A DNA stretch of 64,000 nt from Chrysoperla carnea (Eukaryota; Arthropoda; Insecta; Neuroptera; Chrysopidae): assembly GCF_905475395.1 (NCBI RefSeq), contig NC_058337.1, forward strand, positions 106,076,368 through 106,140,367. The letters are read 5' to 3'. The position numbers and the translations under genes were made by a program. The notes beneath the pieces are model-generated. The model searched no databases. It saw nothing but the letters and a program-made list of their open reading frames with translations, and was not told where the DNA came from. Every line of letters begins with the position of its first letter. The stretch's first letter is position 1. Below, in pieces: positions 1 through 64,000 of the stretch.

Positions 1-2283
1 CAGGAGAGTCGCATTGGTTTATGTCGGCACGTTGTGGTTGATTTAGTCTTTTAAGAGCAAGCTGAGGTATTCCAACGTTTATACTTTGAAGTATTTGGGA
101 TCATAAAAATCGTATATCTTTGTAAATGTCCATGCCCCTTTTAAAAAAGAATTTTTAATTTCAAGTTTTTGAATCCAAAATTGAAAATTTGTTATCTTCC
201 CTTACCGCTTTGTATAGAGAATTGAAAGAATGAGAAAAGTTGTTCTATGATTTTCTATAAACTTTGAAAGGGTACACGAGGTGAAAAAATTCATTTTCAA
301 AAAATCAAGTATATGTACTCTTAAACTTATTCATTTCTCTGTAGAATGTATTTTTATGTGGTTCTTTTACGTTTTTCGGTCAGTCACATCGTAAACAATT
401 AAGGTTTCGTTAATTATGCTTTTCAATTAATAAAATTTCTACATAATATTAGGAAAACGTAAAGGACCCTTCAATATTAGATACGAAACTGGCTTTTTGT
501 GAAACTTTTTCAAACCGCCCCCAAAATATTCTTCGGATCGTTCTAAATTTTTTAAAAGGACAGTTTTCGAGCTGAGGGCGATTAAAGCTGCACATACATT
601 ATAGTTATATTACCTGTTACTCGAAGATAATAGCTTTTAGCTCTATATATAACCTGTAGCTCGATATATATAACCTGTACATATACTAAATCTATAATAT
701 ATTCGTAGATAAAATCGCCCGTAGCTCGAAAACTACTCGTTAAAAATTTTTGTGGCCGTGAGAGATTTTGATCAGAATGATTCAATAAACATTTTAAGGT
801 GGTTAGAAAAAATTTCACAGAAACCATTTTCTATCTAATATTGCGGGGTCCTTTTTATAATAAGCAAAATTGTAGGAAATAAAGTTTACTTTAATTTTTC
901 ATCAGATCATATTTTCTATTCTATCTATCGTTTTTAATAAGAACCCACATCTCCGATAGACAAATATGATTCGATTAGAAAAAATTTTACATGTTTTTTA
1001 ATACAAAGTATATAAGTACAAAAATTCATTTGCGCTTCCACCAACGTGAATCTAAAAATGTTTTAATCGCCTAAAACAGGTTACCTACCACTAAGAAAGG
1101 ACGCATTATCATTATTAGAGCTAGATTATCTATACACAATTTTCAATATCTATGATCTTCATATTCACAACATTACAGAATAGTAAGCTCCATGGTAAAG
1201 GAAGTGAGTGAATGGGTTTTACTCTTATATTCTATATATATGTATGCCTTACCGTTTACAGTCTACTTGTCAAGTAAGATTCAAATACTCTGAACATGTG
1301 AAAGCAGCATAAACTTACTATATCCACACATCTATACATTTGGATATATACCATACACTCCCTTACAAGTAATCACAATCTAACCTTACAATCAAACTTC
1401 GAAACAAAATATCTTCGGCAATCGTAAAATATATTATAATATCGCAAAATGATCACGTATTTTGTTTGCTTGGAATTTTCGAAAGATAAATCAAACAATA
1501 GTGTTTATTTTGTTGTAGTAGTTTGAAGCAAAGATTTCAATACTTCCAAATTTGGGTATATAGTTGAACCTTCATATCAGAGAAAATACTAGTAGTGAAA
1601 CTAATTGCCACATCTCATCACTGAGACCTATCAACGGCTAACTCACTTAAATGAGTGAGAAATACAAACATCTAAGTCAAAGAGTCGATTTTTATATCTA
1701 TTTTCTCTTTATAATTTTTGAACTTTATTCCCAATAAGACTTTTGCTTTCCTTTGTTGAACTTACATTATCCAAATTTTGCGAAAATGTATCCAAAGATT
1801 CAGAAGTTCTTGAAAAAGGAAGTAAGTTCAAAAAACATATAATAAAATAACTACCTTATACTTTCTAGACATTTAATATGAGAATACTTTCACAGAAATA
1901 CGGTACTTTTAGAGAAATACTTTTAGAGGTATACAGTAATTATAATTAAATTTCAAAACCTTTGTTTTAAAGCTTAAGTCTAAAGTCTTTCAAAAAGTTT
2001 TCGCCTGTATGATTATACTGGAAAAGATTGTTAAGACCAATCTTATAACAAAAGATTGTTAAGACCAAAATTAATGTTGGATAAAACAATCCAAATAAAA
2101 TAAATAAATATTTATAATACAATATTTGAATGAATTTTATGGAATATACTTTACAATAAACAATACAACCAAATGGAATGTCGAAAAACAATTCGATTTA
2201 AATTATAAAATTTAAAATATTTTGAATGCCAACCCTGCATAAAAATATAAATGTAAGCCAACACTGAATTGTTAGTAATATAC
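1..2283. other. gene-free AT-rich stretch
   Basis: No open frame here has a recognisable protein or exon-like flanks. The composition is uniformly AT-rich with short poly-A/T runs. I see nothing that can be assigned. Confidence 0.6.
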
Positions 2284-2431
2284 CGTGCTGCAACATGGTA
2301 CTCAGTGAACGCGTGTCGACGGCAGCGTCGGTGGTCGGCGCCCGGCGTCCCACCTCACTATCATACTTCATATGCCACGACCCATGCCTGTTAGTATAGA
2401 GTGAATGTGGTTCACTGTCAGACCATAACAT
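2284..2431 (-). other. GC-rich exon-like island, unrecognised
   Basis: This 148-bp stretch is much GC-richer than its surroundings. On the minus strand it has an acceptor-like GATAGCAG just before it and a donor-like G|GTATATT just after it, and one frame stays open throughout (49 codons plus one base; it includes WSDSEPHSLYTNRHG and GRRAPTTDAAVDTR). It could be an exon of a gene extending beyond the left edge, a UTR exon or a regulatory island. I recognise no protein family. Seen: composition, open frame and splice-like borders. Inferred: exon status. Confidence 0.3.
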
Positions 2432-2991
2432 CTGCTATCTATTCGTAAATGTTGAATGAGCTTACTTTTTTTTTTGAAATTTCATTCTCTGCAGTCGTAT
2501 CTGTACAAAGATAAGGTCAAAATATATAATAATAAATCGTAACTTATTCAAAATGATTCATTTTAAAAATGAACAAATTTTCCAAAAATGACCAAAGTTA
2601 AGGCAGGACATCTTAATATAAGCGGAATGAAGATATGTTGAACTTACCTACAAATAGTTCAGTATGTTTAGCCCATACACTGAGTTATCTTGCCAATTTT
2701 TATAATATCAATAGTATATCATTTCATATGAAAACAAGTGAAAACAAACAATAGACTGAGTTAATTGATAAAATATCCTGTATAGAAAGTGTTGAAGCTC
2801 AGTGCTTGCATTACTTTTAATAAATTAGAAAAGTTTAAAAAACGAACACAATTATACAAATGACGCCTTTTCAGCCACCATTTGTTTTGGTTTTCAAAAA
2901 TTTCGAAAATTTTCGAAAGTTTTTTCTATAATTTTTTTTTGTTTTTCAAGAATCTTTCACAAGCACGCTAGTTGAAGCTACCTGGACCTTG

Positions 2992-3180
2992 GTAAACAAT
3001 GACGAAAAAATGTTTCAAACAAAAGTTATTTCACAAGGATCATTTTTTACATTTAAACTTTTGTTCGATCTCTAACGGCTAATAAGATGGGTCCTAAGAA
3101 CCCAAGACCCAATTGGCCTATGTTGCTTATTTACGAACTCAAATTCACTTTTTACGTCCTGATCACGCTATAAATCTTTA
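2992..3180 (-). repeat. dispersed repeat family A, internal fragment
   Basis: Read on the minus strand this fragment matches the central part of the repeats at 24460-24910, 57820-58200 and 63384-63700. They share the block around GACCCAATTGGCC and the run CTCTAACGGCTAATAAGATG (a variant of 'accgttagagatagaac' in the other copies). It is the most diverged of the four and lacks the hairpin terminus. No coding capacity is visible. Confidence 0.6.
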
Positions 3181-3480
3181 CGCGGTTTGTACTATCCATA
3201 AAAGATACAAAACTGATGCATTACAGAAAAATGGCGGAAGGATTCTTACATATTTTAGGGTGAGACAGACTATTTAGTAAAAGTCTATGCATATTTTCAG
3301 CCCTTTAACGACATAATTTAGTAGACAACTGTTTTCCAAAACTTTCATCCAACATCAGGTAACAGCCAAAATTAAGAGTGTGACATTACAAATAAAATCA
3401 TAGCAGAGTATAGCTGTTAAAAGTATATTCTAAAATAAATAAATAAATAAAAAGTTTATTCAACATTAAACGCTTTATAC

Positions 3481-3600
3481 ATGTCGTTAAGGATAGAACA
3501 AGCTGATGGCGACCCCGTCAGCAGCTGTGGCGGCAACGGTGGTCGCGTCAATAGCCGGCACGCGACGTCCGCCTACTCAAACCAAACCATCTATATAACG
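3481..3600. other. GC-rich island, possible exon or regulatory DNA
   Basis: This is a second sharp GC-rich island, of about 115 bp, in very AT-rich DNA. The plus strand has an ATG at its left edge with a 71-codon frame that runs into TA microsatellite. A minus-strand frame contains GRRVPAIDATT, which resembles GRRAPTTDAAV in the island at 2284-2431. Either strand could carry a short exon, and a UTR or promoter island is equally possible. I recognise no product. Confidence 0.25.
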
Positions 3601-3654
3601 CCTGATAACTGTATTCACAACCCACATTTCTACACTGTACAAATATCTGTCAAC

Positions 3655-3729
3655 CGATATATACATATATATATACATATATATACACCGATATAACCGA
3701 TATATATGTATAATATATATTATATGTAA
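3655..3729. repeat. TA/CATA-rich microsatellite
   Basis: Alternating TA and CATA units, with short 'ccgatata' interruptions, fill this stretch next to the GC-rich island. Confidence 0.8.
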
Positions 3730-6700
3730 CGTAAATGTGTTACGTTTAAATTATTTTTAAATTTTGTTTTATAGATAGATCATTATATTTTATGTTTTAG
3801 ATAGTGTTTTATAATTAAACATATCCACATACAATTATATATTGAGAAATAATACATTTATTCCAATACATTTCTTTTTTTACGTGGATTTAATACTTTC
3901 AAATTAAACCCAAATGTCTTTATGCCACAATGACAGTTAGTATTTGAAGATAAACTTATCCGCATATTTAACAGACTTTTGTTCTTATTTTTAATTATTA
4001 TATTTTCTACAATTTTTTATTATTATTATCGTCTGTTAATAGAATTTTCAATTGCAAATAATAATTCATTTCCCTGCGCCAACACCAACAGACGTTATTT
4101 AGGTGCAAAAGTTGCAGCTTCCAATTTTATATTTAAATAGTATACTTGTAAACTTTAAAATTATTTTTATGTATTTATTTTGAAGAAAGCATTAAATAAT
4201 AAAAATTTTATAGTATATTTTTCCTTATAGTAGCGCTCCCGATGAGGAAATAGCTCCGAATGAAATGAAATTCCACAACCATTTTCTAGAAGTTTTCTAC
4301 AACGATAATTGTATCAGATTGCAAAATAGTGTTATGTTAACAGATGAACTCTTTCGGATCTTTATTAAGCCTCAGCCGGAGCTCATTATTGAAAAGATTT
4401 GAGTCGGTCTAGATTTTAATGGGCCCCAACTGTTAAAGTCGCTATTGAAACTACCGATTTGTTTCTTTCTTTTCAGATTTTATTCAACACAGTCGGGTTT
4501 TTTATTTTGGTATTCCAGCACTAAAAAACCCTATTAATATACTATATTAAAACTTTAAAGATGATTTATTATTCCGAATTAAATTTGAACATATATTTTT
4601 GTAATGCCTTTTAAATTTCTTTTATTTTGATACCATACTCGGTAAGGTTGCTTAATTTTATTTTATTAACTCCTGACTGTTTCACTTCAAAAATCCGCCA
4701 TTTTTTTTTCAACACCTTTCTAAGAACACTTGATTTTTTGAGACAAATATAACAAACCTTAAATATTAAAATTCATTGAACCCTTTGGATAAGACGAGGT
4801 AATAAAGAAATTTACATACAAGATACGCGCGAAAAACATATCTACTACTTGACAGTCGGGTAAAACAGCATTGAAATGTATGTATTTAAGCTAGACTGTA
4901 CACACAACATTCAACGCATATTATTGTGATGCTATTTTGTAGTATCTGCGAAGTGGATGAAGTTAGTTGCATAATGTCAAATTGATATATCATTTCAAAT
5001 TAGCGCACAACAGCCCGCCTTTATTGATACTTCTTAGCGGTCGCAGCGCCTCACTTATTTTATCCATATTTGGGGACAATATTTTCTATAGCGATCGTTC
5101 TCCTTCTTATAAGCTTCATGATCATAACAATGAATCATATTAGATGTATATACTAACAAACAATTACATTTTTGATTGATTGATAGAAAGCTGTGTGGAA
5201 AGAGTGAGTGTTACCGATTATCGAGACTCTACGGAAATAATGTTTTGCGAAATCAGTTAATTAAGATCCTAAAACATTGGCAATTTCGCTAACTGCTTAA
5301 CTAGTAACATTTTGGAACAGTGTAGAACTAGACGATATGTACTTTTTTTGTGTTGTATTTTCGTATAGCAGTATAGTAAAGTTTTGTTATATGAGTGAGT
5401 CAGTTTTGAAGTGTAGATCCCTCAACAGTACTATACAAGTTAGTATAGTAATACTACTATGTATGTTAGTAACTCTACTAAAACATAGTACATGTAAAGG
5501 ATATAGATATATGTAGCGACACTCTTGCTGTCTAACGGTTGCCTGACGGCTTACATGAGCTTCTCACACTACAAGTATACATATATATAGAGAACACACA
5601 AAGTACAAACGACAACGCTTCACTGAGTTGAGTCTACACACACATATAGCTCTCTAAAGCTACCGTGTTCTGCAACTTAGAGGGTGGTTCACAATCTTCC
5701 ACCTGCTTGCTATAATATATATATATATAGTCTCTAACATGAAGTAACCACCTCACCATATATATACGTTTCTTGTAATTGGGGATGGTAATCTGAACTT
5801 GTTAAGAAACAATCCAGTTACAATGAATTTTAATGACAGAACTATTCAATAAACAGTATAAAATCCTAATTTTCGATTAAAACGTCTATGATTTAATATT
5901 GATTTTATAAAGCTATTCGAAAATTCAGTTGCTCTTCGACCTTCGTTCTTAGACTGGAAGATGGTGACTGCATCAGAATGCCAGAATTTTCTTGCCTCTA
6001 TCCTGTAGAAGACTGGAAAGCAGAAGAGTATTGAAAAAAGTTACGGGGAATTTACGAAAGAATTGCGTTTATCAGAGTAATTCATTTTTGATGTTAGAAA
6101 GTTGTTTTGTTACGATTTTATTGGAAACCTAATATCAAAAGATAATAAATATAAAGGCTATAAAATGGCAACTTAATAGTGTGAAAGTTTATCTCGTGGG
6201 TAATATTCAGAAATATAGGCATAATATCTGCCAATTAAAAATGAATTATAAAAGAATCTTCTCATATTTTCTGTAAATCGAGGGACATATTTTGGAATTT
6301 TTCACGTAGTCTCAGGAAACATTTATCAAAATGGATGTTATTTAAAATAAATTTTTCTGTGTGTAAGAATTTATTGTCTCTACCTTATTTTCTGTTAATA
6401 TCCTACTATTTCAATGTTTTGAAACAAAAAATTTGTAATTTTTCGCTTAACATTAATTAAATAGAAATATTTATTAATACCAAAGTTGGAGAAAATAATC
6501 CTATAATAATTATTTAATTTGTTGGTGAAATTATTTTGCGATTAAAATAATATAATATTAGATATTAATAATGAAATACATATTTATATATTGTTCTTCC
6601 CATAATTTCCTTTCTGTATTCGATACTTTAAGATATAGTGAATTTTGTTTTGCTCGAAATGTGCTTACCCAAAAACTTATCAAAGCGTAGTGATACCTAC

Positions 6701-8213
6701 TTTACTAAACCAATTAACGAACACAATTTTAATGTTTTAAAATCAACATTAGTATTCATAGGTCCTTTCAAATTTCCAAGAAGCATTCATTGGGAATAAA
6801 CGAAAACTTTTTAACGAATTTAAAACTCGTTTAAAAATTTATCATCAGTTTATGTGAAACGAAAATGGCATTTGGAAATTCCACCATTTAAATGCAATAA
6901 ATGGTGGAAACGCATATAAATAATTGCATTATATTACTTTATTATATACTTATGTATTTATTTTCGCTCCCACCATATTTATCTTGAATTGTGAACAGGT
7001 ATTTGTATAACAAATTTGATTAACAGATTTATTGTTATACATGATTAACAAAATTAATAAATTGCTAATTTCTTCATTCAATAAACTGGCGGAAAACTTT
7101 TAGTAATTTTGAACAAAATCGGAAATATTTATTTTTCCGAATTCAGATATCAAAAATCCTGTTTCATATTTTGAATTTGAAAGACCACATAAATGCAAGG
7201 AAACAAAATTATATTTCTAGTTTCGAAATGTCGAAAATTTAAGAATACTAACACCACATCCATTAGAAGTTGTACGTTGATATAACAACGGCAGTGCAGT
7301 AGTTGTTGGGTGTATGTCTCTCACTGCCCACTTGATCCTTTACAACCATATACTAACACAGCATAAGTATAACAACCAAGCAAGCAGTCCTTCCTGTCTG
7401 TCTGTCAGTCTGTCAGTCTGTTTATTCATAGAATCCTTTATAATACGTATGTATGTATATGGTATGGTATATACTATACAATTCACATATACGGAGTCTT
7501 CGAATAGTAGAGGACCTTTACCATTTTATCATCTCCAAAAGTACGCACTTTCATACAAAATAAGGTTTGAATAAAAAAAGTTTTGGGATCGAATCGAGAG
7601 TGAAGTTTAAACTGAAAGTTATTAGTTATTTTTCCATAATACATAATGGTATAGTGTGCAACAAGTGCACAAACTGTCAATTGCACACGAAAGCGAAGAA
7701 ATCAAAGAAATATTCGCTTTATTATGGTACTACCATGCTACTGGTAAATGATACTTTGAAGGAAGTAAGTATTTAGTGCACTCAATAAGCAATTACCTTT
7801 TATCTCCCGAAAAACTGTGGGGAAAGACAGTAATAATCTCGCATTAGGTAAGAAAATACTTAAGGTTTACTTGAGAGTCCCATGTCTGTCTTACACAAGC
7901 CCTAATCACTCTATTCACGAAATCGAAAGATTCACTTTCATCATTCCTTAAAACCCATAATCGAAGGGATTAGTTGAAGCAACAATTCAAAGGGGTATCT
8001 GAAAAAAGGAAGAATTTTGTCTAAGGAGAGAAATGCAAATGAAGCCATTTTCAAAAATAGGAAAATTCTGACGAACAAAACGATTGTGATGAACTAATAC
8101 TACTTATAGTCAAAATGTAGGTAGCTAAAGGCATTGATGACAGACTTAGATGCATAAATCTTCAGGTTTTTTAAAGGAGCTTTTCTAACCGTACTTGAAA
8201 ATTTCAAACCGGG
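3730..8213. other. gene-poor stretch with one exon-like frame
   Basis: This is mostly AT-rich non-coding DNA. One short stretch (about 4230-4402, plus strand) follows a good polypyrimidine acceptor (TTTTTCCTTATAG) and is open for about 57 codons before a TGA; it is treated under findings. Somewhat GC-richer patches lie at about 5500-5740 and 7260-7430 (with a GTCT microsatellite near 7390-7425). No product could be recognised. Confidence 0.5.
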
Positions 8214-8397
8214 CGGCTCAGTGATCGTGCGTGTTAAGGCGTAATCGTCTTTAAAACGTTCGGCTACTGACTGGAAGATTGCGGGCTCGAATCCAGGCAG
8301 CGGTAGTGTGAGCAATTATAATTAATGGGGCAGTAAAAATGATCATATTGTCGTCGCTTGGATAAAAACGAAGAGACCGACTTCACCCACATCATAA
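8214..8397 (+). mobile_element. tRNA-derived SINE
   Basis: The head has RNA polymerase III promoter boxes: an A-box-like GGCTCAGTGATCGTGCG, and about 70 bp downstream a B-box-like GGCTCGAATCC (consensus GGTTCGANTCC). It is followed by a non-tRNA body ending near 'gaccgacttcacccacatc' and a short A/T-rich tail. This layout is that of a tRNA-related SINE. I found no long, clear target-site duplication; the flanks share only a short AAAATTT. Boundaries are approximate. Confidence 0.65.
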
Positions 8398-8525
8398 AAA
8401 TTTAATTATATGTTTAAAATTTAATAACATTATTAAATATTTGAAAAATACTTATGTGGGTGGCCACTGTTATAGATAGATATCTGAAAACGGAGGTAAA
8501 ATCCCATCATTGTTATTATTATTAC

Positions 8526-8700
8526 TATTATTACTTGAAAATTTCAGGATGCGTAACCTAAATATGAGTGGGCTCATCACCTTTCGCAGACACTGTACAC
8601 ACATTCACCGTACATTTGTAACAGCAGCAGAAGCTATAAGCAGCCAAGCGAGCCGACGCGTCATAGTTACCCACCCAACTATATACATATACATTCCTTA
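8526..8700. other. GC-richer island after an acceptor-like site
   Basis: A polypyrimidine/AG junction (GAAAATTTCAG) precedes a moderately GC-rich patch that is open in overlapping short frames on both strands (frames of about 60-90 codons). No frame gives a recognisable protein, and the overlap of open frames on both strands argues for composition rather than coding. It may be a UTR exon or regulatory DNA. Confidence 0.2.
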
Positions 8701-11700
8701 CAATTTTACCCTTCCTTTTTACTGTTTCCTGCCAAGCACGGATTTCCAAAAAAAAAAAAAGATGTTACGACCAGCACTTATTTCTTTCTGATTGTATTTC
8801 TCAACACTAGTTCTATAACGAGCACATTAAATGGTATCTGCATTACGTTTATTATCAGGTCTTTTGTACCTCTATCTATGTGATAATAGGAGAGAGTAGC
8901 TTTAATCGTACCTCTTAACTTTAAAGAGCCAATGCAGTGCATCTATCTGATTTACTTTTTTTTTAATTTTTGTGTATTGATTTGTCTATGCGTTCCCGAG
9001 CAAAAAAATTATTCAAAATCAATTATTATTAATATTTTCTCTAACTGTAAAAATGCATCAAAAATATCATTTTGGCAAGTGGTTTCATAAATGGTATTCA
9101 CCCGTCTTTTAAATGGTACTCCAGTACATAAAGAACTCATTGATCACCAAAATCAAACTATTTCTTCTCGATAATAAAATTAATTTTAAATTAAATTCAT
9201 TTATTTGATAAAAAAATTGCATTAAAAATGAATAAAAACTCTAAATAAACATAATTTGTATGTTTACTATTAGCTTTTCAGCAACTCTGTATTGGTACTA
9301 TTTAAGAAAATATAATACAGAGTGAGTGGAACATTTTAATCTATAATTGCTAATAGTTCGATTTGATGACAACTTTTGGGTAAAGCATTTTTCTGTAGTT
9401 AGCGTGTTTTATCTTTCGATTAAATGCAACAATGAAATATTTTTAAGTCGCATTTCTTCCGAAAGCTGACGATTTTCGAAACAATCGTTTAGATGAAAGT
9501 TTTTTATGAGGATCAACTTTCTAATTTAAAGTGTTATTCTATTTATAACCGATGTAAACTAAAATCAGCCATGTTTTGAACTTACCACACAACTTCTTTA
9601 TATAAATTCAGTCCAGTGCACGGAGGTTTTTGTGGCATTCATACCTGGTTTTTTCTTCCTAGAGTAAAAATTGTTTATATTAAGTTGATGAACGGTGTAA
9701 TTGTATTACCTAGTTTATTATGTCAAAACTCTCATGAAGTTGCTACGCAGCTTTTTTTTATATACAAACAGACTCCATCTTTCAAAACTTGAGTGGGAAA
9801 CGCAGGACCCAGTTTTTTTCCCCAGAGACCTGTAAAGATCTCAACTTTTAATTCTGCAAAATATCTCTATATTATAATTATAAAATTTCATAAAAACCTA
9901 TGTCCGAAAATAATGTATTACTGACACATTAGATAGGAAAATATTTGATAACAATACAATATATTTTACGCAATTGTTCAAAATAGCCGCTGTTTTGATT
10001 AATGAACCATTCATTATGACGAATCCATGAATCTTTGCCTCTTAACACAGCAACGGGAAGACTCTTGATAGATGTTGCGTGATAGTTGCGGCATGTTCCA
10101 CGCTTGGACTTCTTATATTTTTCATTATATCTTCCAAAAACCGCACCAGTTCTGTGTTCTGTCTCATACGTTAATATAAAATAGGTCTGGTTGTTCTATA
10201 AAAGTGAAAAATTTGTAGTTTCCAATCATTAAATAATATAATCCACAATATTCACTTACACGAACTTAATCGTTTTAAAGTTTCTTAAACCGGTTTTCCA
10301 CGGTTTCTTGATTTCGCACTTGATTAACATCTGACTCTAGCAAAATAAATCTAAACCATCTATATCTCGGTTTTTTGCTTCTTTTGAGCTAAAGAATATG
10401 AACCTAAAATATGGGAAACGACAAAAAATTAGGTTTAAGAAATAGTTTCAAAAAAAATTTAGATTCTATTTTAAAAATTGAAAAATAATTAAACTAAAAA
10501 GTACAAAATATTTATAACTTTTATGAAAATTTTAAATATTTATAACTTAGAAGAATGCAAGTAGAGAACCATTTTGGGACTTTGATCAAGCTGATATAAA
10601 ATCACGGAGCAAATAATAAACAAAGAATCTAAGAAGGAACCGAAAATCCTTGAACAGATAATATACGGTCAAAGAGGGAAAGTCCTTCCACGCCATCAAG
10701 TGTGTCGAATGCTATCTTCCTTAATTGGTTTAATTTTAAATTTTATGTTTATTAAATTGAAATGCATTGCGTACAAAATATTGCATTAGCTAAGAAAAAA
10801 AATCATCTAATTTTAAATTCTATAATACATAGTTCAACCATCTATACTTTTTACACTAAACCATCGTAATATTTTTCCATGAACTATTCGTCTACCGAAT
10901 TAAAGATAATCTTACTAGCGTCCTCTTTTAGGACAATATAGGAACAAAAACAATACAAAGTCTCAAACCCAGCATAAAGCCTAGTTAGGATCAAATATCA
11001 TCATATATCATTATTTTCTCAAAAACAATTTCATTTTGGTAATAACCCTTAGGAAAATGATGGAAAATTAAAAAAATACAATTGCGAATCGTGTATTGCA
11101 AATTTGAACGTCGGGAATATTCATCAAGACAACGCGTGTTGTGTTTTGCTCTTTCGATAATCATTAGACTAACAATCTCTCATCATATTTGTTTGTTCTT
11201 CATTTTTTAATTCGTAAGAGGAATCAAAAGGATGGTAAAACAATGAAAATTAGTTATTTTAAAAAACAATCTTTATTTAAGAAGTAACTTAACATTATAG
11301 AATATGAATAACAATTACATATATAAATTTTGGCATATGAATTCTGAAAAAAATTATGCAAAATTAGACCAATCATCTAGAGAATATATTACAAAGTTAT
11401 TGAAAAAAATACATCGAAATTTCTTATAATTTAAACTTTTCCATCGAAATTCGACCTTCTTTTTACAAAGCAATTGTTTAATTGAAATTTTAATCACATG
11501 AGCTCTGTTGGAGAAACAAAATTGTATATGATTTTAGTTGCAAAAACAGTGAAAATATTATTTTTCGCAATCATTTATAAAAAATAGTTTTTTATCGAAA
11601 AAAATTAAACGTCATAGACAGTAAAAAGAAATTTATAGAATGTCGTCAAGTGAATTAAAATCGATTATTGAATATAGGTGTAACTAGAGAAAATGCTCTA

Positions 11701-12295
11701 TCTAAACCATCTGAATATTTTATTATTAATATAAATGATAGAAATTAACATATATATCTATCTCATTTTAGAATTGGGCTCTAATACAAGTAGCCTTCCT
11801 TCTATACTTAAAAGTTGTAAATTGATAAAACCCCTCGAAAAATGGTTTTTTGTTAATTTACAATAACGATAGCTATAACAAATGCCTTCAATAACATTCT
11901 GGATTGAGAACTTAAAGAAATCTGTTGGCACAGTTGAGGCATATGTTGTAGCAAACCTATTTCAATAGTTCAAAAAGCAATTCACTCTTTCATCAGAATG
12001 CTTTATGGAAAATTGAAATAAAACTGTAAATGTTATTGAAGCTATCATTAATGATTATCGCTTTTTTTGATGGACAAAACCACCCCAATAAACAAAGGCC
12101 AGCTTCATCATCAATAAATAGTTAGCTAAAATTATATTAGCAAATAAAATTATTTTCGCTGGTATATTTCTGCTACAAACACGAAGGTGTAATTTTAATT
12201 AACAATTACTTCGTAAAAACTTTTTTTTAACTATGATTGGCATCAATATAAGTAAAATTTTATAACTAAAAACATAGTACTTATTCTAAATATGA
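8701..12295. other. gene-free AT-rich stretch
   Basis: A poly-A run lies at about 8748-8760. The rest is AT-rich with scattered short frames. A slightly GC-richer patch at about 9960-10200 could be decayed repeat. Nothing here is assigned. Confidence 0.55.
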
Positions 12296-13859
12296 TTAAT
12301 CTTCAGAACTATCACGACAAACTGTTACATTTACAGCAAAAGATCTATTTCTATTTATAACATAATTCGAGTTCAATACTAAGCAATCTCCTTTAACAAC
12401 CAATTGTTTTAATGGTTCCCGGCAGCATACAGCCTGTTGAAAAGAAAAAAAAATTTTAAAGGAAATCAGATTAAAATAAATCTAAATACATTTAGATTCT
12501 GGATTGCCACTAGCAAGGTGGCCATCGAATTGATTATTTGAAATTCCCCATGGATATAGGAATATTTTAAAAGGGATGGAGTATAACCGAGTTGGGTGAG
12601 TCTCACTCAGGGGGAAGACGCAGGGTATCATTGTGCCTACTTTCTATTGGCTGTTAACTAGGCGCATGCTGAAAGTATGCTTAAAGCCTTCTTTAAGTGT
12701 TTTTAATTCGTTTGTAAGCATGGAAATTTTTTTATTTTGATACTTGATAGTGTTCGACAGTTCGGCGCTATCCTGGACTGATCAATTAGACGTATAAGAT
12801 CGTCTGAATATTATCTAAATAAACGTTACTCACTTTATTTGAATGTAATGCATCGTTTACTTTTAGAGAATACATATATTTTTGGGAATCTTTTGTTCGA
12901 GCAACCATTCTCAAAAAAACATGTGGTTTATCATTCATTATTCCATAACTTATATAGAAGAGTCCCAATTTATCAATTTTTACGGCACGATGCTTAAATG
13001 TTCCATACTCATTACTATTTTTTGATTGATGTTTAAATTGAACTTGAAAATTGGCACGTTGGTTTTCAGATGAAACCTAAAAAAATTATTTAAATCTTAT
13101 TATAGACGAGCTTTCAATGACGAGAAAAGCTACGAATGAGATAAGCTTCCAAAAATTCTTTCCCATTTTACTTATGTAGACATACTTTGGTATGGATATG
13201 TCGATAATAATTAACTCCTTTATAGCTTTTTTCACCAACGAGAAAGTTGCTCTTACGTAATACTTACCTCCGAAAGTTCATCTGCATGTGCATATCGGAG
13301 ATGAATTAGAATACGTGAGACTGGGTACACTTTGGCTGGAGTACAAAATACACAAGGAAATTCACCCCGAGATTGAACTGGAGGTTCGACTTTAGATAGT
13401 TGTCGTGTTGGCATTGGTTTTGGAGTGCTGTTAGCGTTCTGTTGTGCACTAGGTTTACCACAAGGTGTTTTTATTTGAATATTTGCTAGGGTCATTATAT
13501 TCTGTAATATAAAATATCAAATAAATAAAAAATTTTTTTAAAATAAAAAAAATGAATACCTTTATCACTGAAATGTTGGCTAATAATTCTTCAACAGCAA
13601 AATTTCTTGTAGCAGCAAAAGATTCTTTACATAACGGACAATTATGAACTTTCTTTCGGCATGGTGAGCAAATATGATGTCCCTTTACGCACATTAATAC
13701 AGGCCCGCATGGTAATTCAAAACAAATTGGGCATTGTAAAACTTCTTCCATTTCGGGCCAGCCCCAATCCTTTAAAAAAAGGTAAAATATTAACAATAAT
13801 ATGCCAAACATAACATTTAAATTCTTTATTTTTACCGCAGAAACGGTGTACACAGCCAT
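12296..13859 (-). CDS. Siah/sina-like RING E3 ubiquitin ligase
   Basis: Five exons, all joined in phase 0: 13836-13859, 13560-13769, 13268-13501, 12834-13076 and 12296-12433, giving 282 residues. A C3HC4 RING finger lies at about residues 21-55 (CPIC, then a CVKGHHIC core, then NCPLC), closest to the Siah type. A short zinc-finger-like unit follows (CVFC, then HLRYAH). The C-terminal half is rich in beta-strand-like residues, as expected for the TRAF-like substrate-binding fold of Siah proteins. Siah family members use the RING to recruit an E2 and the C-terminal fold to bind substrates. This protein is divergent and seems to keep only one of the two Siah zinc fingers, so a sina-like paralogue is more likely than sina itself. 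The tiny first exon (8 codons) has a clean GT donor. The intron at 12434-12833 contains a GC-richer patch of unknown origin. Confidence 0.8.
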
Positions 13860-14340
13860 TATTTAAAATAATAAAAGAATTTATTAAAGCAAGTTTGAAC
13901 CAATTTGTTTTTCAATAACTAATTATTTGCATTCGTTAGCAAATATTTTTCTAACCATCTGACCATCAGGTTGAAATTTGTGTAATGAATAAATCAAAGA
14001 AAAAAAATAAATTTAAGTCATAACAACATAATTCATAGATAACTATTTTGTGACAGATGTCTAAGACCATAGATTATTTTTATTTCGTATGTATAGTATA
14101 GTTGATGTTAAGACTAAAACTAGATCGCCAAACCGTTTCAGTTAGAAAACGAAATTTAACATGTTGCCGTTGAATTGAACTGCATGTAAACTGATGTAAA
14201 CAGTTGTGTGTGTAAGTTATCGAAAATATAAGCTCACTTTCAACTTTTTTACTTTTAACTTTCTTCAAAATCGATTTCGATGTAAATGTTAAGAAGCGTA
14301 AAAGGCTGATATTAGGTGTCGTTAACCAATTGGAAGTGGG

Positions 14341-14398
14341 CGGCATTTGTTACGTTGCGTTTCATACAAATGACGCAACATTTACGTAACAAATGTCG
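14341..14398. repeat. short imperfect palindrome
   Basis: The left side, CGGCATTTGTTACG..TTGCGT, pairs with the right side, ACGCAACATTTACGTAACAAATGTCG, after a small gap, around a central 'ttcatacaaatg'. It could form a stem-loop or be the relic of a foldback element. Confidence 0.6.
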
Positions 14399-14516
14399 AT
14401 TTCTGATTTGTTAATGCCACCCAAGATCATCGTTTTACATCGCAATGAAGCTGAGCCCATAATTTAGACGAGAAAAGGCTCCACTACGTCATGTATCGTC
14501 AATCATACACATTAGA

Positions 14517-14600
14517 TTGCGGTAACCAAGCAGAAGCAAACATTTACCTTCGGATTATAGCTAGGCGATAACTAACATAGCTTCTGGTTCGTTACCGCAA
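14517..14600. repeat. 84-bp foldback element with 21-bp inverted ends
   Basis: The left end TTGCGGTAACCAAGCAGAAG(C) and the reverse complement of the right end agree at 19 of 21 positions, with about 42 bp between them. It is small for a MITE and has no visible coding content. No clear target-site duplication was found. Confidence 0.65.
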
Positions 14601-16856
14601 CTTAACGCCTTACTTAATTTTAGATTAGGTTATGACTCAAAAGCTTCACTCTATTGATGAAAGTAAAATAGATTTACCTGTTTTAGAGTAATTAGATTCT
14701 CTAGCACGTGTTCTTTCTACATGAATACTCATGTTATCACTGGTCAGTTCAAGATAGTCTCATGGTATGAACTACAAAATTCATATACTTAATGCTAAAT
14801 TTCGTCGATGTGTCAAGTAAATTCTTCAACTTGTGCAAAATTACATAAGCTATGTTTTAAGTTATACGAAATTTAAAAAGTCGAGGATCTTAAGGGCGGC
14901 GTCACGAGAGTATTAAAAATGACGGACATCATTTTCTGGCAATAATTTATGTTAAATACAGCTAATTACACTAAAACAAGTTGTTTGATCTCGACGGCAA
15001 TAATTTTTAATATGGCCATGGCTTGAATGAAATACGAAAATATTTATATTCAATAATAAAATATATTTACAATTAATGTGCTTACATAATAAAAGATTAA
15101 TTACAATAAAGTATAACAAATTTGTTCAACAAAAAACATAAGATTCTGTAATCAATTTCGCCGCCATGTCTATGTACACGCTAACGTAGTTATATTTTGA
15201 AAAATACTTTACATGTCAAATTGATGTTTTCACTCCCTACTGGCAATATGCACCTTTTCTTTTAATGTTTAATTTTGAAGCTAGTGAAAACCACAGGTTA
15301 TAATTATTCAACATTAATCACTGCGGAAGGCAAGATTACCTACTTGGAGGATTGTAAGATAACTGATAAGAAATACGAAATTACGAATACAAAAAAGTTA
15401 TATCTTGTAAATTATAATCCTCTAAAGTGCTTTCGACGAATATTTCGATGCTTCATCTTTCAGAAATTAAATTACAACCCATTGTTTTCGCTACCTAAAA
15501 ACATATACTTGTGAAAATTGTCTTGCTGTTTTCATATTGTATATTTCAACTTTTGATACTAATCCGACAGGCACAATACCATTTAGAGGAGAATTTATTT
15601 TTCATGTGCAGATCTCAGAGACAAATTATAATCTCCTGTGTTTATGATCTGAAGTTTATTCATATGAATGAATTACCTGAATATTCCCTTATAATCCTAT
15701 AATCCTGAAATATTTTACTTTTCCCCTCACCATATTAAAGTTTAACGTGTAAATAGACAAACAAAATTATACATTTATTTTTTAGAGAAATATATTTAAA
15801 AATATGTCAATCAATTTCAAATAAATAAATCAGCTGTATAAAATTTAGAAAAAAGCAGCCTAATTCAAAGCGTAAATCACTTTTCTTTTTTTTATTCGGG
15901 TTTTCAATTTAAAGCGAATGGGCACGAATTTTGACTATTGCACTTTTTAGATGATTTGTAATTGAAATATTACCTCAATATCGAATATAAAGTTCTATGC
16001 AAGTTTTCTATTAGTACCTTCATAATAATTAAGTTAGAAAAATGTTTTTATTCGATGAAAATTCAAATTTAAACCATCCATTTCGGGAAAAATTAAATAA
16101 ATTTTGTTCATTAGTAATACTCGCTTTATAGTTTGCCCCGGTAAACTTTAAAAAACTAAAATAAATGTTACTAAAATGTTAAGTTTAGGAATAAAAAGTA
16201 TATAATTTCATAGCAATTAATATTTTACAATATACAGATCCTATAACCTTATTTTCTTAAAAAAATGTTTCAATTACGTATGTTTTTTTCTATTTATTTA
16301 AGAAAAAAAGACGAACGAAGCTACTTAAGTTGTTTCATATATCGGTATACTAGTCGCCAAAAAAAAATCATCCTTTCAACATATGGCTGTTTTTATTACG
16401 CTGTATTGCATTACCAAGATACTATAGTTATTTGGTTAAAAAAAGAGGGTTACCTAGAAAGTTGTCGGGAGTTTTAAAAGTAGGTTATTTTATAGATTTT
16501 TAGTTGCTCTTTTTGAATTTTTACTTTGCTCGTAATTTACAAGGAAAATATCTACATACAAAATTAAACTGGAGAAAATTTCCTACAATTTATGTCTTTA
16601 CCACTTTTTTTCATAAATTCAATAGTTTCGACGTATGAGCGCCGGAAAATGTGGTACTGTGATTATGCTGAATAACTCGTTTAAACATGCTAATACTTCC
16701 CTCTCAAAAGTGGTATGTTTTCTTTTTTATAATAAAAGTCAATTTTTCATTAAAGTTTTTATCGAGTATCTGCTGATAAGGTATCATTATTGTTTGCCAG
16801 CAGAAGTCAATAGAATAATAGTTTGCGTTCGTTGATCCCTTGGTTTCTAATAAAAA

Positions 16857-17011
16857 AAAAAAATTGTTTTATTTGCGAAAATCTACTAACTGATGGTAAA
16901 GTAGCTGAAGTTAAGGAAAAGGGATTAAAACTACGTTCAAAAAACGCGGCGCTTACTCTACCTCAAGTTAGTGTGGAAACGAGTTATTCCACTAAAATGC
17001 GTATTAAGTAA
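16857..17011 (+). pseudogene. possible zinc-binding ORF remnant
   Basis: The frame has few stops and reads NCFICENLL, DGKVAEVKEKGLKL and then ..TSYSTKMRIK before a stop. A CxxC knuckle followed by 'V.EKGL..L' recalls the N-terminal zinc knuckle of uncharacterised proteins that are multicopy in many insect genomes. Composition here is slightly less AT-biased than around it. The rest of such a protein is not visible, so a decayed fragment is the best guess. This is memory-based resemblance only. Confidence 0.25.
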
Positions 17012-18631
17012 CACTTTGCGGCGCTCGTACGCCGAAACTATAGATTTTACGAAAAAAATTTTTAAGACATAAATTGTAAGAAATTATTTCTTGTTAAATT
17101 TTGTCTGTGAATATTTTCTTCGACCAATTTTATCAATATGGTGGCAAAGATAGGACGTTACAAAGTGGAAATTCGAAAAAAGTTCACCAAAATCTATAAA
17201 ATCGCCCATTTCCAAAACTCCCGCAAAATTTTCTAGGTAAAACTACCAGATGACTATACTAAAATCAAAACTCACATTACATGTTCTACTATACATTATA
17301 ATTATGTCTCTCGTACGTAAATGGGCTTATTCTTGTATATATTTATAATATTAATAAATAGTGGTGAGATTTTATATTCTACTGACTTCAATGTAAATTA
17401 TTGTACTTGTTACCAGTCAATATTATAATTAGCAGCCGCGTTACCGAATTGCAGATACTTAAGTAGCTGCGTGTATATGTAGAAAAATGAAATTATCTAC
17501 ATACTAAAGTTTGAAAGTTTATACATTTTAGTAACACAGATTTATAAGAAATAAATAGAATTTCTTTAAAGTGTTTTAAGATGCTATGGAATTCGATATT
17601 TTAATTATATTAATTATTATACAGAAAGTAAAATAAATATTAAAAGTGGATGTTATCACTAAAACTTAGTTTACTTATTGTAATATAAATTTAGCTGTAA
17701 ATATTTTTTATTTTCAGACCTTCAGACAAAACTTTTTCCCAATCATTTCAGATCGCAAAATCTGGATCTCGATCAGGTAACGCAAAACATCGCAAACTTC
17801 TATGTTATTAAATGGGCTCATGACTTCTTTGTTATCAAATTAATTTCTCGTTCTTCTTTTGATTGATCTCAAATTTTCAATTAATCCTCGACAAATTCTT
17901 CCACTTCTGAGCATTGTTTTCAAAACTATCACCTTAGTATAAACATACATGCCACCTTCAATATTTTTAATACTTTCATTATTATGATTATTATTAATTA
18001 TTAAATTTACAATATTATATTTTATAATCTTATTGACTCAAAATAAAATTAAAAAAAGTAACGAATATAATAAAATAAAAAAATTGTTTTAAATAATTTG
18101 GTAAATTTTAGATTAACTGAATGTTGAGTATCCAATAGTTTAGTACGTCATATATTGCATTGTTAATTATCATTTTGCTATTTATTATTATTAGAAAGGT
18201 TAGTCCATCACAGACAATAGTAAACTCACAGCTCAAAAATTTCTAAATAAACTGACATAAAGTAGAGAAAGTTTTTACGAAACATGATTAAAGGGTTTTA
18301 CTTTTATGTGGTTAATCAAGTGGTTTTTGTGTTTTTTGGATCTTCTTTACCCTACAGGTACATTCCAAAAACATACACAATAAGAGTTTTGAATTGTGGT
18401 TGTACACAGAACAGAACAGTCGTGTAAAAATAATTACTTTTCTTGTACATATTTAAGATTGAGTTTATGCCAATTCTTTTTTCCCTTGCGATTTTCCACA
18501 ATTTCATTTTGACGCTTAATATTAAGTTAATCTAAACATAACCAATATAAAATGTGATGATTTCAACAATTTTTTTAAAATGAGTTTTGTTATTTAAAAA
18601 ACTGAATGTTTCAGCAAAAGAGAAATAAATG

Positions 18632-21600
18632 CTATGAATTTAATATATGAAATATTAATTCCAATATAATTGGATCATTGTTACCAAGATTTTTTGATGT
18701 AATATTATGTAAAACAGGTATTAGAGCATTATCTAATGAATTCATATAAATCGGTGCAAATTTTATACCATTACTACCGGCCTCATATGAAACGTTTTCA
18801 CTATGTAATGTAACACGTATACCAACTTTTGTAAAATTATTTGTCGCTAATAAATCTAAATATTTGACTAATGCTTCACATGTTGAACGTGATATATTTT
18901 CAGATAGTTTTGATATATCAACTGGATCTTGGGTTTTTGGATTTTCATCACCATTCTGTAAGATTTAAAAAAAAAATTTTTTAATTATATTTCCTTTACA
19001 AGTTGATTTTTGTTGAAACGGAATTTGTCTTTTTCAGATTTTGGAAAACCTGCAATATCTATATCAAAAGTTTCCAAAAGTTGACACCTCCAAAAAGCAC
19101 ATCCTTGAATCAAACCTAACCTATATAATCAATTTGGAAGAGTATGCAGTTCTTCAAAGGGAAAATATTAGCTGGGAAGTTGATACCCCATAATGGCACT
19201 TCCTCAACACTAACCCAATCTACACATACCGTTTTCAACCTACTAGCTCAATTTTAGAAGCTAATAGTGAATCAGTATGAAAATACGATCTATCAAATGG
19301 CATAATGAATTAAATTGCACTTGTAAGGACAGATGAACGGACTAATTGTGGAACAACAGATTCAAATACCCCGCCTGATTTGTTGTGGTTTCCGAAATTA
19401 AAATTAGCATTTCATGATAATCGGAAAGTTTAAGGTTAAAATTATTTTGAAGATTCCAATGCTATTTAATTAAGATATTTAGAATACTAACTTGTAAAAT
19501 GAAGACTTCAGTCCAACGAATCAACTTAGAACTTCCAATATGATCCACACCATTATGTACTCGAATCGATGGAACACCATCCATTGCTTGGTTATCAATT
19601 GGTGATTTTACACTAAAAATTAATAAACATAACCATAAAATTAGTAATAATTTTAGATTTAAACGAAGAGCGCAAGAATTTTAGTATAAATTTTACTTTT
19701 TTTTATAGTACATTACCCAATATTAAAATTGACATCATTATCAGTCCAAATTATATTAACATATTCATCAGTCTCAGAATTTACACATCCACAGCTAATT
19801 TCAAAATTTTTCATATTACGTAAGCTATCACGCAACTTAACCATTTGATCCGGTAATATTTGTATCATTAGACCATCTTCAATCACACTTGATTTTGCTG
19901 TTAGACCACTACTTGTTTTTAACGCACCATTTAATATTATAAAACTTGCACCAGTTACTGTAAAATAAAACATGAATATCTTAAAAATTGTTCCCAATTT
20001 GTATTTTTTTTCAGGTATAGGAATGTCCGTTCCTGTGCCTATACGACCTGATATCAAAAATAAAAGTATTTGATTTTCGTAACTCTCAAACTAAACAAAT
20101 TTAACTTAGAAACTTCCACAGCTATTTGAATTGATTTTACGAACATGATACAAAATAAATTTCTCACCTTTACGCGGTTTATTTTGTATATTAATTGCAT
20201 GTGTTGAATAACTATTATCATTTGAACCACTTGTATCTTGTATACAAACTAAATGACTATCAGCCTCTGTGCTAAAATTTCCAGCAAATGCCAAGATATG
20301 ATCACTTGAATTATTCATCGCTCGCATTACCTACAAAAAAAAATGTTTAGAAAAATTATTCGAAATTGTCAAAATTATATTAGTACACAAACATTACCTG
20401 ATCATATCGATTTTTTGGGATAAGGACAGACGTTTTCTTTTCTTCCATATGAATTATTAATCCTCTAACACTAGGTAGAGTATATGAATAATTTCTAAAA
20501 TCCTAAAATACAGAATATTTTATAAATGTTTAAAATTTTCAATTGTTTGCAAAACAGGTGGTGAATAAATTTCTGCCGTTTTCCGTTCTTTAAATTATGG
20601 AAATAGAATAAGATAGAGATGGGGAATCAATGACACGCGACACAATATTTTGGGGACACCACCGATCACAAAGTTGACTATGAAATATTATATTAAGAAC
20701 AAACGCGAGTGCCAAATGCCAATAACGTGGAATTCGTTACCAAACACATTTAATTGTTTGAACAAGCTGGTTCTTCTAGAAACCGCTTGGCAGATGGCTT
20801 CAGTTCACCATGCATTCTGCTAAGAGTGTCATCTTACAACCCTCATTATTTTACCAATTATCAAGAAGGCAAAATTATTTGACGGTCTAAAAGTTCGCCA
20901 CTCCTGAAATAAGATCTGGAGATTGGATGCACATTTCACCCTCTATAAACTAAAACAGAATAGTGTAGCCACTACTTAAGCGGTTAAAAAATGGTGACAA
21001 ATTTTATGTTCTATAAGTTCGGCTCTCAACCGATTCTAAGATGATATCCTAGTACGTCCACAACGACAAAATCAATGCCACAAATACGTTTCCGACTAAC
21101 CCCTTCTTAAGTTGGTATCATTTAGTAACAGCTTACAATGCGCAGAGTGCATCTGGCTAACTAATGTCTAGTAACAACCATCTCGTTTCAACAATTAGAT
21201 TAAAACTATTCTTCAACTCTTAAGATGAGCAGATCGAGCTTAAAAATAGCAATGACGCAAACAATTCACACTTTTTTTATACAATTTTTGAAAAAATAGA
21301 TATTTAATGTCTTACTAATTACTATTTTATTTTTACTTACGGCTAATAAATTAATAATTGTATGACCAATCTCAACAAACAACGATTCACGATTCCGTGT
21401 TGAAATTATTGGGCATGGATAATATCGATATTCAGCACCAAGTCTTAATAGTAAACGTAATGGAAATATTTTTACCCAAGGTGTCTCCCATCTATAAAAA
21501 AAAATTGATTAAAAACCAAATTATTGAAATACATTCTAATTTTAAAAAAATTATCTAACCTATGGATTAGAATTCCAAATAAGTAAGGTGCACTTGGTAA

Positions 21601-24600
21601 GATAATATTTTGAAGACATTGATATGTAGGTCGGACGTATAAAAATCCTGCATGATTTTTGGATTCAAGAAAATTTGCTTTATTTTCAATTGAAAATCCC
21701 ATTTCTGTAATTGTATTTCCTAAAAGATAAAAATTTTATTATTCATTCGTAACCCAAAGGTTTTTAATAATAATAGGGAATATTCATGTACTTTTTTTAT
21801 ATTTTTAATTCATTGTTTACACCGCTATAACAAAGTAAAAAATATAAATACTGCTTAAAAATGATCTATTTAAGTGTAAAAAAATATTTAAAATACATTA
21901 TAATTTTGAGATATTTAAACGCAGTTTTTTGGCGCTCTCTGTTGATGACGTATTAATACGTGATCTGTCAATTTTTGACAGTTCAATGTATAATTTATAC
22001 TTTAAAAAAATGAATTTACAACACAGAATTTACAATCGTTATTATTAAGTTTTCTAATAAAATGACGTAGAATAGTATAATTTAATGAAATACCATATAA
22101 AATGTAAGTAATTAATATCATACAGTATGTCAACAAATTTGACAAGTCCGTACTTTGATGTCACCTCCGTATAAAAATTTGAATTTCCGTTTTAGAAATT
22201 TTTAAATGCCCTCACTGAATTTTTACTTTTATTAATTAATTTTAAGTAATTAAAAAGATATTAATTACTAAAATAATGGTTTAGTTGAAATGTCCAGTCA
22301 TTAAAGTTACGGAAGAAAAATATTTGAACCAAATTTAAATTTCATGAATATTCCCTATTTTAAGATTTTTCATTTTTGTTTTTAAAAGCAATTTGAACAC
22401 TGAAGAAGTTAAAAATAGAGCAAGTATGTCAGTAACGATGCATTCATTCTGGTAATTTAGAAAAATGCATTTTAGAGAATATATCCATCCACGTTCTTAT
22501 TTAACAACCATAGCTCGAGCCGGACAATTGTCTCGAACAACTAACGCGATTTTATCGGTTCTAAGAAATAAAGATCTTGAAATTAAAGAAATAAAAAAAG
22601 GTCTTTATTGATAGATTTTTATTTGGAGTGCTAAATTTCTTAATCCGCCTCTGTATTTTAATATCACAAACCTTTTGCAGCATCCATGTAAATATTATTT
22701 AAATGCAAAAATACATCTTTAGGTACTCGGTTTTCTTTTTCTAAAACTTCTAGTAATATTACAATTTCATCTTGTCCAACTGAACTTAAACCTTTTGTTG
22801 TAAAACACCATACTTGTTTATTTACACAACAATCCACTAAAAATTTACAAAAACAAAAAAAAATTATTAAATTGTAGAGGACTCTAAAGAGAGGGTAAAT
22901 TGCTATTTAACGTGCGCCAATAAGTAATTTACTTGTTACTGTATACTCCTCATTTTATTAGAAAAGTCACTTTTTTTTGGATGACGCTCTTTTTGGTAAT
23001 TAAAAACTATCGGGCTTACAACACAATATACTAAAATCTATTAATATACTTACAATTGACAATTTTAACGTAAACATTTAAATTTCGTTGTATTGCGAAA
23101 ACTAAAATTTCATTACGTAACATTTCAACAACACTCTCATTATTGGAACATTCTGTATATGTATTTTCTGGTTTTGAAAAGTTAACTGTTGGTGGTAAAC
23201 AATCATTTGATGGAATGTAGCTTAATGTACTTTCATCGAATAATGGTAAATTTTTATTAACTTTTGTTAATTGTCCTAAAAATAAAACGTTTATATTTCA
23301 GAAAAATAAAATTTGAATCTCAGTTACCTGCTGTGGGCACTCTGCATAAATATTAATTTCGATTTTTGCCCCAATTTTTTAGATCAATTTTTTGTATTAT
23401 ATAAATTCGTATTTCGACTATCAAGTAGTCATCATCAGTACCAAATAGTCATAATCAAAAATCCAAAAAATTCGCTGGCCCTTTCTAACTCGACCCCATT
23501 AAAGGTATGGCCAACCTTGTGGATCAGTGAATGAACGCAATCACAGGGAAGAATTATTAATTTTTCAACAGCTACGACAACAGATTCGTAATGTACGAAA
23601 AAAATCCTTTAATTTGGATTTACCTGGCGTTCTAGTAGCTGTTTTTAAGAAAAGTCACTAAATATCTACTCCAAATTATCTTAACGTGAGACTCACGCTA
23701 GACATACGATATGGTCCGAATAGTTTTTTTGTATTATTATAAACATGAAATATGATCCACAGAATTTTAGCTCTCTTTAGTTAAATTTCATTTTGAAAAA
23801 CATACCTGGTGGTGTTGAAACACGTTTATTTTGACGTCGTATTGGTCGAGATTCCCAACTATTATCCAATTCCGTTAAATCACATCCCGGTCGTATGCCA
23901 TCCGAGAACATAACAGTTTTTTCAGAACGTCCTTTATTCGAACCTTGACGTTTTAAGACACCAACAGGCACCATAACTGTTGGTGGTGATCGTGGCCGTT
24001 GATTTTCAAGTTGTTTTAATGGAGGCACCGTTGAACAATATTCCATAGGATTATTTGGATTTGGTTGTCCACCACTTTGATTTACGAAATGAGCTGGTGA
24101 ATTATTTGCTGAATCACTGGATGTATCCTGATTAATACTGTTTGTATCTAAACAATAAATGTTTGAATATTCATTTCAAATAACTGATTTTTTTCACATA
24201 ACAACAACATTTAAAAATATTTTTAACGGTTGCAGATTTTTAATTGTTAAATATAGATTGTTAATTGTTGATCAAATTATACAGGGTGTGTTACGTAAAT
24301 ATAGGCTCTATTAGAATTAACTTGATTTTTTTCAAGTTGGAATCTCCTTTGTAGTTTCTGTTTCCTCTAGCAATCCGTCTGTTGATATAATGCTAGATTT
24401 GGCCAATTCACACATATTCCTTTAGAGACAATTTTGTGATATCCGTCTTATTATTGTTATACCATGTATATGAAATATACATAGTATATTAAGTTTAGTC
24501 CCAAGTTTGTAACGCTTAAAAATATTGATGCTACGAAAAAAATTTTGGTATAGGTGTTCATAGAATCACCTAATTAGTGCATTTCCGTATGTCTGTCTGC

Positions 24601-27600
24601 CTGTCGTCTGTCGTCTGTCCGTCTGTCATCACGATTACTCAAAAACGAAAAGAGATATCAAGCTGAAATTTTTATAGTGTGCTTAAGACGTAAAATGTGA
24701 GGTCGAGTTCGTAAATGAGCAACAAAGGTCAATTGGGTCTTGGGTCCGTAGGACCCATCTTGTAAACCGTTAGAGATAGAACAAATATTTAAATGTAAAA
24801 AATGTCCCTTATAAAAAAATAAACAACTTTAATTTGAAACATTTTCTTGTTAACATCACTGTTTACCCACGAGGGCGCTAATTAGGTGAAAATTTTGTAG
24901 TATGTATTAATATGGGTATATCAGTTATGTGTGAGTAAAGTAATTAAAATTATTTTCATTACACGTACCTTTGTTCAAAATTTCATAGCATTGTACACAT
25001 ACTCTGGATACAATATTTCCCAAATATTCTAATTTTGCTTTCATATTACAACATTTTGAGCAAAGCACCTAAGAAAAATCATAAAATTAGTTACAAAATG
25101 ATTATAGATCACCAACCAGTTGGAAGAGGCTTGGAGAGTGGAAGTTTTCAAATCAATTAATAATATTTGTATGCAACAAAACTCCCACTCTCTGCATGCA
25201 TACAACAGAAGATCTGTCGTATCGTATCTGTAGTCTTACAACACATGTATATAATACCTCTCGCTTAGATGCATTACTAAACGGATGTATTCTGTCATAC
25301 TACATATATGTATTTGCCTAGATGGTACAAACACACATGGTATATTACTTTGGTTACGGTAATAACCAATTTCCCTTATAAAGTGGACTTCAAACTTCAA
25401 TCAAGTTGTTTTTATGAATACTCATTGTCATCATTATCTTATGCAGGAACAAGCTCATACATTTTTTGGTGCATCGTGCAGGAATCGAACCTGGGCCGCC
25501 CCGTTCTGGGGCGTAGCACGCGAGTATTCTATCACTGAACCAATGATGCAGTACTATTTCAAGATAATTATTGGCCGTTGTATTTGGCAGTAGAAAATTT
25601 CATCATTTGAGTTGAAAAACGCGTTTTTTTTTTAGACTGATCATTAACCACTATTTGATGCAATTAATGCTTTGTTGCGAAAAATTAGCATGAAAAGTAC
25701 AATACAGTTTATGCTAAAATCCCATAGTTTTCCACTTATTTTTTAATAAATGGAAAAAAAGAAAACATTTTTGAATAGCACTCTTAATAATTAACTGTAA
25801 GGAGAAAATACATTTTTAAAAAGAGTATAAAAAAATCACTCACCATACCACATGCTCGACAATGATGTCTTCGTTTAATTACAGTAAATTTGAATCCACA
25901 ATGCATACAATTATTTGTGTCTGTGTCAGGAATCCAATATGGTGACCGTTTTCCCAACGTACTATGATTATCATATTCAATCACTGTCTGTTGAGGTGGC
26001 GGCGATGTTTCATCAAATATAACACCATCTTCTTGATTTTCAACTGAAGACACTTCTGAAGTACTTGGTGAAAAGTCACTTGTATTTTCTACCACATCTG
26101 TTTTTTTATTATTTTCGATGAATTCCTCACTTGACGATGCTTCTTTATCAATCATACTGAGTGTAGTTTTGTTCATTGGCGTTTCACCAGGTGGACCTAA
26201 ACATTTCTCGGATTCGTCATCAATACTTGATACAATATCCAATGAATTTGGTCGGCAAATTGTTGATAATTTTGGTGGTTTTTGCATAACTTCTTCACAA
26301 ACTACATCAGACGGCTTAGAGCATTCTGATTGGAAATTTTCTTTCGTTTTTTCTTCAACAACTTCTACATTTTCTTCAATTTTTTTTTCTACATTCTGTG
26401 TACCAGTTTCACAAGATTGGGTAGTTTCTTCTACTTGAGGTTGTAATTTTTCATTTGCCTTTGCTTCGTTTGCTTCATTTTCAGTTTGTTCTAAAGTAAC
26501 ATTATCTTCTTCAAGTGTTTTTTCTTTAATTTTTTCAGTTTTTGAAATCTGTTCAACAATATCTGTAATAATTTCTTTCCCATCTTTATTTACCGTTTCT
26601 GTAATCCGATCTGATTCAACTGAAGTTATTAATTCTTGAGTTTTTTCAATATTTTCAACGATTTCTTTTTGTTCTACTTCAATGACTTCTTCCTCTAGAT
26701 GATCTTCTAAGTCTTTTAAATAATCCTCAATTTCCGCATCACTCACTTCAACTGTAATACTATCAAATCCAATAGGTTTTTTAATAACTTCTTCCACGGG
26801 TTTTACAACTTCTTCAATTATTTTATTTTCTTGGACTTCAGCTTCTTCGACTTCATTTTGATCGTTTGGCACAATATTTTCATCTTGTTGTATATTTACA
26901 ATATTATTTTCCACGACTTCATTATCTTCTTGGACAATTTCAATCACTTCCGAATGATCCGTTGATACATGACTATTTTCAACAACTTCTTGGTGATTTA
27001 TCGAAGATGAAATTGTTGAATCTATTAAATTGTCATTAATATTTTCGGGAAGGGTTGAAATTGATATTGATGAATCTATTAAAGTAGCTTGATCTCGAAC
27101 AATCTCCGGGTAATTTTTTATTGAACTCAATAAATCATTTTCAACAGTCTCTTTCGTAATTGAATCCAATAAATCGTTTTTATTTGTAATAATATTCTGG
27201 TTACCTGTTGGAGGTGGTGTTATTGAATCTAATAAGTCAGTGTTATTTTTACCAATCTCCTGGTGACTAGTTGAAGAAGATGTTAGTGAATCTAGTAAAT
27301 CACTGTTATTTTTAACAATCTCCTGGTGACTAGTAGAAGATGACGCAATTGAATCTAATAAATCAGTGTTATTTGTCAATTCCTGATGACTCCTTGAAGA
27401 TGACGTTGTTGAATCTAATAAATCAATATTGTTTTTGGTTATTTCCTGCTGGTTAACTGAAGATGATGTTATTGAATCCAATAGATCAGGTTCAGATGAT
27501 AGAGAATTTTCAATTCGATCTACCTTATTCAAATTCATTTGACCATTTTCAATTTTCGGTAATAATGAATACGTTAAATTATTCTTAATCGGTTCAGGCA

Positions 27601-28240
27601 TAACATCCACGACATCTGTATTAATATATTCTTGTAAGCTATTAAATACATTACTAACTGAATTCTTTTTCATGGAATTATTCTTCTGATATTCATTATT
27701 TGAGCTGCTCGTCGGTACCGCTGGATATAAATTTTTATCATTTTTATGATTTTCATCTTGAAATAAACGAATTTTCAACATTTCCGTTGAAAAAGTTTCG
27801 ACTGGTTGTGAATTCGAAGTTGAATCCGCATATAATTCATCACTTTTTAATACAAAATTATCCGTTTTGTTGTTAAAATATGATCCATTGTTATTATATG
27901 TTGAATATTGTAAGCTGTCATATGATGGGGGATCATGAACCGGTTTATATCGATCTAAATTCGAAAATGATTCGGTTGAGTAATTATTTGTATTTTTTGG
28001 ATATAAATTATCTGATTTTTGTGATGGCTTTTTATAGTAAGATGTATCATTTTGTGTTTCATAGGATGTCATCGTTTCTTCGTACGATGGTGGTAACGTA
28101 TATTGGGCATTGTGTGATTTTGTTGAATTACTGTTGCTACTTTGATTTAGACATGACGTAGATGGAATTTCAGAAGCACGATCTTCATTAAATTCAAAAT
28201 CATCTAACACTTTATCAATATCTACGGTAAATTTCTCCAT
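18632..28240 (-). CDS. Sara: SARA/ZFYVE9-type FYVE protein (Smad anchor for receptor activation)
   Basis: Twelve coding exons: 25844-28240, 24969-25068, 23806-24147, 23054-23275, 22672-22836, 21560-21719, 21341-21491, 20398-20502, 20168-20330, 19717-19957, 19492-19612 and 18632-18955; about 1496 residues. All junctions are GT/AG and keep frame. The FYVE zinc finger (about 769-831) is split between exons 1 and 2 and has WIPD, RRHHCR and RVC. The Smad-binding region (about 861-898) has [16 protein letters not shown] and [12 protein letters not shown]. An RVxF-type PP1 site (KTVMF, about 909-913) follows. The C-terminal 500 residues match the conserved SARA/endofin C-terminal domain (CWCFTTKG-like, [27 protein letters not shown]). 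SARA sits on early endosomes through PI3P and presents Smads to TGF-beta receptors. The long N-terminus has two PPSY motifs and a serial DLLDS repeat. ATG 28240 is preceded directly by an acceptor-like TTATTTAG, and a donor at 29217 suggests a 5' UTR intron. Confidence 0.95.
20503..21340 (-). other. SARA intron with less AT-rich insert
   Basis: The part at about 20580-21240 is clearly GC-richer than other introns of this gene and contains no host exon. It has the look of an old inserted repeat, but I recognise no transposase or reverse transcriptase motif in any frame. Confidence 0.4.
24460..24910 (+). repeat. dispersed repeat family A, copy in SARA intron 2
   Basis: It starts with a short hairpin (ATACCATGTATAT..ATATACATAGTAT) followed by TAAGTTTAGTCCCAAGTTTG. 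A GTCTGTC-rich microsatellite follows, then 'aaaacgaaaagagatatcaa', a block with GGGTCTTGGGTCC, and 'gtttacccacgagggcgc'. The same order is seen in copies at 57820 and (reverse) 63384, and in part at 2992. No open frame of note, so probably a non-autonomous element. Boundaries are approximate. Confidence 0.75.
25474..25551 (-). pseudogene. tRNA-Gly-like sequence, probably non-functional
   Basis: On the minus strand, GCATCATTGGTTCAGTGATA resembles the acceptor and D arm of tRNA-Gly. The 3' part has a T arm (GGTTCGATTCC) and an acceptor end ACGATGCA; the acceptor stem pairs at 6 of 7 positions. The middle does not form a normal anticodon arm: in its place is a hairpin CGCCCC-agaac-GGGGCG. It could be a tRNA pseudogene or a tRNA-derived repeat head. 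It lies in SARA intron 1 (25069-25843), in the same orientation as the gene. Confidence 0.55.
26972..27487 (-). repeat. serial ~21-residue repeat inside SARA exon 1
   Basis: At least six tandem units with the core DLLDSxTSSS followed by HQE(I/L/V)..NN cover about residues 252-360. Decayed units ([26 protein letters not shown]) extend to about residue 423. Units differ at DNA level but stay in frame, so they are coding repeats kept by selection or recently expanded. Confidence 0.9.
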
Positions 28241-30576
28241 CACCTAAATAACAAAAACATGATCAAAAATATCATTCGAAGAATTTTCTGTTACGAATCT
28301 GTTTGCATGCAATTTTTGTGATATAATCAGTAAAAATAAAAATCTAAAATTTGTCTCGTTTTTCGGAAGTCTCGGAAAATACAGTTCTCTTGATTATTAC
28401 TTAGACAAATATTTTCTGTGAAATTGTATGAAATCGATCGAAAAGATGTAGAAAATTTATGACTTCCCCATTCGAAAGTTAACACATAGACCCATGGGAG
28501 AATTCAATGAACAATAATTGGATTATAATAACTTTGTATTTAAGAACTACAAACTTTCACAACTCCGTAAATAATAAAATTAGAGAAAAATGTTTGTAAA
28601 TAGTAAAATTAGAGAAAAACAGTATTATGATTCGATGATAACGACTTTCTGGTTTTATTTTCCGATTTCCCGTATCTTTAAGACGATAATCCTAGTCATA
28701 TTTTAAATCAAAACCCACCTTATAGATCCCGATATTTAATTATTTCTTTAAAATATCAAAATCTATACAAATCCGACATTACTTATAAAAATATTACCAT
28801 ATCATTAATATTCTAAGTAGATTGGTTAAAAAAAATTTGAACTATTCATTTCGTTCGAAGAAAATATGTTTTACTATTTAACTAGTTATTACGTCACGGA
28901 TAATATTTACGTTCTAATGTAAGCACAGATTCCATTTCGTTAGAAATTTTCCTCTCGCTTTTCACCTAGTTAAAATCTTGAAGGACATATTTATAAATAA
29001 GTATACAAAATACTTTTTTGGAGATTAAAATGAATTTTTTAAGCGTGAATTCATATTTTACTAGCAATAAAAATATTGCAAATATTTTGAATAATTTTTG
29101 AATATATTATACCAATAGTTCGCTCTCTGCACTTTAATACTTTAATTAAAAAAAAAAATTTTAACTGTCTTATAAAATATGAATATTATCAGAAAGTAAT
29201 TTTACAAAACACTTACATTTCACAATTCGTACATATGTTTAAAATTTCAAAATATCACAATTCTCATGAAAATATTTATTTTGACATTTACAATATTTGT
29301 CTCAAGTTTGACATTTCCCCTTAATACCTATTTCATAAGTAGACATTTCTTAAAGTCTAATTAAATTAACTGCTGTTTGTCTTTGAACATTTTTTATAGA
29401 ATTAATTAATTAAAAATAATTATTTTATAATTGTAAATTAATTTGTACCCAGTACGATTGGTTTTATCAATTAATATACGCCTACCTATGATTACTAATT
29501 AGTAAGAATATTAGAACACGCATAGAAAAAGTTTTTGAATCATATGCAAGGTCATTCAGGCGTAAAGTTCACAGTTTTTAATAATGATATCATGGAATAT
29601 TTTTTGTTAAGATTAGAAATATTCATAAAAGATAAAAACCATTTGACTTAGGCGTTAAACAAAATAATTCCACATCTTTGAAAATTCAGCTTCAGTCAAA
29701 TCAAATGAAATTAATTGCGAAAATGGTTTATGAGTAGCCTATTTTGAGAAAAAATGTTTTCAAATAATTTCTTTGAAGCCTAAAAAACTGTTTTGAGTCA
29801 TATTCACAGGCCTTCAGGGAATATTATTTTAAACTACTAATTAGTAATTAAACAGGTATTAGACAGAGAGATCGGACATAGTATTTGGCTTTATGATACT
29901 ATGTTTGCCATATGTTAAATTATGTTTTGCTAGAAAGTGATACCAACAAATCTTTGATGGTTTCTATCTTGGTTGTTTTTACAGTTATTTGAAAAATAAT
30001 TTTTCTCTGCTGTTTATTAAATGAATGAACTTTTATTAAAGGGAGACAAAGTTTATCGACGAAATTGCTTAGAACTCGGTCTGAAGATCTCCAGTTGAGA
30101 CAATTTTTAAAATAAACGTACATATTAAAAATTTTAGATAATTTATTTCTAAAATGACACAAATCTAATCGAAAAAAATTTGTCTGAAACTAGAATTGTA
30201 AACATAAAGAAAATGCTCATTGTGTTTAAATGTGCTAAGAACGCCAAAATTGGAAATCTAAATTCCAAAAGTTCTCACTCAGTGTCTTTTTTTTATTTTC
30301 TAAAACAAAATTAATTCAAGGTTTCCTAATAAAACGATTCAACTTTGGCAGCGAAAACGATTAATATTATTTCATTTCTTCCATACATTTTTGAACGACC
30401 AATGTACTAAAATGTGCTAACATATGCAAAGGAAAGCTGCCAATTTAAATGGTAGCCATGCCAAGTTAAATGCTACCAAATGTTACACAAACATCTATTT
30501 GTTTACAAATACCGAATGTCATTTGTCAAATTCATGTTGAATTATTAAATAAAAAAATTTAATCAACAAGGTGAAA
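28241..30576. promoter_or_regulatory. SARA-TAF8 head-to-head intergenic region
   Basis: The two genes are divergently arranged, 2.3 kb from start codon to start codon. A donor-like AAAT|GTAAGTGTTT on the minus strand at 29217 and the acceptor at 28244 suggest a SARA 5' UTR intron, which would place its promoter at about 29.2-29.4 kb. Otherwise AT-rich with no recognisable gene. Confidence 0.45.
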
Positions 30577-31922
30577 ATGGAGCAACCATCGGCAAATATA
30601 AGACGAAAAGTCTTATCGAATAGTGTTGGAACCTTATTAAATGAAATAGGTTTTGATTCGTGTGAAAAAATTGCTTTAGAAACATTAACAGAAATGTTAC
30701 AGTGTTGTATGTATAAATATATATTGACTACTTAATTATAATAATTTTAATGTGATCCTATTTTTAGTTATAACAGAAACGGGCGAGCTAGCTAGAACTT
30801 ACTGCGAGCTAACTGGTCGCACGGAGCCGCTTATAAGCGATGTTCAATTGGCACTCATTGATATGGGTAAGCAATTTACTTTTTGTTGTGGTTAATTTAG
30901 TTGACTGAAAATTTCATAATGTTTAAGGAATAAGCACAAATGGAATAGAACAATTTGCTAAACGTCCAAATAGATCAGTATTACCATCACCCCAAGTATG
31001 GCAACCCCAAAAACAGATGAGTATGCTTCAAGCTGGTATTAAACAACCACATCCAAATCATGTGCCACATTATTTTCCGGATTTCCCACATCCTCATGCG
31101 TATATTCGCACACCGGTAAAGTATATATTTTATAGACTTAATCAAGAAAACTATCGCATTGGGAGAGCAAAATAATTTACACCATTAATGAGATAACACG
31201 TCGTTAATTATAATTTTGAAAATGCAGTATCATTCTGCTTTGCTAACAATTCCGCTCTGCCATTCTAATACGATAGTTCTGGGGGAGAAGGGAGCTGTAC
31301 ACTCTATAGAAAATTTTGTTTTGATAAAGTTATATTTTCTTCGATTTAGACACATAAACAACCAGTCACAGAATACGAAGCAATACGAGAGAAAGCTGCA
31401 ACACAAAAAAGGGATATGGAACGTGCGCTCACAAAATTTTTGGCACGTACAGGACCTACAAATAATTTATTTCAATCAGAAGAAGCAAATATATATCCAT
31501 TAATTGCTTGTAAAAGATTATATCCACCATATATCAGTGCATTATTACCCCAAGATCAAATATTTGATCCAGAAGATTTAGAATACGATCCACGTGATGA
31601 TCCAGCGAATCAACAAACGATGGAAACAGATGATAACACAACAGAAAATCGTAAACGTAGTAAATCAGAAACAAATCAATCGGATGTGAGTAATAATGAA
31701 AATGAAAATGATGAAAATATTGATGGTCCTAAAGAAACTGAAACTAGCCCAACAAATACTACACAACCAAAACCGCCGCCGCCACAACAACCCGAGAATA
31801 ATAATAATACAGGAAATCCAGATATTGATAATCCATATTTAAGGGCAACCAAAATGCCTAGGAAAAAAATTATTACCAAAATTAATGTTATGAATAATAC
31901 TTCGTGTAGTACTGTTGAATGA
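30577..31922 (+). CDS. Taf8: TFIID subunit TAF8
   Basis: Four exons: 30577-30706, 30768-30866, 30928-31115 and 31350-31922, giving 329 residues, close to the family's usual length. The N-terminal histone fold (about 8-77) reads LLNEIGFDSCEKIALETLTE and continues through ELARTYCELTGRTEP and DVQLALIDMG; in TFIID it pairs with TAF10. The conserved TAF8 C-terminal domain includes PDFPHPHAYIRTP and the segment YEAIREKAATQKRDMERALT, followed by FLARTG. A low-complexity acidic, proline-rich and asparagine-rich tail ends near a basic patch (MPRKKIITK), which may serve nuclear import as in other TAF8 proteins. Role: TFIID assembly and RNA polymerase II initiation. The start has A-rich context and lies only 34 bp after an in-frame-free AT stretch. 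Confidence 0.95.
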
Positions 31923-33623
31923 TAAAGGCTTTTTTTCTAAAAATTTTACGTTTTTATTTTATGTTATATACCATATTCTCACTTGAGTGTAATTTAACCA
32001 AATATCTCACTAATACAGATTGTGAAGCTTGAAATGCCAAACCAAAGTCCAAGTAGCAATCATTTTTCGAAATATTTCCATATCAAACTATTTAGAAAAA
32101 TGAAAAATCATTGATTTCTGTGAACTCTGCCTAATGAGACTTTTAACTACAAACTTTACACCAATAACATACTAAAATTTAGCCATAAAGAATTTTTTTA
32201 CAATTACATTGAAAGGGAATCGTGAAAATGGTTTCTGTTTTATTTTCAGTTCCCCTCACTCATAGAGTTTTCTTCTTTCGTTCAGTTGGTGCCCGTCTCA
32301 GAACATTTTTACCTGCAGGTGCATTTCAATATTTGAAATGCATTTGTATGCAATGTGTACTTCTAGGAAAAGGCAGTAGGAAAACGCCTATAACTTACCA
32401 TTCATGAAAAAAATCTATCATTCATGAATAAAATTTAAATATCATTTATTTCGAATTAAAATATAACAATTTATAATTTATTGTATAATAATATTGTATT
32501 TGATTTTTAAAATACTTAACAAGGTACAACAAATATTACAATTTTATTTCACAGACGTATATAAATATAAACTGAGAGTGTTTCTCACCGTAGATCATAG
32601 GAACTTTAGAGATAACAAACAAATCTCAGCAACAGTTGATAATGAATAAATGATTTTCTTAATGCTACCAATAATGGTCGTCAATACTTGGTTAGTTCCA
32701 AGATCTAGGGATGTCTAAATTACAGTATTGTATCAACAGTCTACATTTATTTGTTACGTTTGTGATTTCATTCTAATAAATTGGAATGTTAACAACATTT
32801 TGAGTGCTTTTTAATTAAATTTAATAATAATTAATTTGCTGAAAATGCACTTATAATGCTAGATGTGACAGAACTCAACGTAGAACAATAAATCGACCGC
32901 AGCTTCTAAATAAAAGCGCAATATTCATCTATTAAAAAAGCTGATTTTAAGACTTTAATACAGCGCCACAAATGCTCAAAGTTGAGTTCTACAAAACACC
33001 TGTAAAGTGTTTGACTAAAACAGTTTTCAATAAAAGGTCGCTAGATATTTTTTATTACAATAAACATTTTACTTTTTTTTTAATATTCAAAGAAAATCAT
33101 TATAAATTTTATTTAAATTATTTTAGACGAATGTCTTCATATTAATATCGTGCTATTTTCAATTTTTATACCCTGTGTAAACATGTTAAAACTTCGATTC
33201 CAATGCTAAAAATTGAGTAAACACAATCCCTCTACAGGAATTAGTAAAATTCTTCTTGCAGATGAAGTGAAAAAAATGCAAAGTTTTAAACTGAATACGT
33301 TTTGAATAATCTTTTGAAATTTTTATAATATTCCTTTTTTTTCCACTTTCTACCATCCCCAAACTAAAATTTAATCAAAATTCAATTCTCAATATAACAA
33401 ACTAACCGAAGGAAAAAATCGAATAGTGATCGAAATTTCTGAAGGTTTATTTTAAGTCAAATATAGTTTTAGTAAAATGGTTAAAAATTCACACGGGGTA
33501 TAAAATAATTAGCTAGAAGTTTGTGTTTTAATTTAGAAACTTGATCAGCCTAATCCCACCAAAAAAATGAAAATAAATCTAACAAAGTGGGGAGGTTTTG
33601 TTGAATATTTTTAAAGAAGAAAT
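31923..33623. other. TAF8-TMBIM4 tail-to-tail intergenic
   Basis: The two genes converge here. The region is AT-rich and holds only chance frames (for example 32222-32407). No RNA gene or repeat is recognised. Confidence 0.5.
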
Positions 33624-36443
33624 TTATTGGCGTGTAGCTTGTAAAACACGTAATATGTTCAAAAACAAATTAATAATATCCAAATATAAGTTAATTGTTG
33701 CTAAAACATATTCTTCAGCGGATAATTTCTCCATCATCATATGCGTATCATATAAAATAAACAAACTAAACAAAAAGGCACCTGCACATGAAAATAATAG
33801 CTCTAGCGCAGACGATTGAATAAATATTTGTAAAATTCCACCGATGAAAAGTGCACACAAACCAGCAAATAATCTGTAAAAATAAATTTTCCGCTTAAAT
33901 TCAACTATACTGATAAAAGGCTAACCAATTAGCCAAAATAAGTGCACAATTACTAAAATAAAGGAATGTATTTATACGACTAAAACCGTTTTAAACATAC
34001 AGGGCCGGATTAACAAGTAGGCAGAAAAGGCAGTTGCCTGGGGCCCCCGATTTTAGGGGGCCCCCAAAAAATGAAAAAGACTTCTAAAATTTTCTTACAA
34101 ACATAAAATTCTAGAGAGTGAAAGGAAATATAATCAGAACTGAAAATAAATTTTACTCAAATAAATAAAACTCAATTGGCCGCATTCAAAAGGCGACGAC
34201 CGACGAACTAGACAAAGTTCCTAAAAAGGACATTTCCGACTACTTTGACAAAACTTGTAGTCATTTGTATAAGATTCTAATGGAAGATCAATTAGCCGAT
34301 GTATTTCCTAACACAGAAATAGCTCTTCGGATTTTTCTAACATTAATGATCACAAATTGTTCTGCCGAACAATCCTTCTCGCAATTAAAAAAAAATCAAA
34401 GCTGCTGAAAGAGCTACAACGCGACAAGAGCGATTCGAGATGTTAGGTATACTTTGCATTGAGTCAGATTAAGTTTGTATTTTTTAATCGAAAAAAGAAT
34501 GGAACGGGCGTGAAAAAAGGGCCCCCAAATTGATGGTTGCCTAGGGCCCCGTTGAGGATTAATCCGGCCCTGTAAACATACAATCATGGCCTTGGCCGTC
34601 CAAAAACTCTTATGAAGGAAAAAGGCTTCACAGCTTTTGTAATTGGAGGGAAAATCGTTTGAGGATACTTACTGGCCATTGTAAACTAAATAAGCATACG
34701 CACAAAATCAATTTCAAAGGGAGCGATCTCTGCAGATTTTGTCATGAAGGAGGATAATCTAGAATAAGCATTATAAGTGAATGTGAAAGAAAGCCGACTG
34801 ATGCCAAGGAATATCCTAAAGTTTATTAAAAGTGTAGAGCTCTGGAGCACCTGGAACCTGAAGCAAGCGAGGTACAATAGACCAACATGATCACAGTATT
34901 GCAGATCTTTTAAGACTTACTCCTAATTCAAATTTAGTCTAATCTAACTTTGTACTTTTCAATTGTTTAGAAATGTTACTTACCCAAAACCAAGGAATGA
35001 AAAATCCCGTTTCGATTGTAGCGTATAAATTGTAATTCCACCAAATATTACTAATGTAATAATTAATGCTTGAAGCACAACCAATTGATCAAAATATGTA
35101 ACAATTGTTCCAATTGTATAAGCCTCTATAATTGTCTAGAAAATAAAACGTATAAATTTTAACTAAAACTGAAATTTGAGTTTAGATTTGTGACAAAGAA
35201 TAACTTACAAATACAGCTAGGAGAATCAAATTTGTTGGAAATTCTTTTCGGCATACAATCAATGGAATCAATATGATAAGATTTCCAATAAGACCAACTG
35301 TCAACAACCAATCACTAAAAAAAATATGAATTAATATTTTTTTTCAAAATGTGTACATTGCGTATTTTGAATAAAAAAAAAACAGGTGAGCAGCGGAGCT
35401 TGATCTTTAAGGTCATATTTTTCCTCATTAGATGGTTCTTATTACTAAATACTTTTTATTGAAATGAGATTTTTGTCTTTTCTAGAGTTATCATCCATTA
35501 TCTTTGATAATTTTTATGCTCCCTCAATATTAACGGCACAAAGCCTTAAAAACCAGGGAAAAGCATGATGTTTTAGACATAAAAAATTGATGATGCACGA
35601 TTTAGAGTTAGTCAGTCATTAGCTCTTATATTAAAAGGAGAAAAATTTGTCATCATAATTTACTCACTTTTGTGAGTAAAAACAGCCAGACTAATTTGGG
35701 TACAGGGTCACTGAGGCGTTAAATAGAACGAAGTAGCGGACTCGTAAAAAACTGTGTATAACCACGTTTAGATCATTTACTGTGTTCAGTTGAAACTCAC
35801 AAAAATACAATTGAAAACGGGTGGTGGGACTCTTGGCAAAACACTGCCAAAATTACTACCAGCTTCATAACTTGGATTTCTCAGATTATTTCACTTTTAG
35901 GGGCTGTATGTAAGACGACGAATCATTCATACAAATTATCTGCACCTGCAGGAACTCAGGTATAGGATAAAAGAGTCCGATATCTTGGATCCTTTCAATT
36001 CAGGGTGCAATCTCGGCAGAGAATTTCTACGCGACCTCAAGAGAATCTATCTGAAAATAGCACCTCTTACCCGGAAACCTATTACCTCCGGTTGAAGCAT
36101 TGACCTCAGTGAGAGCGAAGAGAACGCCTTAGCCTAGGTTTTAGGGACTCATTTGTGGTACCCCTCTTTTTAGTATTATTATTATTATTACTCACTTTTG
36201 TTGTACAAATAATTTAGCATTTGAAGAAGTAACAATAACCGCAGATACAAAAACAGTCAATAAAATTTGCGTACTTAATAATCCATAAACCTTTCGTATA
36301 AAAGCAATTCGAACCTCTTTGGTTGCATTCAAAACATTGTTTCTATATCTGAAATCATTCTCAATGCTTTCCTCATTATCAGAATCTAATTTTCCACCTC
36401 GTTCACAATCTTCCTCGTTTAATATTAATGGAACAGTAGTCAT
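33624..36443 (-). CDS. Tmbim4: TMBIM4/Lifeguard-4-type membrane protein (GAAP)
   Basis: Four coding exons: 36196-36443, 35209-35314, 34984-35135 and 33624-33873, giving 251 residues. The sequence is a Bax-inhibitor-1 superfamily protein with six to seven hydrophobic segments. IRKVYGLLSTQILLTV, AYTIGTIVTYF, YDTHMMMEKLSAEEYVLATI and NLYLDIINLFLNILR are typical of the TMBIM4 (Golgi anti-apoptotic protein) branch. Members lie in Golgi/ER membranes, lower calcium content of the stores and dampen apoptosis. A 5' UTR intron is likely: acceptor TTCTTTTACAG lies just before the start codon (UTR exon begins at 36454) and donor GCAA|GTAAGT is at 36582/36581. Intron 1 holds a truncated LINE and intron 3 a hAT element; neither disturbs the reading frame. 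Confidence 0.93.
34000..34572 (+). mobile_element. hAT DNA transposon, internally deleted
   Basis: It has perfect terminal inverted repeats CAGGGCCGGATTAA / TTAATCCGGCCCTG and an 8-bp target-site duplication TAAACATA (33992-33999 and 34573-34580), both diagnostic of hAT elements. The 573-bp body keeps the end of a transposase gene on the plus strand: YKILMEDQLADVFPN, then FLTLMITNCSAEQSFSQLK, then, one frame over after an A-run, KAAERATTRQERFEMLGIL. That is the hAT C-terminal dimerisation region. The element cannot encode a full transposase. It lies in TMBIM4 intron 3, antisense to the gene. Intact ends and TSD suggest modest age. Confidence 0.95.
35674..36187 (+). mobile_element. 5'-truncated LINE with RNase H remnant
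   Basis: Plus-strand frames show the RNase H signature LIWVQGH..GVK.NEVAD (compare WVPGHSGVxGNExAD). Downstream they show the C-terminal zinc region of RNase-H-bearing LINEs (VVGLLAKHCQNYYQLHNLDF, FRGC, DDESFIQIICTC), interrupted by stops. The 3' end is a (TTA)n tail at about 36174-36190. A target-site duplication TTACTCACTTTTGT flanks it (35660-35673 and 36188-36201). It is a dead 5'-truncated copy of an I/R1/Loa-like LINE, antisense to TMBIM4. The right TSD copy overlaps the exon 1 splice donor (see findings). Confidence 0.9.
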
Positions 36444-36582
36444 TGTACTTTTATCTGTAAAAGAATGTGGGTTTTTTTTTTTGTTTATTTATAATTATTC
36501 TCATGAGTCATGTGACTTTTTAAGACAGATGTTGGAAATTAAAAAAGTAATTATTTGTAATTAATTTTCATAAAAACTTACT

Positions 36583-37692
36583 TGCATATACTTGTATTCG
36601 TTATATATTATAATTCCAAAAATATATTCTGGATAATAATATCCAAATTTCACAAAAATTTCCAAGAGAACTTCAAAAAATTATGGTGAAAGTTGCCAAG
36701 TGTCAAATTGTATATTATAGTTTATAAAATTACAAAGTATTTTACGTCGTTTCAGTGTAAGTGGCGCCATTATTGTCAATACAAAAATTGCATTGAAGAT
36801 AAAAATAATTAGGTTGTTTAATACCTATACGAAGGACGCTTTTTCGGATCGATTTCAGGAATTTCTTTTCCTTGGAAAATATTTTTTTTCCAGCCCAATA
36901 AAAATTAACATAGTTTATTTAGGGGTAATTAATTAGTACCCAAAAAAACTCAATCTTGTAATCATTTAGCTTCAGCATTCGGTTTCAGGGATGTCATTTG
37001 AAATTTTATGAGTTTGGAAATACAAAAATAAAATAAATTTGGCTTCTAATGATATTAAACTACAGTATGGCTATAGGGGAAAATATGATAAGTTTTCAGA
37101 AGCAATTTCCCAATAATGACCAAAACGACTCTTACTATTCGACAAATAATTATGTCAGTTTGTTTACATCACTTCTGCTGGAAGTTTATGATAAATTTTA
37201 TCAAATTTTTGCGTAAAATTGATTAAAATTTACAATATGCATGTCAAAATAAACATTGGTTTATTCTAATTTGTTCGAAACAGCTCAAACAAAACTGGTA
37301 GTAATTTTTTATCCATAAAAATTTTTTATGCCAGCGTATTTATAATAAAACCGTGCAATGTATAATAAATATCGTCATTATTTAAGCACTGATCACGAGT
37401 GATATTCATTAATCTTATGAAAGTCAAAAGGTCAAATGTTTAATATCGAATTTAGAAAAATTGACGTCGAATCACATAAACTTGAGCGCATTTAGAAAAT
37501 TTGTTGCGTTTAATAAACAACAATAATAAATATTCGTATCTAAAATTAATATACTTGATAATATTTTGATAACTTGTAGTTGAGTGGTTGCACGATTTTT
37601 TATATCATCAAGGGCATTTTAATTTATACTTAGATCAGATTACTGCAAACCACTGTTGAGTTAAGAAGTGTTTTTAAATAATTGTATAAAAA
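36583..37692. promoter_or_regulatory. TMBIM4-GOT1 head-to-head intergenic region
   Basis: About 1.1 kb separates the probable TMBIM4 UTR exon from the GOT1 start codon. AT-rich; no TATA box or repeat stands out clearly from the background. It is assigned as a promoter region by gene arrangement only. Confidence 0.4.
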
Positions 37693-42605
<4,913 letters not shown>

Positions 42606-43805
42606 GATGCGCATTTGTTTTATATAATTTGTTTAAAAATATTAATTAAAGTTCTAAAGTATTATTTATATAAAAATATTTTTAGCACATTTTAAGTGAA
42701 TTTTATTTTACAATTTTTTTGTTGGTTTCAGGAGCATTTATACAAAATTTTTAAATGTTATAAATAATATATATACAAGAAAAAAGCCTTCCTTTTAGAA
42801 GCATTTATACACAAATTTATATTTAAAATTTATTGTAATAAATACGTATATTAAATTATCTTAGATTATGTTTTAACTATCTGAAAATTCGAGCATCCTT
42901 TGTCGTTTCTGCTAAAATAATCCGCTAAACTTCAGAATTCCATTTTTAGTAAATTTTTGTTGAATATATGAGTCAAAATTTTCTCGTAATATTGTGTAGT
43001 TTATAGCATAAACCACGCAATGATTCTTTTAACACTTTCTATTTAAGGCCTGTTAATATCTAGTTAAATCTCTGCATTTAGAGAATCATAAAATAGAAAT
43101 CTCAGAAATAAGGGACACTAATGAATTCTGCTCCCAGCAATCAACGTCTTTGAGGGTAAAAACTTTCAATAAATGAAGCTTACGTTCAACATTATTTAAT
43201 TTTAAACAAAAATACAATTTTGAAAATAAATATAAATTAATTAACTATACAATAAATTAACTTCGTTGGTTTTCGAATTACAATACGCATCATTTAACAT
43301 GTGAAATCGACTAAGATATAGGAAAATGATTTTATTGTGACAGCGGACAGTGAATATTCTCATGTCGATTTGCGAGCGTTGGAAATTGTATTAATTACTG
43401 CAAATAACAATGTACTAACAAAAATAACATCAATGAATAACAATGAAATAATTTGGCTTTAATTTTTGTGCAAAAGAAAAGATTGTTCTCTGGCTGTATT
43501 GCAATCGTTTTAACTATTTTTACGGTAATCTGATATTGAAAGTTTTATTCTGAAAATATTATCTATACTTTTGAATATAAATAAAAAATGTACAGCCTAG
43601 AAATCATGTACAATCTTGATTAAAACAGAATCGAATACTTACACCCAATAGATCAAACTATGTAATACAATTACCATTGCCGTCAACTTCTCATAAAAAT
43701 ATTTTCTGCGACATTTTCAAAAATATGTAAATTTTTTCTACATGATTACCATGTATTTTAAACTTCGAAAAATTCGATGGAGAATATTGCCTAAACGGAA
43801 TAAGT
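42606..43805. other. GOT1-SMIM8 tail-to-tail intergenic
   Basis: AT-rich DNA between converging genes. The frame at 43742-43951 is antisense to SMIM8 exon 2 and is not considered a gene. Confidence 0.5.
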
Positions 43806-44125
43806 TTAGTCCCACTTGGATTGTTTCTTTACAAAAGCTTGCTTTCCATCAGGTTGAACAGCGACATAATATCCCAAAGATTCATATTTATGACGCATAT
43901 ATGCAATATATCCTAAACTTCCTCCCAAACCCAAAACACCTAATACCATAATTACAATATTCTAAAAAAATTTTAACAAACTTTTAGGTTATGTTAAGTA
44001 GAAATTATTGTAGAACTTACTGGTTTTGAATATAATTCGTAATTAATAATTCGAAAAATATTACTAGTTTTTATAGATCGAATTCCATCACCGGGTACAT
44101 GTTTCTGTTCGTTACTATTCGACAT
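43806..44125 (-). CDS. Smim8: small integral membrane protein 8 homologue
   Basis: Two exons, 44021-44125 and 43806-43961, joined in phase 0, encode 86 residues. The layout matches SMIM8: a polar N-terminus with PGDGIRSIKTSNIFR, a conserved INYELYSKPN junction, one hydrophobic segment (IVIMVLGVLGLGGSLGYIAY, about 37-56) and a polar tail ending in SKWD, the typical SMIM8 C-terminus. It is a single-pass membrane protein whose function is poorly known. It is arranged head-to-head with bystin, 539 bp between start codons, so a shared promoter region is likely. Confidence 0.88.
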
Positions 44126-44664
44126 TTCTAGGAATTTCTTAATTTGTAAAAAACGGAAAATTTTGAAATATTTTATAAATATAATCCTTTTTTATTTAAT
44201 AATTAATAAACATTATTGCATTATCCAATTAAAAATTTTTGATATCCCAAATCGACAAAAAATAGTCATGAGAATTTAGTTTGAAAACTTCAAAATTGCA
44301 TAACATTAATCTATGATTTTCCAGATTTTCTTTAGTACTCTATGGATTTTAGACAATTTTGGCCATAGACTATTAAATACAGACTGAAAAATATTAAAAA
44401 ATCTGTCATCAAAATCCATCATACTGTGGGCAGTAAGTCTCAATATCAATTAAGATGTTCCCCATTCCTTAGGGAAACACTTATTTATTTCGGACATGGA
44501 TTAATCGAGAAGATAATCAATGATTTTGGAGTATTGTATTCGTAGTCTATATGGGTTTAATATGTCTGTGCTTTTATCTCATCTTTTCTTTGACGTTTGT
44601 AAATATTGTAGATCACACGTGTTTTTAAAGTTAAGAACACGAAACATCTAAATTTCCCACGAAA
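44126..44664. promoter_or_regulatory. short bidirectional promoter region SMIM8/bystin
   Basis: The two start codons are 539 bp apart and point away from each other, so both promoters must lie here or in overlapping UTRs. I see no unambiguous TATA box or initiator in the AT-rich background. Confidence 0.5.
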
Positions 44665-47086
44665 ATGGGAAAAGGTAAAAAAATAAAATCTGCAAAAAAT
44701 GGCCCGAAAGTAACATTAGAACAACAAATTGAAGACGAACAGTTTGTGAAACCAAAAGATAGAGTAAAAATTCGAGAACGTCAAGATGAAGATGAAGAGG
44801 TTAGGTTTAACCAGCATTAAAGTTTTGTATTCACCTAAAAAGTTTGTTTTTTTAGTTCGTAGATTCAAAATTATCGAAGAAAATTTTATCAGCAGCAAGG
44901 AAACAAAAGCGTGAATTAGAAGATGAATTTGGACCGACACCTGCTGAAGCGTACGGTGGAGCGAAACGACAAAGAACAACGAAGTTATCAGATCCAACAG
45001 CAGATTCATCTGATAACGATGAATCCGAAGCGGAAGATACTTTAGAACCCGATTCATTTTATGAAAATATAGAAATCAATGAAGAAGATGAAAAAGCTTT
45101 GGAATTATTTATGAGTGAAAATCCTCAACCACGACGAACATTAGCTGATATTATTATGGAAAAAATTACTGAAAAACAAACAGAATTACAATCACAGTTT
45201 TCTGATGCACAATCAATGCAATTGCAAGATATTGATCCAAGAGTAAAACAAATGTATGAAGGTGTACGTGACGTGCTACGAAAATATCGTTCAGGAAAAA
45301 TACCGAAAGCTTTCAAAATTGTACCAAATTTACGGAATTGGGAACAAATTTTATTTATAACAGGTATGCAGTACAATTTCTTTTTATGAAATATGCAGAA
45401 AAAGCTGTTTAGTATAAATTAGAATATAGAACAGTTTTGGAAACATAAAAATTTCATTTTAATTGGACTAAAATTGGCATTTGAATTTATAATGTTCTCT
45501 TTTTTAGATCCACCTACATGGTCAGCTGCAGCAATGTACCAAGCAACCAGAATATTTGCATCAAATTTAAAAGAAAAAATGGCTCAACGTTTTTATAATC
45601 TAGTTTTATTACCTCGAATTCGTGACGATTTAGCTGAATATAAACGATTAAATTTTCATTTATATCAAGCCTTACGTAAAGCCTTGTTTAAACCTGCTGC
45701 ATTTATGAAAGGAATATTGTTACCTCTTCTTGAAGTAAGTTATATTGTCAAACCCGAATAAAATATACTTTATATAATTTATAAATAATTAAATATCATT
45801 CATATATCATTTTAAATAATTATATAGAATCGTATACAATTATAAAGGATTAAATATAAAAATGCAGTAAAACAATTTTGTTTATTGCATATTTTACATT
45901 AAAATCTTTGAAATTGTATGTATATTATAATTTCCAAAAAGTCTGTGATAAGGTGTTTATAATTAACTTAAATTTCTGATGGTTCTCAATAAATTTTACG
46001 TTTGCATATTCAGAGTTTCTAAATAAATAATATTTTAATTAATTATGATAAAAATCTCAACGTTAGAAAAGTAAAAATACTTAATCTCATTATGGCGACA
46101 GAGAATCTGAAGAAGCATTGCTTTTTCACAGACGTGATAGCCAAATTCGATAACGTTATTTGCTAAAATAAATAATTTTTCCAAAAATAATATAATTTAT
46201 TGTTTATATAACATTTCAAATAGAATTTATTGCATTTAGACTCTGGTATTTAAGAGGGCCACTGCCCATCTGAGTTTCAACCCCTTGATGTATGGAGATT
46301 TATTGAATGTTAATTTTTTTAATATTATTTTCTAGAGTGGAAATTGTACATTACGTGAAGCAATTATTGTTGGTTCGGTAGTTGCACGTAATTCTATACC
46401 CATGTTGCATTCATCAGCATGTATGTTAAAAATTGCTGAAATGGATTATACTGGAGCAAATTCAATATTTTTACGAATATTTTTTGATAAAAAATACGCT
46501 TTACCATACCGAGTTGTCGATGCTGTTGTTTTTCATTTCTTAAGGTAATTTTTAAACTATACAGCGTGGGTCATTTTTAATCGATAACTAAAAAAATTTT
46601 GTGGCGAAGTAAAATTACTAAAACATTTTTCAAATAAAAAATGTTGATATCAAAGAGGAACATATTTTAGACAATTTGAATTTCATTGACTTTGATATGC
46701 AGAGTCATGTAAGTCATCGTTGGGCTCGCCTGACCTAAAAGAGTTTTCTACTTATTGATTAATATGATTCACCTTGTATATTACTTCCTGTATTGAGTGG
46801 TAATTAAAAAAATCGTGTTAATTTGTATAGATTTGAACGTGATTCTCGTGAATTACCCGTTTTGTGGCATCAAGCATTTTTAACATTTGTCCAACGATAC
46901 AAGAGTGATATTTCTGAAGAACAACGTGATGCTTTGTTAGGTTTATTACGTCATCAATCACATCCTACCATAACTCCAGAGATTCGTCGAGAATTACAAC
47001 ATGCTAAATGTCGTGATGAGATTGTTATGGAAACAGAAGAAACAGATAATTCGTCGAATCAACTTGTAATTACTGGTGTTATGTAA
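44665..47086 (+). CDS. bys: bystin (ribosome biogenesis, Enp1 homologue)
   Basis: Five exons: 44665-44799, 44856-45363, 45508-45734, 46336-46544 and 46831-47086, giving 444 residues (human bystin has 437). The N-terminal third is charged and low complexity, with a basic start (MGKGKKIKS). The conserved bystin domain begins near [12 protein letters not shown] and runs to the end; visible blocks include [67 protein letters not shown], the motif [31 protein letters not shown] and [16 protein letters not shown]. It acts in nucleolar and cytoplasmic steps of 40S subunit maturation. A polyadenylation signal AATAAA overlaps the stop codon region. The whole family domain is intact. Confidence 0.97.
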
Positions 47087-50000
47087 TAAATATTTAAATA
47101 TATTATTTTTCGTTATATTTTCATTGGCTTGTAATTTTCTTTATTTTCTGGAGAGCAGTGTATCATCCATCCTAGATGACTAAAGCCTGCTTTAGAAAAA
47201 ATTTCGATTTAGCTTGATTGAGACAACCTAAACATTAGCATTTTCGAGCCACAATAAAAATAGTATATTTTAGATTTACAAGAATTTGAGCAACCTGAAT
47301 ACCATTTGAATATTCGAACGAGACAGTTTTTTTCAGACATAATTCACGTTGGTATAGTCTCTTGACTTCCAGTCATACGGTTCTATCCGACATTACCTTA
47401 GATCATATATTTTAAATAGATGAGCCCAGCGTATACCAAATATGTATATTTTGGCTTCACAGAGTACATTAACAAAGACAAAAACACAATATTCAAACAG
47501 CTGACGGAGAAACACGTAATACCGAAGGATGGTATTCAATGCACACTTCGTATGAATTTATTTATGATTTTGATCGTATGAATTTGAATCGTATGTTATT
47601 TACTAAAACAAAAATTAATTGAAAATTAATCGCAAACATTCAGTTTTTTAATCAAGTTAAATATATTGCTTTTCAAATAAATTGAACAATCTAATATAAT
47701 AATGAATATTATACATACATACATTTTTTTATAATACTAGGTACATATTATTTTTCTGAAATCGTGCAATGAAACAAAAATTTGAAAAACATTAAGTTTT
47801 TTTAAAAATACAGAATTATATTATTATATGTTAAAATTGAAAAATTATCTTATTATTAAGAGGAAGGATTTTCAAATCCTTTCATGAGTAGTTATACAGA
47901 GAGATACATTAAGTCTTTCGATTAAATCTTTAAAAAGTTATATACGATATGCACCATCATATCAGAAATTTAAGATAATACAACTTTTTAAAGATTCGTA
48001 ATAAAATGGTTACCCTGGATAAATATAAATATTCAGTACTAAAATGATATTTCCTAAACATAATCTTAAAAAATTTATTCACAAACTCAAGCATGTACAA
48101 AATGAAGGAAATCATAATTTTTGATGAAGGGTTAGCTATACACAAATCTATAATGCTCATTAACAGTAACTGGTTTATTCTTACAAATATTCTAGGCATA
48201 TAGTGATATTACGGTGACCAAAATCCCACTTTTCATTCGAAAATGTTCTTTCCGTACGGTACGGCTCGATACAGTGTTGAAGCTTGCGCTAATGAGAGCA
48301 CGCTGTTTTATTGTTGCAACGATAAATGTTTTTTGTTGTGTCCTCCGTTCCATTGTAAAAGTTTTTTATCATCTTACCTAGACAGTTAACCCTTTTTCGG
48401 TATCTCAACGGACCCTATGGTCTAAGTGTGTCCCACCCTAGGACAGCCACTCTAACTTAACTTAACCTAACCTACCTAGACAGTTACTTTAATGTTAATT
48501 AAGAGAAATAATTTCAATTAATTAAAAATGTTTTCAAATTAATTTAATCAGAACCACTTTAATACTGATTTGATAGATTAAGATATAAAGTTTTTAGTGA
48601 CTTTAGTGAGGGTTTTCTTTTCTGTTCTTCTTAAATCTATATATTTAAATGGTCTTGTATCCTTAGATTCTGGTTAATTATATTTCAAAACAAAACAAAA
48701 GAGTCTCTATAAAAACTTAATGGATTATACATTTTAAAATCAAGTAATCAAAAAATTAAAACTAAATACGCTACTCGTTATTCTATTTGGCCAATTAATA
48801 ATTTTGTATTTTTTCTTATTTAAAATATTTTTAAATTAATTAACCCTCCGTTCAATGATTTTTAACAGTGATGTTAATTTTAAGTACCTGTCGTGAATTG
48901 AAAAAAAATTAGGTTTAAATAGGAATTAAAAAGGTTGGGAATAATCACATCACTAACGAAGGGTTAACAAAAAACAATATAGAAAAAAAAAATGCAATAA
49001 TATTGAGTAATTATTTTTTTCCTTTAACATAATTAACAAACAACTACATTTTCAGACTAAAAAATGTTGTACAGCCAAATTTGGCTAAGTGGAAGTCCTC
49101 TAAGGTGATTATATTTTTAAGGTTCCTGCAACTATGAGAAATTAGTAGCACATTAACCATTAAAAAATCGGACTCTCATTTCTAAAGTCCTTTGAGTTAA
49201 TTTACTATCAAATAAAACTACTTAATTCTAAACAGGAGAGATTATAAACCTGAGATGGCTGATTAGTTCTTCCCATAGATCTCGGGGCCTAAGGAATTTC
49301 AAAGTTGCTACAATACCTCAAGCTATCCAAACCTCGTAGTCTAGGGGAATATTTTCAATATTTAAACATAAATTTATGTTTTTAACCTGAGTTTGGAGCT
49401 TTGTCGTTTGTTTGAATTATAAACAAAATCGAGTTTATGGATTTATTTCGACTTATACAAACGCCGGTAAAGATCCTAAATGTTACTAATAAAAATTTCT
49501 CATGCTTAAAATTTTTTATTATTTCAATCTTTTCTAAAATTTTGAATTATTTAAAACAAAATTGTTTTTTATGAGGATTCAACATCGTGCCAATAGTAAA
49601 AAATTTATTCTTTAGAAAATTTTTCATAACCGAAAGCCACAATTTTGTACTTTATTTTATGCTATTTGTGTTATTTTTCTAAAATTGTTACATTTAAGTT
49701 ACATAAGTTTTAATACTGAGTATGCGTAAAGTATCCGATAATTTTCTCTTTCAAAATTCTTCAGACTTTCTTTAATATCCAGAACATTTTCTTATTCATA
49801 ATTTATGTGCGTAAAAGCACGAGAGATAAGGAAGAGTCAAGATGTTAATATTTAATGCTTAGGATATTTTAACTCCTAACAAAATTATAAATATATTAAA
49901 TGAAACAATTAAATTTTGGGGAAAAATTAAAGTAATATTTTCAGGAAATTGCGAATAAAAGAAGCAAGATTAGTTGGTTAATCTTTATTTGGTCACCTCT

Positions 50001-50098
50001 ACCTACAAGGGAGTTTCCGTTAAGTGGGGATTATCAACTTATGAATTGTGGTCACTTAACCAGATTTGACTGTATTTTATATTTAAAAATTAAATAAC
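47087..50098. other. bystin-Mff tail-to-tail intergenic
   Basis: A 3-kb AT-rich interval between converging genes. Besides the retroposon fragment at 48389-48472 (listed separately) I see no gene, RNA or repeat. Confidence 0.5.
48389..48472 (+). mobile_element. 84-bp retroposon fragment with 14-bp TSD
   Basis: Exact 14-bp direct repeats TACCTAGACAGTTA lie at 48375-48388 and 48473-48486. Between them is 84 bp that is GC-richer than the flanks and ends in pentanucleotide repeats CTTAACTTAACCTAACC. A short insert with a simple-repeat 3' tail and a long target duplication is the signature of a 5'-truncated non-LTR retroposon (LINE 3' end or SINE). The tail resembles the TAACC-type tails of some insect LINEs. 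The exact TSD suggests it is fairly young. Confidence 0.8.
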
Positions 50099-51996
50099 TT
50101 AAGATCGATTTAACCAAAGTAATGCTTTAAATAAAAAGTATGCTAAACCAAGTCCATAAATGAATTTCTCCTTTTGTTGTCGTTGCATTGATTCCAATTC
50201 AATGGCCATAACACGTCGATTTAATTTTGCTAATTGTTTACGTAAATGTAGTATCTCTTCGGCTGGTGTTAAACCATCCCCACCACTATGACCAATTGAT
50301 GTAAATGAACTATTAACAATAGTAAAATCATCAGCATCCTGGGAACTAAATAGGAAAAAAAATAATGTCCGCGGTTAAATTTAGAATTTTGGTTGTTCGA
50401 ATTTTGGTGCTTAAATATAAATAATTAACGAAAGTAATTTACCAATTTGTAGTTGTTGTACGTTTCACGGGTATCAAAGCATTGCTGCATTTTATATTTG
50501 GGAATAAGAAAAATTATCAGTTATTTTAAAATTTTCTCATTAATTTATGATAGATTAAGACAGTGTTTCCCAAAAAACAATTAAGTCATACTATTATGTT
50601 AATGAACTAATAGATCGAATGATTTTAACAGAAAAAATGAAATGGCAGACAGCAATCTACCCTTTTGTATACTCAAAATAGAGATGATTCTAAAAGGGGA
50701 ATGATACGGTCGTAGATGTTATATAGCTTAGATGGTTCCTTTTCGTAACTAGTAAAAGATAGAGGAAAATTTATATTATAACGTTATCGTTTATAAAGTA
50801 ACAATTTTTGTTCGAAATATTTTATAAAGAAAAACGTTCTAGTAAAAAATTGCTCCCTTCTTTTACCAGTAATAGATCATTTACGATCAGAAACTATTTT
50901 TTAATCGCCCGCATTATGATTATTCGATCTATAGTAAAATATTTCACCAGATTGTTTTAGTGGGATACAAGATTGTATTAAAGTCTGGAACCACACGAAT
51001 ATATCGAAAATTAGACGTCGAATACTGGGCAGGTATTCTCCAGAACTGACAGAAAAAATTATTTAAATACATTGGCTTGCATGGTGTATATGGGCATGAT
51101 CAATTAAGTTGATTGAAGGGTACGCCAAATTCGTTTCGAACAAAGTTTTTAAAATTTGTATGGGAACAATAATCATATCATCAGTTTGTGAGACACAGAT
51201 CAAAAGACTTTTTAGAGGAGGAAGGGGGGCAACCCTTCATTACCAACCTTTGCGTCCTTGATAAATTTCATAATAAACCTCTTTACCACAATACACAAAT
51301 TCTCTTTTTGCCAGTTTCGGAGACTTCAGGTTGCACTGTGAAATTTTAAAAGAAAACTCTCATTTCTTTATGGTTTTTATATTTTCAATAAAAATTTGGG
51401 AAACACTGGTATAAATTCTTAAAATGTAAACGTTCGAAAAAAAGAATTATTGAAAAATATACGTTACCTAGGATAGCCTTTGTCTGTTGTATTAAAACGA
51501 GATCTAGGTTTAACTACAGGAACTGAAGGTTCATCATTAGGAGGATCTTTTACACTAGGATAATGGTATTTGTCTAATGTAATGACGCGGGGTGGTGTTG
51601 CCACACGGATGACACCTGGATCTCGTGGCATCACTTGATCTTCAAGTACAATCTCACGTGGTAATGTTTTAGTTCCTTCCATAATAGAAAGAAATTAATT
51701 TTTGTTAAATTTTATATTTAGAAGAATGTTGAAATAGACTTACCAACATGTTGACCTGACCCCGTCACGATTATACGCTCTGGTACTTTCATATCAAATT
51801 GTTCATCGGGTGTGGGATAATTATTATCATAATTAGACCAATGTCCTGACAATCCGTTCGCCATGTCATCATCACTGTTTGATGCAACACGAATTCGCTT
51901 AGGAACTCGCATTTTTTTGTTTATATCTTCTGTGTACATTGTGTCGCTTATATAATTTGCATCGAATCGCGCTAACGGATCTGCGTTCGACGACAT
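50099..51996 (-). CDS. Tango11: mitochondrial fission factor (Mff/Tango11)
   Basis: Four exons: 51744-51996, 51468-51675, 50443-50484 and 50099-50345, giving 249 residues from the ATG at 51996 (MSSNADPLARFDANYISD). N-terminal Mff motifs appear as KMRVPKRIRVA and, again, MKVPERIIVTG. The C-terminal part has GLTPAEEILHLRKQLAKLNR, which begins a coiled coil, and ends with a hydrophobic tail anchor (FIYGLGLAYFLFKALLWLNR). Mff is an outer mitochondrial and peroxisomal membrane adaptor that recruits Drp1 for fission. Exon 3 is only 42 bp and could be alternatively spliced, as Mff exons often are. The acceptor of exon 2 (ATGGAAG) is the least certain junction. It converges with bystin. Confidence 0.9.
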
Positions 51997-52310
51997 ATTC
52001 AAGTGTTTGGACAAATATTACTAAAAACGATTGTGAAATAAATTATATTTTTTATTTAAGAGACTTTTAGCGAAATAAAAGAGTAACTTACTATTTTTAA
52101 ACGCCACTTGAGTACAAATATATTAATTAAAATTTAATATTTTTTTTAAAAACAATGACATTTATCTGAGGCTTACTTCAGATGAATGATTTTAAGAAAT
52201 GTCAAGTTTTACCGACACCATAAGAATATTAAAACACACTAATAATTTTTATTTAATTAAATCGAGAAATAAAAAGATTTTTATATTTTTTAACTGATTA
52301 ATTTCGAATC

Positions 52311-52643
52311 ATGTCGAAAAGAAGATGGAAATTTAACCATAATTTAGAATGGTATAAAAAATGTCTACTCATGAAATCAGCTGATCAATGTTTATACAAT
52401 CAAAAACATGCTATTTGGCAACAATCGCGTCATGACTTTAATTTAAAAATCGATATATTATTTTTGTTCGAATCAAATTTTAGATCGAAAATTAAAAACA
52501 AACCCCACCCTGTAATTTATTTTCTTTATTATAAAAACTTAAGGAAAGTATGCATTGTTGATATTAATCTGATTGCCATGGTAAAGAGTCGAAATTTACG
52601 TTTTATGATTTTTTCAATTTTTATTAAATTTCATAAAATTTAA
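52311..52643 (+). CDS. hypothetical 110-residue protein
   Basis: An ATG opens a 110-codon frame beginning MSKRRWKFNHNLEWYKKC and rich in K, N, F, I and Y. It lies 314 bp from the Mff start codon in divergent orientation, the position where a head-to-head partner gene would be expected. I do not recognise a family. The first 45 residues are compositionally more protein-like (CLLMKSADQC, NQKHAIWQQSRHDFNLK) than the rest, so it might be an exon with a donor inside the frame, or chance. No signal peptide or membrane segment is convincing. Confidence 0.35.
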   Translation: MSKRRWKFNHNLEWYKKCLLMKSADQCLYNQKHAIWQQSRHDFNLKIDILFLFESNFRSKIKNKPHPVIYFLYYKNLRKVCIVDINLIAMVKSRNLRFMIFSIFIKFHKI

Positions 52644-55600
52644 CCAAAATAAACACTATAATAAAGAATTGAAATACTTTTGATTATAGAAAAATATAGT
52701 TCCGTAATGTAATTATAGCTGCTGAATTATAAAATTAGTTTCGAATTGTGGATCTCGAGATATCGCAGCATCTCACATGGACGTAGCTAACTTTTTTGGC
52801 AAAATAGAAATTTTTGGTCTAGTCGGAGATCCATCAGAAAAATTAGGTCTGAAAATTTCAAAAACTCAACAGTATTTTTTCAAAAACACACTTGGAAGCC
52901 CAAGTTCAGGGGGATAGCAGTTGACCTCATCTATCTCCCATCGGTAAGCCTATGGCTCCTTATCAGAACGTCCATATATCAAATTTATAATCCAATGAAA
53001 AATCTAAACTTTATTTTACATTTTTCCGAAGAAGTTCTCCTTTAAAAAATCGTAAAAATTCGATTAAATTCACCCTCCCCTCCCCCAAACTTTTTCCAAT
53101 TTTTGTATGGAAAGTTGAATACCTATTTTGTGTGAAAAAAGTAAAAAGTTTTCTTTTTGAATAAAAAGAAATACGTTTCGTTAAAAAAAATGGCAATTAC
53201 TATTTACATTAAATCTAAATAGATGTCACTACAAGCAACAGAAAAAACGACGTTCTATTCTTTATACGTTGCTTTGTTGAAAGTTTAATTAACTACACAA
53301 ATTATTAGGAACTAATTTCGAAAACTAATTAATTTTTCAATATGTAGGAAATTTTCTAATTTTCTAAAACAAATATGAATGCATGTCCTTTTAGCCTTTT
53401 AGTGGTGACGGTATTATAATGTAGTAAATATTATAAAAGTTAGCTAATTCCATTTGGGTTTCGTAGTTCGACAAATATAATCGTGAACAGATTTTTTAAA
53501 ATTATATAAATTAAATTTTTTTGCAATACTGAGCACGATTGAATAATAGACAAAATTTTGATTTCTTTTAAAAAGTTAAACAATAATTTTTGATAATTTA
53601 CCTCTATCGAAGCTGGGTAACATTTGTTTTAATAACTTAAATTTGGAATAAAAATATACGGTTTCCTGAAAATTTTCAATACGTTTGTTCATTATCAGAA
53701 ATCATGCTGTGCTAATTGAACAGCTTACATCAATTGCGCGGTTATGCACCAATCTTTTGAAATAGTAAGTGAAACATAATTTATATGAAAAATGTAAAAT
53801 AAATAAACAGGGCTGGTCCGATCTCTTGAAAATTATTAATATTTATACATATTTTGAATTTAATTATTGAAAAAAAAAATCACACGAAACCTTACTCAAT
53901 TGTAATAAATTCCTGGTAAAAAGCTAAAAAAATCAAATAAAAAACGACGTCACTTTGTTATGTCACTGAAAACTAAAATCCAACCACAAAACGACGGTGT
54001 GTTTGTGTCTAGGTGGGGTTACCTTTTTGCCTGTGACAGTTTTTATGTATGCCCACGAAATATGAAATGAATTCGTTATTGAAGACTTATTTTCTTAAAT
54101 GTGGGCTATGGTATGACCCGGGTCACCTACCTTGTCATCATTGGTCAAATCTATGGTCGCATAGGAGAAAAAAAAATAAACCTCTTAGACAATATGTTGA
54201 ATTTAAGCCTTGTATACATGAAGCCAGTGATTTAATACAGAAAACTAAGCTAATCCCGAGCATAATCTTTAACATAAATAATTTCTGGAGGTAAAGATAG
54301 GATGAAGGAAGTTACGAAAAGTAGTAACCATTAAAGCGCAAAAAATATTGAAAATTCGTTTATTTGACAGTTGACACATTGAAAATCAATTGCTTCAACC
54401 CTGAAAAATTTATTGATAATACTGTTTACTTTCAGTAAAATAAATAAACGCCTTCATACCCTCACTCTCTCATTCGAAATTGTAAAGTGCATTACCTCCA
54501 TGTTATGCACATAATCTAGTATATGCCACTATATACTAGTTGACCGTGAGACTATAATAAAACGATATTTTGATGAGTCATTTTGTCTGTTATTTGTAGG
54601 CTTGATAAAGCAGAGTGTTTGCGTATCCACCTTTTGCGTAAAACTTACGGCTGGGCCAAGGATATATTCAAAACGTTAAAGCGGTATTCTGGTCAAGAAA
54701 TTTGAAAAAAATAGATTTTTTTCTTCATATTTTCAAAGGTTAGACCCTAAAGAATATATTCTTAAGATAGGTACAGTGAATTTTCTGGGAACGAAATTCG
54801 ATTTGATCGCTCTGAACTGCGAGCTTCTGATGCTTCAAAAGAAGGCAGAATAGCTCGGTGAGCAAAAACAACTTTACAAGACATATGAATCAGTCCATTA
54901 ATCTAAAAAGAGTAATATTATTATCCAAGTTACTCTGCCGAAATTGTCTCTCAAACTAAAAACGCGTTTTTCTCGAAACTATATTTTTCGAAGTGATTGA
55001 CATGATATCTCAAGTTCTACAAGAACGATTTTTTTGAAACTTGGTGGGAATCTTCATTATAAATCTCACTATAGCCTGTGCCTTGGATTTAAAAAAATTT
55101 GTAAAATAAAAAAGGGCTAAAAATAATTTTTTTAATGTCTACGCCATTATGTGATTTTCTTTTGGTTAAGGTCTAGACCTGCACCGTTTTTTTTGCCGCG
55201 CCCTAATTCATCGGCCTGTAATTCGGAGAAATTTTTTTTTGGTTAACTTGTCGTTATTAAATCTTTAAAATGGCTAACCAAAAAAAGATCATGGAAATGT
55301 GGCTTCATTATGGGCACATGATCTATAATGCTAGTAGTATGTGAGTATGTGACAATGACGCTGAGGATGGCGATGATGGTTGTGACACCAGGGGGTATTA
55401 TATTGCATATAGAGTCAGTCACACATTTATGTCAATTTGGTCATAAGTGAATTGTCATTTATTTTTATTGATCTTTATTGAAAACTTAAATGATTGTATG
55501 TATATTGAAAACCATGTTTTCAATATACAATTTATTTATATTATATGTTATTTTATATATTATATAAAACTAATAAAAAAATATATACGAATATAAAAAA

Positions 55601-55790
55601 AAAACGTTCATATGTGCGCTTTGATATAAGGATGTTAGTACCTTCAATTTTTTTTTATATTAATTATGTGAGATTACTTCGTTTACATGCAAAGTTATTG
55701 GACTTGTTCACTTCAATTTTCCTCTACATGAATTGTTGAAATAAATTTCGATTAGAGAACTTGCATTAATTTTTTTTGATCACTGAGAAG
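52644..55790. other. gene-free, repeat-like stretch
   Basis: Patches at about 52740-52970 and 54600-55260 are less AT-rich and have the look of decayed dispersed repeats, but no coding motif is recognisable. A hAT-like end motif CAGGGCTGGTCCG occurs at about 53808 without a visible partner end. Short frames at 53011-53196 and 54049-54294 are taken as chance. Confidence 0.5.
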
Positions 55791-56743
55791 AATGACCCAA
55801 AATTAGTGGGTTTCAAAAAAATTCCAATAAGATCGGATCAAATTTGCCTGTGTTATAAAAAAAAAGCGAATTTTTTAACTTGATGACGTCACCAGAATCC
55901 AAAAAGTTTCATTTTGCTCTATCACATCCAAATTTTATCCAATTTTGATAAACCAAGTATGTAATCCTACTAAATTTGGGTCATACTTTTCAAATTTGAC
56001 ATCATAATTAACCTAGCTCTAATAGGTTTTTAGAATGTGCAGTCCTGGTCTCGGAAATAAGCACATGAGTGATAGCTAGTGAACAACTGACATCACAGTT
56101 GAAAAGAATGACACAAATTTAGTGGGATTCAAAAAAAATTCCAATAAGATCGGATCAAATTTGCCTGTGTTATAAAAAAAAGCGAATTTTTTAACTTGAT
56201 GACGTCACCAGAATCCAAAAAATTTCATTTTGCTCTATCACATCCATATTTTATCCAATTTTGATAAACCAAGTATGTAATTCTACTAAATTTGGGTCAT
56301 ACTTTTCAAATTTGTAATCAAAATTAAGCTAGCTCTAATAGGTTTTAAGAATGTTCAGTCCTGGTCCCGGAAATAAGCACATGAGTGATAGCTAGTGAAA
56401 AACTGACATCACAGCTGAAAAGAATGACCCAAAGTTAGTGGGTTTCAAAAAAAATTCCAATAAGATTGGATCAAATTTGCCTGTGTTATAAAAGACATCG
56501 AAATTTTTAACTTGGTGACGTCACCAGAATCCAAAAAATTTAATTTTGCTCTATCACATCCAAATTTTATCCAATTTTGATAAACCAAGTATGTAATTCT
56601 ACTAAAGTGTCATATTTTTCAAATTTAGGATCAAAATTAACCTAGCTCTAATCCTCTAATAGATTTTAAGAATGTAGATTCCTGGTCCAGCGAAGAAGCA
56701 TGCGAGTGATAACTAGTGAAAAACTGACATCACAGCTAAAAGA
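55791..56743 (+). repeat. three-copy ~316-bp tandem repeat array
   Basis: The unit starts at AATGACCCAAAATTAGTGGG (55791) and recurs at 56107 and 56423, ending at about 56743. Period is 316, 316 and about 320 bp. Copies are highly similar with scattered substitutions and small indels. Each contains TGACGTCACCAGAATCC, with a palindromic TGACGTCA-type core, and no long open frame. This is a short satellite-like array or the internal tandem repeat of a larger element. Confidence 0.95.
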
Positions 56744-57819
56744 ATAATAAAAATTTCACTACAATAGGTGTAAGACTATGACTTAGACTGATGTAGGTAA
56801 AATTTGAACTGAATGCACTAATTAACTAAAAGTTCATCTATGTCATCTGGATAATAATCTATAATATCATTTTAACTTCCTAGATCTACGTGTTCCAGGG
56901 GTTCTGTACTGCATCCCAAAATGCCCTTAAGTAGACCCGTCTCTGGTAAGAAGGGTAAAAATATCCTTTTTTACATGTCCACGATAAAACCGTTTATTAT
57001 CCTGAACTGTGCTGATCCATAACCGCTTCAAAAAAATTACATTCACATAAAAAGAAACATAATATTGGATATGATATGCGACCTTTAACGTTATCCTTAA
57101 AGATTAGAAGGACTGATATATTTTTGATACCCATACATATTGCACAGGTGTTTTTATTATCATGTATACAAGAGGATTCATAATATTCTCCCATAAATAA
57201 GATAAATGATATCTAAAACGATCAATAAACAACAAAGTGTGTAAATTTCTAAGAAATAGGTATAATTTTTTATACAAAAATATGCCAAACTAGACATTTC
57301 GGCGCTGTATTTTTAAGTTAAAACTATAAACATACTTCAGAAATCATTATGAATATTTTTAGTGGTACAATAGAAAAAGAACAAAAAAAGGACGATTCTG
57401 GTCAAAAATATAAAAAAAAAATCACATAAAAATTGATGTTATTTTTTCTTTTTGAGATATTCTTGTGAAAAAAAAAAATGGTTTTTATTGTTTGTCTTAA
57501 ATGATTAATTATTGTTTTTAGAACACAGAGAACTTGTCATATTTCTCTTTATAAGTATTAAAATATTATATTTTATTAGTTTATCTACCAAAAAAAAAAA
57601 TTATGGTTCTCAAGCATTTAAATGTTCACATCAAGAAAAAAATGACTAAAGAACAAAAAATGTTAATGGTTTTACTATATTATTTCTTTTTTCTTTTGTT
57701 GGAAAAATTTAATTGATTTTATTAAAAATATTGTTTAATTTAATTAAGGAAATGGTTAAAGATTCTTTGAATAGTTAAAAATAGTTTAAATACCATGCAT
57801 GTTACCTATGTAATATGCA
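56744..57819. other. gene-free AT-rich stretch
   Basis: Contains A-runs and TTTT-rich patches only. The minus-strand frame at 56997-57194 is not supported by any recognisable feature. Confidence 0.5.
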
Positions 57820-58200
57820 AGGTATATTAAGTTTAGTCCCAAGTTTGTAACGCTTAAAAATATTGATGCTAAGAACAAAATTTTGGTATAGGTGTTCATA
57901 CAATCACCTAATTAGTTGATTTCCGGTTGTACGTCCGTCCGTCCGTCCGTTCGTCTGTCAACTCGATAACTCAAAAACGAAAAAATATATCAAGCTGAAA
58001 TTTTTACAGCGTACTCAGGACGTAATAAGTGAGGTAGAGTTCGCCAATGAGCAACATAGGTCAATTGGGTCTTGGATTAGAGATAGAACAAAAGTTTACA
58101 AAATGTTCTTTATTCAAAAATAAACAACATTTGTTTGAAACATTTTTTCGTAAACATCAGTGTTTACCCGTGAGAGCGCAAATTATGCACAAAATGTATA
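57820..58200 (+). repeat. dispersed repeat family A, copy 3
   Basis: Same order as the copy in SARA intron 2: GGTATATTAAGTTTAGTCCC at the start, a GTCCGTCCGTCC microsatellite, 'aactcaaaaacgaaaaaata', GGTCAATTGGGTCTTGG, 'agagatagaacaaaag' and 'cagtgtttacccgtgagagc'. A partial second copy of the distal block (CGCGAGGGCGCAAATTAGG) follows at about 58320-58350. Confidence 0.75.
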
Positions 58201-58350
58201 GTATGTATTATATGGAAATATCAGTTATATATGTGGGACATGTATGTGTGTGTAATGTGACAATGTGATCAACACTGTCTATGCATGGTATTTCAACAAT
58301 TAACTCAGTCCATTCCAATCTCTGTTTACGGCCGCGAGGGCGCAAATTAG

Positions 58351-61300
58351 GACAAAATTTTGGTGTCCATTTTCTACATAAATTATGAAAGATGAAGCGA
58401 GGTAGATGAAAATTTGCAGGTTGCTTAAAGTAGAATTCTAGAAAAAACTTGAAAAAATTTATGGTTAAGTTCGTAAGCCGTGTCATATAGGAAAAGATAG
58501 AGAATACGCCTTAATAATTAACAGGATGCACTAACTTTCCAGCTAACACAACAATTTTACTGAATTTATTAACCATAAATCATTTTCCAAATAATTTAAT
58601 TTTTTAGCGGTTAATTTCAGTTTATAGGTGTTTACAAAAACACGCTCGGTTGACTTTGTAGCCTGTTTAAGTTTTGGTGGAAGCGATGAATACCTATACT
58701 TGTTATGAGTACTAATTTTTTGAAATGAGCAATTAATATTTTTATTCATTTAGAGATCTTTTCAGTCTTCAAGAAAAAAAATCGACATTTTTAGGGTTGT
58801 TTTTTGAAAAAAAAAATTTTATTAATATATAGCAAAATTGATTTTCATATATGTATAAAGTTAAGCCTTGGGAGTTCTTGGACATTTTTTTCCCATAACA
58901 AAAATTCGATTAAACTGTACTTACAACCTAGAAATTTATTCATAATAAAGAGTATATAACTTATTTAAACACAGATGAAGGGTAAGAAAACGTTCCTACC
59001 CAGTGCAGTGATGATATAATAATTAAATTAACACTAGCTCAAAGCACCCCCTCATATAATAATAATATTTTATTTATTTATATTTATTAATGCATCCCTA
59101 TAGAAAACAATAATCCATTTCATTATATCCAGGGTATTGTAACACCACACTCTTATAAGGACAAGAACCAGGTGTAGTATTTGAGAGTCGTGCACAAAAG
59201 GCTGAAAAAATGAAGTTTTGTCAAAGTCGTGTCTAATGACTTTTATCTCCATGAAAATTTTCCTAGTGAATGATTTCTGTTTTGGAATATTCTTAAAATT
59301 GATAAACGGTCATTAAGGCCGATATTAAATGAAAAAATTCTAAAATTTGTTATGTCCGACAACAGTGTTCTTATGTAATTTTTATGACAGCTGCAAATAT
59401 TGTTAGTATTTTGTTTTGCAATTTTACAAAATTTTACGAAAATTTTTAAAGTAAGATTAAGGTAGTACAATCGTTACAGTCAAGTCTATAAAAACAAGCT
59501 TTTATATTTGTGGACTATTTGTGACAACAGTGTATAATACTATGACATTGTATCTATACATACATACAATGTATATTTATTCGTTGTGTGCGTAGTCATG
59601 TTAGGGACAATAAAAACGATGCTAGCACTTCCAGTGAAAAATTTTGGCGATAAAGGAGGCTGTTATGACTAATATGCAATTCTTTACATGTTAATGTTAT
59701 AGAAAATGTCAAACTAAATTGTTGAAAAACACTAATTAATTAAGTTTAATGCATTAAAAATTGTTGAAATAAGTAAATTATCATAATTATTTATTTAAAT
59801 TTGTGAGAAAATAATATTAAATTTTCAATGTAAGTCATAAATGCAATCCATACAATTATACATGCTTCCATACAATTCTATAATTAAAGTATTGTATCGT
59901 TACCATGGAAACGCCTGCAATAAAACTCACGCACGGTTCGAATAAGTTGTTTTATCAGGCTAGAACCGTTTTTTTGGAACCAAAAAATTCGTCATATAGA
60001 TTAATGTTTCAATACATGACACTCAATAAAGTCGACAATGAAAATTTACTACTTTAAGGTAAGTAACGGGCATCTCAGTCTTTCGAATGACTTTTGCAAA
60101 AATTTTTTTAGTGGAAAAAGTTGTTGGATGTAATGGTTGCCAAGTAGCTACTGCGCTTGGGGCCCTTGACCTGAAAATGATGTAATAACATACATATTTT
60201 CATGTCTAATTTTTAATAAAATTAGATAGATCACTAAATAAATACCAACCTAACCGACCAAATAACACAAAAATATGTCTTTGTGTGTTTGTTCGATTTA
60301 ATTTTCTCGAGTTTATTTAATTTAAAATACATTTGAAAATTGTTTTATACTGTTCGTTTTTTTGGGGTTATATTTATTAATAAGTTTATATTACTGTATG
60401 TTCATTATAATGGATACAGAAGAACTTCGTTAAAAGTTAACTTGATTGCGACAATAGCGCTGTAGAAGTTTGGATGAAAAAAAATCTCTCTGAACTAAAA
60501 TTACGTTTTATAACAAATTATGCAGGATAAGTTCCATCGGAAGAACCGATGGTCCATTTAGGATTTTATTTATAGATTTTACTCAGGTTTTCTTGCAAAA
60601 TACATTTGAAAAATCGAAAATTCGCGGAATTCTGGAGTATAAAAGGAGGAATGTTGACTCAAGAGAGAACCTCGCAATTTTGAAAATTCTCAGTTTCATT
60701 CCCAACAAATTAACGATACCTTATTAGTTTGTGATAATCCATTCGGGAAACAGAAAATGAAAGGCGCAAACTTGTTCGGAGGAGCATCAAGAAGAAGAAA
60801 ATGTTTCAAAGGCTGAAATGTAGGCATGTTTCAAGTATCATCCAATTTAATACAGGAGCTAGTATTATCTCTACTAACCCTTGGAATGAATTTGCAAGAA
60901 AATCTGATGTGATTGAAGGAAATGGTAATAAACTTATAATTTACGTAGCGTTTTATGCCTTCGATTCCAAGCGTATACTCTCTAATTTTTACGGTCTACA
61001 TAGCATATAACTTCTGCCGATTTTACGATCTCGGCACTGGAAAAAGCTTCTAAGGTTTCACTTGAAATCGACCACAGAAGTCTAATGGTCACTAGAAACT
61101 AAAAAATGTGTCACTAATTGTGATCTTTTGGTCTTAGATTGCAGATGTTGTGTCTCTACGGTCCACACAAGTTAATGTTTTTGCAAGTTTTAACACCCTT
61201 TGACGGCTTGTTCATTAATATATCATCAGATTTCACGAATTCGTTTTTACCTCAAAATTTTTTAATTTCTAAAACGATATAAGTAAAATTGATGATTCTT

Positions 61301-61684
61301 TATAGTGACATTTTTTTCGTGTGTTGTTTTAGCGGTATTTTTACCTTTTTTTCTTATTATAAAAAAGGACATTTTTACTAATATAATAGATCACACAAAA
61401 GACACTCCCATTTTTTTAAACAAAAATCTATTTATTAAAAATAATATCAACCCTTAGTTTTTGTTATATATGGGTAGGTGTGCCATTTGTATTTATATAA
61501 AAAAAAATTCTATATTTGTTTTTTTTTTTTTTTTGTCTTTTATTTTTGATACTTACACACACAGGGTTCGCTAATAATTTTTGATTTATGTCAATTAAAT
61601 TTTACATTAAATATATTCTTAAAGTAAAGTTATTTACAGTGTGTGTAAAAAATACACGTTTTCTTAATTATCTACAGAGTGTGT
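58351..61684. other. gene-free AT-rich stretch
   Basis: No recognisable gene. Slightly GC-richer patches at about 60530-61210 contain only short frames (for example 60801-61010) with no family resemblance. A long poly-T run lies near 61515-61535. Confidence 0.5.
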
Positions 61685-61948
61685 AAATAAAATAAAGTTC
61701 GAAAACTTAAACCCCGAAAATTACAGAATCACGGTCTTAAAAGTATGAAAACAAGAAAATATTTTCATCTGAAATTGTTTTGATAAGTAAAATCGTCATT
61801 ACAGTATTCCGGAAAAGAGGTCCCTCGACTGTAATAACGATTTTACTTATCAAAACAATTTGAGATTTAAATATTTTCTTGTTTTCATACTTTTAAGACC
61901 GCGATTCTGTAATTGTCGGGGTTTTAGTTTGCGAACTTTATTTTATTT
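61685..61948. repeat. 264-bp near-perfect palindrome (foldback element)
   Basis: Two 121-bp arms (61685-61805 and 61828-61948) are reverse complements with about 8 mismatches (about 93% identity), separated by a 22-bp loop. Outer ends are AAATAAAATAAAGTTCG and its complement. Similarity stops sharply at both outer ends. No coding content beyond a chance frame in the right arm. It fits a foldback MITE; no target duplication is clear. Confidence 0.95.
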
Positions 61949-62239
61949 AAAACCATTTTGGGGCTCTAATTTCGTGAGAAAGTATAACAACATATATATA
62001 TTTGAAAAGAGCTATTATTATAGCTTTATTCCCTCTAGAGAGCACCGTATTCAATTTGAAGTGACGGTACAGCCTATAACCAGCGGGCGATCAAGACGCT
62101 TCTAACGATACCCTATTTGTCAAATTATGATAAGTAGTTTAGAAGCTCCCCATTGTAGAGGTAGTCGGGCTAAAAAATTACTTACTATTTACAAATATTT
62201 TTAGGGTTTCCTGACATGTCGCTGAATTTTTTTAACCCC

Positions 62240-62570
62240 CTAACCAAAAAAGGGGTATTAGTTTGACCGCTATGTGTGTGTGTCTGTCTGTCTGTCTGGG
62301 GCTTCGTAGTGCCTGCCTCAGCGGATGAATTGTATTTCATTTTTTTTGTTTCGATTGAAAGGTAATTTAATGGAGAGTGCTATGTTTCAAGTGCGAATTT
62401 AGGGTTGCGTACCCGAAAGAACTAAAAATTGGCGATGCTCCTCAAAATCGGTTCAGTTTGGAAAAGACTCCCGAAAAAAAGGAAATTTAATGGAGAGTGT
62501 TCTTAGATATGTTTCAAGAGCGAGTTTAGGGTTTCGTACCCGAAAAATTTGTCGGGTGTTTTTTAAATTT
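62240..62570 (+). repeat. dispersed repeat with GACCGCTATGTGTG..CTGTCTG block
   Basis: The order is CCCCTAACCAAAAAAGGGG, TAGTTTGACCGCTATGTGTG, a CTGT microsatellite, 'gcggatgaattgtatttca', 'attgaaaggtaatttaatgg' and 'gagagtgctatgtttcaag'. Part of it (GGAAATTTAATGGAGAGTGT onwards) is repeated at about 62483-62545. I recall very similar repeats from several insect orders, but cannot name the element. No coding capacity. Confidence 0.6.
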
Positions 62571-63383
62571 TGTAATTTTTACTAGTCGTAGAATTTCAAT
62601 TCCTTTACATTTCCAGATTTTCCAGTAATGTTACCACCACCATGATATCTGGTAAGATTAGAATTTGCTAATCTAAATTTTTGAGGATTTTGATCAGTGA
62701 ATTTGATGCTCCAGTTAAATTCCTAGAAAACATCTTATTAGTTTTAGAATTCAAAGTGGATACCTACACATTTTTTGATCGATGATTTTATAAGCTGACA
62801 AAAAATGGTTATAGCCAACAAAAACTTTATGAAAAGAATAAAATTTTTTTTTATAATATGTATTTCTTATAATCAAATGACAATCAAGTCAGTCACATTC
62901 TTTTGGGTATTTTTGAGATGGCGTTATGATATTCACTTTTGACAGTTTTATATATCGTGTTTCTAAGAAGTGTGCCTTGCCTTCGCTTTATCCTATGTAT
63001 ATGATTGAGTTAGTTAAACAGGTATCACTGATTCTAATCTAATTATTTAGATTTTGTAAAGACTTTTTATTTATTTGTGTATTAAAAATGAGTTAAGACT
63101 TTCAATGAATTTCGTAAAATAATTAAAATGCAATTTTTATTTTCGCGTTAAAGACCACCAACGAAATTTATTTGATTTCTGTATAAATATTAATCTCTAA
63201 TCGATATCTCAAATCTTTTTTAAAACTATTGAAAAGATTATAGTTCTTTTTTTATACCAATATTTATGTTTTATTTTTTAATTCATGTTACAAAAAAATT
63301 CAAGGACTGCAAATATGGCTACCAACTCTCTGATTTTGGACCGGAGTCTCCGGCTTTCGAGGTGTACTTTGGCCTCAGAATTT

Positions 63384-63700
63384 AAACTTTTGTTCTATCT
63401 CTAACGGTTTACAAAATGGGTCCTATGGACCCAAGACTCAATTGACCTATATTGCTCATTGACGAACTCGACCTCACTTGTTACGTCTTGAGTACGCTGT
63501 AAAAATTTCAGCTTGGTATCTTTTTTCGTATTTGAGTTACCGTGTTGACAGACGGACAACTGAAAATGGACTAATGAGGTGATTTTATGAACACGTATAC
63601 CAAAATTTTGTTGGTAGCATCAATATTTTTAAGCGTTACAAACTTGGGAATAAACTTAGTATACCTTGTATATATTACATATATACATGGTATAAAATAG
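63384..63700 (-). repeat. dispersed repeat family A, copy 4
   Basis: Read on the minus strand it begins with the hairpin terminus (ATACCATGTATAT..ATATACAAGGTAT) and TAAGTTTATTCCCAAGTTTG. It continues through the same central blocks (GGGTCCATAGGACCCATTTT, 'accgttagagatagaac') as the copies at 24460 and 57820. It has lost most of the microsatellite part. Confidence 0.75.
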
Positions 63701-63862
63701 TTATAGAATTATTTTATTATAAGCAGTTTATTTTCATATCAAATCGTTTTAACAGAAAGATAAGTTTCTGTTTTTTATTTGATAATTAATTTCTGATTGC
63801 CAAAAAATGAGTAATTTTTTTACTCAGAGCGGTTTTAAAAAAATATTTAATTTAAAGAACTC

Positions 63863-63911
63863 ATGGCGAAGTTAAGTGGGCCTTACGAGGTTCCGGCACT
63901 ATTGATAAATG
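63863..63911 (+). CDS. possible first coding exon at window edge
   Basis: An ATG opens MAKLSGPYEVPALLIN, followed by a strong donor G|GTAAGTAAT at 63912. Composition is GC-richer than the surroundings. The partner exons would lie beyond the right edge, so the product cannot be named. It could equally be repeat-derived. Confidence 0.3.
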
Positions 63912-64000
63912 GTAAGTAATCAGGTGGTCTAAATTGGAACTACTGAAAAAGTGACCCATTTCCTGTCTAATAGTAAAAATTTTTGTCGCCAATTGGCGAG

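Follow-up and report, generated by a model that had tools for sequence, protein, structure and literature searches.

The locus analysed here raises the question of how a gene can carry the same 5' splice site twice, once on either side of a LINE remnant, and still be read in frame. In the window (the whole stretch of Chrysoperla carnea DNA that was analysed, 64,000 nucleotides) the 14-mer TTACTCACTTTTGT occurs in two copies which are offset by 528 nt and separated by 514 nt (Table 1). Read on the strand of the gene it is ACAAAA followed by GTGAGTAA, that is, the last six bases of an exon and the first eight of an intron, and a complete donor is contained in each copy. An earlier note on this DNA had described a 14-bp target-site duplication that carried the last exon bases and the whole donor to both sides of a LINE; its coordinates proved to be exact, with 14 of 14 bases identical between the copies. 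The 14-mer was found 10 times in the 559-Mb assembly, both window copies included (30 times for the reversed letters), and because the genome-wide count is so low, two copies 528 nt apart are beyond chance expectation. Since the last TTA can be counted either as tail or as duplication, the duplication is 11-14 bp long.

The gene, the LINE remnant and its borders

Table 1. Features of the locus (window coordinates)
Feature	Position	Strand	Remarks
First coding exon, Bax1-I (TMBIM4-like) gene	36196..36443	-	ATG at 36443; 248 coding nt
Second coding exon	35209..35314	-	Intervening intron 881 nt with the 528-nt insert, 353 nt if this is subtracted
Outer target-site copy, ACAAAA/GTGAGTAA	36188..36201	-	First G of donor 36195; read as the used donor
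Inner target-site copy, second complete donor	35660..35673	-	First G of donor 35667
5'-truncated LINE remnant, C-terminal ORF2 region	35674..36187	+	Antisense relative to the gene; internal deletion at 35745/35749 probable
LINE (TTA)n tail	36170..36190	+	Last TTA common to tail and target copy
Predicted hairpin UUUACUCAC-AAAA-GUGAGUAAA	35659..35680	-	At the junction of the inner target copy and the LINE 5' end

A protein of 251 amino acids was joined from the exon translations, the later exon junctions being placed by eye, and it matched the Bax1-I family (PF01027) with an E value of 1.3e-50. This is the domain of TMBIM4 (LFG4); the name TMBIM4 is that of the earlier note, and the analysis covers the Bax1-I domain only. 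When the outer donor was joined with the acceptor preceding 35314, the sequence ...LFVQQ-NDWLLTVG... resulted in frame, and the junction with the exon 35314-35209 reads ...AKLFVQQNDWLLTVG... without a break. The upstream donor copy is thus predicted from the sequence to preserve the frame, as had been proposed. The exon that had been called exon 1 is indeed the first coding exon, but it may not be exon 1: an acceptor-like ...CATTCTTTTACAG stands upstream of the ATG, and a further exon preceding the first coding exon is possible.

When the protein was searched against its own genome, no close second copy was found, the best place outside the gene having 43% identity. Near the end of contig C1 there are two uninterrupted frames about 154 kb apart, one for COX1 (G000:C1:138886126-138887466, 542 aa, free of stops under the standard code) and one for a Bax1-I protein (G000:C1:139041934-139042563, 239 aa); they may represent bacterial DNA, for instance of a symbiont, that was included in the assembly. 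Two further pieces were seen in the gene region of the window. Positions 34169-34408 resemble the dimerisation region of hAT transposases (PF05699, E 3.6e-4, with 20.7 bits under the cut-off of 21.4), and 34563-34757 contain what we take to be a second LINE-like C-terminal fragment (LTGHCKLNKHTHKI...CRFC), for which a Pfam search gave no match. An open frame on the plus strand at 37690-37812 looks like the start of an aspartate aminotransferase and may be part of a neighbouring gene.

With window positions 35600-36260 as query, at least 47 matches, the window copy itself included, were obtained from the 40 candidates scored out of 296 first-look candidates. The other matched copies (designated by L numbers) were 66-85% identical over the matched parts. 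Local alignments placed the homology with the family copies at 35749-36195 and 35679-35745. The window copy probably has an internal deletion at 35745/35749, because five relatives (L010, L020, L025, L026 and L034) carry about 100-146 extra bases there; L030 aligns straight across this point without extra bases. The relatives extend upstream to differing 5' ends, and at the 3' end many copies close with a core resembling CCAYTTGCGGTACCCCTCTTNTGT, to which a TTA-type tail is joined. This is the variable 5' truncation and constant 3' end of LINEs, with a simple tail in most, not all, of the copies read. The 3' core had 587 matches in the genome at up to three mismatches (none for the reversed control), and RNase H (PF00075) was found upstream of the matched region in the translations of L070 and L067 (E 6.6e-6 and 1.3e-5). 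Core matches and RNase H together make this a multicopy family with homology to LINE ORF2, which we take to belong to an R1/jockey/I-like clade.

On the 3' side the tail, ending at 36187/36190, runs directly into the repeat. On the 5' side BLAST homology starts at 35679, and the preceding TGAGTAA (35673-35679) resembles, allowing for one indel, the TGAATAA of L010, L020 and L022, a match read by eye where the MAFFT alignment itself placed no such gap. The same spot has TGAAGAA in L025, TGAACAA in L026 and TAAGTAA in L034. The earlier note had put a truncated antisense LINE on the exon/intron boundary and had named LINE boundaries that miss the two repeats as an observation that would speak against it; in alignment to the family copies the homology fills the gap, and the borders adjoin both repeats.

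Target duplications, age of the copy and the inner donor

For target duplications, 62 tail positions were scanned against the upstream DNA (L038 and L057 are one copy taken twice, and two minus-strand positions are spurious), and the control was the same scan applied to DNA shifted by as much as 500 nt. Scores of 12 or more were reached at 7 of the 62 tail positions (window, 14; L015, L049 and L069, 13; L036, L050 and L076, 12) and at none of the 62 control positions, where the maximum was 11. Perfect duplications were read in L015 (13/13), L049 (13/13), L050 (12/12), L069 (13/13) and L079 (11/11), and imperfect ones in L036 (15/16), L038 (12/13) and L021 (13/14). The repeat of L076, 16 nt with one mismatch, was judged to be chance, lying far outside its 50-nt-long LINE. 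Most of the 62 tail positions had no recognisable duplication. Where duplications can be recognised, the family appears to make them about 11-16 bp long, and the target-site duplication of the window copy fits this range. No duplication was recognisable for L010 (best score 6, control 7), and because this copy sits on a donor, edge insertions are not always recognisable by their duplication. The insertion of L021, which has a 13/14 duplication, may be inside a coding exon; L021 had been considered as an acceptor-side twin of the window copy and was dropped from the boundary cases, the frame seeming by eye to be continuous on both sides.

A tree was built from 35 rows, namely the window copy and 34 others covering the region (L038 and L057 are the same copy). 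In it the terminal branch of the window copy was 0.27 long, rank 29 of 35, and its nearest relative was L010 with 74% identity. Compared with 14 less diverged copies, the window copy differed at 61 of 255 well-agreed sites. The differing sites were spread over codon positions 1, 2 and 3 as 18, 19 and 24, and the pattern suggests that the copy decayed once it had inserted, not that it belongs to an active lineage of its own. Judged by this divergence, the window LINE is old. A hand calculation with 24% change per site gives a neutral chance of 0.76^14 = 0.02 for an untouched repeat, or 0.05 for 11 bp; these low values are a hint only, because the case was chosen for its intact repeat.

Use of the inner donor would retain 528 nt and lead at once to an in-frame AAG TGA, giving 83 amino acids with the stop as codon 84. 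The earlier note had said that use of the inner copy would pull antisense LINE into the mRNA; since the UGA follows immediately, there would be no long read-through, and little of the LINE would be translated. Like the duplication, the borders and the frame, this stop and the prediction of a hairpin can be read from the DNA itself. The predicted hairpin has 9 bp and an AAAA loop, and the inner donor forms its 3' arm. In 61-nt folds the inner site had a z value of -3.1, none of 200 shuffles being equally stable, and the outer site -0.2. With flanks of 60 and 100 nt both donors were mostly paired, the mean unpaired fraction being 0.33 for the inner and 0.27 for the outer one, and among the 62 GTRAGT sites of the window 27 were equally or less unpaired than the inner donor and 17 than the outer. 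Because longer flanks pair the outer donor too, the accessibility argument is valid for local structure only. Of the 62 GTRAGT sites 4, the inner donor among them, had a perfect complement of 8 nt in the 60 nt that precede them.

These data bear on two other readings of the repeat. It could have arisen by chance, or through a local duplication that took place later and had nothing to do with the LINE: the TTA is also tail, which leaves 11 informative bases, and the controls reach 11. We consider this extremely improbable, as the repeat coincides exactly with the two ends of a LINE, duplications of 11-16 bp occur in related copies, and the excess of high scores at the tail positions over the control persists with L076 judged chance. 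Alternatively, the inner donor might have been kept by selection as a poison donor, the use of which yields a truncated message (83 aa) that is destined for decay, with the hairpin tuning it. The inner copy is intact at all 14 positions while about 24% of the adjoining LINE has changed, and the full hairpin is one substitution away from the TGAATAA shared by three relatives, the other variants standing in L025, L026 and L034. Against selection it must be held that the neutral probability is no lower than 0.02-0.05 in a case picked for its intact repeat, and that 4 of the 62 GTRAGT sites have a comparable complement nearby; we therefore regard a selected poison donor as unlikely. An ordinary insertion whose inner donor is a decoy remains the preferred reading.

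Copies of the family near exons

A sample of 100 of the 587 core matches (46 exact, 54 with one mismatch) was read 3' of the tail. Donor-like sites were defined by a weight matrix built from assumed frequencies, with a threshold of 8, and by at least 30 open codons, and the expected counts were based on the window together with the distal flanks at 40 loci. Between -6 and 60 nt from the tail there were 9 donor-like sites where 1.85 were expected (P 1.3e-4, about five-fold). Farther away there were none at 60-120 nt (expected 1.68) and 3 at 120-180 nt (expected 1.58). Over the 12 settings run, P ranged from 8e-7 to 0.03. On the 5' side of 40 copies, 4 donor-like sites lay within 60 nt and 4 more in 60-700 nt, and on their tail side these copies had 2 (L053 and L078). 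The host introns of L081, L036, L075 and L052 look short, about 65-100 nt by our estimate, and short introns may explain why the family lies close to exons.

A Pfam match at E 0.01 or better was obtained for 11 of 24 flank frames. These were Ras (L104), laminin G (L106) and kinase (L099, 0.0095); on the acceptor side clathrin/VPS (L081), kinesin (L135), kinase (L105) and nucleoporin (L075); in the set chosen by similarity CAP (L036), PCAF_N (L011) and G6PD (L031); and fn3 (L054), which is adjacent to another element of its locus. The scores of L099, L081 and L105 were under Pfam's own cut-off. No Pfam match was found for the remaining 13 of the 24 frames (L053, L078, L090, L125, L127, L132, L139, L114, L131, L052, L021, L010 and L014). 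The copy L010 lies exactly on a GTGAGTA donor (about 1501-1516 of its locus), which ends a Ser/Lys-rich open frame that extends over 199 codons or more.

The excess of donor-like sites near the tails, and the position on a donor of L010, the nearest relative of the window copy, would be accounted for if the family preferred exon edges or splice donors, so that the insertion was targeted rather than lucky. Exons, however, also adjoin the 5' ends, as seen in the 40 copies, and several host introns look short. A genome-wide search for GTRAGT beside the core gave 3 hits, the window among them, and the permuted motif gave 3 as well; furthermore, L010 came from a search whose query contained the donor. 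A preference of this kind seems to us rather unlikely, and donor targeting was dropped as a claim in view of the equal counts for the permuted pattern and of the 5' ends near exons. Very unlikely is the combined proposal that this LINE lineage repeatedly hits exon edges, that long duplications make such insertions survivable, and that the spare donor was selected as a hairpin-gated poison site.

Proposed history and comparison with known systems

The locus is very probably the result of a LINE insertion at a 5' splice site which duplicated the donor, left the outer copy to be spliced and made the inner one a decoy that is probably silent. The observation of the earlier note is confirmed by the sequence, and its interpretation, with the corrections given above, is supported. 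Before the insertion the site would have had a single GTGAGTAA followed by ATTATGATG, without the LINE. We infer that a LINE bearing a (UUA)n tail entered the 5' splice site of the TMBIM4-like gene by target-primed reverse transcription. The gene strand would have been cut just past GTGAGTAA, leaving a 3' terminus (...TAA) able to pair with the (UUA)n tail, and the other strand 11-14 nt off, within the exon. Fill-in would then have placed the last exon bases and the entire donor at both ends of a 5'-truncated antisense copy. The exon-side donor would have kept splicing, and the protein would therefore be unchanged, with the intron lengthened to 881 nt from an original 353 nt. The inner copy is probably silent, because it is far from the exon, is predicted to form a hairpin with the 5' edge of the LINE and is followed by an immediate stop.

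The locus offers a natural experiment, in which a single transcript contains the same 5' splice site twice, at a distance of 528 nt, in different positions and surroundings. It illustrates how a target duplication longer than the splice motif can render an insertion into a splice site harmless, and it raises the question why this LINE family sits near exons.

In its 5' truncation, its tail, the 11-16 bp duplications of the family and the RNase H of two relatives, the element resembles non-LTR retrotransposons with RNase H and a TTA tail; compared with R1/jockey/I-like LINEs, the presumed clade, the window copy is the 3' end only. Splice-site duplication by insertion is an already known kind of event, of which this locus is a very clean example. 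The merle SINE of dogs lies in reverse orientation at the intron 10/exon 11 edge of PMEL, with a 15-bp target duplication over the splice-site region (PMC7349775). Both cases thus have a reverse-oriented retroelement on a splice site and a target duplication spanning the splice-site region, but merle is a SINE on the acceptor side which disturbs splicing depending on tail length, whereas the window has a LINE on the donor side and an apparently intact frame. In introners, too, a splice site can come from the target duplication, and most of them were found to spread by DNA transposition (PMC9860276). Introners create new introns, whereas the LINE of the window lengthened an existing one: no new intron in coding sequence was found here, the intron running past the insert to an ordinary acceptor with 353 nt remaining. 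Finally, mammalian intronic LINEs are described as depleted near exons in zones of 50 bp in human, 100 bp in mouse and 2000 bp for full-length elements (PMC3088655), whereas the sampled copies of the present family show an excess of donor-like exon edges close to their tails.
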